The notes under the pieces were generated by a model that did no database searches, had not been told where the DNA came from, and saw nothing but the letters and a program-made list of their open reading frames with translations. DNA of 64,000 bases, from positions 1 through 64,000 of the forward strand of contig CACKCQ010000003.1 in assembly GCA_902598655.1 (NCBI GenBank). Reading direction: 5' to 3'. Shown here piece after piece: positions 1 to 64,000 of the stretch. The DNA is from an uncultured Pelagibacteraceae bacterium. Its GTDB lineage: Bacteria > Pseudomonadota > Alphaproteobacteria > Pelagibacterales > Pelagibacteraceae. Within the stretch, counting starts at the first letter, position 1, and each line of letters starts with the position of its first letter. Made by a program: the position numbers and the translations under genes.

Positions 1-753
1 AATAAAGAAATTTTAAATATATTCAATAAAATAAAAAAAAAAAAATACAAAAAATTTTCAAAAAAAGGCTACTCACAAAATATTACAGATCAGTTAGAAA
101 ATAAAATAAAACAAAAAATTTACAATTATGTAAACAATATTATTGAACAAAATAAATTTATCAAACAATATATTTTTCTACCAAAGATAGTAAAACTAGA
201 AGTACTAGTTTCAAAGTTTAGTAACTCAGGATTTAAAAATCCTACTAGAGCAATGTTGTGGCATCGAGATGCAGATGATATTTTTGGTCATATTAAAATA
301 ATAATGCCTTTAGGCAGAGTTAATAAATATAATGGCATGTTTTCTTGTTTATCAAGAAAGAATTGTCACAGATTACAATTTCTAAGAGATCAAGAATTTG
401 TTAAAACCCTAAAAAATAAAAGTAGTTATTTTAAAGCAGATCAATTTAGACTTTCAGACAAAACAGTTAGAAATAAATTTCCAAAAGATATCTTTGATTA
501 TGAGAGTGGAGGCAATGATATATTATTTGTTGATACGAATAATTGTTATCATAAGGGAGGTCGAATACTTAGAAAGGGCTATAAAAGGCACATGATAATT
601 ATCACTATTGGAAGCATCACGCACTCATTCAATTCATATTTTTTTGAAAAAAAATTTAGTTTTATTAAATTGGTAGCTAGAATAATGAAATATTATAAAA
701 AAATTATTCTAAGTTTAGAAATTGTTGGTAAAAAAAAAATCATAAATATTTAA
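1..753 (+). CDS. Phytanoyl-CoA dioxygenase-like (PhyH) protein, 5' end missing
   Basis: The reading frame is open from the first base of the window, so the N-terminus lies upstream. The visible 250 residues hold an H-x-D pair (HRD, followed by ADD) near base 262. A later His in NCYHKGG and an Arg in GYKRHM are about where the third iron ligand and the 2-oxoglutarate-binding Arg sit in PhyH-type Fe(II)/2OG oxygenases. The first ATG in frame is at 253, but that would leave out an open, similarly lysine-rich 84 codons, so 253 is unlikely to be the start. It is followed 8 nt later by a glycosyltransferase-like gene. The substrate is unknown; a sugar or lipid hydroxylation in surface polysaccharide synthesis is only a guess. 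Confidence 0.5.
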   Translation, partial: NKEILNIFNKIKKKKYKKFSKKGYSQNITDQLENKIKQKIYNYVNNIIEQNKFIKQYIFLPKIVKLEVLVSKFSNSGFKNPTRAMLWHRDADDIFGHIKIIMPLGRVNKYNGMFSCLSRKNCHRLQFLRDQEFVKTLKNKSSYFKADQFRLSDKTVRNKFPKDIFDYESGGNDILFVDTNNCYHKGGRILRKGYKRHMIIITIGSITHSFNSYFFEKKFSFIKLVARIMKYYKKIILSLEIVGKKKIINI

Positions 754-761
754 ATTTTATA

Positions 762-2204
762 ATGTATATTAGTAATAAATTACTCTCCGTAGCGCGTTTT
801 TTTTTAAATCCAATAAAACTATGGTTTAGATTTTTAATCAGTCTTATGACTTTAAAGAAAAAATTCCAAATATTTAGTTTAGAGGGTTGGCACTTAGGTC
901 AAGATTTAGAAAAAAGAAAAATTCATTATAGAAAACTGCTTGAAAATGAAACCAAAACGAAGGTGATTAATATTAATTTACAGTCAAACAATATGATTAA
1001 ATTTTTTTTAATGTATCTCAAAATTAGAGGTTTATATAATTTTTCAAGAAAAGACTTGATTAAAGGCAAAGTTAAAAATCATTTAATCAAATTTGAAGAA
1101 GCTTACTGGAAATCTAAATGGGATATTTCTCTAAGAAAAAAAAACTTTTTTAAAGATGAAATCTTAACTAGTGATAGGAATATTTATAAGGGCTTTTATA
1201 CAGATTTCAAAAAAACTATAAAAAAAAATGAAATTAAAATTAGGTTAAAATTATTTCTAAACAAATCAATTGAAAATATATTTTCTTTTGCAGAAGGTTA
1301 CGAAGAATGGAGTTGGTCAATTCTGGCATCAAAATATTCTGTGAAAAATATCTTTTTAGAATCCGAATGTGGCTTAATTTGCAATAAACATACAAAAGAA
1401 TTGGATTATAGTAAAAGGATATCAAATTACTATGTGGAAGTTTCAAAATCATTATCAACTGATGAATTAAAAGAAGCTGAAATAAATTTAATTAATCGAG
1501 TTAATGGGATTTATTCATCAAGTCATATGCATTATATGAGTAGAGAAGATCTGGTAATTAGGGATCAATATAAACTTAAGGTAAAAAATGATAATGCAAT
1601 AATTCTTTTTTTGCACGCATTTGTTGATGCTCCAAATAAAAGAATTAATAAAGATTATTGCTTCCTTGATGCCTATGATGTTGCGTTATTTATTGTTGAT
1701 TTTTGTACTAAAAATAAAATACCTTTATATATCAAACCACATCCAAATCGTTATGATTTTGTTTCCGAGGTTAAATTTATAAAATCACTTAAAAAAGCAA
1801 GTAAAGAAATGAGTTCTAGAGAAAATTCATATATAGAATTTATTGATGGTACTTTTCATCAAAATGAATTGAAAAAGTTTAAAAATTTAGTTGGTGTAAC
1901 GGGAAGAGGATCAGTTTCAGCTGAGTGTGGTTTTTTAAAAATTCCAATAATTAATTTACTTCCTGAACTTTATGATTTTTCTTTTTGTTTTAATCTAGAG
2001 GAACCTTCTAAAATGTTAGATATTTATAATTATTGTAAAAATATTACAAACAGAGATTCTATGAAAAAAGATGCTATAATTTTTGAGGCTTTAAAAAGTA
2101 AAATTGCAAAAAAAAAAGTTTTCGAGTTTAGAACTATTTCTAAACTAACTAAATCTAAAAGATATTTGAAAAATGAGCTTTTGAAAGAATTAAGTTATAT
2201 TTAA
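762..2204 (+). CDS. Putative GT-B-type polysaccharide transferase (capsule synthesis-like)
   Basis: This 480-residue soluble protein has no clear membrane segment. Its C-terminal half has features of capsule-synthesis and CDP-glycerol-transferase-like GT-B proteins: an FLHAF segment, IKPHPNR (a PHP-type motif) near residue 326, and VTGRGSVSAECGFLKIP near 378, the usual donor-binding loop pattern. The N-terminal half was not recognised. It lies directly downstream of the partial PhyH-like gene on the same strand. A role in building surface glycan is inferred from fold and context; donor and acceptor are unknown. Confidence 0.45.
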   Translation: MYISNKLLSVARFFLNPIKLWFRFLISLMTLKKKFQIFSLEGWHLGQDLEKRKIHYRKLLENETKTKVININLQSNNMIKFFLMYLKIRGLYNFSRKDLIKGKVKNHLIKFEEAYWKSKWDISLRKKNFFKDEILTSDRNIYKGFYTDFKKTIKKNEIKIRLKLFLNKSIENIFSFAEGYEEWSWSILASKYSVKNIFLESECGLICNKHTKELDYSKRISNYYVEVSKSLSTDELKEAEINLINRVNGIYSSSHMHYMSREDLVIRDQYKLKVKNDNAIILFLHAFVDAPNKRINKDYCFLDAYDVALFIVDFCTKNKIPLYIKPHPNRYDFVSEVKFIKSLKKASKEMSSRENSYIEFIDGTFHQNELKKFKNLVGVTGRGSVSAECGFLKIPIINLLPELYDFSFCFNLEEPSKMLDIYNYCKNITNRDSMKKDAIIFEALKSKIAKKKVFEFRTISKLTKSKRYLKNELLKELSYI

Positions 2205-2235
2205 TTTATATGTTTAAGAAAATTTTAAAAAAATA

Positions 2236-2685
2236 TTATTTAATTTTGATTAATTTTTTGAACAATTTATCAATTTCATTTTTAAGCTGGGCTCTTTTTT
2301 CCAAAGACAGTCTTGAAAGTTTTATATTTTTAAGAAGATCATCTTTTTGATTAGCCTTAATAGAGTCCGAAATTTTATTATCAGCAACACCTATGTTTAA
2401 ATCAGCTATTGTTAGTTCTTCAAGTTGTTGGATTAATTTTTTACTATTATATTTAAATGTTCTTTGCTCAGGTAAATAGTCATACTTTTTATTCTTTATA
2501 GAATATAAAATGGTATCTGATATTTGAGATTTTATTTCTTTGATTATTAATGCCTGTTTTTTTTGTTGAAGAAAATTTTTATTTTTATTAAAAAAAAAGG
2601 CTTTAATTCTCTCAGTAATCAGTCTATCAAATAATGCTGATAATGTATTTATATTAGTTATAAGTGGTTTTGTTTTAGACTTCAT
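2236..2685 (-). CDS. Uncharacterised helical protein
   Basis: This is a 149-residue, lysine-rich protein, predicted by eye to be mostly helical, with no signal peptide or membrane segment. The N-terminal third contains the distinctive stretch ALFDRLITERIKAFFF, and the C-terminus is charged and coiled-coil-like. It is a single minus-strand gene between two plus-strand genes, sharing a short divergent intergenic region (2686-2766) with the ABC exporter gene. I do not recognise the family. Codon and base use match the neighbours, so it looks like a real gene rather than a shadow; nothing lies opposite it. Confidence 0.55.
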   Translation of the reverse strand: MKSKTKPLITNINTLSALFDRLITERIKAFFFNKNKNFLQQKKQALIIKEIKSQISDTILYSIKNKKYDYLPEQRTFKYNSKKLIQQLEELTIADLNIGVADNKISDSIKANQKDDLLKNIKLSRLSLEKRAQLKNEIDKLFKKLIKIK

Positions 2686-2766
2686 ATTTCCATGCCATTT
2701 ACATTATGTACTAGATAAAGACAATATAATTTATTAAATTATGACTTATTTTATACTGTTTCCATT

Positions 2767-4440
2767 ATGTCAACACTAAAAATAATTTTAGATACATTTA
2801 GAATTCTTAATTTACCAAACAAGACACCAATTTTTTTTATTTTAGGATTAATTATTTTGTTAGCTATTTTAGAAGTTGTTTCGCTTGGATTATTATTACC
2901 GGTTATTACTAATATTATTCAAGATGATAGAGATTTTATTTTATTTAATTTTTTAAAAAATTATGATCTTCTTTTATTATTAAATATTTTTTTTATATTT
3001 TTCATAATTAAATCTTTAATTAATATATATTTAATAAAACAGATAATTATTAAAAATAAAATTACTTCAGATTTTATTTCTAATTATTTTAAAAGTATAT
3101 TAAAAAAAAATCTCCTTTTTTTCAAAAAAAATAATTCAAATTTATTAATTAAAAATATTATTACTGAGGCTCCGGAAGTAATCAATAATATTATATATAC
3201 AACACTAATGTTAATAACAGATATTTTTATTATATTTTTAATAATAATTTTTATATTTTTTAATTTTACATCAACTACTATTTATATATTACCTTTTTTT
3301 TTCTTATTTTATCTAATATATCTAAAATTTTTCAAAAATTTAATTTCAAAAATAGGAAGAGAAAGATTTAATGTAATGCAAAAATGTATTCAATATTTAT
3401 CTGATGGATTTGGCGCGATGGTTGATATTAAACTAAGCTCTTCTGAAAATAAATTTCAAGAAATATTTAGATTAGGCTCAAAGGAATTATATGAGTTAAA
3501 TGGGAAGCATGCATTTTTTCAAGTTATTCCAAGATATTTAATGGAGATCTCTATTATTTTAATATTTCTATTTGTCTTTCTTATTTTTGGGTTTTATGAA
3601 TTAAATATAAAAGAATTATTAACTTTTTCCTCTTTATTATTAGTTGCAAGTTTGCGAATTATACCTGGTCTAGCTAGAATAATCAGCTCACTTCAATCAA
3701 TACAGTATTCTTATCCATCTTTTATTGAACTAGAAAAACAAATTAATCACAAAAATATCGATACTATTTCGAATGATGCCATTACTTTCAAAAAAAGTAT
3801 CAAATTAAAGAATTTATCTTTCAAATACGAAAATTCTGAAATTACTTTAAATCAAATTAATTCTGAATTTAACAAAGGTCAAATTATTGGAATAATTGGT
3901 AAAAATGGAACTGGTAAAAGTACTTTAATAAATATTATTATGGGTCTAATAAAAATTAATCCAAATATGATATTTATTGATGATAAAAATATAAGTCTAC
4001 AAAATATTAATTGGTTTAACAAGATTTCTTATGTTTCTAACCAATCTTTCTTGTTAGATACAAATATTGAGAACAACATAGCATTTGAAATTGAGGGCAC
4101 AAGAATCGATCAAAAAAGATTAAAAGAATCTATTGAATTATTAGGTTATAATGAATTTCTTAAGGAATTTCCAGAGGGTTTGAAAACCAACATTGGTCAA
4201 AATGGTGCAAAAATATCCTCAGGTCAGAAACAAAAAATTTGTTTAGCAAGAGCATTTTATTTTAACTCTGAAATATTGATTTTTGATGAAGCAACAAATT
4301 CTATCGATGAAGTAAGTGAAAAAAATTTTTTCAAAAAATTATCAGATATAAAAAAAGAAAAAATAATATTCATTGTAAGTCATGATAGTAAAAATCTAAG
4401 CTTGTGTGATCAAATTATTAGTTTAGATATAGATAAATAA
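2767..4440 (+). CDS. ABC exporter, fused membrane and ATPase domains (PglK/MsbA-like)
   Basis: The N-terminal 320 residues form about six hydrophobic segments, followed by a full ATPase domain: Walker A GKNGTGKST (about 379-387), signature SSGQKQ (about 484), Walker B ILIFDEAT (about 504) and the H-loop IVSHD. At 557 residues it has the usual length of a half-transporter exporter acting as a homodimer in the inner membrane. Its position 9 nt upstream of gmd in a glycan island suggests flipping of a lipid-linked oligosaccharide, as PglK does. A lipid A or peptide exporter is possible. The island also holds a Wzx-like protein, so two flippases may serve two glycans. Confidence 0.8.
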   Translation: MSTLKIILDTFRILNLPNKTPIFFILGLIILLAILEVVSLGLLLPVITNIIQDDRDFILFNFLKNYDLLLLLNIFFIFFIIKSLINIYLIKQIIIKNKITSDFISNYFKSILKKNLLFFKKNNSNLLIKNIITEAPEVINNIIYTTLMLITDIFIIFLIIIFIFFNFTSTTIYILPFFFLFYLIYLKFFKNLISKIGRERFNVMQKCIQYLSDGFGAMVDIKLSSSENKFQEIFRLGSKELYELNGKHAFFQVIPRYLMEISIILIFLFVFLIFGFYELNIKELLTFSSLLLVASLRIIPGLARIISSLQSIQYSYPSFIELEKQINHKNIDTISNDAITFKKSIKLKNLSFKYENSEITLNQINSEFNKGQIIGIIGKNGTGKSTLINIIMGLIKINPNMIFIDDKNISLQNINWFNKISYVSNQSFLLDTNIENNIAFEIEGTRIDQKRLKESIELLGYNEFLKEFPEGLKTNIGQNGAKISSGQKQKICLARAFYFNSEILIFDEATNSIDEVSEKNFFKKLSDIKKEKIIFIVSHDSKNLSLCDQIISLDIDK

Positions 4441-4449
4441 TTTTTATTT

Positions 4450-5493
4450 ATGAAAAAAAAAGCACTTATATTTGGCGTTACTGGTCAGGATGGATCTCTT
4501 TTAACAAGATTATTGTTAAAAAAAAATTATGAGGTCCATGGAGTAAAAAGAAGGTCTTCATCCTTTAATACTGGTAGAATAGATGATATTTTTAAAAAAG
4601 AAGGAAACAAAACTTTCTTTCTTCATTTTGGAGATCTTACAGACGCTTTAAACATTCAAGCACTAATAGCAAAAATTAAGCCAAATGAAATTTATAACTT
4701 GGGTGCACAGTCACATGTAAAAGTAAGTTTTGATACCCCAGAATATACGGCAAATGCTGATGCAATAGGAACTCTAAGAATATTGGAGTCAATAAGAGCA
4801 GCAGGACTATCAAAAAAAATAAAATTTTATCAAGCGTCTACATCTGAGATGTTTGGAAATAGTAAAAAATCCCAAAATGAAAATACTCCTTTTCATCCAG
4901 AGAGCCCATATGGAACTGCAAAATTATTTTCTTATTGGATTACTAGAAATTATAGATCTGCTTATGGTATGTTCGCAAGTAATGGAATTTTATTCAATCA
5001 CGAGGGTGAATACAGAGGAGAGACTTTTTTGACACGAAAGGTTACAATTGGAGTAGCTAGAATTTTTTTAAGGAAATCTAAATACATAACTCTTGGAAAT
5101 TTAAATGCCAAGAGGGACTGGGGAGATGCACAAGATTATGTTGAGGGAATGTATAAAATTTTACAACATAAAAATTCTGGTGACTTTGTTCTTGCTACAG
5201 GAAAAACCTATTCAGTGAGACAATTTATTGAAAATGCATTTGATTGTATAAATATTAAAATTAAATGGCGTGGCAAAGGATTAAATGAAGTTGGTTACGA
5301 TTCTAAAAACACAAAAAGAGTTCTTGTAAAAATTGATAAAAAATATTTTAGACCAAATGAAGTTAATCATTTGTTGGGTAGTTACAGAAAAGCAAAAAAA
5401 ATTCTTAAATGGGAACCAAAAATCACTTTTAAAAAAATGATAAAAAAAATGGTTCTAAATGATATCAATCTTCAAAAAAAAAGTAATCTTTAG
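4450..5493 (+). CDS. gmd: GDP-mannose 4,6-dehydratase
   Basis: Converts GDP-D-mannose to GDP-4-keto-6-deoxy-D-mannose in the cytosol. The 347-residue extended SDR has the Gmd N-terminus GVTGQDGS (9-16) and KRRSSSFNTGRI, the catalytic STSEMFG near 133 and Y-x3-K (YGTAK, about 154-158), plus NHEGEYRGETFLTRK, which is diagnostic of the family. Its product is the branch point for GDP-L-fucose (synthase at 12,241) and plausibly for the ColD-like dehydratase at 25,399. It lies 9 nt after the ABC exporter and converges with the next gene, overlapping it by 4 nt. Confidence 0.93.
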   Translation: MKKKALIFGVTGQDGSLLTRLLLKKNYEVHGVKRRSSSFNTGRIDDIFKKEGNKTFFLHFGDLTDALNIQALIAKIKPNEIYNLGAQSHVKVSFDTPEYTANADAIGTLRILESIRAAGLSKKIKFYQASTSEMFGNSKKSQNENTPFHPESPYGTAKLFSYWITRNYRSAYGMFASNGILFNHEGEYRGETFLTRKVTIGVARIFLRKSKYITLGNLNAKRDWGDAQDYVEGMYKILQHKNSGDFVLATGKTYSVRQFIENAFDCINIKIKWRGKGLNEVGYDSKNTKRVLVKIDKKYFRPNEVNHLLGSYRKAKKILKWEPKITFKKMIKKMVLNDINLQKKSNL

Positions 5494-6473
5494 ATTTTGT
5501 TGTTATATCTTAAAATAAGTAAAATACTTAATATAATTGACACAACACATAAGATTTTTATACCATAAATTATTTGAGTAATAATAATGATTAAATTAAA
5601 AAAATTATATACCAAATTATTTTTAAAAATATAATCATGACCAAACTCATTCTTAAGAGGTTTTAAAAATTGATAATCAAACATTCTTGCCCAGGGATAA
5701 TTTCCATCAAGAGTTTTTTTTATTAGACTATAAGTACAATCAATTATTGTGTAAGCTAAAAGAGATATAACTAAAGCGTATTCATTAATTAATAAAAGTT
5801 TTATTGAACAATAGCCAATACAAAAACCAATTATTATACTCCCAGAGTCACCCATAAAAAGTTTTGCTTTTGGTTTATTGAAAATGAGATATGCTATTAA
5901 AATTGGTGTAAAAATTGTGCTTATTGATAAAGATAAATTAAAATCATTTTTTAAAAAATAAAATAAAAAAATGCCAATAAAAATTACTATTGAATTTGTA
6001 GCTAAGAATCCGTCTGAACCATCAGTAAAATTAATTATATTAATTAAATAGACCCAAAAATATAACACTAAAAGCATTGTTAGTTTAAGTGGCAGGTTAA
6101 TAGATTGAAGATAAAAGGTTGATAAACATACAAAAATTACTGTAATTTGAACAACTAATCTAATAAGTGGATGAATATTTTTTAAATCATCAATAAAACT
6201 TACAGAAAATAAAATTAATAAGCCAAAATAAAATAAAATATAATTTTTAGGTAAATTAATATCAAAATAATAATTATAAAATATAATAGTTGGTAGAAAT
6301 ATGATTATAAAAACAATACCAGACGAAGTTGGTATCGGTTCTTTATGAACATTTAAGTTACTAGGTCTATCTATTAGTTGAAATTTTTTTGCAAAAGTAC
6401 TGTAAAACTTGAACAATATTAAAGAGATTAAAAAGATAAAAATAAAGATTATAAACAAATATGATATTCCCAT
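5490..6473 (-). CDS. WecA/MraY-family undecaprenyl-phosphate sugar-phosphate transferase
   Basis: This polytopic 327-residue protein has about ten membrane segments. It carries the family motifs: FIDDLKN (93-99, metal-binding Asp pair), NFTDGSDG (148-155) and MGDSGS (207-212). Enzymes of this family move a sugar-1-phosphate from a UDP-sugar to undecaprenyl phosphate, starting O-antigen or capsule repeat units on the inner face of the membrane. The sequence resembles WecA/WbcO-type initiators more than peptidoglycan MraY, because it lies in a glycan island and is short. Donor identity cannot be read. It converges with gmd and is divergent from the Wzx-like gene. Confidence 0.85.
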   Translation of the reverse strand: MGISYLFIIFIFIFLISLILFKFYSTFAKKFQLIDRPSNLNVHKEPIPTSSGIVFIIIFLPTIIFYNYYFDINLPKNYILFYFGLLILFSVSFIDDLKNIHPLIRLVVQITVIFVCLSTFYLQSINLPLKLTMLLVLYFWVYLINIINFTDGSDGFLATNSIVIFIGIFLFYFLKNDFNLSLSISTIFTPILIAYLIFNKPKAKLFMGDSGSIIIGFCIGYCSIKLLLINEYALVISLLAYTIIDCTYSLIKKTLDGNYPWARMFDYQFLKPLKNEFGHDYIFKNNLVYNFFNLIIIITQIIYGIKILCVVSIILSILLILRYNNKI

Positions 6474-6539
6474 ATTAAATTATTAATTAAGTTTAAAATG
6501 ATATACAAGTAATAATAATTATATGAAGTAGAAATACAA

Positions 6540-7673
6540 ATGTTAACTAAAGTAAATTTTTATTTTTTTTCTACTTTTTCATTTATTTTTAATATTTTCT
6601 TTTTAATTACATGTAATAAATTTGGATATATATTTTTAGAATATTTAAAAATTTTAATTTATATAAATTTTTTCATATGTTGTTTTGGATCTCTTCAATT
6701 TTATATTAAAGCTGAAAAAAATTATATTATTTTTAATATAGAAAAAAAATTACTGATAATTTTAATAACTTTTCTTTTTGCGGGTTTTATTTATTATCTA
6801 GCTATAGACTTAAAATATTCACTGGTATATCTAACTACTTGTATATCTTCGTTAATTATTCATTTAAAAATCTGCAGTCAAACTTTTCTTAATAAGCTAC
6901 ATTCGAATGCATTCTATTTATTTATTATAAGTTCAATAAAATTTTTTATAATTTTTTTTAGTTTCTTAAAAAATATTGACTTTATTGTATCTATTATATT
7001 CGTGAATTCTTTGATTTTTATTTCTTCGTTAAAATTTTTTTTTAATATTAAAATTAATTTAGACAACAAAAATTCATTTAATTTGAGCAGTTGTATAAAT
7101 AATTTATTTGGTACCACAACGACTACATTAGATAAGATTTATGTTATTCATATTTTACCTAGCTTGTCTGCGACTTATTATCTAGTCTTTAAAATTGCAT
7201 CAATTTATCAATTTTTTACAGAATTGATCTATAGGAAAGAACGATTTGAAATTACAAGCGGCAAATATACTGAGAACAATAAAAAAATATTAATAAAATT
7301 TATTTTTTTATTCATAGTAATAATTTTTACTAATTTTATTGTTAAATTATCAATTAATTTTTTTGAAAATACAATAAATTTAATATTAATTAATGATTTG
7401 TTTACAATTCTTAAAAATCACATTGATTCAATTTCAATTTTTTTTCTTGGTTTTTTAATTAATGCGATATCTGGACTTAATTATGACCAAATATACAAAA
7501 ATTATTTTTATAAAAAAGTTATGAGTATTAATATAGTCATATCATTTTTTTTTATAGCGCTTTTAATTTTTTATGGAAAAAATATTATATATATAAGTAT
7601 AGTTTTTCTATTAATTCAGTTAGTAGAATTGACTTTGATTTATATAAGGAAGAAAAATTTAAATGTTAAATAA
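6540..7673 (+). CDS. Wzx-like polysaccharide flippase candidate
   Basis: This 377-residue protein is almost entirely hydrophobic, with roughly ten to twelve membrane segments. The LDKIYVIHILPSLSATYYLV region (near 199-218) and the following FFTELIYRKERF resemble the loop pattern of Wzx/MATE-type flippases. Its place directly before a Wzy-like gene (11 nt overlap) and beside a WecA-like initiator supports export of undecaprenyl-linked repeat units. It is slightly short for Wzx. Assignment rests mainly on topology and context. Confidence 0.55.
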   Translation: MLTKVNFYFFSTFSFIFNIFFLITCNKFGYIFLEYLKILIYINFFICCFGSLQFYIKAEKNYIIFNIEKKLLIILITFLFAGFIYYLAIDLKYSLVYLTTCISSLIIHLKICSQTFLNKLHSNAFYLFIISSIKFFIIFFSFLKNIDFIVSIIFVNSLIFISSLKFFFNIKINLDNKNSFNLSSCINNLFGTTTTTLDKIYVIHILPSLSATYYLVFKIASIYQFFTELIYRKERFEITSGKYTENNKKILIKFIFLFIVIIFTNFIVKLSINFFENTINLILINDLFTILKNHIDSISIFFLGFLINAISGLNYDQIYKNYFYKKVMSINIVISFFFIALLIFYGKNIIYISIVFLLIQLVELTLIYIRKKNLNVK

Positions 7674-8823
7674 AAATTCGATATTATATGCATCAATTTT
7701 TTTACTATTATTTTTATTTTATATAGTAACACCTCTTTTTGCATCATTTATTGATTACAAAATGGTTGTTAATGATTCATATAATACAGAAATAATAATT
7801 CTTCTAGAAAAAATTAAAATAATATTTGACGAATATTTTTTTTTTATTTTGTTGATCTTTTTTTATGTATTTATTTTTTTTATAACTCTAAAAATTTTAA
7901 ATGTAGAAAATAAAAATATTGAAAATAAAAATATTCATATCAATTTAGCATTACTTACTTTAATTTTGCCTTGTTTGTTTTTGTTAATACGAGATTTAAT
8001 CGAAATTTACTTATATGTAAGTGACCAAAATTTTAAATTGTCTATTATTAGAGATGATATTTATTATAAGTTTCTTGATCGGAGAAAAACTCACATAAAT
8101 ATGTTGATTATTTTGACACCAATAATCTATAATTCTCACAGAAAGCTATCAATTATTATATATTTAATAATTTTATCTTATTCGTTTTTATCATTATCTA
8201 GATATGAAATATTTTTAATTTTCATAGTTCATATAATTTTAAATTTTAAAATAAGCTATAAAAATTCAATATTTTTAATTTTTATTTTACTTTTAATTAT
8301 TTTAATGAGAAATTTATTATCATATGAGTTTAAACTAAATTTAGATTATTTTTTTATACTCTTTAATCAAACAATTATAGAATCTATTCATGTGTTTATA
8401 AGTAATATTACAGCTATCGAATATTTGAAAAATATCTCTTTTACAAACTATTTAAATGAAAATATTTATTTTATAACTAATAACTTATTTTATACAAAAT
8501 TTGACACGATTAATATATCGGAACTAACTCTATTATATTACCAAACTGATTTAAATCACTTGCAAGTTTATTCCTCCTCAGGTTTTTCAACAATATTGAT
8601 TTATTTTCCAATTTTTATATTTGAAATATTTTTTTTGTATTTTTTATCTTACAAAATTAATGATGAAAGAATATTTAAAGCTCAAAGTACCTTTTTACTG
8701 CTTTTTTTATTTAGAGGTCATTTTATTCAAGTATGTCTTTTTTTGGTCAAATTATCATTATTATTGTTAATTTTATTATGGATTACAAAAAAACTGCAAA
8801 TGTTAAATTTCAAGGTGGATTAG
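7663..8823 (+). CDS. Wzy-like O-antigen polymerase candidate
   Basis: This 386-residue polytopic membrane protein has about ten hydrophobic segments. It contains SLSRYEIFLI after a membrane segment (about 177-186) and a long loop near residues 230-290, a layout common in Wzy-type polymerases, which have little sequence conservation. It overlaps the Wzx-like gene by 11 nt, and the fucosyltransferase gene starts inside its 3' end. It would polymerise repeat units in the periplasm. The call is by topology and neighbours only. Confidence 0.5.
   Translation: MLNKNSILYASIFLLLFLFYIVTPLFASFIDYKMVVNDSYNTEIIILLEKIKIIFDEYFFFILLIFFYVFIFFITLKILNVENKNIENKNIHINLALLTLILPCLFLLIRDLIEIYLYVSDQNFKLSIIRDDIYYKFLDRRKTHINMLIILTPIIYNSHRKLSIIIYLIILSYSFLSLSRYEIFLIFIVHIILNFKISYKNSIFLIFILLLIILMRNLLSYEFKLNLDYFFILFNQTIIESIHVFISNITAIEYLKNISFTNYLNENIYFITNNLFYTKFDTINISELTLLYYQTDLNHLQVYSSSGFSTILIYFPIFIFEIFFLYFLSYKINDERIFKAQSTFLLLFLFRGHFIQVCLFLVKLSLLLLILLWITKKLQMLNFKVD
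7906..7935 (+). repeat. 15-nt tandem duplication inside the Wzy-like gene
   Basis: The unit gaaaataaaaatatt occurs twice in tandem, encoding ENKNIENKNI in a polar loop between membrane segments. It is in frame (15 = 5 codons), so copy change would lengthen or shorten the loop without a frameshift. Confidence 0.8.
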
Positions 8824-9545
8824 GCAATCAATTATTTCAGTTCGCTTTGGCAATTTACCTTAGGGAAAATTTTAAATTAAATATAAAAGCAAACAAATCT
8901 TGGTATAAAAATCCTGGAAATAGGAAAGATTTACTTTCAAACTTTATAAAAGAAGAGCATCATTTTCAAGAAGTAGATAATTATAAAATTAATATTGTTA
9001 ATAAAATATTAAATAGATTTGAAAATTTAGTAACTTATTTTTTAAAAAAAAATAAACTTATATCTTTAAATTTTAATGGTTATTGGCAAGATATTCTTTT
9101 TGCTTCATACTTAAAAAAAAATATTAATTACTTTAATCCATCAGTTTTTAAAACATCTATACAGGGAGATTATTATATATTTCATCTTAGAAGAGGTGAC
9201 TTTAAAACCAGTAAAGCACACTATTTATTAAATGATAAATTTTATATAGACAATTATTCTTTTTTTAAGAAAAAAAAAATTTTAATTTTAACTGAAAATA
9301 AAAGTGATGGCTTAGAGTTAAAAGCAAAATTAAATGATAATAATATTGAAATTATATGTTTACCAGAAGTGGAGTCATTTGGTTTAATTTTTAATGCTAA
9401 GGGGGGTATTTCCTCTAATTCATCTTTTTGCTGGTGGGCTATTTATTTATCTGAAAATAGGAATTGGATAATGCCTTATCAGTGGTTAAAAAAAGAGACT
9501 ATTTTTGATAAAAATTTACAGATCAAAAACACTTTAGTAATATGA
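8778..9545 (+). CDS. GT11-family fucosyltransferase (alpha-1,2 type)
   Basis: Transfers L-fucose from GDP-L-fucose to a galactoside in related enzymes. The protein opens with the GT11 hallmark GGLGNQLFQFA (13-23 from this start), has HLRRGDF near residue 136 (the HxRRxD nucleotide-binding motif) and ends with SSNSSFCWWAIYL, the third family motif. I chose the ATG at 8778 because GT11 proteins begin a few residues before GGLGNQ. An upstream ATG at 8733 would add 15 hydrophobic residues that overlap the Wzy-like gene. With gmd and the GDP-fucose synthase in the same island, a fucosylated glycan is well supported. Confidence 0.88.
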   Translation: MDYKKTANVKFQGGLGNQLFQFALAIYLRENFKLNIKANKSWYKNPGNRKDLLSNFIKEEHHFQEVDNYKINIVNKILNRFENLVTYFLKKNKLISLNFNGYWQDILFASYLKKNINYFNPSVFKTSIQGDYYIFHLRRGDFKTSKAHYLLNDKFYIDNYSFFKKKKILILTENKSDGLELKAKLNDNNIEIICLPEVESFGLIFNAKGGISSNSSFCWWAIYLSENRNWIMPYQWLKKETIFDKNLQIKNTLVI

Positions 9546-10369
9546 TAAAGTATTCTATATTGACTAGTATTTATAAGTCAGAAAAATTCCTCAAAAATTA
9601 TTTTAAAACTATATCAATTCAAAAATATAAGCCTGATGAAATAATTCTAGTTGATGATACAAATAATCCAAAAAACCTTAAAAAAATTTTAAATAATTAT
9701 AAAAAAAAATATAATTTAAAAAAAATAATTTTATTAAGAAACAAATTTAATTTAGGACCAGCAAAGAGTCTCAACAAGGGTCTTAAAAAAGTAAAAAATA
9801 ATTTAATTTTTAGATTAGATGTAGATGACACCTGGAAAAAAAATCATGTTTCCTCTATGCTTGAGAATTATATTAAAAATAAAAAATGCTTGATTTATGC
9901 AGTTTCAATTAAAAGATCAAATTTAGTAAACATAATTAAATGCGATGATTATTTTATTAATGAAAATCACACTTTACACTCTTCATGGTTAATTAATAAA
10001 AATGTAAATAAATCATTTTCTTATAAAATTGAAAATCCTATATTTGCGCCAGAAGATTATGCAACTATAATTTTTTATTTAAGAAAAAACTTTAAATTTT
10101 ATTTTTCAAATAAAAATACCATAATTTATAATTACTCAAACCCATTTAGTCATGGAAAGACATTTGGAAGAAATCTATTTGTTATAAAAAAAAAAAAAGA
10201 ATTTGCCAGAAAACAATTTAATTATTTTTCATCAAAGCTTGGTAATTCAAAATTTAAATTTGTAAATAAAGTTTATTTTATATTTTTTAAATTTGGGATT
10301 ATTAAGTATTTAGTTTATATTTTTTGGACATTAGATTTAATCAAATTAAAATTATTATTGAATAGATGA
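9542..10369 (+). CDS. Family 2 glycosyltransferase
   Basis: A GT-A fold transferase of 275 residues. The N-terminus YSILTSIYKSEKFL is followed by EIILVDD (near 36) and a metal-binding LDVDDTW (near 93-99). A more divergent acceptor region follows, ending in a hydrophobic tail. It overlaps the fucosyltransferase and the next GT4 gene by 4 nt each (ATGA), indicating translational coupling in one glycan operon. Sugar and linkage are not readable. Confidence 0.8.
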   Translation: MIKYSILTSIYKSEKFLKNYFKTISIQKYKPDEIILVDDTNNPKNLKKILNNYKKKYNLKKIILLRNKFNLGPAKSLNKGLKKVKNNLIFRLDVDDTWKKNHVSSMLENYIKNKKCLIYAVSIKRSNLVNIIKCDDYFINENHTLHSSWLINKNVNKSFSYKIENPIFAPEDYATIIFYLRKNFKFYFSNKNTIIYNYSNPFSHGKTFGRNLFVIKKKKEFARKQFNYFSSKLGNSKFKFVNKVYFIFFKFGIIKYLVYIFWTLDLIKLKLLLNR

Positions 10370-11457
10370 AAAAAATTTTATTAGTTTCTTCTCAATGGGC
10401 TCCAAAAGACCAAACAGGTTTAGGTTTCTCTTCCGAGCAACATAGAAAATATTTTAAAGAAAATGGTTATAATTTAAAAAGTGTATCTTTAAACGACAAT
10501 AACACAGACTATAATTTAGGAATAAAAAATAAATTTTTTTTCATCTTTAATATTAAAAAAGTATTTAAGAATATAAAAAATATAATACAAAGTTTTAAAC
10601 CAGATTTTATAGTTGTTGAGTCATTGCAATCAGTTATATCTGAACTTTTTTTATTTTATGGTTTTATTACTAATTACAAGACAATATTAATTAGTCACGG
10701 AATTTCAATTATACCTTTAAGAATAAATTTAAATTCAATTTTTAAATTTTTTGTTAATTTGATCTATTTTCCTTTTTTAATCATAATATTAAAAAAAATT
10801 AATTTATTATTTACACTCAAAAAGGATAATTATGATTTAAGACATTTAGATACAATTTTATTCTCACTTTTAAATAAAAAAAAAATAATTAAAAAATTTA
10901 ATAACTTTTCACGTTTTGAAGAAATTGATGAAATATTTACTAATAATGAAGATAAAGATTATTTTTTGTGTATTGGTTATTTAAACAAAATTAAAAATCA
11001 AAAACAAATCATTCAAGTTGCTAAAAAAAATAGAAAATTAAATTTTCGCTTAATATATTCTAGCTATAATCAAAAATATTTATTGATGTTAAATAATGAA
11101 ATTATAAGAAATAAATTAAATAATATTAAATTAATTAATGCTGAAGACACAAAATTAGAAAGGGAAATAAAAAATTGTACTGCTATAATTAATACTTCAA
11201 TAACAGAAGTCCAGCCGCTCTCAATATTAGAAGGTTTTTCTTTGGGCAGGATATATCTTTCAAATAATATAAAAAATCTTTTTCATCTCAAGTGTGGAAT
11301 TAATAATAAAAACTTAAATCAACTAATGTTTAATCTAGAAAGTTTAAATGGTAACAAGAGTTTTAGAAAAGAGTTAGATGAACCTGTGAAGGAATATTTT
11401 AAGAAAAATTTTTCAAATACTGTAAATTTAAAAAAATTTAATATTAATGAAATATAA
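10366..11457 (+). CDS. Family 4 glycosyltransferase
   Basis: This 363-residue GT-B protein begins KKILLVSSQWAPKDQTGLGFSS, a typical GT4 N-terminal glycine loop. It carries an EX7E motif in the C-terminal donor domain (EVQPLSILE, about 284-292), preceded by the strand IINTSIT. The middle region is hydrophobic in patches and may attach to the membrane. It overlaps the upstream GT2 by 4 nt and the downstream GT2 by 11 nt. Donor and acceptor are unknown. Confidence 0.75.
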   Translation: MKKILLVSSQWAPKDQTGLGFSSEQHRKYFKENGYNLKSVSLNDNNTDYNLGIKNKFFFIFNIKKVFKNIKNIIQSFKPDFIVVESLQSVISELFLFYGFITNYKTILISHGISIIPLRINLNSIFKFFVNLIYFPFLIIILKKINLLFTLKKDNYDLRHLDTILFSLLNKKKIIKKFNNFSRFEEIDEIFTNNEDKDYFLCIGYLNKIKNQKQIIQVAKKNRKLNFRLIYSSYNQKYLLMLNNEIIRNKLNNIKLINAEDTKLEREIKNCTAIINTSITEVQPLSILEGFSLGRIYLSNNIKNLFHLKCGINNKNLNQLMFNLESLNGNKSFRKELDEPVKEYFKKNFSNTVNLKKFNINEI

Positions 11458-12244
11458 ATTTTCTGTACTTTATCCTGTTCATGAAAATGTTAAAAAAGAG
11501 AGCATTATTAAATCATTATATTCAATTATAAACAACTCATTAAAACCAAATGAAATTTTAATTATGGTTGATGGATATATATCTCAAGAAAAAAAATTAT
11601 TTTTAAAAAAAATAAGTAAAAAGTTCAAAAATATTAAAGTGATATATAATCAAAAACTTGGTTTGAGTAAAATTTTAAATAAGGGTTTAAGTATTGCTAA
11701 AAACGAAATTATAGTAAGAGCAGACTCCGATGATTATAATTTTAAAAATAGATTTAAAAATCAAATAAATTATTTTACAAAAAAAAAATTGGATATAATG
11801 GGATCTTTTTTAATTGAAAATTATGATTCAAAAAAATTCATTAGAAAAACACCCAAAAATCCAAAAATTTTATTGTCTATACTTATTAATCCAATTAATC
11901 ATATGACTGTTATATTCAACAAAAAAAGTATTATGAAAATCAATGGTTATCCTGATATAGAATATAAAGAGGATATAGCTTTATGGATAAAATCTTTAAT
12001 TTTTGGTTTAAAAATTGAAAATATGGAAAAAAATTTAGTTAGTACAAATGTTGAACAATCTAGATTTTCAAAAAGAAAAAATTTTGCATCTATATTGTCT
12101 GAATTTAAGTTATTTTTTTTTATAATTAAATTGAAGCCTTCAATATCAATTTTTTGTTTTTTTTCTATGATACTTAGATTAACTTATTTACTTTTACCAA
12201 CTACGATTTTTAAGTACTTTCAGTTAAATATTTTTAGAAAATGA
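11447..12244 (+). CDS. Family 2 glycosyltransferase
   Basis: This 265-residue GT-A protein has the N-terminus FSVLYPVHENVKKES, the strand EILIMVDG and a metal-binding ADSDD (about 93-97). YKEDIALW later fits the catalytic ED region. The last 50 residues are hydrophobic and may anchor it to the membrane. It overlaps the GT4 gene by 11 nt and the GDP-fucose synthase gene by 4 nt, so it is part of the fucose operon. Confidence 0.78.
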   Translation: MKYKFSVLYPVHENVKKESIIKSLYSIINNSLKPNEILIMVDGYISQEKKLFLKKISKKFKNIKVIYNQKLGLSKILNKGLSIAKNEIIVRADSDDYNFKNRFKNQINYFTKKKLDIMGSFLIENYDSKKFIRKTPKNPKILLSILINPINHMTVIFNKKSIMKINGYPDIEYKEDIALWIKSLIFGLKIENMEKNLVSTNVEQSRFSKRKNFASILSEFKLFFFIIKLKPSISIFCFFSMILRLTYLLLPTTIFKYFQLNIFRK

Positions 12245-13170
12245 AACGTAAACTTCTAATTACAGGTTCTAATGGTATGGTTGGTTCAGCATTATTAAGA
12301 ATAGCTAAAAAGAGAAGTTCTTATAAAGTATTACATCCTCATAGAAAAATCCTCGATCTGAAAAAATTCAATCAAATAGTAAATTATTTAAATAAATATA
12401 AACCTGATGTCATAGTAAATTGTGCTGCAATGGTTGGAGGTGTAAATTCTAACAACACAAAACCTGCACAATTTATTTATAATAATTTAATGATACAAAC
12501 AAATCTCATTCATGCTGCTTATAAATGCAATATTAAAAAATTTATTTTTTTAGGCTCTTCATGTATTTATCCAAGAATTTCAAAACAACCAATCAAAGAA
12601 GACTATTTACTTAGTGGAAACTTAGAAAAAACAAATGAGCCATACGCAGTAGCAAAAATAGCAGGAATAAAAATGTGTGAATCATACAGGAGAGAGTATG
12701 GTAGTAATTTTGTATCAGTTATGCCGACCAATCTTTATGGTTATAATGATAATTTTGACGAGTACGATAGTCATGTAATGCCAGCATTAATTAGAAAGTT
12801 TGCAGAAGCAAAACAAAATCATAAAAATGAAATTGAAATATGGGGTACCGGTAAACCAAAAAGAGAATTCTTATTTGTAGATGATTTAGCAAGAGCAATT
12901 TTAATTATAGACAAAAAATATAACCAATCTTCACCAATTAATGTTGGTTTTGGCAAAGATATCTCAATTAGAGATTTGGCATTTAAATTGAAAAAACTTT
13001 TTAAATATAATGGAAAAATTAAATTTAATACCAATTTCCCAGATGGAACACCTAGAAAATTATTAAACATTAAAAAAATAAATAAACTTGGCTGGGAACC
13101 AAAGATTAGTTTAGAAACAGGGTTAATAAAAACTATGAACTGGTATAATAAAACTTTTATAAAAAAATAA
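12241..13170 (+). CDS. fcl: GDP-L-fucose synthase
   Basis: The dual epimerase-reductase turns the Gmd product, GDP-4-keto-6-deoxymannose, into GDP-L-fucose using NADPH. The 309-residue protein has GSNGMVGS (9-16), AAMVGGVNSN, GSSCIYPR (105-112, with the conserved Ser107 and Cys), Y135-x3-K139 (YAVAK) and HVMPALIRK (178-186, conserved His), all diagnostic of GDP-fucose synthase. It supplies the donor for the GT11 enzyme at 8778. gmd lies 7 kb upstream on the same strand, not adjacent as it often is. Confidence 0.92.
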   Translation: MKRKLLITGSNGMVGSALLRIAKKRSSYKVLHPHRKILDLKKFNQIVNYLNKYKPDVIVNCAAMVGGVNSNNTKPAQFIYNNLMIQTNLIHAAYKCNIKKFIFLGSSCIYPRISKQPIKEDYLLSGNLEKTNEPYAVAKIAGIKMCESYRREYGSNFVSVMPTNLYGYNDNFDEYDSHVMPALIRKFAEAKQNHKNEIEIWGTGKPKREFLFVDDLARAILIIDKKYNQSSPINVGFGKDISIRDLAFKLKKLFKYNGKIKFNTNFPDGTPRKLLNIKKINKLGWEPKISLETGLIKTMNWYNKTFIKK

Positions 13171-13185
13171 TTTAATTATTCAAAT

Positions 13186-14025
13186 ATGAAAAAAAACGTA
13201 TTAATTCTTGGATCAGAGGGTCAAATAGGAAGTGCATTAAAAGATTACTTATCAAAAAAGTTTAAAGTTTCAGGTTATGATATCGCAAATAACTCATCAG
13301 AGGATTTACGAAAAAAAAATAAAAAATTAAATAAACTTATAAAAGCTTCAGACTTTATTTTTTTTTTAGCGTTTGATGTTGGTGGTTCAAGATATTTGTC
13401 TAAAAATCAAAAAAAATTTAATTTTATTGAAAATAATATTTTAATAATGTCTAATGTTTTTAATTTAATAAAAAAATATGACAAACGATTTATATTTGCC
13501 AGCAGTCAAATGTCAAATATGCATTATTCTAATTATGGAGTTTTAAAAAAAATTGGTGAAATTTATAGTGAAAGTTTAAATGGAATAATTGTTAAATTTT
13601 GGAATGTTTATGGAATAGAAAAAGATAAGAATAAGTCACATGTAATTACAGATTTTATTATTAAAGCCAAAAAAAATAAAAAAATTAAGATGTTAACAAA
13701 TGGAAAAGAAAAAAGAGATTTTTTATTTTCTCATGATTGTTGTACTGGCTTAGAATTAATTATGAAGAGATATAAATTTTTTAAAAAAAGAAAAGAAATT
13801 CATTTAACAGCTGCAAAATTTACAAGCATTTACAATGTAGCAAGTATAATTCAAAATATTTTTTTAAAAAAAGGAATTAAAATAAAAATATACCCATCTA
13901 AAAAAAAAGATAATTTACAATTTGATAAGAAAAATCTTTCAGATAAATATTTTTTAAATTATTGGAAACCAAAATATTCTCTTAAGGATGGTATTTTAGA
14001 AATTGTAAATTTTTATTTAAAATAG
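13186..14025 (+). CDS. Extended SDR: NAD-dependent sugar-nucleotide epimerase/dehydratase
   Basis: The 279-residue protein has the Rossmann glycine loop LGSEGQIG (8-15) and a catalytic Y117-x3-K121 (YGVLK) after FASSQMS. KFWNVYG and KRDFLFSHD are typical of NDP-sugar epimerases. The AFDVGGSRYL segment differs from fucose synthase and RmlB, so the substrate is not clear; an epimerase acting on a GDP-sugar is possible. It lies 15 nt downstream of fcl and 3 nt before a GT2 gene. Confidence 0.75.
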   Translation: MKKNVLILGSEGQIGSALKDYLSKKFKVSGYDIANNSSEDLRKKNKKLNKLIKASDFIFFLAFDVGGSRYLSKNQKKFNFIENNILIMSNVFNLIKKYDKRFIFASSQMSNMHYSNYGVLKKIGEIYSESLNGIIVKFWNVYGIEKDKNKSHVITDFIIKAKKNKKIKMLTNGKEKRDFLFSHDCCTGLELIMKRYKFFKKRKEIHLTAAKFTSIYNVASIIQNIFLKKGIKIKIYPSKKKDNLQFDKKNLSDKYFLNYWKPKYSLKDGILEIVNFYLK

Positions 14026-14028
14026 AAA

Positions 14029-14931
14029 ATGAAACCGACAATTAGTTTGATTACACCCTGTTATAAAATGGAAAAATATCTTCCACTATTCTTAAAAAAA
14101 TTACCGGAGCAAACCATTTTCAAAAAAATAGAAGTAATTTTAGATCACAATGAACCAACCAAAAAAGAGATACAGTTAGTAAAAAAATTCCAAAAAAAAT
14201 ACCCAAATAAAATACAACACATAATAAAGAGAAAAGTAACACCTCTTGGTAATTCTATGAACGACTGTATTAAACACTCAAAGGGTAAATTTTTGGCTAT
14301 ATGGAATGTTGATGATTTAAGAACTTCAAATTCTTTAGAATTACAATTCAAAGCACTAAAGGGAAATAACAATGCTGGATTCTCATTTGGTGATTATAAA
14401 ATTGTAAAAAAATTTGGATCAACGAATGGGATCAATATTAAGCATGATAAAAAATCTCTGAGAGATTTAAAAACCTCAATGAAATTGGGTCCATTTTTTA
14501 TGTTTAGAAAAAAATTAACAAAAAAAATAGGTTTTTTTGATGAACAACTTTTACAAGGTGCTGATTTTGATTTTGCTATTAGATTAGCTTATTCATCAAA
14601 AGGATTGTTAATAAAAAAATTATTAGGTTATTACTTAAATGAAGGAAAAGGTCTAAGCACCAAACCAAATTCAATTCAAGACATAGAAAAAAACTTTACA
14701 CATTTCAGATATGGTGTTTTTAACAAATCTGAAAGAGATAGTTATTACTTGCCAACTCTTTTAAGGTATGATCATAAAAATTTTTATTTCTTTAATAAAA
14801 AACACCCAATTGAAAATTTTTTTCCAGATTATCAAACAATCATGAATAAAAAAATTAACAATTATTTAAAGATAAAAAAAAATAAAAAAATAATATTAAA
14901 AATTTATCAAAAATTAAGATCTTTCAAATAA
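14029..14931 (+). CDS. Family 2 glycosyltransferase
   Basis: This 300-residue GT-A protein begins PTISLITPCYKMEKYL. It has a metal-binding WNVDDLR (near 92-98), the acceptor-loop pair FFDEQLLQGADFDFAIR (near 172-188), and no membrane anchor. It shares a 1-nt overlap (TAATG) with the following GT4-like gene. The acidic GADFDF segment fits the catalytic base region of GT2 enzymes. Sugar specificity cannot be read. Confidence 0.8.
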   Translation: MKPTISLITPCYKMEKYLPLFLKKLPEQTIFKKIEVILDHNEPTKKEIQLVKKFQKKYPNKIQHIIKRKVTPLGNSMNDCIKHSKGKFLAIWNVDDLRTSNSLELQFKALKGNNNAGFSFGDYKIVKKFGSTNGINIKHDKKSLRDLKTSMKLGPFFMFRKKLTKKIGFFDEQLLQGADFDFAIRLAYSSKGLLIKKLLGYYLNEGKGLSTKPNSIQDIEKNFTHFRYGVFNKSERDSYYLPTLLRYDHKNFYFFNKKHPIENFFPDYQTIMNKKINNYLKIKKNKKIILKIYQKLRSFK

Positions 14932-15833
14932 TGTCTTTATCGATTTTTTTTGAAAAAAGAAATTTATTTAGCGTAATAAAAAACTCTTTAAAAAGCTATA
15001 TCTTAAATAAAAATTCTTCCTCAGGACCTGAAATTCTACTTAGCTCACTAATTAATGGTCTTAAAAGAAAAAAAATTAATTTTGAAATAAATCAAATAAA
15101 GGAGAATACAAAAAAAGTATTATTTATTGATGACAAAAAGAATTTAAAAAAATTAATTAACTTAAAATTAAAAATTTTTATTGGACCCAATATAATGACT
15201 ATGCCAAACGATGACATAATTTTTAAGTCAAAAAAAATTCACAAAATAATAGTTCCATCAAAGTGGATAAAAAATAAGTATTTAAAACAAACTAATAAAA
15301 AAATAGGAAAAATTGAAATTTGGTATTCTGGAGTCGATGAGAAAATATGGACACCAAATAAAAAAATAAAAAAAAAATTAGATTTTTTAATATATAAAAA
15401 ATTTACTTATGATAAAAAAATTTTTGCTGATGTTGAAAATTATTTAAAATTTAAAAATAAGAGTTATAAAATATTGCAGTATGGTAAATATAGTCGAAAA
15501 GAATATTTAGAATTGTTACGTTTATCAAAAGCTTTGATATTTTTATCACAGTCAGAATCCCAAGGTATCTCTAATTTTGAGGCTTGGTCATGTAATGTTC
15601 CAACTTTGATATATAATCCAGGTTATTGGATTTATAAAAATAAAAGATATACTTCTAACTCCTGTCCTTATTTATCTTCTGAAACTGGAATATATTTTAA
15701 AAACTTTGAAGATTTCAAAAAAAAATATATTACTTTTAGACAGAAAAAGTTTTCACCTAGGTCTTGGATTAAAAATAAAGGGACAATTAAATTTTCTACA
15801 GAGAAATTAATTAAAATCTTAAACCTAGAATGA
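14931..15833 (+). CDS. GT4-like glycosyltransferase
   Basis: A 300-residue GT-B-like protein, short for GT4 (usually 350-400). The C-terminal domain shows the EX7E motif (ESQGISNFE, near 207-215) followed by AWSCNVPTLIYNPGYW, and a central IVPSKWIKNKYL similar to GT4 linker regions. The N-terminal domain appears reduced, with SSSGPEILLSSLINGLK in place of the usual glycine loop. It overlaps its neighbours by 1 and 4 nt in the same operon. Confidence 0.65.
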   Translation: MSLSIFFEKRNLFSVIKNSLKSYILNKNSSSGPEILLSSLINGLKRKKINFEINQIKENTKKVLFIDDKKNLKKLINLKLKIFIGPNIMTMPNDDIIFKSKKIHKIIVPSKWIKNKYLKQTNKKIGKIEIWYSGVDEKIWTPNKKIKKKLDFLIYKKFTYDKKIFADVENYLKFKNKSYKILQYGKYSRKEYLELLRLSKALIFLSQSESQGISNFEAWSCNVPTLIYNPGYWIYKNKRYTSNSCPYLSSETGIYFKNFEDFKKKYITFRQKKFSPRSWIKNKGTIKFSTEKLIKILNLE

Positions 15834-16816
15834 AAATTATTGCTCTTTACCCTATAGGAAACAATGAGTTTGATTATTTAAAATTAAGTTTACAAAGTTT
15901 AGTACAGGTTGTTGACGATATAGTTGTTCTAATCGACTATCCTTTTTTTCATAATAAAGATAAATCAATCTTAAATTTACTACAAAAATATAATGCTAAA
16001 GTTTATTTTCAGACATATGATAAAAAAAGGAAATCTACAGTAGATAGAGAATATTTATTTCAACTTGGTAGAAAACATGGTGGGACACATTTTATATGTT
16101 TAGATTGTGACGAGGTTCTGTCTCATAATTTTATAACCAAATCAATTAAGAAATTAGAAAAAATGAAGTCTGGTGAAAAAATAAAGATGAGATGGTTGTC
16201 TGCTTGGAAAAGTCCATATTATTATAGAGAAGATAAAAAAAGTGTATGGTCTAATATGTGGAAAGATTTTATAGTTTGTGACGATATTACTCAAAAGTAT
16301 GAATTTAAATCTGGATACCATGAGCCAAGAACGATAGGTAATAACAATCAAATTCAATATTTAAATATTGATGATGGTTGTGTTATTCATTTACAATTTG
16401 TAGACTGGAATTCTTTTCACTTGAAGCAAATTTATTATTCAATTCATGATCATTTGTTTAAGAAAGAAGATGTTTCTTTGATTAACAGAAAATATTTATA
16501 TTCATTTATTGATAATTTTCCAAAATTAAAAAAAATACCATATGATTGGTTTCAGCATCTAGACCAAAATGATCTAGATACTGTTTCAAAATTAGATCAC
16601 TCTTTTTTTTGGAAAAAGAAATTATTAAGACTTATCAAGAATTATGATGTTCAAAATTTTAAAAATTTAAATATTTGGAATAATAATTTTATAAAATTAA
16701 TTTATTATAAAAAAGTAAATAAAAAACCCAAAATATCTAACATAGAAAAAATCAAATTATACTTATATTATGTTAAATCAACTATTAAAAATATTTTTAA
16801 AAAAAATATTAAATAA
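15830..16816 (+). CDS. Family 2-like glycosyltransferase
   Basis: This 328-residue protein begins MKIIALYPIGNNEFDYLKLSLQ and has FICLDCDEVL (near 87-96), the DxD of a GT-A enzyme, with VVLIDYPFF in place of the usual VDDGS. It resembles GT2 proteins that read distant branch-type acceptors; the specificity is unknown. It is the last gene of the plus-strand operon that began with the Wzx-like gene, and it is followed by the convergent sulfotransferase remnant. Confidence 0.65.
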   Translation: MKIIALYPIGNNEFDYLKLSLQSLVQVVDDIVVLIDYPFFHNKDKSILNLLQKYNAKVYFQTYDKKRKSTVDREYLFQLGRKHGGTHFICLDCDEVLSHNFITKSIKKLEKMKSGEKIKMRWLSAWKSPYYYREDKKSVWSNMWKDFIVCDDITQKYEFKSGYHEPRTIGNNNQIQYLNIDDGCVIHLQFVDWNSFHLKQIYYSIHDHLFKKEDVSLINRKYLYSFIDNFPKLKKIPYDWFQHLDQNDLDTVSKLDHSFFWKKKLLRLIKNYDVQNFKNLNIWNNNFIKLIYYKKVNKKPKISNIEKIKLYLYYVKSTIKNIFKKNIK

Positions 16817-16861
16817 AATTTTTTATAAAGGAATAATTGGGAAAAACTTTATTAATTAGTT

Positions 16862-17499
16862 TTACTTTTCATATCCAAATGTGAAAAAATCATTTTTGTA
16901 AATATTGTAAATTTCATTTCTAATTAATGGATCGTTTATATGTTTATTAATATTTTTATGATTTTTCAAATCTGTACTTTGACTTACTTTTTTTGTAAAA
17001 AATTTTTTAATAAAAAAAACTTTAATCCGATTTTATCGCTTATAATTTTCAAATCTTTCTCAAAATTTTCATATTTTCCAATAAAATCTAACTTTTCATC
17101 TAAAATATTAAGATAAACTTGATTAGTTTTATGATTATCATTTTTTAATTCCTGTAGATCGTAAAATCTTTGATCTGACTCAATTATTTTTGGGTAATTA
17201 AATTTTTGCTTATAAAAATTTAAATTATCCTGAGATATAAATGTTAAATTTTTCTTACCATAATATTCTTCTGAATGATAAAGCATTGATACTGATCTAC
17301 TATATGGATTTCTTACAAAACTAAACTTAAAATAATGATCCCAATATTGGCTATAAAACTTCTTTGCCTGACTCGCTAGTATATGTTTAGTATTTTTTTC
17401 TTCTCCCCACCAATCTTTACCAAATATAAATTTTTCCACAAACGTTCCACCAGTTCTTGGAATATGTATAAATATACATTTATATTTATGAGAAATCAT
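16862..17499 (-). pseudogene. Sulfotransferase, frameshifted near the C-terminus
   Basis: The first frame (16,984-17,499) encodes 171 residues with the PAPS 5'-phosphosulfate loop HIPRTGGT (12-19) and the 3'-phosphate motif FVRNPYSR (61-68) of Golgi-type carbohydrate sulfotransferases (Sulfotransfer_2). It stops after ...FFLLKNFLQKK. Shifted by one base, the same strand stays open to 16,862 and reads KNINKHINDPLIRNEIYNIY..FFTFGYEK, a typical C-terminus of this family. The break lies among runs of T7, A6, T6 and A8 between 16,988 and 17,019. It may be a true mutation, a slippage switch or a sequencing error. It begins 2 nt after the PhyH-like gene and probably shares its transcript. Confidence 0.75.
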
Positions 17500-17501
17500 G
17501 T

Positions 17502-18461
17502 TTATATTTTTGTAATAGTATTTTCTAATGCAAAACCAATTTTTTTATTAAATTTATTTTTACCAAGAAATTTTAAATACTTATTCGGTATTAAATCTTT
17601 ACTCGCAACTAAAATGCCTTTAATTTTTTCATTATACAAATATGAATCTAATATAGGGTAATTAAGTTTTTCAATTTCTGCTTCAGTTGAGTGAGATATC
17701 AATTTATTATTTTTTATAAATTCATTAAGTAAAATATGTTGATACATCGTTGAAATTTTTTTTCCTCCAATTATATATTTCAACCAACTATTTCTATGAA
17801 TTAATACCTTACTTTCTATTCCATTTTTAAATTTTACAAAATTATTTCTTTCTTTTGATCCAAAGTCATTCCCTGTAAAAAATCTAAAATCAAATGAAAC
17901 TCTAGTTTTATCAGAATAATTTTTTGGTGAACCGTGTAATGTTTTGGAGTTAAATACGATTGCTTCGCCTCTTTTAATTAAAATTTCATTTGATCTTTTA
18001 TTTAAGAAATTATTATATTTATTTAAATTTTTAGACTTCAAGTTTTTTTTCATCAATGAGGTTCCCCTAACATAACTTATACTTTGATTAACAAATCTAA
18101 GTCCATTTCCTTTGTTAATTTCACTGATTGGTATCCATACAGTATGAGTATTTTTTCCATGTCCATACCAATAATCTGTATGGTAACTTGTACCTATTTC
18201 ATTTTCAAAAAAAACCCTAACAGTTGGTCTTTTTTGAAACCATATATTTTTATTTTTAAATTTATAAATTTTACATATTGTTTTTATTAAATTTTTGTAA
18301 AGTTTATTAAATTTTTTACTTTCTATTTTTTCATTAAAATCTTTAACAATTTTTTCTTTAGAATTATTTTTATTATTAATAATTCTTTTTACTTCATCTA
18401 AAGAAATAAATGCATTTAAAGCGTTGTTGTTTATCTTTATAATTTCAAATTTATTATTCAT
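17502..18461 (-). CDS. Phytanoyl-CoA dioxygenase (PhyH) family protein
   Basis: This 319-residue Fe(II)/2-oxoglutarate oxygenase has a complete facial triad: H94-x-D96 (SYHTDYW) and H176 (TLHGSPKN), with R187 (TRVSFDFRF) for 2-oxoglutarate. Residues 163-171 (KRGEAIVFN) form the strand before the distal His. The last 100 residues are an extension not recognised. Family members hydroxylate small molecules, lipids or sugars; the target here is unknown. It is the first gene of a two-gene minus-strand unit with the sulfotransferase, suggesting linked tailoring of one product. Confidence 0.82.
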   Translation of the reverse strand: MNNKFEIIKINNNALNAFISLDEVKRIINNKNNSKEKIVKDFNEKIESKKFNKLYKNLIKTICKIYKFKNKNIWFQKRPTVRVFFENEIGTSYHTDYWYGHGKNTHTVWIPISEINKGNGLRFVNQSISYVRGTSLMKKNLKSKNLNKYNNFLNKRSNEILIKRGEAIVFNSKTLHGSPKNYSDKTRVSFDFRFFTGNDFGSKERNNFVKFKNGIESKVLIHRNSWLKYIIGGKKISTMYQHILLNEFIKNNKLISHSTEAEIEKLNYPILDSYLYNEKIKGILVASKDLIPNKYLKFLGKNKFNKKIGFALENTITKI

Positions 18462-18621
18462 CGACTAAATTCAGAAGCTATAATACTAATTTCCGTATAA
18501 ATAAACTAATTATTATAATCATAAATTATAAATATTGTTGATTGGGTTTTTTTTAATGATATAAAATCGAGAAATTATTTATTGATGTTACAATTTCGAC
18601 AGCAATCTTTTTAAAATAAAA
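18462..18621. promoter_or_regulatory. Divergent intergenic region (160 nt)
   Basis: This is the largest gene-free stretch in the island. It must carry promoters for the minus-strand PhyH-sulfotransferase pair and the plus-strand GT-C operon. The sequence is A+T-rich with several TATAAT-like hexamers (for example near 18,558), but no confident -35/-10 pair or operator could be assigned by eye. Confidence 0.4.
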
Positions 18622-20364
18622 ATGATTAGTAAATTATCGCTATATTTTAAAAATTTAAGTTTTTACCATTATACTATCTTATTAGTAATATTTGGTTATT
18701 TTCCTGTTATACTTTTTGGGCACTTTATACAAGATGATTGGGGCATAATAGCAAAATATAATTATACTATTGAATTTGCATCGAAGTCGATGTGTGGTGT
18801 AAATAATAATAGACCACTTTCTTGTTTATATTTTGGCTTGCTAACAAGATTATATCCAATTTTTCAAATCTATTTTGGCTTTATTTTAATAATTTATCTT
18901 TTTTTTATTAAGAATATATTTAATGTGTTTAGTTTTTTATTAAAAACCGAAGTAACTAAAAAAGTTTTTTTAACTTTTTTAATTTTTCCTTTTTTTTCTT
19001 ACACAGTTTTTTATTCACCTGCAATGCAAGGTATCGGGGTAACATCTTTACTATTATGGTCTTTTTCATTGGTTTTTCTAAAAAAATTTTTACTTAAAAA
19101 TAAAAAAATTCATATAGCTATTAGCTATCTTTTTATCCTATTAATGTTTCTTTTATATGAAAGTGCAACTCCACTCTTAGGAATAAATTTATTTTTCCCA
19201 TTGCTATATAAAAATAGAAAAATATTTTTATACAATTTTATTTCCATAATATTAATAATGTTGTTAATTTATTATCTTCAGAAAAACATTTTTCCAGTAA
19301 TTTTTGACGCAGATTTATCGAGAATAAAATTATCTATTTATGATTATAAAAAAATTCTGTTTCTGATAATTGTAAATCTTACATTGAGTTTAAACATAAT
19401 TTTTTATTCCATTGAGATTTTTTTTAAATCTGTATTACATAATATAGTAAATTTCAATTTACAAATTTTTATTCAGTATTTTTTTATATTTTTATTAGTT
19501 ACCGTAAATTTTAAAAATTTTAAATTTGAAAATTTTTCAAATTTTGAAAATAAAAAAAAAGATTTGATCATTTATGGATTAATGCTGGCTGCTGTTATTT
19601 TTTTAACTGTATTAATGCATGTATTAGCAAATACTGGTTTAGATTTTATAAAATATAACAATAGAGCACTTACCTCATATTCATTTATATTAGCATTTAT
19701 CTCTCTTATTTCTCTAAACTATGTAAATAAAAAAAGAATAAATTTTGTAATAAATACAAATTTAATAGTATTTTTAATTTTTATTTTTAATTTTCTTACT
19801 TTTCAAAACAATTTAATAAAAGAAAACTTTGATCAAAAAAATATAATTAATCATGTATTTAGTCAGGAAAAAAATAAAATATATACACCTAAAAATGAAG
19901 TTGTTTTGGTTGTAGTTAAATATGATTTTGTTAGAGATTTGTTATCTTACAATTCATTAGATTATTATTATAAATTAAGAAAAGAAAACCCAATTTATGA
20001 AAACTATGAATTAATTATGTTAAATAAATTTAAATTTTGTAATAAAAGTTATTTTGATGAGTATGTAAAAATAGCTTACCTTGATAGACCAGAGTTATAT
20101 TCTTTCAATATAGCTTATTTTAACAAGCGCGCACAACCAATCAAAGATGAGGATGAGATAAATGGAAATTTAAATAAGTCTTATATGCAAATAGACAATA
20201 CAAAAAAAATTATCAATGATTTGGAAATTTATTTTAAGTGTAATGATGATATTCAATCTAAAGAACTTAACAATTATATAAATAAGAAAACATACATTGA
20301 TAATAGATATGACGGTTATTTTTTAGGTATTATTAAATATATATATTATAGTTTATTTAATTAA
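18622..20364 (+). CDS. Putative GT-C-type membrane glycosyltransferase
   Basis: This 580-residue protein has about eleven membrane segments. An acidic pair, D38-D39 (FIQDDWG), follows the first segment, the position of the catalytic or metal-binding acidic motif in GT-C enzymes that use polyprenyl-phosphate sugars. A C-terminal soluble part of about 150 residues follows. The 511-residue protein at 23,149 has the same layout and a matching HDDWG, so the two are likely distant paralogues. A DPM-synthase-like GT2 at 22,446 could supply the lipid-linked donor. Substrate is unknown. Confidence 0.6.
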   Translation: MISKLSLYFKNLSFYHYTILLVIFGYFPVILFGHFIQDDWGIIAKYNYTIEFASKSMCGVNNNRPLSCLYFGLLTRLYPIFQIYFGFILIIYLFFIKNIFNVFSFLLKTEVTKKVFLTFLIFPFFSYTVFYSPAMQGIGVTSLLLWSFSLVFLKKFLLKNKKIHIAISYLFILLMFLLYESATPLLGINLFFPLLYKNRKIFLYNFISIILIMLLIYYLQKNIFPVIFDADLSRIKLSIYDYKKILFLIIVNLTLSLNIIFYSIEIFFKSVLHNIVNFNLQIFIQYFFIFLLVTVNFKNFKFENFSNFENKKKDLIIYGLMLAAVIFLTVLMHVLANTGLDFIKYNNRALTSYSFILAFISLISLNYVNKKRINFVINTNLIVFLIFIFNFLTFQNNLIKENFDQKNIINHVFSQEKNKIYTPKNEVVLVVVKYDFVRDLLSYNSLDYYYKLRKENPIYENYELIMLNKFKFCNKSYFDEYVKIAYLDRPELYSFNIAYFNKRAQPIKDEDEINGNLNKSYMQIDNTKKIINDLEIYFKCNDDIQSKELNNYINKKTYIDNRYDGYFLGIIKYIYYSLFN

Positions 20365-20390
20365 TTACGTTAATGAAAAGATTTAATTAA

Positions 20391-21683
20391 ATGAAATTTC
20401 CCCGTCATAAATTGTTCATACCTTTTAGCTCATTGTTGTCAAATTTATTAACTATTTTATTTTTTAAAGAAAAAATTTCAAATACATATTATGATTTAAA
20501 AAAATCATTTGCTAATTTTTTTCAAACTGAGTTTATTTATTTTTTATCTACTTGGAGGATAGGTTTGTATTTTATTCTAAAGTCATACAATTTAAAAAAA
20601 GATGATGAGGTGTTAATTACAGGAATTGGTATTCCAGATACTATAAACTCTATTAGACTTGCAAATTTAAAACCAATTTTCGTAGATATGGATTTAGACA
20701 ATCATAATATCAATATTAAAGAATTAAAAAAAAAAATAAATAACAGGACAAAAGTTTTACATATAACTTATCTTTCTGGAATAATTCCGGATATGAACGA
20801 AATAACCAAAATTGCCAATGAAAATAATTTAATTTTATTAGAAGATATTTCACAAGCCTACGGAGCAAGTTATAATGGAAAATTATGCGGAACATTTGGT
20901 GATGCGTCTATAGGATCTTTTTCATTAGGTAAAACAATATCATCTAACGGTGGTGGTATTGTAATAATCAATAAAGAATCTATTAAAAATAAGTTTGAGA
21001 AATTATTTCAAAACGATTTAGGTATACCTAATAAATTTTTTCTTTTTAAAATTAACATAAATCAAATAATTATAAAAATTCTTACTTCAAAAAATATTTT
21101 TAATTATTTTACATTTTTTATATTTAAAATAATTAAAAAATTTTTTAAAAAAACATTTAATGATCCTGAGATGAAAAATAAGTTATTTTTGAATGTAAAT
21201 AAAAATAATTATTATAAAAATATACCAACTATTAGAACGGAATATCCTAATCTCATACTGAAAAAAATGAGTGATTCCCAATGTAAAATTGCCTTAGAAT
21301 GTTTTAAAAATTTAAGTAAAAATAACACAAAGGTAAAAAAATTAGCAAACTTATATTTTGAAAAACTAGATGAAAAATTTAAAAAAAATATACCAAAAAT
21401 GTCCTTTAATTTATCAAATAACACATACTGGCATTTTCCAATATATATATTGAAAGACTATAACAATTTTCAAGATTTTTTATTTAATATAGGAGCTGAT
21501 TGTGTGTCTTATGGCTTGCCTTTGTTAAGTGATATTGAACTTTTTAAAGATTATTACTCTAACCTAGATAATTCGAAGATTGTTAGAAATAAAACTATTT
21601 TTCTTCCAATACATCCTGATTTTTCAGAAAATGATATTGATTATTTAATTAAAAAAATAAATAGTTATAATTATGAAATATAA
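20391..21683 (+). CDS. DegT/DnrJ/EryC1/StrS-family PLP aminotransferase-like protein
   Basis: This 430-residue PLP fold protein has ILLEDISQAYGA (about 148-159, PLP-ring Asp) and SFSLGKTISSNGGG (about 176-189), in which K181 is the Schiff-base lysine. It differs in this from the two His-bearing relatives at 25,399 and 27,426. The family usually transaminates keto-sugar nucleotides. An insertion of about 60 residues near 220-280, rich in Phe and Lys with a hydrophobic stretch, is unusual. It lies between the GT-C gene and an SDR gene (11 nt overlap), implying synthesis of an amino sugar or other unusual donor. Confidence 0.78.
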   Translation: MKFPRHKLFIPFSSLLSNLLTILFFKEKISNTYYDLKKSFANFFQTEFIYFLSTWRIGLYFILKSYNLKKDDEVLITGIGIPDTINSIRLANLKPIFVDMDLDNHNINIKELKKKINNRTKVLHITYLSGIIPDMNEITKIANENNLILLEDISQAYGASYNGKLCGTFGDASIGSFSLGKTISSNGGGIVIINKESIKNKFEKLFQNDLGIPNKFFLFKININQIIIKILTSKNIFNYFTFFIFKIIKKFFKKTFNDPEMKNKLFLNVNKNNYYKNIPTIRTEYPNLILKKMSDSQCKIALECFKNLSKNNTKVKKLANLYFEKLDEKFKKNIPKMSFNLSNNTYWHFPIYILKDYNNFQDFLFNIGADCVSYGLPLLSDIELFKDYYSNLDNSKIVRNKTIFLPIHPDFSENDIDYLIKKINSYNYEI

Positions 21684-22467
21684 AATTCATAATAAAAAAA
21701 TTTTAATAACAGGAGGTTCAGATGGTCTGGGCCTATCTTTAATAGAAATATTACTAGAAAAAAAAAACAAAATAACCTGTTTAGACATTGATGAAAGCAA
21801 AAGTGAATACTTTAATGATAAAGGTGTTATTTTTCATAAAATAGACTTAAGAAATATCGAAAATATAAAAAAATTATCTTATTCAATAAATTTTGGAGAT
21901 TTTGACCTAATAATAAATTGTGCAGGTTATGAAATTGGTTCTTTTTTTAAAGAAGTACCTTTCGAAGAATTCCAAAACAACTTTAATTGTAATTTTTTTT
22001 CTCATATATTTATTATTAAAGAGCATATAATTAAGAAAAATTACGATAATAAAACTAAAATTTTAAATATGACATCAGATACTGCGTTTAGATCAATACC
22101 TACTAGATCTTCGTATTGTGCTAGTAAATCTGCATTTCAATCTTTTTCAGAGTCAATGAGATTGGAATTAAAAAATTTCAATATAGATGTTGTTACAGTT
22201 TTACCACCAAAATTAGATACAAATTTTTTTAAAAAAATTGAATACTTTGGTAAGTTAAAGATTGATAAAATACCTTATTCTGACAGCAGACCCTTCTATC
22301 CGAGAGAGAAATTTGCAAAAAAAATTATTAACGAAGTCGAACAAAACTCTTTGTTTATTAGTGTTTTTAATGTAACCAAATTTTTTTTGCTAATAAATTT
22401 TATTTTTCCAAAATTAGCTGACAATCTTGTGGAGAAACTAAGCACATGGAAAAAGTTAAAAAAATAG
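21673..22467 (+). CDS. Classical short-chain dehydrogenase/reductase
   Basis: The 264-residue SDR has the cofactor loop TGGSDGLG (13-20), NCAG near 78, catalytic Ser in NMTSDTAF and Y-x3-K in YCASK (near 152-156). It is of the classical SDR type, not the extended epimerase type common in this island. It overlaps the PLP enzyme gene by 11 nt and the DPM-synthase-like gene by 22 nt. It may reduce the product of the PLP enzyme or a lipid-linked intermediate; this is inferred from position only. Confidence 0.8.
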   Translation: MKYKIHNKKILITGGSDGLGLSLIEILLEKKNKITCLDIDESKSEYFNDKGVIFHKIDLRNIENIKKLSYSINFGDFDLIINCAGYEIGSFFKEVPFEEFQNNFNCNFFSHIFIIKEHIIKKNYDNKTKILNMTSDTAFRSIPTRSSYCASKSAFQSFSESMRLELKNFNIDVVTVLPPKLDTNFFKKIEYFGKLKIDKIPYSDSRPFYPREKFAKKIINEVEQNSLFISVFNVTKFFLLINFIFPKLADNLVEKLSTWKKLKK

Positions 22468-23144
22468 ATTTATCAATAGTGCTAGTCTGTAAAAATGAAG
22501 CAGAAAATCTAGACTCTATTATACCAAATTTACTACAACATTCTGATGATATTATATTAGTTGACGGCCATTCCAATGATGGAACTGAGGATATATGTAA
22601 AAAATATAACATTAAATTTTTGCTAGACAACAAAGTCGGAAAAGGTGATGCACAAAAAATAGGGATTTTGGAAACAAAAAACGATTATGTTTTATTTGTT
22701 GATGGAGATGGTTCACATGATTTGCAAGATATAGATAAATTATATTATGAGGTAAAAAATAATAATTTTGATCTTGTTGTTGGAAGTAGAATGAGTGGAG
22801 GTAGTTTAGATATAATTTCAAATACATCTTATATTGGATTTATAAGATTTGTTGGAAATAATTTTTTAGTTTTATTATTTAATAAAATATTTAAAACAAG
22901 TCTTACAGAGGTTTTATATAGCTTTAGATGCGTAAATAAAAAATCCTTTTTAAATGCCAATATAACAGCTAATAAATTTGATATTGAACTTGATATGCTC
23001 ATAAAATTCAAATTAAAAAATTTTAAAATTGGAGAAATACCTAGCCGGGAGTTTAAAAGAATAAATGGAGTGTCAAAATTAAATACATTAGTTGGAATTT
23101 TTTTTATATTTCAAATATTAAAATATCTTTTTAAAAAAAAGTAG
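22446..23144 (+). CDS. DPM-synthase-like family 2 glycosyltransferase
   Basis: The 232-residue protein resembles polyprenyl-phosphate mannose/glucose synthases: LSIVLVCKNEAENL (near 9-22), ILVDGHSNDGT, metal-binding FVDGDGSHD (near 80-88) and LVVGSRMSGGS (near 105-115). These enzymes charge undecaprenyl phosphate with a single sugar. Two GT-C-like membrane proteins flank it (18,622 and 23,149) and would be natural users of such a donor. It overlaps the SDR gene by 22 nt; the ATG at 22,446 gives the expected N-terminus. Confidence 0.8.
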   Translation: MEKVKKIDLSIVLVCKNEAENLDSIIPNLLQHSDDIILVDGHSNDGTEDICKKYNIKFLLDNKVGKGDAQKIGILETKNDYVLFVDGDGSHDLQDIDKLYYEVKNNNFDLVVGSRMSGGSLDIISNTSYIGFIRFVGNNFLVLLFNKIFKTSLTEVLYSFRCVNKKSFLNANITANKFDIELDMLIKFKLKNFKIGEIPSREFKRINGVSKLNTLVGIFFIFQILKYLFKKK

Positions 23145-23148
23145 ATAA

Positions 23149-24684
23149 ATGAAATATAAAATATTTTTGTTTCCTTTAATAACATTTGTAATTTTTAACC
23201 TATATATAATTTTTAATTTTGGTCTTTATCATGACGATTGGGGTTTTTTTGTATTTAATGAGAGTTTTATTGAACATTCAAAAGCAATTTGGAACACAGA
23301 GGGTGTTGAACTTAAGAGATATCCCAATGTAATTTTTTATATTTTTGGAAGTTTAATGCCTTCCAAAGAGTTTCTTTATCTGTATCTAGCAATTTTTGGA
23401 TTAATAATATGTTATCAAATTTATGATATATTAGATTTTGTATTAAACAAATTAAATCTATCTAGTAGTATAAATAAATTTGGATCCTTATTTTTAATAT
23501 GTTTCTGGTATTTTTATCCATTTAATATTGGTGGACAAATTTGGTCTGCAGACCTTCATGTGAAAGTAAGTTTCTTCTTTTTCTTGATTCATTATCAATA
23601 TCTTATTAGAAACAAAATAATCCACTCATTATTTTTTTTAACTATAGCATTCAGTAGTTATGAAATGTTCTACTTAGTGTTTTTACCTTTAAGCTTTATT
23701 TTATTTAAATTAAATTTGATTGATAAAGATGTATTTAAAAAATACCTAATTTATTCCAGTCTTATTCAAACTTATTTTATTTTTGATCGAAAGAGAGATT
23801 ATTACGAATTTGAGTTTTTTGATTTTATTATTAAAAATATTTTAAATATATTTAGATTTTTTTATTCCATACATTCTTCATTTGCATCTTTTTTAAATAT
23901 TTATTTACAAATTTTAATATTTTCTCCTTTTCTTTATTTTATTTATACAATCAATAATAAAAAAAATTTTTATAAATTATTTATTTTAGTATTGATTAGT
24001 TTAGGATTAAATTCACTTATCTTATCAGGAGGCCACTATGGTTTTACTGGTCAAGGTGTTTTTTCTAGGTCTTTTTATTATGCGGCTGTATTTATCTTAT
24101 TAACAAGTTTAATAATTTTTATACTAAACCGATCAAGTAAAATAAAAGTTTTATTTTTAACATATTTATTTTTTCTAACATTCGTTTCATTTGGATTTGA
24201 AAGCTACTCTTGGTTAAAGTCCTGGAAAATACAAAAGGAAATTATTAATCATCCAAAAGTAAAAAAAATAAATGATGAATTTAGTGAAAATAAAAATTTA
24301 ATTCTTTTTTTTGGACCCTGCAAATATAATGGTGTAGAAATTTTTTATGCACCCTGGGATATTGGCAGGTCTATTAGAGAAAAATATTTTGAAAGTAAAA
24401 ACGAATTTTTACCAATAACTAATTGGGATATTGAGATAAACTTAGAGAAAAATATTTTAGGGGTTCATAATTTCCATTATACCTATCTTCTTGATAGATA
24501 TAAAAACTTAATTTATTGGGATTATTTCAAAGATAATATTGAATTAATTGTAAATACAAAAAATATAGATGAAATTAATTTAAATAAAATTAATAAATTT
24601 AGTAATTATAGAAAATGTGAAATTGAAACCATCAACTATAAAAGAAATTTATTTAACTATAGTTTTCTCAAGAGGTATTTTTAA
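23149..24684 (+). CDS. Putative GT-C-type membrane glycosyltransferase
   Basis: The 511-residue protein has about ten membrane segments and an acidic pair D29-D30 (GLYHDDWG) after the first one, as expected for GT-C enzymes. A C-terminal soluble domain of about 130 residues contains CKYNGVEIFYAPWDIGRS. It starts 4 nt after the DPM-synthase-like gene and converges with a methyltransferase gene (4 nt overlap). Transfer of a polyprenyl-phosphate-linked sugar in the periplasm is inferred; sequence identity to known GT-C families is too low to name one. Confidence 0.6.
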   Translation: MKYKIFLFPLITFVIFNLYIIFNFGLYHDDWGFFVFNESFIEHSKAIWNTEGVELKRYPNVIFYIFGSLMPSKEFLYLYLAIFGLIICYQIYDILDFVLNKLNLSSSINKFGSLFLICFWYFYPFNIGGQIWSADLHVKVSFFFFLIHYQYLIRNKIIHSLFFLTIAFSSYEMFYLVFLPLSFILFKLNLIDKDVFKKYLIYSSLIQTYFIFDRKRDYYEFEFFDFIIKNILNIFRFFYSIHSSFASFLNIYLQILIFSPFLYFIYTINNKKNFYKLFILVLISLGLNSLILSGGHYGFTGQGVFSRSFYYAAVFILLTSLIIFILNRSSKIKVLFLTYLFFLTFVSFGFESYSWLKSWKIQKEIINHPKVKKINDEFSENKNLILFFGPCKYNGVEIFYAPWDIGRSIREKYFESKNEFLPITNWDIEINLEKNILGVHNFHYTYLLDRYKNLIYWDYFKDNIELIVNTKNIDEINLNKINKFSNYRKCEIETINYKRNLFNYSFLKRYF

Positions 24685-25274
24685 ACTTTCTTTAAAATAA
24701 TATAACCCCTCCTTTTATTGTCACATGAATTTTTGATAATTTTAAAGTGTTTTTTATCAAACAATTCTAAATACATTGGGGATAAATATATAATTATTAA
24801 ATGTTTAAATTTTTTTCTTTGAATTTTAGAAATTATTTTTTTTAATATTTTTTTTGGAGCAGGATTGTATAGATAGATAATTAACTTGCTATATGGAAAG
24901 TTAAAATTTATAACATCTTTATTAATTACTCTTATTTCATTAAATTTATTTTTTTTATGAAAAATTTTTAAAGCCTGTTTTGATTGTTCTACACCAATTA
25001 TATTTTTGAAACCTCTTTCATAAAAAAAATTTAATACTCGGCCAGTACCGCAACCTATATCTATAAAATAATTTTTTTTTAAATTTTTTTTATTTATGTC
25101 TTTATAAATTTTGCATAAATAATAATACGGTGAAGGAATATGATCAAAATATTTATTGTTACTACTTTTTATATAATAAAAGTTAAAATTTTTTCTAATA
25201 AAAAAAATTTCAAAAATAAAAATTTTTAATATTAAAATTAAATTAAATCTAAAAAAATATTTTATCATCAACAA
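24681..25274 (-). CDS. Class I SAM-dependent methyltransferase
   Basis: The 197-residue protein has the SAM-binding motif I FIDIGCGTGRVLNF (near 70-83), the acidic motif II GVEQS (near 94-98) and motif IV LIIYLYNPAP (near 132-141). The first 35 residues are hydrophobic and may anchor it to the membrane. Its substrate is unknown; sugar O-methylation or lipid methylation would fit the island. It is a lone minus-strand gene convergent with the GT-C gene and divergent from the ColD-like gene. Confidence 0.78.
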   Translation of the reverse strand: MLMIKYFFRFNLILILKIFIFEIFFIRKNFNFYYIKSSNNKYFDHIPSPYYYLCKIYKDINKKNLKKNYFIDIGCGTGRVLNFFYERGFKNIIGVEQSKQALKIFHKKNKFNEIRVINKDVINFNFPYSKLIIYLYNPAPKKILKKIISKIQRKKFKHLIIIYLSPMYLELFDKKHFKIIKNSCDNKRRGYIILKKV

Positions 25275-25398
25275 TTTAATTGTATTTGCATTGTAATTTA
25301 ATAAAAGATTTTTTTTGTGTTTTGAATCAAATTACTGTAATAAAACAGGATACTTTAACAAATCTATTTAATTTGCAATTTAAATATAAAAGATATTT

Positions 25399-26595
25399 AT
25401 GAAATATCCATTATTATCAAATGCTTTTTCTAGCAGGGATATAGCTGAAGGACAAAAAGTATTGAAAAGTAAACAAATTACAATGTCTCATAAAACAAAA
25501 ATTTTTGAGAAGAAATTTGCAAATTATATAAGATCTAAATACGCAATTATGGTTAATTCAGGATCTTCTGCAAACCTGCTAGCCTTTTCTTTGATGACCA
25601 ACCCGATGAGAAAAAATAGACTTAAACCAGGTGATGAAGTTATTATTCCTGTTGTGTGCTGGTCAACATCATTATGGCCAATTGTACAGCATGGTTTAAA
25701 ACCAATATTTGTTGATATCAGTTTAAGTAATCTAAATTTAGATTTAAAAAAACTGGAAAATTCAATCACAAAAAAAACAAAAGCAATTTTATGTGTTCAT
25801 GTTCTTGGCCTTTCTTCAAATATGATAAAATTATTAAAAATCGCAAAAAAATATAATTTGATAATAATAGAAGATACCTGTGAATCGTTTGGATCAAAAT
25901 ATAAAAATAAATTTCTTGGTACATTTGGAGACGTAGGAACATTTTCATTTTATTATTCACATCAAATAACCTCAGGAGAAGGAGGTATGATTATTTGTAA
26001 TAATATCAGAGATTATGAAATTTTATTATCCTTAAGATCACATGGTTGGGCTAGAGATAAATTCATATTAAAAAAATATAAAAAATATTATTCTAAGATC
26101 GATCCTAAATTTTTATTCGTAAATTCTGGATATAATTTGCGTCCAACAGAAATACAAGCGGCTTTAGTTCTTAGTCAATTTAAAAGAAAAAATATTTTTA
26201 AGAAGAATAGAAATTTTAATAGAAATCTAATAATTAAATTAGTTATAGAAGATAAAAAATATCAAAAGCAGATCAAATTTTTAAATGTTGAAAAAAATAT
26301 GGATCCAAGTTGGTTTGGATTAGCAATATTGGTTGATAAAAAATTCATAAACAAAAAAAAAAAATATTTAAAATTTCTAGAAAAAAAAGGAATAGAAACA
26401 AGACCAATAATTAGTGGTAATTTTATAAATCAACCTGCAATAAAATTATATGGTTTGAATAAAAAAAAATATAATTTTAATAATGCCCAGATGATTGAAA
26501 ATCAGGGATTTTTCATTGGCTTACATACTCAAAAAATGTCAAATAAATTAGCAGAATATGTATCTAAAAATTTACTAAAAATTAATGAAATTTAA
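25399..26595 (+). CDS. ColD-like PLP-dependent sugar-nucleotide 3-dehydratase (His replaces Lys)
   Basis: The 398-residue DegT-fold protein reads SFYYSHQITSGEGG (183-196) where aminotransferases have the Schiff-base lysine; H188 takes its place. ColD, the GDP-4-keto-6-deoxymannose 3-dehydratase of colitose synthesis, also has an active-site His at 188, as I recall its sequence. Other ColD-like segments are MVNSGSSANL (51-60), IIEDTCESFGS (156-166), SLRSHGWARD, GYNLRP and TRPIISGNF near 350-358. It would remove the C3 hydroxyl using PMP and glutamate. Its likely substrate is the Gmd product, made by the gene at 4450. It overlaps a reductase gene by 11 nt. Confidence 0.82.
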   Translation: MKYPLLSNAFSSRDIAEGQKVLKSKQITMSHKTKIFEKKFANYIRSKYAIMVNSGSSANLLAFSLMTNPMRKNRLKPGDEVIIPVVCWSTSLWPIVQHGLKPIFVDISLSNLNLDLKKLENSITKKTKAILCVHVLGLSSNMIKLLKIAKKYNLIIIEDTCESFGSKYKNKFLGTFGDVGTFSFYYSHQITSGEGGMIICNNIRDYEILLSLRSHGWARDKFILKKYKKYYSKIDPKFLFVNSGYNLRPTEIQAALVLSQFKRKNIFKKNRNFNRNLIIKLVIEDKKYQKQIKFLNVEKNMDPSWFGLAILVDKKFINKKKKYLKFLEKKGIETRPIISGNFINQPAIKLYGLNKKKYNFNNAQMIENQGFFIGLHTQKMSNKLAEYVSKNLLKINEI

Positions 26596-27424
26596 AAAAA
26601 TTGGTTTAACAGGCTCAACTGGTGTACTAGGACAATTTTTAAAAAAAAATTTTAAAAGCTATAAATTTGATACTTTTAATGGTGATTTAAGTTCTAAAAT
26701 TCAAATAAAAAAATGGATTAAAAACAAACAATTTGATGGTATTTTTCATTTGGCTGCAATTGTGCCAACTAATCAAGTAACAAAGAATCTAAAAAAGGCA
26801 ATAAAAGTAAATTATGAAGGTACAAAATTTTTAGTAGATGAGATAATTAAGCAAAAAACAACTAATTGGATCATTTTTACTTCCACTTCCCACGTTTATA
26901 ATTTTAGTAAAAAAAAAATTAAAGAAACCTCAAGAACAAAACCAATTAGCAAATATGGTTATACAAAACTTAAGGCTGAAAGATATATCTTAAAAAAAAA
27001 AAATAAGATAAAAGTTTGTATAGTAAGAATATTTAGTTATACTAACTATAATCAAAAAAATTCCTTTATTATTCCATCAATTTACGAAAAGTTTAATAGA
27101 GAAAAATCTGTTAAATTAGAAAATGTTAATCATTTTAGAGATTTTGTTGATATAAGGGATATTTTTTCGGCTTTTAAAATTTTATTTTTAAAAAAAAAAG
27201 AAGGTATTTATAATTTAGGTTCAGGGAAAAAAACATCATTATTAACAATAATTAAATTTTTTTCAAAAAAATTTAAGAAAGAATATAAAATAATAAATAA
27301 CAAAAAAACGACTACTCTTGTATCAGATAATAAAAAATTAATTAATATTGGGTGGAGACCAAAATTTAATTTATTCAGTACATTAAAAAAATTTTATATT
27401 CAAAAAAATATTACGAACGTTTAA
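26585..27424 (+). CDS. Extended SDR: NDP-sugar reductase/epimerase
   Basis: This 279-residue protein has the cofactor loop TGSTGVLG (9-16), HLAAIVPTN, STSHVYN and Y-x3-K in YGYTK (near 125-129), and IGWRP near the C-terminus as in other NDP-sugar SDRs. It is translationally coupled to the ColD-like gene (11 nt overlap), so it probably reduces the 4-keto-3,6-dideoxy product, the role of ColC in colitose synthesis. It is shorter than ColC (about 320), so loss of the C5-epimerase function is possible, which would give a D- rather than an L-sugar. Confidence 0.72.
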   Translation: MKFKKIGLTGSTGVLGQFLKKNFKSYKFDTFNGDLSSKIQIKKWIKNKQFDGIFHLAAIVPTNQVTKNLKKAIKVNYEGTKFLVDEIIKQKTTNWIIFTSTSHVYNFSKKKIKETSRTKPISKYGYTKLKAERYILKKKNKIKVCIVRIFSYTNYNQKNSFIIPSIYEKFNREKSVKLENVNHFRDFVDIRDIFSAFKILFLKKKEGIYNLGSGKKTSLLTIIKFFSKKFKKEYKIINNKKTTTLVSDNKKLINIGWRPKFNLFSTLKKFYIQKNITNV

Positions 27425-27425
27425 T

Positions 27426-28652
27426 TTAGTTTAGATATACTTTTTTTTGATTAACTTTTGAAAATAAAAATCTATCGATTTTACTACATATAAATTTAAG
27501 TTCATTTTCTTTCATACCATGATGGCAGCCTATCAAAATACCATTTTCCATTATATAATTGCTAACAGTATCACAGCCTTGGGTTTTTATAAATTTTTTC
27601 TTTTTCATCAGTGGCTGTTTTAAAATGTTCCCAGAAAAAATTACTCTCGTTTGAATATTATTTTTTTCCAAATACATTTGAAGATCATTTCTGTTAAAAA
27701 ATTTATTTGGTTTAATTATAAATGGATACGCTAACCAGCATGTTTTGATATATTTTTCTTGTTTTGGAATTTCAATTAGATTCTTATATTTTTTTAAGTG
27801 ATTTGATAATTTTTTAAAGTTCATATTTCTTTTTAAAAAATTTATCCTTAATTTTTTTATTTGCTCAATTGCAAATGCTGCTGAAAACTCTGAAGGAATA
27901 AAATTATATCCAAATTCCAAAAAAATATATTTTTTGTCATAATTAATCTTTAATTTATCTTTTTTAAATCTTTTTTTTATATTTTCATTTTCATTATATA
28001 TAGCCGAAGATCTTCCCCAGGCCCTTAAAACCTTTGCTTTTTCGTAAAATTTTTTATCATTAAAACAGACCATCCCACCAAAACCTGCACCAGTAACAAT
28101 GTGAGATGCATAGAAACTTGTTGTGACAATATCTGAATAATAACCTGTAGTTTTGCCTCTGATTTTATAACCAATTGTATCTGCAGAATCTTCGATTAAA
28201 AAAATCTTTTTTTTTTTACATAATTTTTTAATTTTGTCCCAGTCTGGAATATTTCCAAGTAGGTTAGGAATAAACATAGCTTTTGTTTTTTTATTTATAG
28301 CTTTCTTTATTTGATTTAAATCAGCAACATATTTATCTTTTTCTACATCTACAAATTTAGGTATTAAACCTAATTGATAAATTGGTGCAACTGTAGTTGA
28401 AAAAGTTAGTGTTGGAGTAATTATTTCAGATCCTTTTTTTAAGTTTAAAGAGGCTAGTGCTAGTAAATTGGCCGAAGATCCAGAATTTACCATCAATGCA
28501 AATTTTTTGCCAAAAATTTTTGATACAATATTCTCTAATTTTTTAACATTTTTTCCATCCATTAAACTTAATGGATTTTTTTTTAAAACATTAGTTGCTG
28601 CAGCAATTTCATTTTTACCATAGACTGCTTTTGCATAGAATATTTTTTTCAT
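27426..28652 (-). CDS. RfbH/AscC-like (E1) NDP-4-keto-6-deoxyhexose 3-dehydratase, His replaces Lys
   Basis: The 408-residue DegT-fold protein carries SFYASHIVTGAGFGG (179-193); H184 sits where aminotransferases have the PLP lysine, as in the E1 dehydratases of 3,6-dideoxyhexose synthesis. LIEDSADTIG (152-161), RAWGR, YNFIPSEFSAAF and TRVIFSGNILKQP (near 345-357) also match the RfbH group. E1 enzymes normally need a [2Fe-2S] reductase partner (E3, AscD/RfbI); no such gene is in this window. It overlaps the RmlC-like gene by 4 nt in a minus-strand operon with rmlA and rmlB, suggesting a dTDP-bound substrate. Confidence 0.8.
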   Translation of the reverse strand: MKKIFYAKAVYGKNEIAAATNVLKKNPLSLMDGKNVKKLENIVSKIFGKKFALMVNSGSSANLLALASLNLKKGSEIITPTLTFSTTVAPIYQLGLIPKFVDVEKDKYVADLNQIKKAINKKTKAMFIPNLLGNIPDWDKIKKLCKKKKIFLIEDSADTIGYKIRGKTTGYYSDIVTTSFYASHIVTGAGFGGMVCFNDKKFYEKAKVLRAWGRSSAIYNENENIKKRFKKDKLKINYDKKYIFLEFGYNFIPSEFSAAFAIEQIKKLRINFLKRNMNFKKLSNHLKKYKNLIEIPKQEKYIKTCWLAYPFIIKPNKFFNRNDLQMYLEKNNIQTRVIFSGNILKQPLMKKKKFIKTQGCDTVSNYIMENGILIGCHHGMKENELKFICSKIDRFLFSKVNQKKVYLN

Positions 28653-29182
28653 AAATATTTATACCTTTTTAAAAAATTATTTAAGCTTAAATTTTTTTTA
28701 TCTTTATTTGATATAATATATTTTTTTTTATTCAATTTTAGATTTAGTTTATTGTCAAAAAAATCTATTCCCATTTCATCTTTTTTAGACCTCATGGATG
28801 TATTTTTGTATAATACGATATTCTCATCACCTATGGCTATGAATCCATGAGCAAAGCCTGCTGGGACATATAGTGACATGCCATTTTTAGAAGATAAATT
28901 TTTTTTAAAAATTTTTAAAAAAGTTTTTGAATTATTTCTTAAATCTAAGCAATAGTCGATTATTTCTCCTTTTAAAACAATAATTAATTTATCTTGTTGA
29001 TTATTTTTTTGAAAATGAAGTCCTCTAAGAGTATTTTTTTTTGATAAAGAGTAATACTCAAATATAAATTTTTTATTTATAATCTTATTTTTAAATATTT
29101 CTCTTAAGTAGCCTCTATTATCAAAAAAATTTTTTGATTTTAAAATAAATAAATCTTTAAATTTAGTTTTAATTTTTTCCAT
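28649..29182 (-). CDS. RmlC-like cupin: dTDP-4-keto-6-deoxyglucose epimerase, atypical
   Basis: The 177-residue protein has the RmlC fold motifs FDNRGYLREIF (20-30), LRGLHFQ (52-58, with the catalytic base H56), DKLIIVLKGEIIDYCLDLR and YVPAGFAHGF (104-113). The usual C-terminal signature with a catalytic acid Tyr before the Glu (Y-x-P-x-x-E) reads MRSKKDE (130-136), so the Tyr appears to be replaced by R131. It may therefore be a single-position epimerase, as AscE is in ascarylose synthesis, or act on another keto sugar. It lies between the E1-like dehydratase and an SDR (overlaps 4 and 14 nt). Confidence 0.8.
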   Translation of the reverse strand: MEKIKTKFKDLFILKSKNFFDNRGYLREIFKNKIINKKFIFEYYSLSKKNTLRGLHFQKNNQQDKLIIVLKGEIIDYCLDLRNNSKTFLKIFKKNLSSKNGMSLYVPAGFAHGFIAIGDENIVLYKNTSMRSKKDEMGIDFFDNKLNLKLNKKKYIISNKDKKNLSLNNFLKRYKYL

Positions 29183-30029
29183 TTATTATTCTCTCAAAAT
29201 CTTTTTCTATAAAATTTTTTTGCTTCCAGAATGGAAGTTTTTTAAGATTAAGATTAATTATATGATGTCGATTTCTCATTTGTTTCATTTTAATTTTTTT
29301 TGGTTTATTCTTATTAAAATCAATAATTAAATTTCTAATATCTGAAAAATTTTTTGATTTTATTTGGTACGAGTTAGGTTTAATCTTTTTTGTTATAATT
29401 ATATTAATTGCTTCTGAAATATCATCTATATGAAGAAAGTTTAATTTAAGATTTGAATACGATAAAAGGACCTGCTTATTCTGATGATAATTTTTTTTAA
29501 TAATTGGAATAATTTTATTTCTTTGATCATTATAGGAATAGCTTTCGTAGAATTTAAGATTATAAAATGAAATATTTAAATATTTTTTTTTAAAATATTC
29601 TAATAATGTCTCCAGTGATCTTTTGCTACTTGCATATAAATTATAAGGGAAAAATTCATTGTTATTATAGTGTTCATGCATTGTACCTACAGTAATTACC
29701 TTTTTAAGATGAAATTTATTAAGTTCATTAAGTAATATTGATGGAAATTTAATATTTGATTCAATTATTCTCTCGAGGTTTTTACTGTCATTTAGTTTTG
29801 TATAATGTGTTGCAAAATTTATAAAAAAATCAAAATTTATTTTAAATAAATTTTTATTAAATTTATTATTATTAAATAAATAGTATTTTATATTTTTATG
29901 TTTTATTAAATTTTTTTTATTTTTTTTTTTATTTCTAAATATTACAAAAAAATGGTAAAAATCTTTATATTTATTGAGAAAATTTTTTCCTATAAATCCC
30001 GTGCCACCTGTTAATAATATTTTTTTCAC
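29169..30029 (-). CDS. Extended SDR: NDP-4-ketosugar reductase candidate
   Basis: The 286-residue protein has the cofactor loop TGGTGFIG (7-14), FATHYT, GTMHEHY (with Thr in the Ser position) and Y-x3-K in YASSK (near 131-135). This pattern recalls abequose/ascarylose-type reductases (RfbJ, AscF), which act last in 3,6-dideoxyhexose synthesis. It is packed with rmlA (4 nt overlap) and the RmlC-like gene (14 nt overlap). RmlD, which would make rhamnose, is not seen in this window and this protein does not look like it. Confidence 0.7.
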   Translation of the reverse strand: MKKILLTGGTGFIGKNFLNKYKDFYHFFVIFRNKKKNKKNLIKHKNIKYYLFNNNKFNKNLFKINFDFFINFATHYTKLNDSKNLERIIESNIKFPSILLNELNKFHLKKVITVGTMHEHYNNNEFFPYNLYASSKRSLETLLEYFKKKYLNISFYNLKFYESYSYNDQRNKIIPIIKKNYHQNKQVLLSYSNLKLNFLHIDDISEAINIIITKKIKPNSYQIKSKNFSDIRNLIIDFNKNKPKKIKMKQMRNRHHIINLNLKKLPFWKQKNFIEKDFERIINGKN

Positions 30030-30892
30030 TTTATTAAACTTTCTAAGTATTTACTGTACGAAGAATTTCTATAAAATTTAATAGCCTCTTTTAATTGTAT
30101 TTTATTTATCCAGTTTTTCGAAAACGAGATTTCTTCAAGACAAGCAATTTTAAATCCTTGTCTTTTCTCTAAATTATAAACAAAATTTCCTGCTTCAAAT
30201 ACTCCTTCTGGAGTTCCAGTATCTAGCCACGCAGCGCCCCTGCCTAATACATGATAATTAAGTTTATTTTTTTTTAAATATATATTTAAAAGATCAATTA
30301 TTTCAGTTTCATTTCTCTTTGATTTTGTGAGATTATTTGTTAATTTTGAGACTGATTTATCAAAAAAATATAAACCGCTTATTGCTAAATCTGATTTAGT
30401 TTTTTTTGGTTTTTCTTTTAAAGAAATTATTTTTTTATTTTTTATTAATGCAACACCAAAATCATTTGGATTTTTAACTTTGTAACAAAATATTTTTGCA
30501 CCTTTAAATTTTTTTTTGGAATTTATAAGTAGTTCAGAAAGTCCTTGACCGTAAAAAAAATTATCACCCAAAATTAAAGCTACGTTATTAGACCCAATGA
30601 ATTCTTTGCCAATCAAAAATGCCTCTGGTATACCGGTTGGTTTATTTTGTATTTTATATTCTATTTTTGTTCCGAACCTTTCACCATTCCCCAAAAGAAG
30701 CTGGTACCTTTTTAAATCGTTTTTGTTGACAATAATCAGTATTTCTCGAATATTTGCCAACATCAATATTGACAAAGGATAATATATTAATGGTTTATCA
30801 AATATCGGTAATAAGTGTTTATTAGTTGATTTTGTTAAAGGATATAGTCTAGAACCTTTCCCTCCAGCTAACAATATTCCTTTAAACTTCAT
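30026..30892 (-). CDS. rmlA: Glucose-1-phosphate thymidylyltransferase
   Basis: Makes dTDP-glucose from dTTP and glucose-1-phosphate. The 288-residue protein has LLAGGKGSRLYPLT (7-20), KPLIYYPLS, QNKPTGIPEA, LILGDNFFYG (near 107-116) and WLDTGTPEG (near 224-232), all diagnostic of RmlA. It overlaps rmlB by 11 nt and the downstream reductase by 4 nt. Length matches the family (about 290). Confidence 0.93.
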   Translation of the reverse strand: MKFKGILLAGGKGSRLYPLTKSTNKHLLPIFDKPLIYYPLSILMLANIREILIIVNKNDLKRYQLLLGNGERFGTKIEYKIQNKPTGIPEAFLIGKEFIGSNNVALILGDNFFYGQGLSELLINSKKKFKGAKIFCYKVKNPNDFGVALIKNKKIISLKEKPKKTKSDLAISGLYFFDKSVSKLTNNLTKSKRNETEIIDLLNIYLKKNKLNYHVLGRGAAWLDTGTPEGVFEAGNFVYNLEKRQGFKIACLEEISFSKNWINKIQLKEAIKFYRNSSYSKYLESLIK

Positions 30893-31889
30893 TTTTACCT
30901 AGTCGTATATCCTTGTATTTTTTTCTAATTGTTTGGAGCCAATCATAATTTTTATTATACCATTTTATTGTCTTAACAATACCTTTTGTAAATTTAGTTT
31001 TATTTTTCCATTTAAATTTATTTTTAAATTTTCTAGAATTTAAAGCATATCTGAAGTCGTGTCCTGGTCTATCTTTAACAAATAGTATATTTTTGTAAGG
31101 ACTGGCTAAATTATTTAAAATTATTTTAAGTGTCTTGAGGTTTGATATCCTTTCATTACTTCCAATATTATAAATTGTCTGGTTAGTAAATTTTTTTATT
31201 ACTTTGTGTATAGCTTCACAAGTATCTTCCACATATATCCATTCTCTAATATTTTCTCCTCTTCCGTATAAAGGGATTTTTTTTTTATCAAAACCTCTTA
31301 AAATACTTTTAGGTATAAATTTTTCTGGATGTTGATAAGGACCATAATTATTTGTTATCCTCAAAATGCAAACATTAATATTGAAAGTTTCTGAATATGA
31401 TTGAGCAATACTCTCGCTAGATGCTTTGGAGCTCGAGTAAGGAGAGCTTGTGTAAACCATTGAATTTTCTTTAAAGGAACCTTTTTTAATTGAGCCGTAA
31501 ACTTCATCGGTAGAAATATGAATAACTTTTGTTAATAATTTTGTTTTTTTATTTAGATTTCTTAAAGTTTCGTATAAGGCTAAATTAGATTTTACGTTAT
31601 TTAAATAAAATTTTAATGGTCCATCAATAGACCTATCAACATGGCTCTCCGCTGCAAGGTGAATAATAAAGTGAAAGTTTTTCTTTAATAATTTATTTAA
31701 TTTTAATTTGTTACTTATATCGAATTTATAAAAAAAGTAATTTTTACTTTGGGGCTTGAATTTTTCTGGAGTTGAAACATCAGATATTTTATCAACATTG
31801 TGAACTATATAGCCTTTGTTTATCAGATGATTAACCAAATTTGTTCCTATAAAACCTGATCCTCCAGTAATTAATACACTTTTTTTCAT
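30882..31889 (-). CDS. rmlB: dTDP-glucose 4,6-dehydratase
   Basis: Converts dTDP-glucose to dTDP-4-keto-6-deoxyglucose. The 335-residue extended SDR carries TGGSGFIG (8-15), LAAESHVDRSI (near 76-86), STDEVYG (with the catalytic Asp-Glu pair), Y-x3-K in YSSSK and TNNYGPYQHPEKFIP, all RmlB hallmarks. It follows the frameshifted GT2 gene with a 4-nt overlap and precedes rmlA. The product can feed the RmlC-like protein and E1-like dehydratase downstream. Confidence 0.93.
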   Translation of the reverse strand: MKKSVLITGGSGFIGTNLVNHLINKGYIVHNVDKISDVSTPEKFKPQSKNYFFYKFDISNKLKLNKLLKKNFHFIIHLAAESHVDRSIDGPLKFYLNNVKSNLALYETLRNLNKKTKLLTKVIHISTDEVYGSIKKGSFKENSMVYTSSPYSSSKASSESIAQSYSETFNINVCILRITNNYGPYQHPEKFIPKSILRGFDKKKIPLYGRGENIREWIYVEDTCEAIHKVIKKFTNQTIYNIGSNERISNLKTLKIILNNLASPYKNILFVKDRPGHDFRYALNSRKFKNKFKWKNKTKFTKGIVKTIKWYNKNYDWLQTIRKKYKDIRLGKNEV

Positions 31890-32591
31890 TTAAACAGACT
31901 TTTTATTATTTCATTTATAAATTTAAGTGAATAAATAAAATGATATGAAGATTTTTCATTTCTGTAATAAGTTTTAATTGGAACTTCCAAAATATTTTTT
32001 TTCATTTTTATATATTTGATTCTCATTTGATTATCAAAATTAAACCCATTATCTAAATTATTTATCTTTATTTGCCTTACTGTTTTTAAATTATAAATCC
32101 ATAAACCTGTATGAGCATCTGTAAAATTTGTTTTAAATATTATGTTAAAAAGTTTTGTTAAAATAAAATTACCTAACCATTTATATAAAGGCATTTTACC
32201 ATTTAATGCATCTTTTGGTTTCATCATTCTAGAACCAGTAACAGCATCAGAATTTGTTCTAACTATTTTTTTATACAATGAATATATATATCTACAGTCA
32301 TATTGATTATCTCCGTGTATCATCACGGCGTATTTATAATTTTTTTTTAATGCATATTTTAAGCACTTTTTTACATTTCCACCATATCCTAAATTAAATT
32401 TATTTATATTGATTAAAATCCCTTTTCTTTTTTTTGGGAAAATAAACTGATGTATTATCTGTCGAACAATCATCACTTATTAGAATATCAAAACTTATTC
32501 TATTTTTTAAATTAAAAAGTTTTTTGCATATATGTTTTAATCTAAATGACGAATTATATGTCACGACGAAAACTAACAGATCTTTTTTCAT
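31886..32591 (-). pseudogene. Family 2 glycosyltransferase split by a frameshift
   Basis: Two frames together make one DPM-synthase-like GT2. The first (32,400-32,591) gives LVFVVTYNSSFRLKHI and ILISDDCSTDNT; the second (31,886 onward) continues with NLGYGGNVKKCLKYA, VMIHGDNQYD (DxD-type motif), VTGSRM and FTDAHTGLW. Both read through the same T8 run at about 32,428-32,435 (A8 on the coding strand), each giving PKK after it, so a change of one base in that run joins them. Possible causes are mutation, slippage or a sequencing error. It would be the first gene of the rmlB-rmlA operon. Confidence 0.78.
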
Positions 32592-32690
32592 ATTTTATAA
32601 ATGTAATTTAATTTATTTATACATTTATATAAAAATCTTTAATTTAAAAAGAAAATAAGATAATAAACATATTCCCTATTTAATTGATAA

Positions 32691-33971
32691 ATGTTTTTAA
32701 AAAATTATAAAAATTTAAAGAAACTTTCATTTTATGAATTTTTAATACTGCTTTTTCCAATTTGTATCTTGTCTGGGTCTTTTATTACAAATCTTTATCT
32801 AATTTTTGTGTCTATTTTTTTGATAAGAAACTTTTACAAAAAAAAAGAAACAATGTTAATTTTTAAAGAGACTTGGGTTCAGATATATATATTATTTATA
32901 TTATACAATATTATTAATGGAATATTTTCTTCTGATATACATAATGCTTTAAGGTCAAGCATAGGTCAATTCAGATTTTTGTTTTTTTCATTATTTATTA
33001 TTATTTTAATAAGAAAAATATTTAACTTAAAATTTATCATTAAAATATGGTTTAATATAATTTTGCTAGTGTCCTTCGATATTTATTTTCAGACAATTTT
33101 TTTATTCAATATTATTGGTATACCAATGCCAGCTGGCGGAAGGGCTTCAAGTTTTTTTGGAAATGAAGTAGTAGCAGGCGCATTTATAAGTTATATTTTT
33201 GTTCCAATTATTTTTTTTTATATCTCAAGTTTTCAATTTAAAAAGTTTAATATAAAGTTTGTTTATATTTTAAAATATGTGTTTGTTTTTTTTGCTGTAA
33301 TTCTGACAGGCGAAAGACTTCCATTAATAATTTTAACTGGCTCATCTTTATTAGCTGTATTTTATTTTTTTAATTTTAAACAATTATTAAAAATATTTTT
33401 TTTATTTTTAGTAATTTTTGTTGGAGCTTATAATTTTAATAATATGTTTAAATCTAGAATGGATAATATGTTTTATGTATTGTCTAATGTCTATAATTCA
33501 AGCTGGGGTAGAATATATGAGTCTAGTTTTATGTTATTCAAGGAAAATTATTTACTTGGAGTTGGACTTAAGAATTACAGGGTAGAGTGTGACTTACAAG
33601 AAGATCCAAGACCTTACCATGAGGCACAGTTTTGCTCTTCCCATCCTCATAATTTTATCCTTGAATTACTTAGTGAAACTGGTCTTTTAGGTTTATCTTT
33701 ATTTACAATTTTTATTTTTCTAATTTTTTTTAAGCTTAGTAAATTAATTAAATTAAGAGAAAATAAAAATTCAATAAAAAATTATGCTTTAGGTAATTTT
33801 TTAATTTTACTAATCTATATTTGGCCAATTAAAACATCAGGGAGTTTTTTTAGTACATTCAATGGTTCATTCTTTTGGTTTAGTTTGGGTCTAGCGTTGC
33901 TAATTTCAAGTAAACACAAAAATAGTAAAAAAAACAAAAAATTAAAAAATATTAAATCTCTCATCTACTGA
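32691..33971 (+). CDS. O-antigen ligase family protein (WaaL/Wzy_C type)
   Basis: The 426-residue protein has about eleven membrane segments. Its large periplasmic loop holds LGVGLKNYRVECDLQ and the family signature SSHPHNFILELLSETGLLGL (about 320-339), including the conserved His-Pro-His. Such enzymes join undecaprenyl-linked O-polysaccharide to lipid A-core in the periplasm; Wzy-type polymerases share the domain and cannot be excluded. It is the last island gene before the 5S rRNA and stands alone on the plus strand, divergent from the rml operon. Confidence 0.82.
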   Translation: MFLKNYKNLKKLSFYEFLILLFPICILSGSFITNLYLIFVSIFLIRNFYKKKETMLIFKETWVQIYILFILYNIINGIFSSDIHNALRSSIGQFRFLFFSLFIIILIRKIFNLKFIIKIWFNIILLVSFDIYFQTIFLFNIIGIPMPAGGRASSFFGNEVVAGAFISYIFVPIIFFYISSFQFKKFNIKFVYILKYVFVFFAVILTGERLPLIILTGSSLLAVFYFFNFKQLLKIFFLFLVIFVGAYNFNNMFKSRMDNMFYVLSNVYNSSWGRIYESSFMLFKENYLLGVGLKNYRVECDLQEDPRPYHEAQFCSSHPHNFILELLSETGLLGLSLFTIFIFLIFFKLSKLIKLRENKNSIKNYALGNFLILLIYIWPIKTSGSFFSTFNGSFFWFSLGLALLISSKHKNSKKNKKLKNIKSLIY

Positions 33972-34018
33972 ATAGATTTTTTATTATATTAAGCCTTAGA
34001 TAATGTTTAAATTTATAA

Positions 34019-34047
34019 TTGACAAAATTTATATTGAAAGATATGTA
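34019..34047 (+). promoter_or_regulatory. Probable sigma70-type promoter of the 5S rRNA gene
   Basis: A perfect -35 hexamer TTGACA (34,019-34,024) is followed after 17 nt by TATGTA (34,042-34,047), placing a start about 5-6 nt later, at the 5' end of the 5S gene. The 23S gene is not adjacent, so a dedicated promoter is expected. The -10 element is only a partial match. Confidence 0.55.
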
Positions 34048-34050
34048 TTT

Positions 34051-34170
34051 TTGCCTGGTAATTTTTGCGAAAGGGTAATACCCGATCCCATTCCGAACTC
34101 GGAAGTCAAGCCTTTCAGCGCCGATGGTACTTTGTCTTAAGACATGGAAGAGTAGGACATTGCCAGGCTA
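34051..34170 (+). rRNA. rrf: 5S ribosomal RNA, unlinked from 16S-23S
   Basis: The segment of about 120 nt has complementary ends (tgcctgg / ccaggca) forming helix I, and the highly conserved central stretch CCCGATCCCATTCCGAACTC with GGAAGT, typical of bacterial 5S rRNA. No 23S gene precedes it; instead a polysaccharide island of more than 33 kb does. This agrees with SAR11 genomes, where hypervariable region 2 separates 23S from 5S. Ends are accurate to a few bases. Confidence 0.95.
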
Positions 34171-34246
34171 ATAAAAATTAATTAAATTAAATTATTTTCA
34201 TAACTTATTGACATAAAATTTTTAATTTTTTAAGCCTGATTAAATA

Positions 34247-35233
34247 ATGAAAAAAATATTACTAACTGGCGGAGCTGGATATATAGGTAGTCATGTTTGT
34301 AATTTGTTAATTGATAAGAATTATAAAGTTACAGTAATTGATAATTTAGAAACTGGTAATAAATTCTTAATTCCAAAGAGAGCAAAATTTGAGTTGTGCG
34401 ACATTGGCAATACAAAAAAAATTGAACAAATTTTAAAAAAAGAAAATTTTGATATAATTATGCATTTTGCAGGTTTAATAAGAGTTGATGAGTCGGTAAA
34501 AAAACCAAAAAAATATATTTTATATAATTATGAAAAATCAAAAAAATTTTTAGAAATATGTTTCAAGCACGGATTAAATAAAGTTATTTTTTCTTCAACA
34601 GCCGCAGTTTACGGAAATTTAAAAAATAAAAAAGCTAAAGAAACAGATAAACTTTCACCATTAAATCCTTATGCACTTTCTAAGATGAAATTAGAAAATT
34701 ATTTAATAAAAAAATCAAAAATAGATAAAATAAATTATGTAATATTAAGATATTTTAATGTGGCTGGTGCTGAAAAAAAACTGAGAACAGGCTTAGTCTC
34801 GAAGCACGCATCTCATTTAATTAAAATTATTTGTGAAGTAGCAACAAATAAAAGGAAATTATTAACAATAAATGGAGAAAATTATAATACTAAAGATGGA
34901 ACACCTATAAGAGATTACATTCACATTTCTGACTTATCTGATGCTCATTTAATATCTGCTGAATATCTTCTTAATAAAGGTAATTCCCAAATTTTTAATT
35001 GTGGTTATTCAAAAGGCTATTCAGTAAAGCAAGTAATATTTGAAATGGAGAAAATTTTAAAAAGAAAACTTCCATCAAAAATTGGAAAACGAAGAAAGGG
35101 AGATTCTGAAAGAGTTGTTGCAAATATCTCTAAATTTAAAAAGTATTTTTCTTGGCAACCGAAATACAATAATCTTAATTTAATTTTAAAATCTGCACTC
35201 GCTTGGGAAAAAAAATTAAAAAAATATGAGTAG
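34247..35233 (+). CDS. galE: UDP-glucose 4-epimerase
   Basis: Interconverts UDP-glucose and UDP-galactose, supplying galactose for surface glycans. The 328-residue extended SDR has TGGAGYIGSH (7-16), FAGLIRVDESV, SSTAAVYG, Y-x3-K in YALSK (near 144-148), LRYFNVAGA and GTPIRDYIHISDL, all GalE-typical. A TTGACA hexamer at 34,208-34,213 may be its -35 element, though no convincing -10 follows. It overlaps the next epimerase gene by 8 nt. Confidence 0.9.
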   Translation: MKKILLTGGAGYIGSHVCNLLIDKNYKVTVIDNLETGNKFLIPKRAKFELCDIGNTKKIEQILKKENFDIIMHFAGLIRVDESVKKPKKYILYNYEKSKKFLEICFKHGLNKVIFSSTAAVYGNLKNKKAKETDKLSPLNPYALSKMKLENYLIKKSKIDKINYVILRYFNVAGAEKKLRTGLVSKHASHLIKIICEVATNKRKLLTINGENYNTKDGTPIRDYIHISDLSDAHLISAEYLLNKGNSQIFNCGYSKGYSVKQVIFEMEKILKRKLPSKIGKRRKGDSERVVANISKFKKYFSWQPKYNNLNLILKSALAWEKKLKKYE

Positions 35234-36173
35234 AAAAATATTAATTGTAACAGGCGGAGCAGGATTTGTTGGTTCAAATTTAATTGAACATTTTTTAAAA
35301 GAAACATCATATTATATAGTATCTGTTGATAATTATTCTAGTGGATCAAAAAAAAACCATTTAAAATCAAAAAGAGTTAAGTATTTAAAAGCGGACATAA
35401 GAAATATTGAAAAAGTCTTAGAAAAGTACAAAACTAGAATATTGTCTCTTTTTCATTTTGGTGAATTTTCTAGAATCTATCAAAGTTTTAAAAACTTTAA
35501 AGAGTGTTTTGATACTAATTCGGGAGGTTCCCAAGAAGTTTTTAAATTTTGCTTGAATAATAAAATTAAACTAATTTACTCAGCAACATCAGCGAGCCTT
35601 GGAAACAAAGGGGAAGATAAGAATTTGTCGCCTTATGCCTTTACTAAATCGAAAAATCTTGAATTATTAGAAAATTTAAGAAAATGGTTTAACTTTAAAT
35701 ATGAAGTAATTTATTTTTATAATGTTTATGGAAATAAACAGATTAAATCTGGAAATATGGCAACTGTGATAGGTATTTTTGAGGAGTTATATACAAAAAA
35801 AAATCCGTTAACCATTGTTAGTCCAGGAACTCAAACAAGACGTTTCACTCATATATCTGATACAATTAACATATGTTATTTAGCGTGGAAAAATAATAAG
35901 TGTGCTCATTATAGTATCTCCAATAAAAAATCTTATTCTATTTTACAAGTTGCAAAAATGTTTAATACAAAAATAACATTTTTACCTGCTAGAGAAGGAG
36001 AGAGATATGCATCCGCACTAACAAATATGTCATTAAACAACAAAGTTATTAAAAAATATGGTAAAATAAGTTTGAAAAGATACATATCATCGTTTATTAA
36101 GAGTAGAAAAAATGAAAATCGCAAGCTCACTAAAATCACTAAAAAAAAGAGATTTAAACTCAAAATTAGTTAG
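35226..36173 (+). CDS. Extended SDR: NAD-dependent sugar-nucleotide epimerase
   Basis: The 315-residue protein has the cofactor loop [10 protein letters not shown] (9-18), [20 protein letters not shown] and Y-x3-K in YAFTK (near 137-141), with FYNVYG and RRFTHISD as in NDP-sugar epimerases. It is coupled to galE (8 nt overlap), suggesting a related UDP-sugar reaction. Its last 21 codons overlap rpmJ in another frame (36,112-36,173) and encode a Lys/Arg-rich tail, so the functional enzyme probably needs only the part before this. Confidence 0.75.
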
Positions 36174-36237
36174 AAGACGAGGACGAGTTTATATTATAAA
36201 TAAAAAAAACCCCAAATTTAAAGCAAGACAAAAGTAA
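36112..36237 (+). CDS. rpmJ: Ribosomal protein L36 (bL36)
   Basis: A 41-residue basic protein, [14 protein letters not shown]... then [15 protein letters not shown] and KFKARQK at the end, matching the alphaproteobacterial zinc-free bL36 type (no zinc-binding Cys). It is a component of the large ribosomal subunit. It starts inside the preceding epimerase gene (62 nt overlap, different frame) and is followed 4 nt later by the cox4-like gene. It was missed by size cut-offs but the family match is clear. Confidence 0.92.
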
Positions 36238-36241
36238 CTTT

Positions 36242-36352
36242 ATGGATAACGATAACCATAAAAATACATGGAACAATTTTACTAAATTTGTACTTTGGGG
36301 TTCAATAGTAGTTGTAGTAATTCTAATATTAATGGCAATATTCCTTTTATAA
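36242..36352 (+). CDS. Small aa3-type cytochrome oxidase subunit IV-like protein
   Basis: A 36-residue protein with a polar N-terminus (MDNDNHKNTWNNFTKFVLWG) and one membrane segment (about 17-36, SIVVVVILILMAIFLL). The sequence pattern, with the W..F.K...WG lead into the helix, and the position just upstream of pntAA match the small bacterial aa3-type oxidase subunit IV (COX4_pro_2) of alphaproteobacteria. It lies 1 nt before pntAA. The family call rests on a short sequence. Confidence 0.7.
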   Translation: MDNDNHKNTWNNFTKFVLWGSIVVVVILILMAIFLL

Positions 36353-36353
36353 A

Positions 36354-37442
36354 ATGATTGTAGGATCTATTTCTGAGAATTTAAAAGATGAAAAAAGGGT
36401 TGCCATAACTCCAGAAGTACTAAAAAAATATACTTCACTCGGACTCAAAATAAATTTAACCAAAAATTATGCTTCACATCTTGGCATAAGTGATCAATTA
36501 TATGAGAGTGAAGGAGCCAATATTCTTCAAAATGATTCTGAAGTTATTTCTAAATCTGATGCAATCTTACAGATGAATATACTATCAGATGAAAATTTAG
36601 ATAAACTAAGTAAAGATCAAATATTGATTGGTGTTTTAAACCCGTATTTAAATTTAGAAAAATTAAAAAAAACAATATCAAGGGATGTAAACTGTTTTTC
36701 CTTGGAGCTCCTTCCCAGAATTACAAGAGCACAATCTATGGACATTTTATCCTCACAAGCAAATCTAGCAGGCTATAAAGCAGTTATTGACTCTTTTGGA
36801 TATTTCAAAAAAGCTATACCAATGATGATGACAGCAGCAGGTACAATTTCTGCTGCAAAAGTTTTAGTTGTTGGTGCTGGAGTTGCAGGTCTGCAAGCAA
36901 TAGCTACTGCAAAAAGAATGGGAGCTATAGTTTATGCAACGGATGTTAGGCTGGCTTCAAAAGAACAGGTAGAAAGTTTAGGAGGAAAATTTTTAATTGT
37001 TGAGGGATCCGAAAATTTAGAGACTGATGGAGGATATGCAAAAGAGACCTCCGATGAGTTTAAAAAAAAGCAAGAGGAATTATTGAAAGAGACTTTAAAA
37101 AAAATTGATATAGTTATTTGTACAGCTCTAATACCAGGAAAAAGAGCACCTATTATTATAAAAAAAGATATGATAGAAGTTATGCCTAAAGGATCAATCA
37201 TTTATGATCTTGCGGCATCTCAGGGAGGAAATTCTGAGATAACAGTAGTTAATGATATTATAGATTGTAATGGAGTGAAAATAATGGGTGAATCAAACAT
37301 CTTAAACAAACTTCCTGTATCAGCTTCAAATCTTTACGCAAAAAATATGTTTAATTTTATTAACAACTTATTCGATAAGGATAAGAAGTCGTTTGAAGTC
37401 AATTCAGAAGATGAAATAATCGAAAAAACAAAGATAAAATAA
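36354..37442 (+). CDS. pntAA: NAD(P) transhydrogenase subunit alpha part 1 (NAD-binding)
   Basis: The NAD(H)-binding domain I of the proton-translocating transhydrogenase, which makes NADPH from NADH using the proton gradient. The 362-residue protein starts MIVGSISENLKDEKRVAITPE, a hallmark of the AlaDH/PNT family, and has the Rossmann loop VVGAGVAGLQAIATAKRMGA (near 171-190) and TALIPGKRAP. It is one of three separate genes here, the split form common in alphaproteobacteria. It overlaps pntAB by 1 nt. Confidence 0.93.
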   Translation: MIVGSISENLKDEKRVAITPEVLKKYTSLGLKINLTKNYASHLGISDQLYESEGANILQNDSEVISKSDAILQMNILSDENLDKLSKDQILIGVLNPYLNLEKLKKTISRDVNCFSLELLPRITRAQSMDILSSQANLAGYKAVIDSFGYFKKAIPMMMTAAGTISAAKVLVVGAGVAGLQAIATAKRMGAIVYATDVRLASKEQVESLGGKFLIVEGSENLETDGGYAKETSDEFKKKQEELLKETLKKIDIVICTALIPGKRAPIIIKKDMIEVMPKGSIIYDLAASQGGNSEITVVNDIIDCNGVKIMGESNILNKLPVSASNLYAKNMFNFINNLFDKDKKSFEVNSEDEIIEKTKIK

Positions 37443-37744
37443 TGGAAATAGATCCTTTTATATTTAGACTTAGTATTTTTATTTTATCTATATTTGTTGG
37501 ATATTATGTTGTTTGGAGTGTTACTCCTTCTTTACATACACCCTTGATGTCAGTAACAAATGCCATATCGTCAGTGATAATTGTAGGAGCTGTTATTGCT
37601 GCGTTAGCAGGATCTGGAGAAAAAATATTTGAATTATCAAATATATTTGGTTTTCTTGCTATTATTCTAGCTGCTGTAAATATATTTGGAGGTTTTCTTG
37701 TAACTCAAAGAATGCTCCAAATGTATAAAAAGAAGAAAAAATAG
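37442..37744 (+). CDS. pntAB: NAD(P) transhydrogenase subunit alpha part 2 (membrane)
   Basis: A 100-residue membrane protein with about three hydrophobic segments. It contains SVTPSLHTPLMSVTNAISSV (about 27-46), the conserved motif of transhydrogenase domain II from the alpha subunit. It joins with PntB in the inner membrane to form the proton channel. It lies between pntAA (1 nt overlap) and pntB (2 nt gap). Confidence 0.92.
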   Translation: MEIDPFIFRLSIFILSIFVGYYVVWSVTPSLHTPLMSVTNAISSVIIVGAVIAALAGSGEKIFELSNIFGFLAIILAAVNIFGGFLVTQRMLQMYKKKKK

Positions 37745-37746
37745 AG

Positions 37747-39141
37747 ATGTCAGCTAATTTATCAGCATTTTTTTATTTAATTTCGGGAATATTATTCATA
37801 TTAGCTTTACGAGGTCTTTCGTCTCCTGAAACATCAAGACAAGGTAATTATTTTGGAATTGCCGGTATGGCAATTTCAATTATTGTTACTTTTTTATCAG
37901 TTGGAAATTTCGGTCCAGGCTTTATTTATGTATTAATATTCCTTGTTATTGGGGGCTCTATCGGTGCATTCATAGCATTTAGAATACCGATGACAGCCAT
38001 GCCAGAGCTTGTTGCGGGTTTTCATAGTTTGGTAGGTTTGGCAGCTGTTTTTGTAGCTGTATCTGCTTTTTTAAAACCAGAAGCATTTAATCTTGGAGCT
38101 GTTGGTAATATAAAATTAGCTAGTTTAATCGAAATGTCATTAGGTGCTGCAGTGGGAGCAGTAACATTCTCAGGTTCAATAATTGCTTTTTTAAAACTAA
38201 GAGGAATTATGTCAGGCTCTCCAATTACTTTTAAAGGCCAACATTTTATAAATTTAATATTAGGCTTAGCTGTTTTATTTTTGATTTACTATTTATGTAT
38301 ATCTCAATTATCAAATATATTTTGGTCATTGATAATTATATCTTTTCTTTTAGGGGTGTTAATCATAATACCAATAGGTGGAGCAGATATGCCAGTGGTT
38401 ATCTCAATGCTAAATTCTTATTCAGGATGGGCTGCTGCTGGTATTGGTTTTACTTTAGAAAACACTGCTTTAATAATCACCGGGGCTTTAGTTGGTTCAT
38501 CAGGAGCAATTCTTTCATATATAATGTGCAAAGGTATGAATAGATCATTTTTTAATGTTATCCTAGGAGGATGGGGCGCAACTGAACAAAATAAAGATTC
38601 AAAAAACAAAGAACAAAAACCTGTTAAAAATGGTAATGCAGATGATGCTGCCTTTTTAATGAAAAATGCTTCCTCGGTCATTATTGTTCCTGGTTATGGT
38701 ATGGCTGTGGCACAAGCTCAACATGCATTAAGAGAAATGGTTGATGCTTTAAAAAAAAACGGTGTTAAGGTGTCATATGCTATTCATCCAGTAGCCGGAA
38801 GAATGCCAGGACATATGAATGTATTGTTAGCTGAAGCTAATGTACCATACGACGAAGTTTTTGAATTAGAAGAAATAAATAATGATTTTGCAAACTGTGA
38901 TGTGGCTTATGTCATAGGCGCAAATGATGTAACAAACCCTGTAGCAAAAACAGATCCTCAAAGCCCAATTTTTGGTATGCCAGTATTAGATGTTGAAAAA
39001 AGTAAATCAGTACTATTTGTAAAAAGAAGCTTATCACCTGGATATGCAGGTATAGATAATGATCTTTTCTACAGAGATAATACATTGATGTTATTTGCTG
39101 ATGCAAAAAAAATGACAGAAGAAATAGTAAAGAGTCTTTAG
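37747..39141 (+). CDS. pntB: NAD(P) transhydrogenase subunit beta
   Basis: The 464-residue beta subunit has about nine membrane segments followed by the NADP(H)-binding domain III: IIVPGYGMAVAQAQHALREM (near 314-333), HPVAGRMPGHMNVLLAEA, VIGANDVTNP (near 394-403) and the C-terminal RSLSPGYAGIDN loop. With PntAA and PntAB it makes a complete enzyme. Length matches the family (about 460). Confidence 0.94.
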   Translation: MSANLSAFFYLISGILFILALRGLSSPETSRQGNYFGIAGMAISIIVTFLSVGNFGPGFIYVLIFLVIGGSIGAFIAFRIPMTAMPELVAGFHSLVGLAAVFVAVSAFLKPEAFNLGAVGNIKLASLIEMSLGAAVGAVTFSGSIIAFLKLRGIMSGSPITFKGQHFINLILGLAVLFLIYYLCISQLSNIFWSLIIISFLLGVLIIIPIGGADMPVVISMLNSYSGWAAAGIGFTLENTALIITGALVGSSGAILSYIMCKGMNRSFFNVILGGWGATEQNKDSKNKEQKPVKNGNADDAAFLMKNASSVIIVPGYGMAVAQAQHALREMVDALKKNGVKVSYAIHPVAGRMPGHMNVLLAEANVPYDEVFELEEINNDFANCDVAYVIGANDVTNPVAKTDPQSPIFGMPVLDVEKSKSVLFVKRSLSPGYAGIDNDLFYRDNTLMLFADAKKMTEEIVKSL

Positions 39142-39142
39142 A

Positions 39143-39835
39143 TTGACAAAAATTTTTTGTGATATTGCAGATATTAAACTTATAAGAAAATTTAACAAAA
39201 AAAAAATTGTTAAAGGTTTCACAACTAATCCAAGTTTGATGAGAAAGGCTGGGGCAAAAGACTATTCTTCTTATTCAAGAAAAATTATCAATACTACCAA
39301 TAAACCTGTTTCATGCGAAGTATTTGATGATGATGAGGAGAAAATGATCCATCAAGGTTATAAAATAAACAAATGGGGTAAAAATGTATATGTAAAAGTA
39401 CCTATAACGAACTCTAAAGGAAAATTTATGGGTAAAGTAATAAGAACTCTTAATGACAAAAATATTAAACTAAATATTACTGCGGTTTATACATCTAAAC
39501 AGACACGTCAAATTTTAAAAAATATCAATATGAAAACCAAAGTAATTATATCAATATTTGCTGGTAGAATGGCTGATGTAGGAAAAGATCCCATGCCACA
39601 GTTTATAGAAAGTATAAAAATTTCAAAAAAATATAAAAATGTAGAAATTCTTTGGGCAAGTACCCGTGAACCTTACAACTACCTTCAAGCAAAAAGTATA
39701 GGTTGCCACATAATAACTGTTCCACCTTTAATAATAGAGAAAATTGAGAAGTTTGGTAAAAGTTTTAAAAAATTAACTACAGAAACAGTTAAAGGTTTTT
39801 TGCTAGACTCGAAAAAATCTAATTTTAATTTATGA
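39143..39835 (+). CDS. Transaldolase/fructose-6-phosphate aldolase family protein
   Basis: The 230-residue protein has a TTG start 1 nt after pntB; it gives the family-typical N-terminus TKIFCDIADIKLI, and no earlier start is possible. FTTNPSLMRKAG (about 27-38) and VYVKVPITNSKG (about 84-95) are the TAL/FSA signatures, the second holding the Schiff-base Lys. ILWASTREPYN follows later. It probably serves the non-oxidative pentose phosphate pathway, together with transketolase at 46,114, but could be a sugar-phosphate aldolase. Confidence 0.82.
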   Translation: MTKIFCDIADIKLIRKFNKKKIVKGFTTNPSLMRKAGAKDYSSYSRKIINTTNKPVSCEVFDDDEEKMIHQGYKINKWGKNVYVKVPITNSKGKFMGKVIRTLNDKNIKLNITAVYTSKQTRQILKNINMKTKVIISIFAGRMADVGKDPMPQFIESIKISKKYKNVEILWASTREPYNYLQAKSIGCHIITVPPLIIEKIEKFGKSFKKLTTETVKGFLLDSKKSNFNL

Positions 39836-39838
39836 AAC

Positions 39839-39915
39839 TGGTTGCGGGGGACGGATTTGAACCGCCGACCTCAAGGTTATGAGCCTTGCGAGCTACCAGG
39901 CTGCTCCACCCCGCG
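39839..39915 (-). tRNA. Initiator tRNA-fMet (CAT anticodon)
   Basis: A 77-nt cloverleaf read on the minus strand, with anticodon loop CTCATAA (CAT) and CCA encoded at the 3' end. The acceptor stem begins CGCGGGG and ends CCCCGCA, leaving a C1:A72 mismatch, the mark of an initiator; A11:U24 in the D stem also fits. The anticodon stem is CAAGG/CCTTG, so pair 29:41 is A:U instead of the usual G:C. It lies 4 nt beyond rpsU at the end of the minus-strand operon, convergent with the transaldolase gene. Confidence 0.95.
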
Positions 39916-39919
39916 ATAA

Positions 39920-40114
39920 CTAAATCCTATTTTTAAGCTTATTAAGCTTTTTTACTCTCTTAATATTTTCTTGAAGTATCCTTTTCTTTTTTTCAGAAGG
40001 TTTTTCATAATTATTTTTTAATTTAATTATTTTAAAAAAACCATCGCGCTGGAGTTTTTTTTTCAAAACTCTCAGTGCTTGTTCAACATTATTATCTTTA
40101 ACTTCTATTTTAAT
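39920..40114 (-). CDS. rpsU: Ribosomal protein S21 (bS21), probable AUU start
   Basis: A small basic 30S protein (64 residues from this start): KIEVKDNNVEQALRVLKKKL and YEKPSEKKKR match bS21. No ATG or GTG lies in frame at the 5' end. The upstream TTG (40,126) overlaps a strong Shine-Dalgarno GGAGG (40,120-40,124), whereas ATT at 40,112-40,114 sits 5 nt after it and gives an N-terminus (M-KIEVKDNN) the same length as other alphaproteobacterial S21 proteins. A stop codon lies upstream at 40,136-40,138. Assignment as S21 is firm; the start is inferred. Confidence 0.9.
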   Translation of the reverse strand: MKIEVKDNNVEQALRVLKKKLQRDGFFKIIKLKNNYEKPSEKKKRILQENIKRVKKLNKLKNRI

Positions 40115-40176
40115 AACAACCTCCAAAAAGTGCGATTAGTTAACATTTTAATAAATATTTGTCCATAACTTTCAAA

Positions 40177-40752
40177 TTACGTTTTATTAGATAAATTTAA
40201 TCTTTCTTTATTTTTTTTTTCTTTTATTAATCTTCTCTCTGCCTTTTCAATGGCACCTAATAGATCTTTTTGGGAAAATAATCCCATTGCAACGGGATCT
40301 TTCGCATTTAAATTGTTATAGTTCCAATAACTTTTATTTCTTATAGAGGTTACAGAATTTTTTGTTACACCAACTAACTTAGCAATTTGTGAGTCTTTTA
40401 AAATAGAGTGATTTTTTATTAACCATAAAGTAGAGTCTGGTTTATCTTGACGTTTCGATAGAGGTACATATTTTTTAATTTTAATTTCATCATTTTTTAT
40501 TACTACATCTTGATCAATAATATTTAAAGGTCTGTTTTCATCTTTAGATGAAAGTAGAATTTCTTCATTTGTTAATTGACCTGAAATAATTGGATTATAA
40601 CCAACTATCCCTTTTGCCACTTCTCCATCAGCAATACCTTGTATTTCAACTTCGTGTAGTTTGCAAAAGTCTGCGATTTGTCTAAAAGTTAAAGATGTAT
40701 TCTCTACGAGCCATACTGCTGTAGCCATGGGCATTAATGGTGACTTTGACAT
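40177..40752 (-). CDS. trcR: DUF1013 family protein, TrcR-like cell cycle regulator
   Basis: The 191-residue protein starts [21 protein letters not shown] and continues with FCKLHEVEIQGIADGEVA, GIVGYNPI and SGQLT, strongly conserved in the alphaproteobacterial DUF1013 family, of which Caulobacter TrcR is a member. Two helix-turn-helix-like stretches (RQIADFCKLHEVEIQG near 24-39; SQIAKLVGVTKNSVTSI near 121-137) suggest nucleic-acid binding. It overlaps rpmE by 1 nt and precedes rpsU. Confidence 0.85.
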   Translation of the reverse strand: MSKSPLMPMATAVWLVENTSLTFRQIADFCKLHEVEIQGIADGEVAKGIVGYNPIISGQLTNEEILLSSKDENRPLNIIDQDVVIKNDEIKIKKYVPLSKRQDKPDSTLWLIKNHSILKDSQIAKLVGVTKNSVTSIRNKSYWNYNNLNAKDPVAMGLFSQKDLLGAIEKAERRLIKEKKNKERLNLSNKT

Positions 40753-40982
40753 TAATTTTTATTCTCGGATCTAAAGTTTTGAAATTTTTTGTTAAATTTA
40801 CTTATTCTGCCTTTATCTAAAATTTTTTGCTTTCCGCCGGTCCAAGCTGAATGAGATTTAGGATCTATTTCAAGTTTTAAAGTATCATTTTCAGAGCCCC
40901 ATGTTGATCTTGTCTCAAATTGTGTACCATCAGTCATCTCGACCTTAATGGTGTGATATTTTGGATGAATATTTTTTTTCAT
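40752..40982 (-). CDS. rpmE: Ribosomal protein L31 (bL31)
   Basis: A 76-residue protein: [19 protein letters not shown], followed by [20 protein letters not shown], matches bL31. The zinc-binding Cys residues of the C+ form are absent, as is common in alphaproteobacteria. It lies 35 nt after suhB and overlaps trcR by 1 nt. Confidence 0.93.
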
Positions 40983-41017
40983 GGGCAGCCTTATAACAAA
41001 TAAATTCCTAAAAACAA

Positions 41018-41764
41018 TTAAAAGTTAGGCAATTTTTTAAGCATTTTCTCATAAATATTTGAGTTAGCTGCTTTTATATCTATTCTATTAAATTTAAAAT
41101 TGCTTAGATCATTAACTTTCCCACCTGCCTCTTCTACAATTATTTTGCCAGCTGCCACATCCCACAAATTAATATTTTTATGAAAAAAACCATCTAATCT
41201 TCCACAACCTACATAGGCTAAATCTAATGCTGCACATCCAGAATTTCTCAAATTAAGTCTTGGATAAGTTGCTTTTATTCCATCATTATTTGTTCCAAAC
41301 AAGCATTCATCAAGATTTGTTTTTTTTGACACTCTCATCCTATTATTATTATAGAATGAACCATTATTTTTTTCTGCGTAAAAAATTTCATTCTTAATTG
41401 GATCAAAAATTAAACCAATTAAAATTTCATTTTCTACTTGTAATGCTATGGAAATAGCAAAATGTGGTATACCATGTAAAAAATTTGTAGTACCATCTAT
41501 AGGATCTATAATCCAAAAATCATCTTTATTTTTATTAATTATTTTACCAGTTTCTTCAGTTAAAAATGAATAATTTCTTTTTGATTTTTCTAATTCTTCT
41601 ATTAAAATTTTATCAACTCTTTTATCAGTTTTTGTAACAAAGTCTTTTGGTCCCTTTTTTGATACTTGTAAATTTTCAACTTCTCCAAAATCTCTTATTA
41701 TTATTTTTGAAGCCTTTTCGCATGCTTTGATCATCAAATTAAGATTTGGAGATATTGAGTTCAT
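41018..41764 (-). CDS. suhB: Inositol monophosphatase family protein
   Basis: The 248-residue magnesium-dependent phosphatase has the metal-binding pair FLTEETG and [16 protein letters not shown] (near 86-101 counted from this start), and the C-terminal [16 protein letters not shown] (near 197-212), all typical of SuhB/IMPase. I chose ATG 41,764, just after the efp stop; an ATG at 41,782 would add six residues and overlap efp by 17 nt. SuhB also acts in rRNA transcription antitermination in some bacteria; that role cannot be read here. Confidence 0.9.
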
Positions 41765-41765
41765 A

Positions 41766-42326
41766 TTATACTTTTTTGACATACTCCATTGTTCTAGTAT
41801 CTAGAATTATCATATCTCCATTTTCAACAAATGGAGGGACTTGGATATTTATATTATTTTCAAGCCTGGCTGGTTTGTATGATGATGAAACAGTTTGACC
41901 CTTTATTGCAGCATCAGTACTTTCTATTTTGCATTTTATTTGATTTGGTAAAACTACATTAAGAGGATTTTCGTTATGAAAATTGATAGTTACTTCTAGA
42001 TTTTCTTTTAATAGTTTACCTTTTTCTCCTAGAATATTTTTACTAATGTTTATTTGCTCAAAATCTTGAGGGTTCATGAAGTAGAAATTAGTCTCATCAT
42101 CATACAAATAATTAAATTTTATTTCATCCAAGGATGCTTTTTCTATAGTTTCATTCGATCTAAATCTCTCATTAAGCTTAGTATTTTTTAGAAGACTTTT
42201 CATTTCAACTTGTGCAAACGCTCCACCTTTTCCAGGCTTGACATGATTTGTTTTTAATACTTCCCACAAATCATTCTTATGCTCTAAAATCATACCAACT
42301 TTAATCTCTGTTGCACTAATTTTCAT
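41766..42326 (-). CDS. efp: Elongation factor P
   Basis: The 186-residue factor helps the ribosome through polyproline stretches. The N-terminal KOW-like domain has GMILEHKNDLWEV and the modified loop VKPGKGGAF (29-37), with K33 at the position of the lysine modified by EpmA in E. coli. Later domains end with GDMIILDTRTMEYVKKV. It overlaps the thiE stop by 4 nt. Confidence 0.94.
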   Translation of the reverse strand: MKISATEIKVGMILEHKNDLWEVLKTNHVKPGKGGAFAQVEMKSLLKNTKLNERFRSNETIEKASLDEIKFNYLYDDETNFYFMNPQDFEQINISKNILGEKGKLLKENLEVTINFHNENPLNVVLPNQIKCKIESTDAAIKGQTVSSSYKPARLENNINIQVPPFVENGDMIILDTRTMEYVKKV

Positions 42327-42940
42327 ATTAATTTTCTTATAGCTTGATAGGGTTTTAATTCTTTATTATCCCAAATGTAGCCTGAGATAGCTAAAAAATC
42401 TGCTTTATTCAATAACAGATTTTTATAATTATTCTCATTTATTCCTCCAATAGCAACTACTGGTAAATTAATTGACTTTTTTATATTAATTAAAGTTTTT
42501 ATGTGTGCTTTGTAAATGGTCTTCTTAGTTTTTGTTTTATAGAATGCCCCTAAAGCAATATAATTAGCTCCATCTAATAAAGCTTTTTTAGCCAATTTAA
42601 TTGAATTGTGACAAGTAACCCCGATGATTTTTTTTTTTAATATTTTTTTAGCTTTTTTTATATTCATATCCTTTTGACCTAAATGACAACCATCAGCATT
42701 AACTTTTAAAGCAAGATAAGGATCATCATTAATAATAAATTTCACTTTATTTTTTTTACAAATTCTTAATATTTTTTTTGCAATAATAACTTTTCTCTTT
42801 TTTTTTTCTTTCTTAAGTCTTAATTGAAAAAAATTTACTTTATTTGATTTCAAAACTAAATTGAGGTTATTATAAAATGTGCTAGATTTAATTTTATTAG
42901 GAGAAATCAAATAAATGAATTTTTTATTTAGAATTTTCAA
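42323..42940 (-). CDS. thiE: Thiamine-phosphate synthase
   Basis: Joins HMP-PP and thiazole phosphate. The TIM-barrel protein has FFQLRLKKEKK, INDDPYLALKVNADGCHLGQKDM, GVTCHNS, YIALGAFYKTKTK and VVAIGGI, the standard ThiE motifs. No ATG lies at the expected start; TTG at 42,940 gives about 205 residues and a normal N-terminus, overlapping fba by 17 nt. An ATG at 43,015 would add 25 residues inside fba. thiD lies at 61,979; no thiC is visible in the window. Confidence 0.85.
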   Translation of the reverse strand: MKILNKKFIYLISPNKIKSSTFYNNLNLVLKSNKVNFFQLRLKKEKKKRKVIIAKKILRICKKNKVKFIINDDPYLALKVNADGCHLGQKDMNIKKAKKILKKKIIGVTCHNSIKLAKKALLDGANYIALGAFYKTKTKKTIYKAHIKTLINIKKSINLPVVAIGGINENNYKNLLLNKADFLAISGYIWDNKELKPYQAIRKLI

Positions 42941-43937
42941 AATTTTCTGACCATTTACCTTTTGCAGCCAAAGTACACATTTTAGCCCTATGATTAAATA
43001 TTTCCTGAGTTCCAATTATATTATTTAAATCCTTCGACCAAAATTTCAGTGCACTTTGTTGTAAGGCTCTTCCATAAGAATAAGTCATTATAAAATTTGT
43101 ATTATTTTTAATATTAATTTGGTTTAGATTTGCTGTTGCTTCAATTTCTGTCTGACCTCCCGACAGAAAAGCTATTCCTGGAACCGATGAAGGCACACTT
43201 TTTTTTAAGCACTCTATTGTAAGTTCGGCTATATCCTTGCTAGAGATTTTTTCATTAGAGTTTGTTCCAGGCAAAATCATATTTGGTTTTAAAATTGTTC
43301 CTCTTAAATCAACATTGTTCAACTCTAATTCTTCGAAGCATTTTCTTATTACTTCAGATGTTTTATTCAGACAATCTGTGGCAGAATGAGTTCCATCCAT
43401 TAAAACTTCTGGTTCAATAATTGGAACCATGCCAGCTTCTTGAACTAATGCTGCATATCTAGCTAATGCATGAGCATTTACTGAAATAGATAATTTGCTT
43501 GGATATTTATCTGATATTGAGTAGACCCCCCTCCACTTTGTAAATCTGGCTCCAAGTTTATAATAATCTTTTAGTCTTTCTCTCAAACCGTCTAAACCTT
43601 CAGTAATTTTTTCCTCTTTAGATCCTGCTAATGTTTTGGCCCCTGTATCAACTTTAATACCAGTTAATGAACCACTTGAGTTTATTAATTCAGGTATTGT
43701 TTTTCCATCTGAAGTTTTTTGTCTTATTGTTTCATCGTATAGTATTACTCCACCTATGCATTTTTTCATTGATAAAGATGAAAAAAGAGTTTGTCTAAAA
43801 AGCAGTCTATTATTTTCATCGGAATGTACATTTACTGAATCTAATCTTTTTGTCATTGTGGCTGTACTTTCATCAGCTGCAAGTATACCTTTGCCATTTG
43901 ACAATATTTGAAGAGCGATTTTGTTTAGTTCAGACAT
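42924..43937 (-). CDS. Fructose-bisphosphate aldolase, class I
   Basis: The 337-residue class I (Schiff-base) enzyme starts MSELNKIALQILSNGKGILAAD and has DESTATMTKR, KWRGVYSI, MVPIIEPEVLMDG, GTILKPNMILPG (the reactive Lys) and FLSGGQTE. It acts in glycolysis/gluconeogenesis. It lies 0 nt after pgk (TGA then ATG) in the tkt-gap-pgk-fba cluster. Confidence 0.94.
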   Translation of the reverse strand: MSELNKIALQILSNGKGILAADESTATMTKRLDSVNVHSDENNRLLFRQTLFSSLSMKKCIGGVILYDETIRQKTSDGKTIPELINSSGSLTGIKVDTGAKTLAGSKEEKITEGLDGLRERLKDYYKLGARFTKWRGVYSISDKYPSKLSISVNAHALARYAALVQEAGMVPIIEPEVLMDGTHSATDCLNKTSEVIRKCFEELELNNVDLRGTILKPNMILPGTNSNEKISSKDIAELTIECLKKSVPSSVPGIAFLSGGQTEIEATANLNQINIKNNTNFIMTYSYGRALQQSALKFWSKDLNNIIGTQEIFNHRAKMCTLAAKGKWSENFENSK

Positions 43938-45110
43938 TCAATTTAATGCTTTTATACCAGGGAGAACTTTGCCTTCAAGATATTCTAAAAATGCTCCACC
44001 TGCAGTTGAAACAAAATTAAATTTATCTTTCATATTTAGTGAATTAATTAATGCAACCGTATCGCCTCCACCGACAACAGAAAATATTTTTTTCCCTCTG
44101 TTTGCTATATATTTTGCAACTTCTGAGCTTCCTAATGAAAAATTCTCATTTTCAAAGTAACCTAATGGTCCGTTCCATAATATTGTCGAGGAGTCGTCAA
44201 TAATTTTTTTTATTTCAACTAATGTTTTTGATCCTACATCAAGTATCATATCATCATCTTCAATATCTTTAAAATCTTTTTCAAAAGATTTATCGTTCAA
44301 TTTTTTTCCGATTTTAACATCTCTCGGAAAATATATTTTACATTTATTTTTTTCAGCGTGCGTGAAAATCTCTTGAATTATGTAATCAATATTTTTTTCA
44401 TAAACAGAGTTACCGATTTTTAAACCTTTATATTTCAATATATTGTTCGCCATAGCACCAACTATTATAATGTTATTAAATTTTGGTATTAAATTTTTTA
44501 TTATATTTATTTTGGAAGATATTTTAGATCCACCAATTATACATGTTATAGGCTTTTTTATTTTTGACGTTATTTTGTTGAGAGCATTTACCTCTGCATT
44601 TATTTGAATTCCGCTGTACGATGGAATATACTTTGTTATTTTTGATATAGAGGCATGATCTCTGTGTGAACACGAAAATGCATCATTAACATATATTTCA
44701 CCTAAGCTTGCTAATTTCTTTGAAAATTTATCATCGTTCGCTTCTTCTTCGGGATAAAATCTAATATTTTCTAGTAATATCACCTCATTTTTGGAACTCT
44801 TAAAAATGTCTTCTTTATTTAAATTGAAAATGTTTTCCTTAAGTAATGATACTTCTTTTTTAATTTTACTTTTAATATACAGCGATATCAATTCTAGAGA
44901 AAGTTCCTTAACTATTTTACCTTTTGGTCTTCCAACATGAGAAATTATTATAATCTTTGCTTTTCTTTTTAATAGAAATTCTAGTGTCGGCACAATCTTA
45001 TCAATCCGGTTAGAGTCTGTTATTTTTCCATTCTTTATTGGAACATTTAAATCAAGTCTAAGAATTACTCTTTTATTTTTAATATTTTCTATATTTTCAA
45101 TGGATTTCAT
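43938..45110 (-). CDS. pgk: Phosphoglycerate kinase
   Basis: The 390-residue enzyme transfers phosphate between 1,3-bisphosphoglycerate and ADP. RVILRLDLNVPIKNGKI (14-30), HVGRPKG, LLENIRFYPEEEAND, FSCSHRDHAS, IIGGSKISSKI and VVGGGDTVA are standard Pgk motifs. It overlaps gap by 1 nt and adjoins fba. Confidence 0.96.
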   Translation of the reverse strand: MKSIENIENIKNKRVILRLDLNVPIKNGKITDSNRIDKIVPTLEFLLKRKAKIIIISHVGRPKGKIVKELSLELISLYIKSKIKKEVSLLKENIFNLNKEDIFKSSKNEVILLENIRFYPEEEANDDKFSKKLASLGEIYVNDAFSCSHRDHASISKITKYIPSYSGIQINAEVNALNKITSKIKKPITCIIGGSKISSKINIIKNLIPKFNNIIIVGAMANNILKYKGLKIGNSVYEKNIDYIIQEIFTHAEKNKCKIYFPRDVKIGKKLNDKSFEKDFKDIEDDDMILDVGSKTLVEIKKIIDDSSTILWNGPLGYFENENFSLGSSEVAKYIANRGKKIFSVVGGGDTVALINSLNMKDKFNFVSTAGGAFLEYLEGKVLPGIKALN

Positions 45111-46117
45111 TATTTGATCTTGCTTACATACTCAGCAATATCACACATTCTATTCGAGAAACCCCATTCATTATCATACCAAGCTGAAATTTTACCCATT
45201 TTATTACCAACTACATTAGTAAGTGAAGAGTCTATGATTGCAGATGCACTATTGTGATTAAAATCAATTGAGACTAGCTTCTCATCTGTAACATTTAGAA
45301 TATTTTTAAGTTTCGTTTTGGAAGCTGAAAATAAAGAGTTATTTAATTTTTTTAAAGTAATATTTTTTTTTACATTAAATACAAATTCTATTAATGAAAC
45401 ATTTGGTGTTGGCACTCTCATTGCTATCCCCTCTAGCTTACCTTTCAATGAGGGTATAATCTCACCAATAGCTTTTGATGCACCAGTAGATGTGGGTACA
45501 ATTGATTGACTTGCAGATCTTGCTCTTCTAGGATCTTTGTGAGAATTATCTAATATTCTTTGATCACTTGTAAAAGCATGTATGGTTGTCATAAAACCAT
45601 TAAGAATTATAAAATTTTTATTAATTACGTCTGCAACAGGAGCTAAGCAATTCGTTGTGCAAGAAGCTGCTGAAATAATTCTATCATTCTTGTTTATCTT
45701 CTTATGATTTACGCCAAAAACTATAGTTTTATCAGCCATTTTACATGGGGCCGATACAATAACTTTTTTTCCACCATTTTCTATATGTGGTAGTAATTGA
45801 TCTTTAGAATTAAACTTACCTGTGCACTCAAAAACATAATCTACACCATAATTTTTCCACTTTATGTCATTAATCATAGAGTATTGGGTGTAAGTTATTT
45901 TTTCTTTATTTATTTTTATGTAATTTCCTCCAGATTTTACTTGAGAACTAAAATTACCATGAATTGAATCATATTTTAATAAATTTGCACAAATTTCAGA
46001 GCTAGATCTATTATTAATATGTTTGATAATTATTTTACCTTTGTAATTTTCATAAATTGATCTCACAATCATTCTTCCAATTCTTCCCATACCGTTAATG
46101 CCAACTTTTATTGTCAT
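45110..46117 (-). CDS. gap: Glyceraldehyde-3-phosphate dehydrogenase, type I
   Basis: The 335-residue enzyme has the NAD loop GINGMGRIGR (7-16), the catalytic SAASCTTNCLAPV (near 149-161, reactive Cys) and WYDNEWGFSNRM at the C-terminus. It overlaps tkt by 4 nt and pgk by 1 nt, so gap and pgk are likely translated in step. Confidence 0.96.
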   Translation of the reverse strand: MTIKVGINGMGRIGRMIVRSIYENYKGKIIIKHINNRSSSEICANLLKYDSIHGNFSSQVKSGGNYIKINKEKITYTQYSMINDIKWKNYGVDYVFECTGKFNSKDQLLPHIENGGKKVIVSAPCKMADKTIVFGVNHKKINKNDRIISAASCTTNCLAPVADVINKNFIILNGFMTTIHAFTSDQRILDNSHKDPRRARSASQSIVPTSTGASKAIGEIIPSLKGKLEGIAMRVPTPNVSLIEFVFNVKKNITLKKLNNSLFSASKTKLKNILNVTDEKLVSIDFNHNSASAIIDSSLTNVVGNKMGKISAWYDNEWGFSNRMCDIAEYVSKIK

Positions 46118-48069
46118 TTTTTTAAATAAAATTTAATTTTTTTGCTAATTTTTTCACTACTTAAACCAAAATGATCATAGACTTTTTTATAAGGAGCACT
46201 TTTACCAAAGTCCTCTATTGAAAAAGAAAAGCCTTTTTTAATATATTTTTCCCAAGACATTTTTGATCCTGCCTCAATTGAAAAAGTGTTTTTGCTTTCT
46301 TTTAAGATTTTATCTTTATAGCTCTTGTTTTGTTTTTCAAAAATTTCTTGGCAAGGCATTGATATTACTTTTGAATAAATTTTTTGTTTGGCCAATTTAT
46401 GACTAGTCTCAATTGCGAGATTAACCTCTGATCCTGAGGCTAAAAGAGTTAAATTTATGTTTTTTCCAGTCCTTATAACTTCGTAAGCTCCCATTGAGCA
46501 CTGATTTTTTTTGCTAAAACTCTTTCTTATGGGTTTTAAGTTTTGTCTAGTTAAAGCTAATATGCTAGGTGTTTTGTTACTGTTTAAAGCAATATCCCAA
46601 CATTCAATTGTTTCAGTTTGATCTGCTGGCCTTAAAACATTTAAATTTGGAATAGATCTTAAAGCAGTAAGTTGTTCTACTGGTTGATGTGTAGGTCCAT
46701 CTTCTCCAAGCCCTATTGAGTCATGTGTCATTATATAAATTACCTTCTGTTTCATTATAGCAGATAGCCTTATTGAAGGTTTGCAATAGTCTGAAAATAT
46801 TAAAAAAGTACCTCCATAAGGAATAAAATTACTATGAAGAGCTAATCCATTCATTACTCCACTCATTGCATGTTCTCTAACTCCATAGTGAATATAATTA
46901 CCACCAAAGTTACTTGAATTAATAATTTTATGTAACTTAGTTTTTGTATTGTTTGATCCCGCTAAATCAGCAGAGCCACCAATTAAAGTATTTCTCTCTT
47001 TTAATATAGCTGTTAAAAATTCTTCTGAGGATTTTCTTGTAGCTATAGTCTTAAAATTTTTTATTGCATCTTTTTTTTGTTTTATAATTGAACTCGAGAA
47101 TCTATTTTTTATAATACTTTTAAATTTTTGTTTGTGTTTGCTAAAAGTTTTATTCCATATTTGTTCTTTTTTGACACCTTTTTCTCCAATTTTTCTCCAA
47201 TCAGTTAAAATTCTTTGAGGTATTTTAAATGGTTTATAATCCCAATCTAATTTTTTTCTAACTAACTTAATTTCATCTATTCCAAGAGGACTTCCATGAG
47301 AAGAGGCCTTTCCACCTTTATTTGGAGATCCAAATCCTATTTTTGTTTTACACGAAATCACAGTCGGTTTTTTTGATGTTTGTGCTTTTTTTAAAGCATT
47401 ATAAATTTCTCTGTAGTTATGCCCATTGATCAAAATATAATTCCATCCGTAGCTTTTGAATCTGTTTTTATAGTCATCTGAGACTGCTAAACTTGTAGGA
47501 CCATCTATTGAAATAGAATTATTATCAAAAAGCATTATAAGATTATTAAGTCTAAGGTGACCGGCCAGACTCATTGCTTCATGACTTATTCCTTCCATAA
47601 GGCACCCATCACCAGCCAAGACATAGGTCTTGTGATTTATTAAATTACTTCCTAATTTTTTCTTTAAGATCTCTTCTGCAATTGCAAAACCCACAGAATT
47701 TGCAATTCCTTGACCTAAAGGACCAGTTGTAGTTTCAATGCCTGAGTTTGGGTGATACTCTGGGTGTCCAGCACAAATTGAATTTAGTTGTCTAAATTTC
47801 TTGATGTCGTTAAGTGATACACTTCTATACCCAGTTAAGTACAACAGCGAGTAAAGCAACATTGATCCATGTCCAGCTGATAAAATAAATCTATCTCTAT
47901 TAAGCCAGTTAGGATTTTTTGGATTAAATTTTAGAAAATACTTAAATAAAACTGTTGCAACATCAGCCATACCCATTGGCATACCTGGGTGACCAGATTT
48001 AGCGTTTTGAACCGCATCCATTGATAAAAAACGAATAGCATTTGATAAATTTTTTTCTATATTTTTCAA
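46114..48069 (-). CDS. tkt: Transketolase
   Basis: This 651-residue thiamine-diphosphate enzyme of the pentose phosphate pathway has SGHPGMPMGMAD (near 26-37), GHGSMLLYSLLY, the ThDP motif GDGCLMEG, VREHAM and GLGEDGPTHQPVE. The start is TTG (48,067-48,069) after an AGGA Shine-Dalgarno 6 nt upstream; a stop precedes it in frame and the next ATG is 17 codons inside the conserved region. It heads the minus-strand metabolic operon and is divergent from the zapA cluster (52 nt). Confidence 0.95.
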   Translation of the reverse strand: MKNIEKNLSNAIRFLSMDAVQNAKSGHPGMPMGMADVATVLFKYFLKFNPKNPNWLNRDRFILSAGHGSMLLYSLLYLTGYRSVSLNDIKKFRQLNSICAGHPEYHPNSGIETTTGPLGQGIANSVGFAIAEEILKKKLGSNLINHKTYVLAGDGCLMEGISHEAMSLAGHLRLNNLIMLFDNNSISIDGPTSLAVSDDYKNRFKSYGWNYILINGHNYREIYNALKKAQTSKKPTVISCKTKIGFGSPNKGGKASSHGSPLGIDEIKLVRKKLDWDYKPFKIPQRILTDWRKIGEKGVKKEQIWNKTFSKHKQKFKSIIKNRFSSSIIKQKKDAIKNFKTIATRKSSEEFLTAILKERNTLIGGSADLAGSNNTKTKLHKIINSSNFGGNYIHYGVREHAMSGVMNGLALHSNFIPYGGTFLIFSDYCKPSIRLSAIMKQKVIYIMTHDSIGLGEDGPTHQPVEQLTALRSIPNLNVLRPADQTETIECWDIALNSNKTPSILALTRQNLKPIRKSFSKKNQCSMGAYEVIRTGKNINLTLLASGSEVNLAIETSHKLAKQKIYSKVISMPCQEIFEKQNKSYKDKILKESKNTFSIEAGSKMSWEKYIKKGFSFSIEDFGKSAPYKKVYDHFGLSSEKISKKIKFYLKK

Positions 48070-48121
48070 AAAGTATCCTATCTAGACTTAGGTGATTCAA
48101 TTTATTAATATAGATATATAT

Positions 48122-48445
48122 ATGAAAAACATTGATGAAAAAGAAAAAAAATTAAAGGATACTTTAAAAAAATTAGGAGAGATAAACATTCAACATAATG
48201 AAGAATTAGATAAAGTTGCAATTTTAAAAGATCAAAAAAATCAATTAGAAATTGAAAAAAAACAGATAACCACATCTCTCCAAAGCTTAGAAGAAGAAAA
48301 CTTAAAACTTAGAAGTAAAATAAATGAATTAAAAAAGGATCACGAAACTTCAAAAAGAAAAGAAAATCAATTTAATGAAAAAATTGATGAATTAAATCAA
48401 GAAACAGATAATTTATTGGAAGAAATAGATAAATGGCAAATGTAA
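48122..48445 (+). CDS. Short coiled-coil protein upstream of zapA
   Basis: The protein of about 107 residues is almost entirely a charged heptad-patterned helix (KKLGEIN...KDQKNQLEIEKKQITTSLQSLEEENLKLRS...), without motifs. I chose ATG 48,122; an ATG at 48,092 adds ten hydrophobic residues that do not fit the pattern. A similar small coiled-coil (DUF4164-like) often precedes zapA in alphaproteobacteria, which suggests a division role. It overlaps zapA by 13 nt. Confidence 0.7.
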   Translation: MKNIDEKEKKLKDTLKKLGEINIQHNEELDKVAILKDQKNQLEIEKKQITTSLQSLEEENLKLRSKINELKKDHETSKRKENQFNEKIDELNQETDNLLEEIDKWQM

Positions 48446-48879
48446 ATATAAAATTTAATGGTAAAGAATATTTATTATCTTGTGAAGATGGCCAAGAGGA
48501 ACATTTGGAAGAATTATCCTTAAGTTTAAATAAAAAATTTAATGATCTAAAATTTGATCTTGGAAATATTGGAGAGAATAAATTATTACTAATATCTTCT
48601 ATAAAAGTCATGGATGAGTATTTTGAAACCAAAAAAAAAGTAGATGCGCAAAAAAAAGAGCTTCAAGAATTAAAAGAAAAATTTAAAGAATTAAAATCTT
48701 TAGTATATCAGTACAAAGATAACAAAGAAAATGAAATTAAAAATTTAAGTTCAACGCAAGAGGAACTTGAGAATGATATTGAAAACTACAAAACAAATTA
48801 TGAAAATTTAATAGACAAAGTAACTTTAGAAATAGAAGACTTTGTCAAAAAAAATAGCACAAATACTTCTGTTTCATAA
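48433..48879 (+). CDS. zapA: Cell division protein ZapA
   Basis: A 148-residue FtsZ-associated protein. NVNIKFNGKEYLLSCEDGQEEHLEELS followed by NKKFNDL and LLLISSIKVMDEYFE is the ZapA head domain (about 3-70), followed by a long coiled coil. Longer than E. coli ZapA (109), with an extended C-terminal coil. It is translationally coupled to the upstream coiled-coil gene. Confidence 0.82.
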   Translation: MANVNIKFNGKEYLLSCEDGQEEHLEELSLSLNKKFNDLKFDLGNIGENKLLLISSIKVMDEYFETKKKVDAQKKELQELKEKFKELKSLVYQYKDNKENEIKNLSSTQEELENDIENYKTNYENLIDKVTLEIEDFVKKNSTNTSVS

Positions 48880-48886
48880 AATATCA

Positions 48887-49426
48887 GTGTCAAAATTTAA
48901 ATTAAGAAAAAAAATCATTAACTTAAGAAAAAAGAAATATTTTGAAATCAAGATAGGCAATAATATTATAGATAGTTTTCATAATAAAATTAATCTATCA
49001 AAAAATTCAATTATTGGAGGTTATTTTCCAATAAATTTTGAATTTGATTGTTTGCAAATACTAAAAAAATTTTATTCTAACGGTTATAGTATTTCGTTGC
49101 CAATTATTAAAAGAAATCATCAAATGGATTTTTATAAATGGAGTCCAAATGATCCTTTAACAATAAGCTTATTAGGAATTCCTCAGCCACTAAAATTGAA
49201 AAAAGTATACCCAGATATAATATTTGTACCAATAGTTGCTTTTGACATATTCAGAAACAGAATTGGCTATGGTGGTGGATTTTATGATAGATATTTAGAA
49301 AAAATTTCTTTAATTAAAAAATGTAAAACAATTGGACTGGCTTTTTCACATCAAAAAGTTAATAAAATTAATGTTGAAAATTTTGATAGAAAATTAGATT
49401 TAATTTTGACAGAAAAATTAATGTAA
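48887..49426 (+). CDS. 5-formyltetrahydrofolate cyclo-ligase family protein
   Basis: The protein converts 5-formyl-THF to 5,10-methenyl-THF. It has KLRKKIINLRKK at the start, IGGYFPINFEFD, SLPIIKR, PDIIFVPIVAFD and the nucleotide loop RIGYGGGFYDRYL (near 123-135). GTG 48,887 gives the expected N-terminus and 179 residues; ATG 48,842 would overlap zapA by 38 nt. The 6S RNA often found between zapA and this gene has no room here. Confidence 0.88.
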   Translation: MSKFKLRKKIINLRKKKYFEIKIGNNIIDSFHNKINLSKNSIIGGYFPINFEFDCLQILKKFYSNGYSISLPIIKRNHQMDFYKWSPNDPLTISLLGIPQPLKLKKVYPDIIFVPIVAFDIFRNRIGYGGGFYDRYLEKISLIKKCKTIGLAFSHQKVNKINVENFDRKLDLILTEKLM

Positions 49427-49428
49427 TA

Positions 49429-50235
49429 ATGAAGATTTTATTTTTAGGTGATATAGTAGGAGACGCAGGCTTTAAATCAGTAAAAAAAAACTTGCCAAAC
49501 ATAGTCTCAAAAAAAAGTATAGATTTTGTTTGTGTTAATGGTGAAAATGCAGCCAGTGAAGGTGTTGGTCTTACTGAAAATATTGCTAATGAACTTTTTA
49601 ATGTTGGTGTAGATGTAATTACAACAGGCAATCATGTATGGGATCAAAAAGAAATTTATGAGTATATAAAAACTGAAAAAAAATTATTAAGACCAATAAA
49701 TATGAGCGGAAATTTACCAGGTAAAGGTTTTTCCATATTCAATTCAAAAAAAAATCTGAAAGTCGGGGTGTTAAATCTTATGGGAAACGTTTTTATGAAA
49801 AAATGCGATGATGTTTTTAAAATCGCTAATGAATTTATCGCACAAAAAAAAATTTCAAAAGATTATGACTTTTTAATAGTTGATTTTCATGGTGAAATAA
49901 CAAGTGAGAAAATGGCTATGGGTAATCTATTTGACGGATATGCAACTTTAGTTGTAGGTACTCATACACACGTGCCAACAAATGATGCAAGAGTTCTAAA
50001 GAATGGAACTAGCTATATTACTGATGCTGGAATGTGTGGTGACTATGACTCGGTCATTGGTATGAATACACAAAATTCAATTAACAGATTTTTAAAAAAA
50101 GAAGCTGTAAAACATTTTCCTGCTAATGGAGAAGCATCTCTAAGTGGGGTAATTGTAGATTGTGATGTAAGAAATGGACTTGCAAAAAATATAGAAAGCT
50201 TCATTTTCGGTGGAAGTTTGAAAAACATAAATTAA
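49429..50235 (+). CDS. YmdB-type metallophosphoesterase (TIGR00282 family)
   Basis: The 268-residue phosphodiesterase has the metal ligands LFLGDIVGDAG (4-14), VNGENAASEG (36-45), TTGNHVWDQ (65-73), DFHGE and VGTHTHVPT (near 177-185), as in Bacillus YmdB, which cleaves 2',3'-cyclic nucleotides and affects RNA-linked signalling. It lies 2 nt after the cyclo-ligase and 2 nt before yebC. Confidence 0.88.
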   Translation: MKILFLGDIVGDAGFKSVKKNLPNIVSKKSIDFVCVNGENAASEGVGLTENIANELFNVGVDVITTGNHVWDQKEIYEYIKTEKKLLRPINMSGNLPGKGFSIFNSKKNLKVGVLNLMGNVFMKKCDDVFKIANEFIAQKKISKDYDFLIVDFHGEITSEKMAMGNLFDGYATLVVGTHTHVPTNDARVLKNGTSYITDAGMCGDYDSVIGMNTQNSINRFLKKEAVKHFPANGEASLSGVIVDCDVRNGLAKNIESFIFGGSLKNIN

Positions 50236-50237
50236 TT

Positions 50238-50960
50238 ATGGCTGGACATTCACATTGGGCTGGTATTAAACATAAAAAAGGCAAAGCTGACAAACAGAGG
50301 TCAAAAATTTTTTCTAAACTCTCTAGAGAAATTACGGTAGCTGCAAAACTAGGAGATAAGAATCCCGATATGAATTCGAGACTTAGATCAGCAATACAAG
50401 CAGCCAGGTCAGCCAACATGCCAAAAGAAAATATTGAGAGAGCAATTGAAAAATCTTCTAACAATGATCAATCAAATTTTGAAAATATTAGGTATGAAGG
50501 TTTTGGACCGAGCAAATCTGCTGTAATAGTTGAAGCATTGACTGATAATAAAAATAGAACTGCTTCTAATATAAGAACAATATTTTCGAAAAATAACGGT
50601 TCTTTAGGAACCCAGGGCTCTGCATCACATAATTTTCAAAGATTGGGTGTAATTAAAATAGACAAAAACGAAATTGAACAAGATGAAATTTTTGAACTAG
50701 CAATCGAGTCGGGTGCAAATGATTGTATTTCTCGTGATGAATTTCATGAAGTGCATACAGATATTGATGAAATATATGAGGTAAAAAAAAAATTTGAAAA
50801 AGTTATTGTAAATTTTCTCTCTACAGAAATTGAGTGGCTACCCATAAATAAAGTATCTCTTAAAGGCGAAGAAAATCAAAATATGGCAAAATTTCTAGAA
50901 ACTCTTGAGGATGAGGATGATGTACAAAATGTTTATACAAATGTTAACTTTGAAGTTTAA
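50238..50960 (+). CDS. yebC: YebC/PmpR family regulator
   Basis: The 240-residue protein starts MAGHSHWAGIKHKKGKADKQ and continues with RSKIFSKLSREI, as in YebC. Members act in transcription regulation or translation of difficult peptide stretches. It adjoins the RuvC-like gene without a gap (TAA then ATG). In many bacteria yebC precedes ruvC-ruvA-ruvB. Confidence 0.93.
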   Translation: MAGHSHWAGIKHKKGKADKQRSKIFSKLSREITVAAKLGDKNPDMNSRLRSAIQAARSANMPKENIERAIEKSSNNDQSNFENIRYEGFGPSKSAVIVEALTDNKNRTASNIRTIFSKNNGSLGTQGSASHNFQRLGVIKIDKNEIEQDEIFELAIESGANDCISRDEFHEVHTDIDEIYEVKKKFEKVIVNFLSTEIEWLPINKVSLKGEENQNMAKFLETLEDEDDVQNVYTNVNFEV

Positions 50961-51458
50961 ATGATAATTGTTGGAATTGATCCAGGAATAGCAGGTGCTA
51001 TTTGTTTTTTTTCTTATGGAAAAGTTATTGATGTAATCGACATGCCTACAATGGCTGAAGGGAAAAAAAATAAAAAACAAGTTAATGGCAGGCAAATTTA
51101 TAACGAAATAATGCTTATAAAAAATAAATTTATGAATGAAAAAATGAGTGTAGTAGTCGAACAAGTTTCTGCTATGCCAGGACAAGGTGTAACAAGCATG
51201 TTTAATTTTGGACAATCATTTGGAGTCATTAAAGGCATATGTTCGGCAATGGAGCTTCCTATTTTTTATGTTAGACCAGCAAAATGGAAAAAACATTTTA
51301 ATTTGATTAATTCTGAAAAAGATGCCAGCAGAACTAAAGCAATAGAGATGTTTCCTAGGGTTTCTAATAAATTATCAAGAAAAAAAGATAATAATAAAGC
51401 AGATGCTATTTTAATTGCTCAATATTTTGAAAACACAAGGGAAAGCAAGGATAACTAG
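50961..51458 (+). CDS. RuvC-like Holliday junction nuclease, phage-type
   Basis: The 165-residue RNase H-fold protein has GIDPGIAGAICF (5-16; acid D7), VVEQVSAMPGQGVTSMFNFG (65-84; acid E67) and KADAILIAQYF (146-156; acid D148). The EQVSAMPGQGVTSMFNFG form is the one I associate with RuvC-like resolvases of phages and related elements, not chromosomal RuvC. It occupies the ruvC position after yebC, but ruvA and ruvB do not follow. It should cut four-way junctions; whether it replaces RuvABC is inferred. Confidence 0.75.
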   Translation: MIIVGIDPGIAGAICFFSYGKVIDVIDMPTMAEGKKNKKQVNGRQIYNEIMLIKNKFMNEKMSVVVEQVSAMPGQGVTSMFNFGQSFGVIKGICSAMELPIFYVRPAKWKKHFNLINSEKDASRTKAIEMFPRVSNKLSRKKDNNKADAILIAQYFENTRESKDN

Positions 51459-51514
51459 AGTATTAGAGTTTTTTTAAGTCAAATTAATGACATATTTTAA
51501 TGGGAAACGATTGA

Positions 51515-52189
51515 ATGGATGCAGATATCGCAACACAAAGCTTAGGTTTAGCAAGTAATACAGATTTTTCTTTAATCAGTTTATTTTTACGCGCAGATGT
51601 AATTGTAAAGTCAGTAATCATAATATTAATTCTAAGTTCTATTTATTCATGGGCAATAATTTTTGAAAAAATAAGAATGTTTAGAAAAATTAATAAAAGC
51701 GCAGAGGAATTTGAGGAGAAATTCTGGAAATCAAAGTCTGCTGAAACATTTTATAACAGTCTACCTTCAAACATTGAGGATCCTATGGCAAAATTATTTA
51801 AAAGTTCTATGCAAACAGTTATGAAAACTAGATCAAAATCAAATTTATCTGAGAGACTATCTAGTGTTTTAGAGGTAAATATTGAAAAACAAATGGTGGC
51901 AGTTGAAAAGTATAATAGTTTTTTAGCAACTGTTGGATCGACAGCTCCATTTATAGGGTTGTTTGGAACTGTTTGGGGAATTATGAATTCATTTCAATCG
52001 ATTGCAATTTCAAGAAATACCAGTCTTGCAATAGTAGCCCCAGGTATTGCAGAAGCTTTATTTGCAACTGCGCTTGGGTTATTAGCTGCAATTCCTGCTG
52101 TAATTGCATACAATAAATTTAATTCAGACTCTAGAAAATACTCACAAAAATTAGAAAATTTCTCAAAAAGATTTTTATCAATTATTTAA
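51515..52189 (+). CDS. tolQ: Tol-Pal system protein TolQ
   Basis: The 224-residue inner-membrane protein has three membrane segments (about 25-45, 132-155, 175-195). TVGSTAPFIGLFGTVWGIM (near 143-161) is the ExbB/TolQ signature. With TolR it forms the proton-driven motor that powers outer-membrane constriction during division. tolR follows with no gap. Confidence 0.94.
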   Translation: MDADIATQSLGLASNTDFSLISLFLRADVIVKSVIIILILSSIYSWAIIFEKIRMFRKINKSAEEFEEKFWKSKSAETFYNSLPSNIEDPMAKLFKSSMQTVMKTRSKSNLSERLSSVLEVNIEKQMVAVEKYNSFLATVGSTAPFIGLFGTVWGIMNSFQSIAISRNTSLAIVAPGIAEALFATALGLLAAIPAVIAYNKFNSDSRKYSQKLENFSKRFLSII

Positions 52190-52606
52190 ATGGGATTTAA
52201 GCTCAAAAGTTCAAAAAATGATCCAATGAGTGAAATTAATGTTACACCATTTGTTGATGTAATGTTGGTTTTGCTAATTATATTTATGGTCACTGCACCA
52301 CTACTTACTGTTGGAGTCCAGGTAGATTTGCCAGAAACTTCTGCTGATACACTTCCTGAAGAAAATGAACCTTTAACTTTAACAATTAATTCTAAAGGTG
52401 AAATTTTTATTCAGGAAACAAAAGTTGAATTTAATAATTTAATTGTAAAAATATTGGCTGTTTCAAATAATAGAACTGATACAAGAATATATGTTAGGGG
52501 AGACAAAGCTATTAACTATGGCAGGGTACTTGAAATTATGGGAATGCTTTCAGGGTCAGGATTTACAAAAGTAGCTTTAATATCTGAACCGAATAAAGAG
52601 AGATAA
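52190..52606 (+). CDS. tolR: Tol-Pal system protein TolR
   Basis: The 138-residue protein has SEINVTPFVDVMLVLLIIFM (about 15-34), with the proton-carrying Asp in the single membrane helix, and a periplasmic ExbD/TolR domain ending SGSGFTKVALISEP. It adjoins tolQ and precedes tolA by 5 nt. Confidence 0.94.
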   Translation: MGFKLKSSKNDPMSEINVTPFVDVMLVLLIIFMVTAPLLTVGVQVDLPETSADTLPEENEPLTLTINSKGEIFIQETKVEFNNLIVKILAVSNNRTDTRIYVRGDKAINYGRVLEIMGMLSGSGFTKVALISEPNKER

Positions 52607-52611
52607 AGATT

Positions 52612-53580
52612 ATGTATCGAGGTCTTTTAATCTCATCTGGATTTCATGTTGCCATTGTTGTGGTGAGTATTTTGGCCTTGCCATTTGTTGCAAAAAAACC
52701 TCTGGATATTCCACCTCTTATTTCTGTGGAACTTATTCAAATTGCTGAAAAGACAAATATTCCTTTCGCACCAAAAGCATCAAAAATAATTGAGAAGGCA
52801 AAAAAAGAAAATGAAAAGCTTTTGTCTGAACAAGCTCCACCTAAAAAAGTAAAAAAAGATGAAAAAAAGGAAGTTCAGACAGATAAAATACAAAATGAAA
52901 TTTCCAAGGTTGCATCAAAAAAAACACCAGCCAGTGAAAATAAAATAGAAAAGTTAAAAAAAGAAAAATTAAATGCTGTACCTATGCCAGATGAGGATAA
53001 ACAAAAAATTCAACCAAAAGAAGAAAAAAAGCAGAAACCCTCTAAAGAAATCAATGATGAAAATATAAAAAAAATAGTTCAAACTAAAAAACCTATTTTG
53101 GATGAAAAAAAAGTTAAACAAGTGTCTGAATTTGAAAAAAAGGAAAAATTGGATTTAAATGAAATTGCAGCTTTAATAGATAAAAAAAAAGAAAATTTAG
53201 CAGAAACAAAAAAAGAGGTTGATAAGATTTCTCAATCAAATGACGAAACTATGGACTATTCAAAGCTAACATTAAGCGAGGAAGATGCATTAAAGGCTCA
53301 AATATTTACATGTTGGAGTGTGCCTATAGGTTTACCATTTAGTGAAGATTTATTAGTTAGAGTTAAACTCCAATTAAAACCAGATGGAACAATTGAGAAG
53401 CTTGAAATGCTAGATCATGTAAAAATGAATACACCTGGTAAAGAAAAATTTAGAACACTGGCAGATAGTGTGAGAAGAGCTATTCAACTGTGCAATCCAT
53501 TAAAAGTTCCTACAAGTGGTTATGAAAGATGGAAAAATATGATTTTAAATTTTGATGCTCGTGATATGCTCGGAGGATAA
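52612..53580 (+). CDS. tolA: Tol-Pal system protein TolA
   Basis: The 322-residue protein has one N-terminal membrane segment (about 4-24), a long Lys/Glu-rich stalk (about 55-215), and a C-terminal domain beginning near [16 protein letters not shown] (about 229-244) with CNPLKVP. It links the TolQR motor to Pal. The stalk is a coiled or extended helix. Its last base overlaps tolB. Confidence 0.9.
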
Positions 53581-54926
53581 TGATTAGATTATTTAACTTA
53601 ACCCTTTTATTATTTTTGTTTTTAATAACGAAAGCAAATTCTTTAATAGAAATTGATATAACAAGAGGTAATTTAGATCCTTTGCCAATTGCAGTTTCAC
53701 CATTATTTCAAGATGATAACTCAAAAAAAAATTCAATTAATGAATTAAAAATAGAAAATGTTGGTTCTGAAATTTCATTTGTAGTAGAAAATAATTTAAA
53801 AACATCAGGTTTATTTAATCCGCTTAGTAAAGAAGCTTTTTTACAAAAACCTGATATTGCACATTTAAAACCAAGATTTGAAGACTGGGCACTAATTAAA
53901 GCTCAAGCTTTAATTACTGGCAAAGTAACAATTGAAAATAAGAAGCTAAAAGTTGAATTTAGGTTATGGGATATTTTAGCCGGAAGAGAGATGATGGCTT
54001 TAGCATTTACAACTGTCCCAAGTAATTGGAGGAGAGTTGGGCATATAATTTCTGATAAAGTTTATGAAAGATTGACTGGAGAAAAAGGATACTTTGATAC
54101 TAGAATTATTTATGTTTCTGAAGAAGGCCCTAAGACAGCAAGAGTGAAGAAATTAGCTATTATGGATCAAGATGGTTTTAATACAAAATATTTAACTTTA
54201 GGAAATGAATTAGTATTAACTCCTAGATTTAATCCGACTAGCCAGATGGTAACCTATTTATCGTATTTCAAAAATCTGCCTAGAGTATATTTATTAGACA
54301 TTGAAACTGGAACACAAGAAGTAGTTGGTGATTTTCCAGGAATGACATTTGCTCCAAGATTTTCACCAGATGGCAAGAAAATTATTATGAGTTTTGCTAA
54401 AGATGGTAACTCGGATATTTATACAATGGATTTAGAAAATAGAGTTGTTGAAAGAATAACAAACCATCCATCAATTGATACTTCTCCATCATATTCACCA
54501 GATAACAAGTATATAACATTCAATTCTGATAGAAGTGGGTTTCAACAGATTTATGTAATGAAATCTGATGGTTCAAATGTAAAAAGAATTTCATTTGGCA
54601 ATGGATTGTATGGAACACCAGTATGGTCTCCAAGAGGTGATTTGATAGCGTTTACAAAGTTGCATAAAGGAAAATTTTATATTGGCGTCATGAGAACAGA
54701 TGGTTCAGGTGAGAGATTATTAACTGAAAATTACTATCAAGAAGCACCTTCTTGGTCTCCCAATGGAAGGGTATTAATTTTTTACAGAGAAACTAAATCA
54801 AATGACAAAGGAGAGGGATTTAGTGCAAAGCTTTGGTCTATAGATCTTACTGGTTATAATGAAAGGCAAGTTCAAACAGAGACCGACGCCTCTGACCCAT
54901 CTTGGTCGTCTTTACTAAGCAATTAG
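53580..54926 (+). CDS. tolB: Tol-Pal system beta-propeller protein TolB
   Basis: The 448-residue periplasmic protein has a signal peptide ([21 protein letters not shown], about 1-21), an N-terminal domain and a six-bladed propeller of repeated FSPDGKKI / [10 protein letters not shown] / [11 protein letters not shown] / [10 protein letters not shown] blades. It binds Pal and the TolA system. It follows tolA with a 1-nt overlap. Confidence 0.95.
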
Positions 54927-55014
54927 GGCTTTTTTATTAGGTTTTAATATAAATTAAGTTGATTTTTATGCTTGAAACATCTAATTAGTTGTGAAAAAGT
55001 TCTAATAAATTATT

Positions 55015-55020
55015 AAGGAG
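55015..55020 (+). promoter_or_regulatory. Strong Shine-Dalgarno of pal
   Basis: AAGGAG sits 5 nt before the pal ATG (55,026). Most genes here have weak or no such site, so it suggests high translation of this abundant lipoprotein. The 99-nt gap before pal may hold its own promoter, but no clear -35/-10 pair was found. Confidence 0.7.
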
Positions 55021-55025
55021 CATTA

Positions 55026-55514
55026 ATGAATTTTAGCAAATCATTTAGAAATACTTTTCTAGTTATATTATTAAGTTTAATCGTATCAGCTTGTGCTACT
55101 AAGCAAACCACAACAAAAGTTGACGGTCAAATGCAAGGTGATGTTTATACAGGTACTGATACAGTTAAATATTTAGCTGACGGTGTTCCAGACAGAGTAT
55201 TTTTTGCAACAAACGAGTCTATTTTAACAACTAAATCAAGAGATACATTAAGAAAACAAGCTAATTGGTTAAGAGACAATTCTAGCATTAATGTTGTAGT
55301 TGAAGGTCATGCTGATGAGAGAGGAACTAGAGAATATAATTTAGCTTTAGGCGAAAGAAGAGCAAACGCTGCTAAAGACTATTTAATCACTTATGGAATA
55401 TCTGCAGACCGAATATCAGTGATAAGTTACGGAAAAGAGAGACCTGTTGATTCAGGCTCTAATCCACTTTCTTGGTCGAAGAATAGAAGATCTGTAACCG
55501 TAAAAGCTAATTAA
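55026..55514 (+). CDS. pal: Peptidoglycan-associated lipoprotein Pal
   Basis: The 162-residue lipoprotein has a signal ending in the lipobox VSAC (C23 lipidated), then a linker and an OmpA-like domain (about 60-162) with VEGHADERGTREYNLALGERRA, which binds diaminopimelate peptidoglycan. It anchors the outer membrane to the wall and is bound by TolB/TolA. It is separated from cpoB by a terminator-like hairpin. Confidence 0.95.
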   Translation: MNFSKSFRNTFLVILLSLIVSACATKQTTTKVDGQMQGDVYTGTDTVKYLADGVPDRVFFATNESILTTKSRDTLRKQANWLRDNSSINVVVEGHADERGTREYNLALGERRANAAKDYLITYGISADRISVISYGKERPVDSGSNPLSWSKNRRSVTVKAN

Positions 55515-55532
55515 AGCTATTTGAAAAATTTT

Positions 55533-55571
55533 AAAGACCTTGGGATTATTTTAAATAATCTTAAGGTCTTT
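55533..55571 (+). terminator. Stem-loop after pal
   Basis: The arms AAAGACCTT (55,533-55,541) and AAGGTCTTT (55,563-55,571) pair fully, with an inner GATTATT/AATAATC extension and a small A/T loop, 18 nt after the pal stop and followed by a T-rich tail. It fits a rho-independent or attenuating terminator that would keep pal more abundant than the downstream genes, or protect the pal mRNA 3' end. Confidence 0.7.
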
Positions 55572-55604
55572 ATTTTGCCATTATTATAATTAAAAAATTA
55601 TTTA

Positions 55605-56618
55605 ATGTTTAAAAATCTCATTAAAATTATTACTTATGTAATATCTATCTATTTTGTAATTTTAAATGCAGTTTCAGATGAATTAAATATGAGAGAAATT
55701 TTAGAAATTATTCAAAAAGATCTGAGAACATTAGAAAGAGCAGTTTACTCAGAGTCATTTCAAAAAAAGTCTAGTAACGAAACATCTTTGACTGATAAGG
55801 AAACAGAAGATGTATTGACAAGACACTTATTAAAATTGGCTGAAATAGAAAAACAATTTCAAAGTTTAACTAACAAATTTGAGGAAGTTAATTTTAAAAT
55901 TGATAAATTATCAACAAGATTATCAAAAACTCAGGCTGATAATCAATTAAGATTTCAAGAATTAGAAAATAATTCTAGTTTTGTACAAAAGAGTGATGAT
56001 AATGTTCAGAACTTATCTACAAATGAAAATAGCGAAAATATAGAGACAGACTTAGCCAGCAAAAAAATAATGCCTGGCACATCACAGCCCCAAGATTTAG
56101 GTACAATATCTTATAAAGATATGACAGATACTAGTGAGTCACAAGCTGTTCAATCCGTTGAAACAACTCAAACTGTATTAACAGAAAATTTTATAAACGA
56201 GGAAAAAATTTTACCCGAGGGCTCACCTTTGGAGCAATATGAATTTGCAACTAGTTTTTTAAAGGTTGGAGATTATAATATGGCAGAAAGAGCATTCAGA
56301 GAATTTGTTGATACAAATCCAGATAATGATCTTTCTGGAAATGCACAGTATTGGTATGCGGAGACTTTTAGAATAAGACAGCTTTATACAGATGCAGCAT
56401 CTGCTTATTTAGAAGGTTATCAAAAATATCCAAAGAGCGAAAAAGCACCTATTAACCTTTTGAAGCTTGGTGTATCTTTAGTACAAATAGGAGAGAAAGA
56501 TCAGGGTTGCTTAATGATTGCTGGTGTGAAAAAACAGTATCCAAATGCCACTCAATCGGTTCTTCAAAAAGCTAAATATGAAGAGAAAAAATTTGAGTGT
56601 CAAAAGGAAAACTCCTAA
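55605..56618 (+). CDS. cpoB: Tol-Pal accessory protein CpoB (YbgF)
   Basis: The 337-residue periplasmic protein has a signal peptide (about 1-24), an N-terminal coiled coil (about 60-130), a low-complexity linker and a C-terminal TPR domain: YEFATSFLKVGDYNMAERAF (near 209-228), AQYWYAETFRIRQ and YQKYPKSEKAP. It coordinates wall synthesis with outer-membrane constriction in E. coli. It overlaps tilS. Confidence 0.88.
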   Translation: MFKNLIKIITYVISIYFVILNAVSDELNMREILEIIQKDLRTLERAVYSESFQKKSSNETSLTDKETEDVLTRHLLKLAEIEKQFQSLTNKFEEVNFKIDKLSTRLSKTQADNQLRFQELENNSSFVQKSDDNVQNLSTNENSENIETDLASKKIMPGTSQPQDLGTISYKDMTDTSESQAVQSVETTQTVLTENFINEEKILPEGSPLEQYEFATSFLKVGDYNMAERAFREFVDTNPDNDLSGNAQYWYAETFRIRQLYTDAASAYLEGYQKYPKSEKAPINLLKLGVSLVQIGEKDQGCLMIAGVKKQYPNATQSVLQKAKYEEKKFECQKENS

Positions 56619-57627
56619 TTTTTATCTATCAAAATTAAAGGATCCACAAGTAAAAAAATTATATAAAGTATTTTCAAAAAATCTTGAAACTTTAGATTAT
56701 AGTAATAAAAAAATTATGGTTGGAGTATCAGGCGGCTCAGACAGTTTATCTGTATTATTTTTCTCTCAATGTTATGCGTTAAAAAACAAGGCCAAATTGT
56801 ATCCAGTAATAATAGATCATAAGTTAAGGAAAGAGTCTTCAAAAGAAGCTAAAAGTTTAAAGTACAAACTTAAAAAAAACTTTAAAATTAATTGTAAAAT
56901 ACTATCGAAAAAAAACACTAAAATTATTAATAACGTTCAATCTTATGCAAGAGAACTAAGATATGATTTATTTATAAAAGAATGTAATAAATATAATATT
57001 GAACACCTTTTATTAGGTCATCATAAAGATGATCTTATTGAAAATTTTTTTATAAGGCTTCTTAGAGGTTCCGGCTTAAAAGGACTTGTATCATTTGATA
57101 AAAATATAATAAGTTATAATGGTATAAAAATTATCAGACCATTTTTGTCTATTTCAAAAAAAAAACTAATTAATACAAATAAACAAACTTTTGGTTTTTC
57201 TATAGATGATCCCAGTAATAATAATGATAAATTTTTAAGAAGTAGAATTCGAAAACTGATAAAAAATTTAGATGAAGAAGGTTTAAGCTTTAATAAATTC
57301 TATTCAACACTTAAAAATTTGTCAAAAAGTGACCAAGTTGTTGAATTTTTTGTTAAAAAAAATATTATTGAAAATTCAAAATTTTTTGAGAAAAATAAAA
57401 AAATTATCTTAAACTCAGTTTTTTTTAAAAATCCAGATGAAATTATTTTGAGAAGCTTTACACAATTAATTCAACATATAAGCAAGAAAAAAAATTTTCC
57501 ACGAGGTAAAAAACTGACTGGAGTAATAGATTCTATAAAACTTTCAAACAAAAATGTAAAATTGACCCTTTCTGGATGTATTATTGAAAAAATTAGTGAT
57601 TCAGTGATTATTTACCCAGAAAAATGA
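56578..57627 (+). CDS. tilS: tRNA(Ile)-lysidine synthetase
   Basis: Attaches lysine to C34 of tRNA-Ile(CAU), changing both its codon and its charging. The PP-loop IMVGVSGGSDSLSVLFF (near 46-62), ARELRYDLF and LLGHHKDDLIENFFIRLLRGSGLKGL (about 142-166) identify TilS. I chose ATG 56,578; it overlaps cpoB by 41 nt, and later starts (TTG 56,593, GTG 56,599) are possible. About 350 residues is short compared with E. coli (432), as in other reduced genomes. Confidence 0.9.
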   Translation: MKRKNLSVKRKTPNFYLSKLKDPQVKKLYKVFSKNLETLDYSNKKIMVGVSGGSDSLSVLFFSQCYALKNKAKLYPVIIDHKLRKESSKEAKSLKYKLKKNFKINCKILSKKNTKIINNVQSYARELRYDLFIKECNKYNIEHLLLGHHKDDLIENFFIRLLRGSGLKGLVSFDKNIISYNGIKIIRPFLSISKKKLINTNKQTFGFSIDDPSNNNDKFLRSRIRKLIKNLDEEGLSFNKFYSTLKNLSKSDQVVEFFVKKNIIENSKFFEKNKKIILNSVFFKNPDEIILRSFTQLIQHISKKKNFPRGKKLTGVIDSIKLSNKNVKLTLSGCIIEKISDSVIIYPEK

Positions 57628-57694
57628 TAATTTTTTTCTTAAATGATCAAAATGACACTTGTTAATTTACTAATAATTCTTAATTTAATGCTTT

Positions 57695-59587
57695 ATGAAT
57701 TTTAAAAATTTAGCAATGTGGGGAATAATCGTTATTTTAACGATTGGTCTTTATAATATGTTTAAAAATCCCCAAAGCTCAATTTCACAAAAAAATAAAA
57801 TTATTTTCTCAGAATTCTTAACTGAAGTAGATAATGGAAGAGTAGTTAAAGTTGAAATACAAGGAAAAAATATAAAAGGTGTATTATCAAATGGAAATCA
57901 ATTTACCACTTATGCACCTGAGGATCCTAACTTAATCCAGAAGCTAAGTGATAAAGGAGTTAGCATCTCTGCTAGTCCATTAGAGGAGAAAATGCCATCT
58001 TTATTAGGAATATTGCTTTCTTGGTTTCCTATGCTCTTATTAATTGCTGTTTGGATTTTCTTTATGAGGCAAATGCAAGGAGGAAAAGGCGGAGCAATGG
58101 GTTTTGGAAGATCTAAAGCTAAAATGATGAATGAAGTAAAAGGAAAAGTTACTTTTAATGATGTTGCAGGTGTTGAAGAGGCTAAAGAAGAAGTAGAGGA
58201 AGTAGTAGAATTTTTAAAAGATCCAAGAAAGTTCAGCAGATTAGGGGGTAAGATTCCAAGAGGATGTTTATTAGTAGGTCCCCCAGGTACTGGTAAAACA
58301 TTATTAGCCAGAGCAATTGCTGGAGAAGCGGGAGTTCCATTTTTTACTATTTCAGGATCAGATTTCGTAGAAATGTTTGTTGGCGTAGGAGCTTCGAGAG
58401 TGAGAGATATGTTTGAACAAGGAAAAAAACATTCTCCATGTATAATTTTCATTGATGAAATTGATGCTGTAGGTAGAAGTAGAGGAGCAGGTCTTGGTGG
58501 GGGAAATGATGAAAGAGAGCAAACTCTTAATCAGTTATTAGTTGAAATGGATGGTTTCGACACAAATGAAGGTGTCATTATAATAGCCGCTACTAACAGA
58601 CCAGATGTATTAGATCCAGCTCTTTTAAGGCCAGGAAGATTTGACAGACAAGTTGTTGTTTCTAATCCAGATCTAATTGGTAGAGAAAAAATTTTAAAAG
58701 TGCACGCAAAAAAAATATCAATGGCACCCGATGTTAACTTAAGAACAGTTGCTAGAGGAACCCCTGGATTTTCTGGGGCAGATTTAGCGAACCTTGTAAA
58801 TGAAGCTGCTTTGCTAGCTGCAAGAAAAAATAAAAGAATTGTAACATATCAAGAATTTGAAGAAGCTAAAGATAAAGTAATGATGGGTTCTGAGAGAAGA
58901 TCAATGGTAATGTCAGAAGAAGAGAAAAAATTAACCGCTTACCATGAAGCTGGACATGCAATTGTAACAATAAATGAAAAGGCTGCTTATCCTATACATA
59001 AAGCAACAATAATTCCAAGAGGAAGAGCTTTAGGAATGGTTATGCAATTACCTGAAAAAGATGAAGTTTCTCAAACGAGAGAACAACTTCACGCACAAAT
59101 GGCTATAGCTATGGGTGGAAGAGTTGCGGAGGAAATAATATTTGGAGATGACAAAGTAACTACAGGAGCAGCAAGCGATATTGAACAAGCAACTAAAAGA
59201 GCAAGGGCTATGGTTATGAGAGCTGGATTAAGTAAGGAAATGGGACCAGTTGCTTATGGAGAAAATGAAGAAGAAGTATTTTTGGGAAGATCTGTTGCTA
59301 GACAACAAAATATGTCAGAGGAAACTGCTAGAAAAGTAGACAGTGAAATTAGAAAATTTGTTGATATGGGCTATGAAAGAGCAAGAAAAGTATTGACAGA
59401 AAAAATTGATGATTTGCACAAATTAGCGAAAGCTTTATTAACATATGAAACTCTGACAGGTGCAGAAATTGAGGATTTAATAAATAAAAATATATACCCA
59501 AAAAATAAAGAAGATCTAAAAGTAGAAGACGATGATCAAAGTTCAGCACTTGGTTCGATGGGCTTAAAACCAAAGATAGTGCACTAA
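57695..59587 (+). CDS. ftsH: ATP-dependent zinc metalloprotease FtsH
   Basis: The 630-residue membrane AAA+ protease has two membrane segments (about 5-22 and 103-125) flanking a periplasmic domain. The AAA domain has GPPGTGKT (195-202), the pore motif [10 protein letters not shown] and an SRH region with [18 protein letters not shown]; the zinc site HEAGH is at 417-421, followed by the distal metal ligand region. It degrades membrane proteins, LpxC and sigma32 in E. coli. A 67-nt gap upstream may hold a promoter. Confidence 0.97.
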
Positions 59588-59593
59588 GCACTA

Positions 59594-60643
59594 ATGAATA
59601 AATATTACACTAGAGCGTGTAATTTTTATTACGGAACAATATCAAAAACATATATTAAAAAAAAAAAATCCATTCCTCTTAATGGCTATAATGATATCTC
59701 TTTTGATAAAATAGAAATCATAGATAGAAAAAAAAGAAAGATTATTAATCTCAAAGATATTACTAAACTTAATAATAAACTAAAAATAAAAGTTAATAGA
59801 GATTTAAAAAATATAAAAAAAAAGAAAACTTTAAAAAAATTAAACTTGTCCAATATACCAATTTTAATGGGTATAATTAATTTAACCCCAGATAGTTTTT
59901 CAGATGGTGGTAAATACAATAAAAAAAATTTAGCTGAAAAACGTGTGAATAGTTTATTATCTAGTGGCGCAAAAATAATAGATATAGGTGGAGAATCCAC
60001 AAGACCAGGTGCAAATGATATTCACCCTGGCAGAGAATGGAATAGAATCAAGTCAATTTTAAAAATTTTAAAGAATAAAAAAAGTTTTATTTCATTAGAT
60101 ACCAGAAAAAGTTTTGTAATGGAGAAAGCTTCTAAAATAAAAATAGATCTTATAAATGATGTATCTGGACTAACTTATGACCCCAAAACTATAAATTTTT
60201 TAAAAAAATCAAAAAAACCTTTTGTTATTCATCATATGAAAGGGACACCAAAGAATATGCAAATTAAGCCTAAGTATAAAAATGTGCTACTTGATATTTA
60301 TGACTTCTTTGAAACAAAATTATTATATCTGAGAAAACAAGGTATTAAACATAATAATATTATATTAGATCCTGGAATTGGGTTTGGAAAAAATTTGAAA
60401 CATAATATTACTCTATTAAAGAATATTTCTATTTTTTATTCATTAGGTCTTCCTATAATGTTGGGCTTGTCTAGAAAAAGATTTATTAAGGATATTTCAA
60501 AAAAAAATGATACTAAAAATAGGATTGGTGGAACCATATCTTCATGCATTCAAGCATATCTTCAAGGAGTTCAAATTCTTAGGGTTCACGATGTACAAGA
60601 AATTAATCAGGCATTTAAAGTTTTTAAAGAGTTGCAAAATTAA
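59594..60643 (+). CDS. folP: Dihydropteroate synthase
   Basis: Makes dihydropteroate from pABA and the pterin diphosphate. The TIM-barrel core has MGIINLTPDSFSDGG (about 92-106), IDIGGESTRPGA, SLDTRK, INDVSG, HHMKG and LDPGIGFGK. The 349 residues include about 90 extra at the N-terminus, Lys-rich and unrecognised; no internal start close to the core is better. It adjoins glmM by 2 nt. Confidence 0.94.
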   Translation: MNKYYTRACNFYYGTISKTYIKKKKSIPLNGYNDISFDKIEIIDRKKRKIINLKDITKLNNKLKIKVNRDLKNIKKKKTLKKLNLSNIPILMGIINLTPDSFSDGGKYNKKNLAEKRVNSLLSSGAKIIDIGGESTRPGANDIHPGREWNRIKSILKILKNKKSFISLDTRKSFVMEKASKIKIDLINDVSGLTYDPKTINFLKKSKKPFVIHHMKGTPKNMQIKPKYKNVLLDIYDFFETKLLYLRKQGIKHNNIILDPGIGFGKNLKHNITLLKNISIFYSLGLPIMLGLSRKRFIKDISKKNDTKNRIGGTISSCIQAYLQGVQILRVHDVQEINQAFKVFKELQN

Positions 60644-60645
60644 AA

Positions 60646-61977
60646 ATGATTAAAAAATATTTTGGTACAGATGGAATTAGAGGACAGGTTAATGGATCTA
60701 AAATAAATGGAGAAATGTTTTTTAAATTTGGTTTAGCTGCTGGTATATACTTTAAAAATTTAAAAAAAAATAAACAAACAGCAATTATTGCAAAAGATAC
60801 TAGATTATCAGGCTATACGCTTGAACCAGCTTTAGTATCTGGATTGGCATCAGCTGGAATGCATATTTATACCTTGGGACCACTACCTACAAATGGTTTA
60901 GCGATGCTAACAAAAAAGATGAGAGCAAACATGGGTATAATGATTACTGCATCACATAATCCATATTACGATAATGGTTTAAAGTTATTTGGACCTGATG
61001 GACTTAAACTTTCTGACAAAATCGAAAAAAAAATTGAAAAGTTAATTGATTCAAAGATTACTAGAAATCTTTCTAAACCAATTGAATTGGGCAGAGTTAA
61101 AAGGTTAGAAGAAGCTAACGAAAGTTATATAAAAATATTAAAACAAAATTTTCCATCTTCATTTAGTTTAAAAGGTATCAAAATCGCCCTAGATTGTGCC
61201 AATGGAGCTGGTTATAAAGCTGGGCCAGACTTGTTTAAATCATTAGGAGCCAAAGTATTTAAAACTGGCACTTCTCCAAATGGACTAAATATTAATTTTA
61301 AATCTGGATCTACTTATCCAAATAAAATTTGTCAGATGACAAAAAAAAATAAGGCACATATTGGAATTGCATTAGACGGGGATGCAGACAGAATAATTGT
61401 TTGTGATGAAAAGGGAAAAATAATTGATGGAGATAAAATTCTTGCAATGCTAGGCGAGAGATGGAAAAGAAAAAAGATTTTAAAGGGAGGTGTTATTGGT
61501 ACATTGATGTCAAATTATGGTTTAGAAAAGTTTTTTAAAAATAATGGAATAAAATTTTTAAGATCAGATGTAGGAGATAGATACGTAAAAGAAAAAATGA
61601 AAAAAAATAAATTTAACTTAGGTGGGGAACAATCGGGTCATATAATTCTTGGAAAGTTTGCAACAACAGGAGATGGATTGCTGGTTGCATTGGAAATACT
61701 TTTTTCATTAAGAAAAAGAAGGAAAGCTAGTGAACTTTTTAATAAATTTAAACCAACTCCTCAAATATTGGAAAATATAGAGGTTAAAGATAAATCAATT
61801 ATTAATACACCAAAATGTAAAAAAGCAATAAATGAAGCAAATAAAATAATTAAAAATAAAGGTAGAATATTAGTTAGAAAATCTGGTACTGAACCAAAAA
61901 TCAGAATTATGAGCGAGTCAGAGGATTCAAATTTAAATAGATTATGTGTTAATATAATCAAAAAATCTATCCAGTAA
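60646..61977 (+). CDS. glmM: Phosphoglucosamine mutase
   Basis: Interconverts glucosamine-6- and -1-phosphate for UDP-GlcNAc. The 443-residue enzyme has KYFGTDGIRG (3-12), the active serine loop ITASHNPYYDNG (about 104-115), the metal loop ALDGDADR (about 243-250), GGEQSGH and RKSGTEPKIRIM at the C-terminus. It supplies amino-sugar precursor for both peptidoglycan and lipid-linked glycans. Confidence 0.96.
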   Translation: MIKKYFGTDGIRGQVNGSKINGEMFFKFGLAAGIYFKNLKKNKQTAIIAKDTRLSGYTLEPALVSGLASAGMHIYTLGPLPTNGLAMLTKKMRANMGIMITASHNPYYDNGLKLFGPDGLKLSDKIEKKIEKLIDSKITRNLSKPIELGRVKRLEEANESYIKILKQNFPSSFSLKGIKIALDCANGAGYKAGPDLFKSLGAKVFKTGTSPNGLNINFKSGSTYPNKICQMTKKNKAHIGIALDGDADRIIVCDEKGKIIDGDKILAMLGERWKRKKILKGGVIGTLMSNYGLEKFFKNNGIKFLRSDVGDRYVKEKMKKNKFNLGGEQSGHIILGKFATTGDGLLVALEILFSLRKRRKASELFNKFKPTPQILENIEVKDKSIINTPKCKKAINEANKIIKNKGRILVRKSGTEPKIRIMSESEDSNLNRLCVNIIKKSIQ

Positions 61978-61978
61978 A

Positions 61979-62791
61979 TTGAAAATCAAATCTAAAATAT
62001 TAATAATTGCAGGATCAGACTCCTCTGGAGGAGCAGGTATTCAAGCAGATATTAAATCAGTTACTTCTCTTGGTTCATATGCTATGACAGCAATAACAGC
62101 AGTTACAGCTCAGAATACTACAGGTGTTAAGTCTATAATACCAATACCTAGCAAAGAAATTTCTAATCAAATCGAATTTACTTCAAAGGATATTAAGCCG
62201 GACTCAGTAAAGATAGGAATGCTCCATTCTACCGAAGTTATAAAAGCAGTATTAAAATCGATAAAAAAATCAAACTTAAAAAAAATAATATTAGATCCTG
62301 TCATGATATCTAAAGGTGGTGCCAAGCTTATTGATAATAATGCAATTTTACTCTTAAAAAAAAAACTAATAAAAAAAGTAGATTTAATAACACCAAATAT
62401 ACCTGAAGCAGAAATACTGACTAAAACAAAAATTAAATCTATGATGGATATGAAAAATGCTGCTAAAATATTATTAGATTTAGGTGCTAATAATGTTTTG
62501 ATTAAAGGTGGTCATTTAAGTTCTAAAATCTTAAAAGATATCTTTGTAAATAAAAAAGAAACTGCAATATTTAAAAATAAAAAAGTTAAAACAAAAAACA
62601 CTCATGGAACTGGGTGCACATTATCAAGTGCAATTGCAACATATTATGGATGTGGAAAAACTCTAAAGAAATCTTGTGAGTTAGGTATTAGATATGTAAA
62701 CAATGCCATTAGGAAAAGACCAAACTTTGGAAAAGGAAATGGACCAATTAACCATTTAAATAGTTTTATAATAGAAAAGAAATTTAGATGA
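61979..62791 (+). CDS. thiD: Hydroxymethylpyrimidine (phosphate) kinase
   Basis: Phosphorylates HMP to HMP-PP for thiamine synthesis. The 270-residue ribokinase-like protein has [19 protein letters not shown] (8-26), [36 protein letters not shown] and [14 protein letters not shown]. The TTG start lies 1 nt after the glmM stop. Uptake of HMP would be needed because no thiC is seen here. Confidence 0.93.
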
Positions 62792-64000
62792 ATAATGTAG
62801 TCGTTGTTGGATCGCAGTGGGGAGATGAAGGAAAAGGCAAGATAGTTGATTGGTTATCCAGCGAAGCAGACGTTGTTATTAGATTCCAAGGAGGACATAA
62901 TGCTGGTCATACTTTGGTGATAGATGGTGTTACTTATAAATTAAGATTATTACCATCTGGAATTGTTAGAAAAAATAAAATTTCTATTATTGGAAATGGA
63001 GTTGTTGTAGATCCTTGGGCACTTCTAGATGAAATCGAAGAAGCCAAATCTAAAGGTGTAGAAATTAACGAAAATAATCTGATATTGTCAGAGGGTGCCA
63101 CATTAATTTTACCATTTCATAGAGAGATGGATGAAATAAGGGAAGACTCTGCCGGTAAATCAAAAATTGGAACCACTAGAAGAGGTATTGGTCCAGCATA
63201 TGAAGATAAAGTAGGAAGAAGATCTATAAGAGTAATGGACCTTGCATCAAAACAAAATCTTGAAAATCGATTATCATTAGTACTTGAACATCATAATGCC
63301 ATTCGAAAGGGATTAGGTAAGCCAATATATGAAAAAGATAAACTGGTTGGGGACTTATTAAAGATAGCCCCAAATATTCTAAAATATTCAGCACCTGTTT
63401 GGAGAAAGATAGATCAATTTAAATCAGAAAATAAAAAAATATTATTTGAGGGAGCTCAAGGAATATTACTTGATGTGGATCACGGAACTTATCCATTTGT
63501 AACTTCATCTAACACAGTAGCAGCTTCAGCAGCAACAGGATCTGGATGTGGTCCAAACTCAATAAATTATGTATTAGGTATAACGAAGGCATATACAACA
63601 AGGGTGGGAGAAGGACCTTTTCCAACAGAATTAAAAAATGATGTTGGTAATCATTTAGGTGAAAAGGGACACGAATTTGGAACTGTAACTAGTAGAAAAA
63701 GAAGATGTGGCTGGTTCGATGGGGTTCTAGTAAGACAAACTATAAAGATTTCAGGCATTGACGGAATAGCGTTAACAAAATTAGATGTATTAGATGAGCT
63801 TGATGAAATAAATCTTTGTGTAGCCTATGAATTAAATGGAAAAAAAATAGATTATTTCCCAGCTGCTGTAGAAGATCAGCTAAATGTTAAACCTGTTTTT
63901 AAAATATTTGAAGGTTGGAAATCTAAAACTCAAGGAATTAAAAAATTTGATGATTTACCTGACAACGCAAAAATATATGTAAAAGCAATTGAAGATTTTG
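62788..64000 (+). CDS. purA: Adenylosuccinate synthetase, 3' end beyond the window
   Basis: Catalyses IMP to adenylosuccinate in purine synthesis. The open frame runs from ATG 62,788 (4 nt overlap with thiD) to the window end, about 404 codons of the usual 430. The GTP-binding [11 protein letters not shown] (8-18), [10 protein letters not shown] (36-45), [11 protein letters not shown] and [11 protein letters not shown] identify PurA. It runs off the window without a stop. Confidence 0.96.

Follow-up and report, generated by a model that had tools for sequence, protein, structure and literature searches.

An operon in an ocean bacterium raises the question of which sugar is made when the genes for RmlA, RmlB and RmlC are accompanied by a predicted sugar 3-dehydratase and no visible RmlD. 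The window, the whole 64,000-nucleotide stretch analysed here, covers positions 1-64,000 of contig CACKCQ010000003.1 (GCA_902598655.1), from an 86.6%-complete genome of an uncultured member of Pelagibacteraceae (SAR11). The tight operon rmlB-rmlA-SDR-rmlC-dehydratase runs from 31889 to 27426 on the minus strand inside an O-chain cluster, with overlaps of 4-14 bases between adjacent genes. ORFs and NCBIfam profiles confirmed its composition as originally predicted, with rmlB, rmlA, a reductase gene, rmlC and a His-for-Lys dehydratase gene:

27426..28652, minus strand: E1L, a predicted Fe-S-free, His-type (H184) NDP-4-keto-6-deoxyhexose 3-dehydratase of the DegT/DnrJ/EryC1 fold, 408 aa
28649..29182, minus strand: RmlC-like epimerase, 177 aa
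29169..30029, minus strand: SDR, a probable 4-keto reductase, 286 aa
30026..30892, minus strand: RmlA, glucose-1-phosphate thymidylyltransferase
30882..31889, minus strand: RmlB, dTDP-glucose 4,6-dehydratase
31886..32476, minus strand: GT2 glycosyltransferase ORF at the operon head, lacking the N-terminus in this frame

RmlA, RmlB and RmlC scored just under the cut-offs of their NCBIfam profiles (TIGR01207, 360.6 bits against 360.65; TIGR01181, 340.7 against 365.1; TIGR01221, 145.1 against 155.75), and this gene is the genome's single RmlA match at E <= 1e-60. RmlC keeps the His, first Tyr and Asp at positions that we take to be catalytic, and its second Tyr is replaced by Arg, as is common in SAR11 RmlC. 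We rejected this exchange as a sign that the substrate is 3-deoxygenated because it was seen in 17 of 21 RmlC proteins from genomes without an E1L match (20 genomes, chosen among the most complete and not at random). The SDR keeps the YxxxK motif and lacks the RmlB-type Asp-Glu; nothing in NCBIfam or PDB gave it the name of an abequose- or ascarylose-type reductase, as had been suggested. It co-occurs with E1L, which was found in 16 of the 25 genomes with the SDR and in 41 of the 372 others. Nine genomes hold the SDR without E1L, five of them in the order rmlA-SDR-rmlC, so the SDR is not specific for deoxy sugars and the rml genes can function where E1L is absent. For this reason, and because it sits away from E1L in two of the 16 genomes with both (G119 and G359), the SDR was discarded as a pathway marker. 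The absence of rmlD held for the whole 86.6%-complete genome, where the search returned six weak matches, the best at 54 bits (cut-off 224); five were the window's own SDR genes and one was on contig C25. Across 77 SAR11 genomes, RmlD matched above the cut-off in none and at E <= 1e-30 in 10, and this threshold may be set too high for SAR11.

In the alignments, H184 of E1L falls on the catalytic His that E1 and ColD carry where aminotransferases have Lys, in agreement with the His-for-Lys assignment. The four [2Fe-2S] ligand positions of E1L are occupied by Ala, Ser, Ile and Ile. Matches to E1L at E <= 1e-60 were found in 57 of 397 genomes of the order, the window's own included. The loci of the other 56 were fetched, and L109-L111, of E1 or ColD type, were left outside the 53 relatives, which comprise 35 members of clade A (to which the window adds one), 16 of clade B, and L098 and L103 as a branch of their own. 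All 53 relatives carry the His and none has Cys at any of the four ligand positions, whereas CCCC was found in all 20 E1-type proteins from the fetched genomes and in the PDB E1. With 314.2 bits, E1L also fell below the cut-off of 423 of the NCBIfam RfbH profile (NF011936). The original label of an RfbH/AscC-type E1 had to be given up, since the four Cys ligands are absent and the protein belongs to a different branch.

Because E1L has no [2Fe-2S] ligands, no E3 reductase is expected, and judging from these residues E1L should need no partner reductase; the missing E3 is thus not the puzzle it had seemed. A genome-wide look for an AscD/RfbI-type reductase gave no E3-like ORF in the 86.6%-complete genome, whose two Fer2 matches (ORFs of 125 aa and 679 aa) do not resemble E3. 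None was seen in the 57 genomes, which are incomplete; in two of them an E1-type protein that does carry the Cys likewise comes with no visible E3. Small ORFs resembling ferredoxins occur among the 57 genomes.

The tree took in 20 of the 36 clade A rows. Of 19 further loci besides the window, L134 was dropped for want of an E1-type ORF, and L055 (41% over 50 residues) was left out. In this tree E1L is a member of a separate, strongly supported lineage predicted to be Fe-S-free (100/100, the three ColD rows with their long branches standing apart), and the E1 clade was equally supported (100/100). E1L was not placed in the ColD clade. The window's branch (100/99) is nested at 93/82 among branches with rfb-linked members. 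All 38 members of the window's branch are told apart from all 21 clade B and plasmid relatives by residue 162 (Tyr/Ala) and residue 182 (Ala/Gly), the latter two positions ahead of His184, and this split without exception makes the carrier question directly testable. A phage origin of E1L was rejected: one phage record matched weakly, and six viral contigs matched at 29-37%, with no close relative and with all four Cys in four of the six.

The neighbours of E1L bear on the carrier, with the limit that several relatives' stretches stop at contig edges, where neighbours may be missed. rmlA or rmlB lies within 4 kb of E1L in 15/35 clade A relatives versus 0/16 in clade B (p 0.002, ignoring relatedness), and an RfbF-like cluster lies near E1L in 0/35 versus 8/16 (p 2e-5, again ignoring relatedness), although two of these eight (L100 and L105) match part of the RfbF profile only. 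rmlA/B/C genes are all missing within 4 kb of E1L in 16 of the 35 clade A relatives, some of which lie at contig ends. In L098 and L103, from another SAR11 family, an RmlB-like gene adjoins E1L (399 bits in L098, cut-off 365). Many members of two other branches of the Fe-S-free lineage adjoin rfbF-rfbG (CDP-glucose); the neighbours in the Embleya region (L143) were weakly assessed, as its DNA is GC-rich and the ORF filter lost the dehydratase gene itself. The original substrates of the lineage were probably CDP sugars, with a change of carrier in the window's SAR11 branch. RmlA matches are absent in eight of the 36 clade A genomes and five of these eight hold RfbG, so the switch may not be strict, and CDP sugars may be the substrates in some relatives. 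The same five genomes, the rfb genes beside the sister branches and the five E1L-less genomes with rmlA-SDR-rmlC would also fit a Fe-S-free E1L acting on CDP-4-keto-6-deoxyglucose, with the rml genes making an L-rhamnose-like sugar and the SDR replacing RmlD. We consider this unlikely for the window, whose 86.6%-complete genome gave no match to RfbF (E <= 1e-40) or RfbG (E <= 1e-60). In addition, E1L is flanked by the SDR and rmlC in eight relatives and by rmlA and rmlC in two, and residues close to the active-site His are fixed in a form peculiar to the window's branch.

On the sequence evidence, the product of the operon is probably a dTDP-3,6-dideoxyhexose destined for the O-chain, with E1L as a dTDP-4-keto-6-deoxyglucose 3-dehydratase of ColD-like hydrolytic chemistry. 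This part of the original prediction is favoured by the operon, the repeated rmlA/B/C linkage in related genomes and the lack of an rfbF/rfbG match; the E1-type label did not stand. From their families, RmlA and RmlB would supply dTDP-4-keto-6-deoxyglucose. E1L would bind PMP, His184 would deprotonate the PMP-sugar Schiff base and the hydroxyl at C3 would be lost. Hydrolysis of the enamine would give dTDP-4-keto-3,6-dideoxyglucose and ammonia, and glutamate would rebuild PMP from PLP in the fashion of ColD, without Fe-S cluster or E3. RmlC may then flip C5 and the SDR reduce C4, giving dTDP-L-ascarylose (3-deoxy-L-rhamnose) or its C4 epimer; the scheme would amount to the ascarylose pathway with thymidine as the carrier nucleoside. 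According to excerpts of PMC10440746, Campylobacter jejuni uses on GDP a C3-dehydratase with PLP and glutamate, then a C5-epimerase, then a C4-reductase, a step order that counts for the proposed dTDP pathway.

A fold search with E1L gave E1 first (Z 44.9), several Lys-type aminotransferases at up to 43.1 and ColD at 41.8. Since E1 and these aminotransferases outrank ColD, the fold gives no support for hydrolysis; residues 182-190 of the predicted structure, including His184, have pLDDT < 50. The fold common to E1L and sugar aminotransferases would suit a C4-aminotransferase-like or dual enzyme whose product is a dTDP-4-amino sugar, in the manner of SpnQ when its reductase is absent: the available part of PMC8987622 describes transamination by the His-bearing SpnQ given PLP and glutamate. 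This is improbable for E1L, as His replaces Lys in 53/53 relatives, RmlC and the SDR would have nothing to do if the product were an amino sugar, and E1 and ColD gave no transamination under SpnQ's PLP/glutamate conditions (same part of PMC8987622).

The presence of ColD-like and RfbH-like genes within 3.3 kb, pointed out originally, is real, and both are of His type and lie in one cluster. Around the operon are:

4450..5493, plus strand: GMD, GDP-mannose 4,6-dehydratase (505.6 bits, cut-off 415), the likely substrate source for the ColD-like enzyme
25399..26595, plus strand: ColD-like 3-dehydratase (His type), probably for GDP-4-keto-6-deoxymannose and convergent with E1L
26585..27424, plus strand: SDR following the ColD-like gene; only its position suggests a ColC
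34054..34168, plus strand: 5S rRNA, which usually marks the border of the O-chain cluster in SAR11

GC is 20-24% up to 36 kb and 28-31% beyond, and O-chain clusters of SAR11 are very diverse (PMC11898729, in excerpt). GMD in the same cluster and the adjoining ColD-like gene could point to E1L as a second ColD acting on GDP-4-keto-6-deoxymannose. We give this very little credence, because that task can fall to the ColD-like neighbour and E1L is closer to E1 (196 bits) than to ColD (171 bits) and travels with rml genes. A true E1-type enzyme on borrowed ferredoxin, like SpnQ, to which E1 as the closest solved fold and the small ferredoxin-like ORFs might point, can practically be dismissed, all four ligands being absent in E1L and in 53/53 SAR11 relatives.

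The preferred reading, a dTDP-3,6-dideoxyhexose operon, can be extended to a broader one, for which we find belief and doubt about evenly balanced: E1L may represent a third NDP-sugar 3-dehydratase lineage beside E1/SpnQ and ColD, Fe-S-free, in which one SAR11 branch moved from CDP to dTDP and, with RmlC and the SDR, makes dTDP-3,6-dideoxy-L-hexoses. If so, C3-deoxygenation of glucose-derived nucleotide sugars would not need the Fe-S chemistry of E1, and a deoxysugar pathway could switch its nucleotide carrier. 3,6-Dideoxy sugars are best known from enteric bacteria, and abundant ocean bacteria would make them too. Among open-access papers we found no dTDP-3,6-dideoxyhexose pathway, Fe-S-free E1 or SAR11 3,6-dideoxy sugar; excerpts of PMC8184846 and PMC2800850 contained nothing bearing on these questions.

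Compared with the RmlABCD pathway to dTDP-L-rhamnose, RmlA, RmlB and RmlC are present, no RmlD was found, and E1L and another SDR stand instead. Among solved structures, the top match of E1L in sequence and fold is E1 (AscC/RfbH), the CDP-4-keto-6-deoxyglucose 3-dehydratase, with which it shares the catalytic His and the WGR and KRF motifs. Unlike E1, it has no Cys ligands, no E3 was found, and it falls in a separate clade with a dTDP gene context. The statement that known E1 routes use CDP sugars was incorrect, for SpnQ (dTDP-4-keto-2,6-dideoxyglucose 3-dehydratase; its sequence was left out of the tree) acts on a dTDP sugar (PMC8987622, in the part available). E1L resembles SpnQ in its His and, as suggested by gene context only, in its dTDP carrier, whereas SpnQ, by the same partial source, has a Fe-S cluster, is driven by ferredoxin or flavodoxin and takes a substrate already 2-deoxygenated. 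E1L differs from ColD, the GDP-4-keto-6-deoxymannose 3-dehydratase, in identity (~31% in the structural alignment), clade and the GDP carrier of the latter. Like ColD, it has the catalytic His and no Fe-S cluster, and like ColD and the C. jejuni GDP-heptose C3-dehydratases it is expected to use hydrolytic PMP/glutamate chemistry, followed by an epimerase and a reductase.

The window comes from a SAR11 genome: among named organisms, the nearest match to its dehydratase (91% identity) sits in a Pelagibacteraceae single-cell genome. The assembly has 29 contigs, 1.09 Mb and a completeness of 86.6%. Between the 5S rRNA gene at 34054 and the start of the operon lie 2.2 kb, and the GC content is 20-24% on the operon's side of that gene and 28-31% past 36 kb. 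Place and composition are those of the SAR11 O-chain cluster as described (PMC11898729); the words rml, rhamnose, dehydratase and aminotransferase are all absent from the main text of that paper. The features are:

27426-31889, minus strand, operon rmlB-rmlA-SDR-rmlC-dehydratase
27426-28652, minus strand, dehydratase
28649-29182, minus strand, rmlC
29169-30029, minus strand, SDR

The five genes overlap by 4 to 14 bases; the original prediction had the operon anatomy right. At the operon head, a GT2 glycosyltransferase gene (31886-32590) is split over two frames, its first ~52 residues matching a sister protein in the other frame (32433-32588); the split is either natural or due to an error in sequencing.

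The best solved relatives of the dehydratase are the [2Fe-2S] enzyme E1 (196 bits) and the Fe-S-free ColD (171 bits). Its predicted model (pLDDT 80.7, residues 182-190 below 50) resembled E1 (Z 44.9, rmsd 3.1, 370 aligned), then a number of aminotransferases of the Lys type (Z up to 43.1) and ColD (Z 41.8, rmsd 4.0, 361 aligned). As predicted, the Lys position is occupied by His, here His184, and His is found in 53/53 SAR11 relatives. Where E1 has its four [2Fe-2S] Cys, the window's enzyme has Ala, Ser, Ile and Ile, and none of the 53 relatives has Cys at any ligand position. All four Cys are present in each of the 18 E1-type proteins for which the phylum search yielded an ORF, and in both SAR11 ones (loci L109 and L111); rfbG similarity adjoins 16 of the 18 phylum-search genes. 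Judged by these residues, the substitutions show the window's dehydratase to be without Fe-S ligands. We call it and its Fe-S-free, His-type relatives E1L.

In an IQ-TREE analysis of 72 rows, with SpnQ left out, the Fe-S-free lineage formed a single clade (100/100), E1 a separate clade (100/100) and ColD a third (99/78), the root and the placement of ColD depending on long branches. The window's branch, comprising clade A (the window and 35 SAR11 relatives) together with two sequences from a different SAR11 family, had a support of 100/99 and was nested among branches holding rfb-linked members (93/82). A further 16 SAR11 relatives are called clade B. Plasmid relatives (~42-44%) were looked at in Roseibium, Leisingera, Palleronia, Ensifer and Sinorhizobium. 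These five also lack the Fe-S ligands; only Sinorhizobium retains one, the first Cys, at a position that is Cys in ColD too. Three regions carry the annotation rfbF-rfbG-dehydratase, and the other two have rfbG similarity beside the dehydratase. Relatives in Rhodococcus and Embleya have the first Cys only; no rfb or rml was seen near them, the neighbour check in Embleya being weak. Alphaproteobacterial plasmids (L138, L140, L141) carry modules of rfbF, rfbG, Fe-S-free dehydratase, methyltransferase and reductase, in that order, with the dehydratase annotated as an aminotransferase.

The best NCBIfam names of the rml genes were RmlA, RmlB and RmlC, every score a little below the curated cut-off; RmlB of the four SAR11 relatives tested scored above it. 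The operon's RmlA is the single match in the window genome. RmlD was missing, as originally noted: profile searches found none in the window genome (86.6% complete), and the RmlD cut-off was passed by 0/77 SAR11 genomes, with matches at E <= 1e-30 in 10/77. A short SDR (232-240 aa) lies downstream of rmlC in several SAR11 genomes, E1L present or absent (L062:11572-12279; L059:7785-8486; L145-L150, L159). It matched RmlD_sub_bind in the two tested and may be an RmlD substitute in SAR11. The window's RmlC conserves His, Tyr and Asp. Its second active-site Tyr is Arg, as in 17 of 21 SAR11 RmlC from genomes without E1L (L145-L165).

The third operon gene encodes an SDR, with YxxxK in all 16 members of its group. 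It reads TMH at the Asp-Glu position of RmlB and is therefore a reductase or epimerase, not a 4,6-dehydratase. It had been taken for a reductase of the abequose/ascarylose type; among the families searched, none gave it an abequose or ascarylose synthase name. The SDR occurs in 25 of 397 genomes of the order, 16 of them with E1L, and in 14 of these 16 it lies within the E1L locus. Since it is found with rmlA and rmlC in genomes without E1L (rmlA-SDR-rmlC in five of the nine, rmlA-rmlC-SDR in one), its role is probably to reduce the 4-keto group of RmlC products in general, with E1L making the route 3-deoxy.

The idea of a dTDP route was probably right. RmlB of the window scored 340.7 bits against the dTDP family versus 92.8 against the CDP family. 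Within 4 kb of the dehydratase, rmlA or rmlB was found in 15/35 clade A relatives versus 0/16 of clade B (Fisher p 0.002), and an RfbF-like cluster in 0/35 versus 8/16 (Fisher p 2e-5), p-values that are indicative only because related genomes were counted as independent. Any of rmlA/B/C was within 4 kb in 19/35 clade A relatives. Clade B family names, checked on two loci, were RfbF (best name, below cut-off) and RfbG (above cut-off) in L096 and RfbG in L104. By match coordinates, RfbG lies directly beside the dehydratase in 10/16 clade B genomes, and less than 11 kb away on the same contig in 0/36 clade A genomes. Genome-wide, RmlA was found in 28/36 clade A, 10/16 clade B and 9/20 genomes without E1L (p 0.02, clade A versus without E1L, again only indicative), full-length RfbF in 4/36, 9/16 and 3/20, and RfbG in 14/36 of clade A and 13/16 of clade B. 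RmlA had no match in eight clade A genomes, and five of these hold RfbG, which argues against a strict carrier switch. Neither RfbF nor RfbG had a match in the window genome or its sister G259, both of which have RmlA. Positions 162 (Tyr/Ala) and 182 (Ala/Gly), the latter two residues ahead of His184, split the window's branch (38, window included) from clade B and the plasmid relatives (21) without exception; positions 31, 32, 191, 242 and 252 separate the two groups as well. Such residues point to carrier or sugar choice, as a hint and not a proof. We consider dTDP the likely carrier for the window's E1L. The original prediction held that E1-type routes were known only on CDP; SpnQ, an Fe-S enzyme of dTDP sugars, is a counterexample.

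The neighbouring dehydratase gene at 25399 is ColD-like (ColD 266 bits, E1 207) and GMD is present in the window's cluster, which makes a GDP-3,6-dideoxy sugar a likely further product. In some other SAR11 loci, of clade B or E1 type (L096, L104, L109, L111), RfbG and dehydratase come with a further enzyme, which is a split transketolase in L104 (10233-11865) and acetolactate-synthase-like in L109 (3696-5504). Such pairing suggests that SAR11 has CDP-linked 3,6-dideoxy sugars that are branched and perhaps similar to yersiniose.

No E3-like protein, the reductase partner of E1, was found among the Fer2-matching ORFs of 57 genomes. These ORFs fall into the size ranges 106-181, 478-500 and 647-841 aa, apart from three (296, 348 and 421 aa) that match only the profile part found in ~680-aa proteins and are probably cut NuoG. 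E3 was also not seen in G124 and G125, two genomes that do encode an E1-type protein with the Cys, so its absence alone is weak evidence. The original prediction had seen no E3 partner, which the lack of the [2Fe-2S] cluster in the window's dehydratase accounts for.

AscE has the C5-epimerase role in ascarylose synthesis, and RmlC could act as C5-epimerase here. With glucose C2 kept and C5 inverted, the predicted product of the operon would be 3-deoxy-L-rhamnose (ascarylose) or its C4 epimer. The operon with its dehydratase is a real, unusual variant. In E1 and SpnQ, electrons pass via Fe-S clusters, and in ColD the hexoseen-PMP intermediate is hydrolysed and PMP regenerated with glutamate, as described in PMC8987622. 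E1L would follow the hydrolytic route of ColD, because without cluster ligands an Fe-S electron route is hardly possible. The order of steps proposed here, C3-dehydration followed by C5-epimerisation and C4-reduction, is also that of the GDP-heptose pathway of C. jejuni (PMC10440746).
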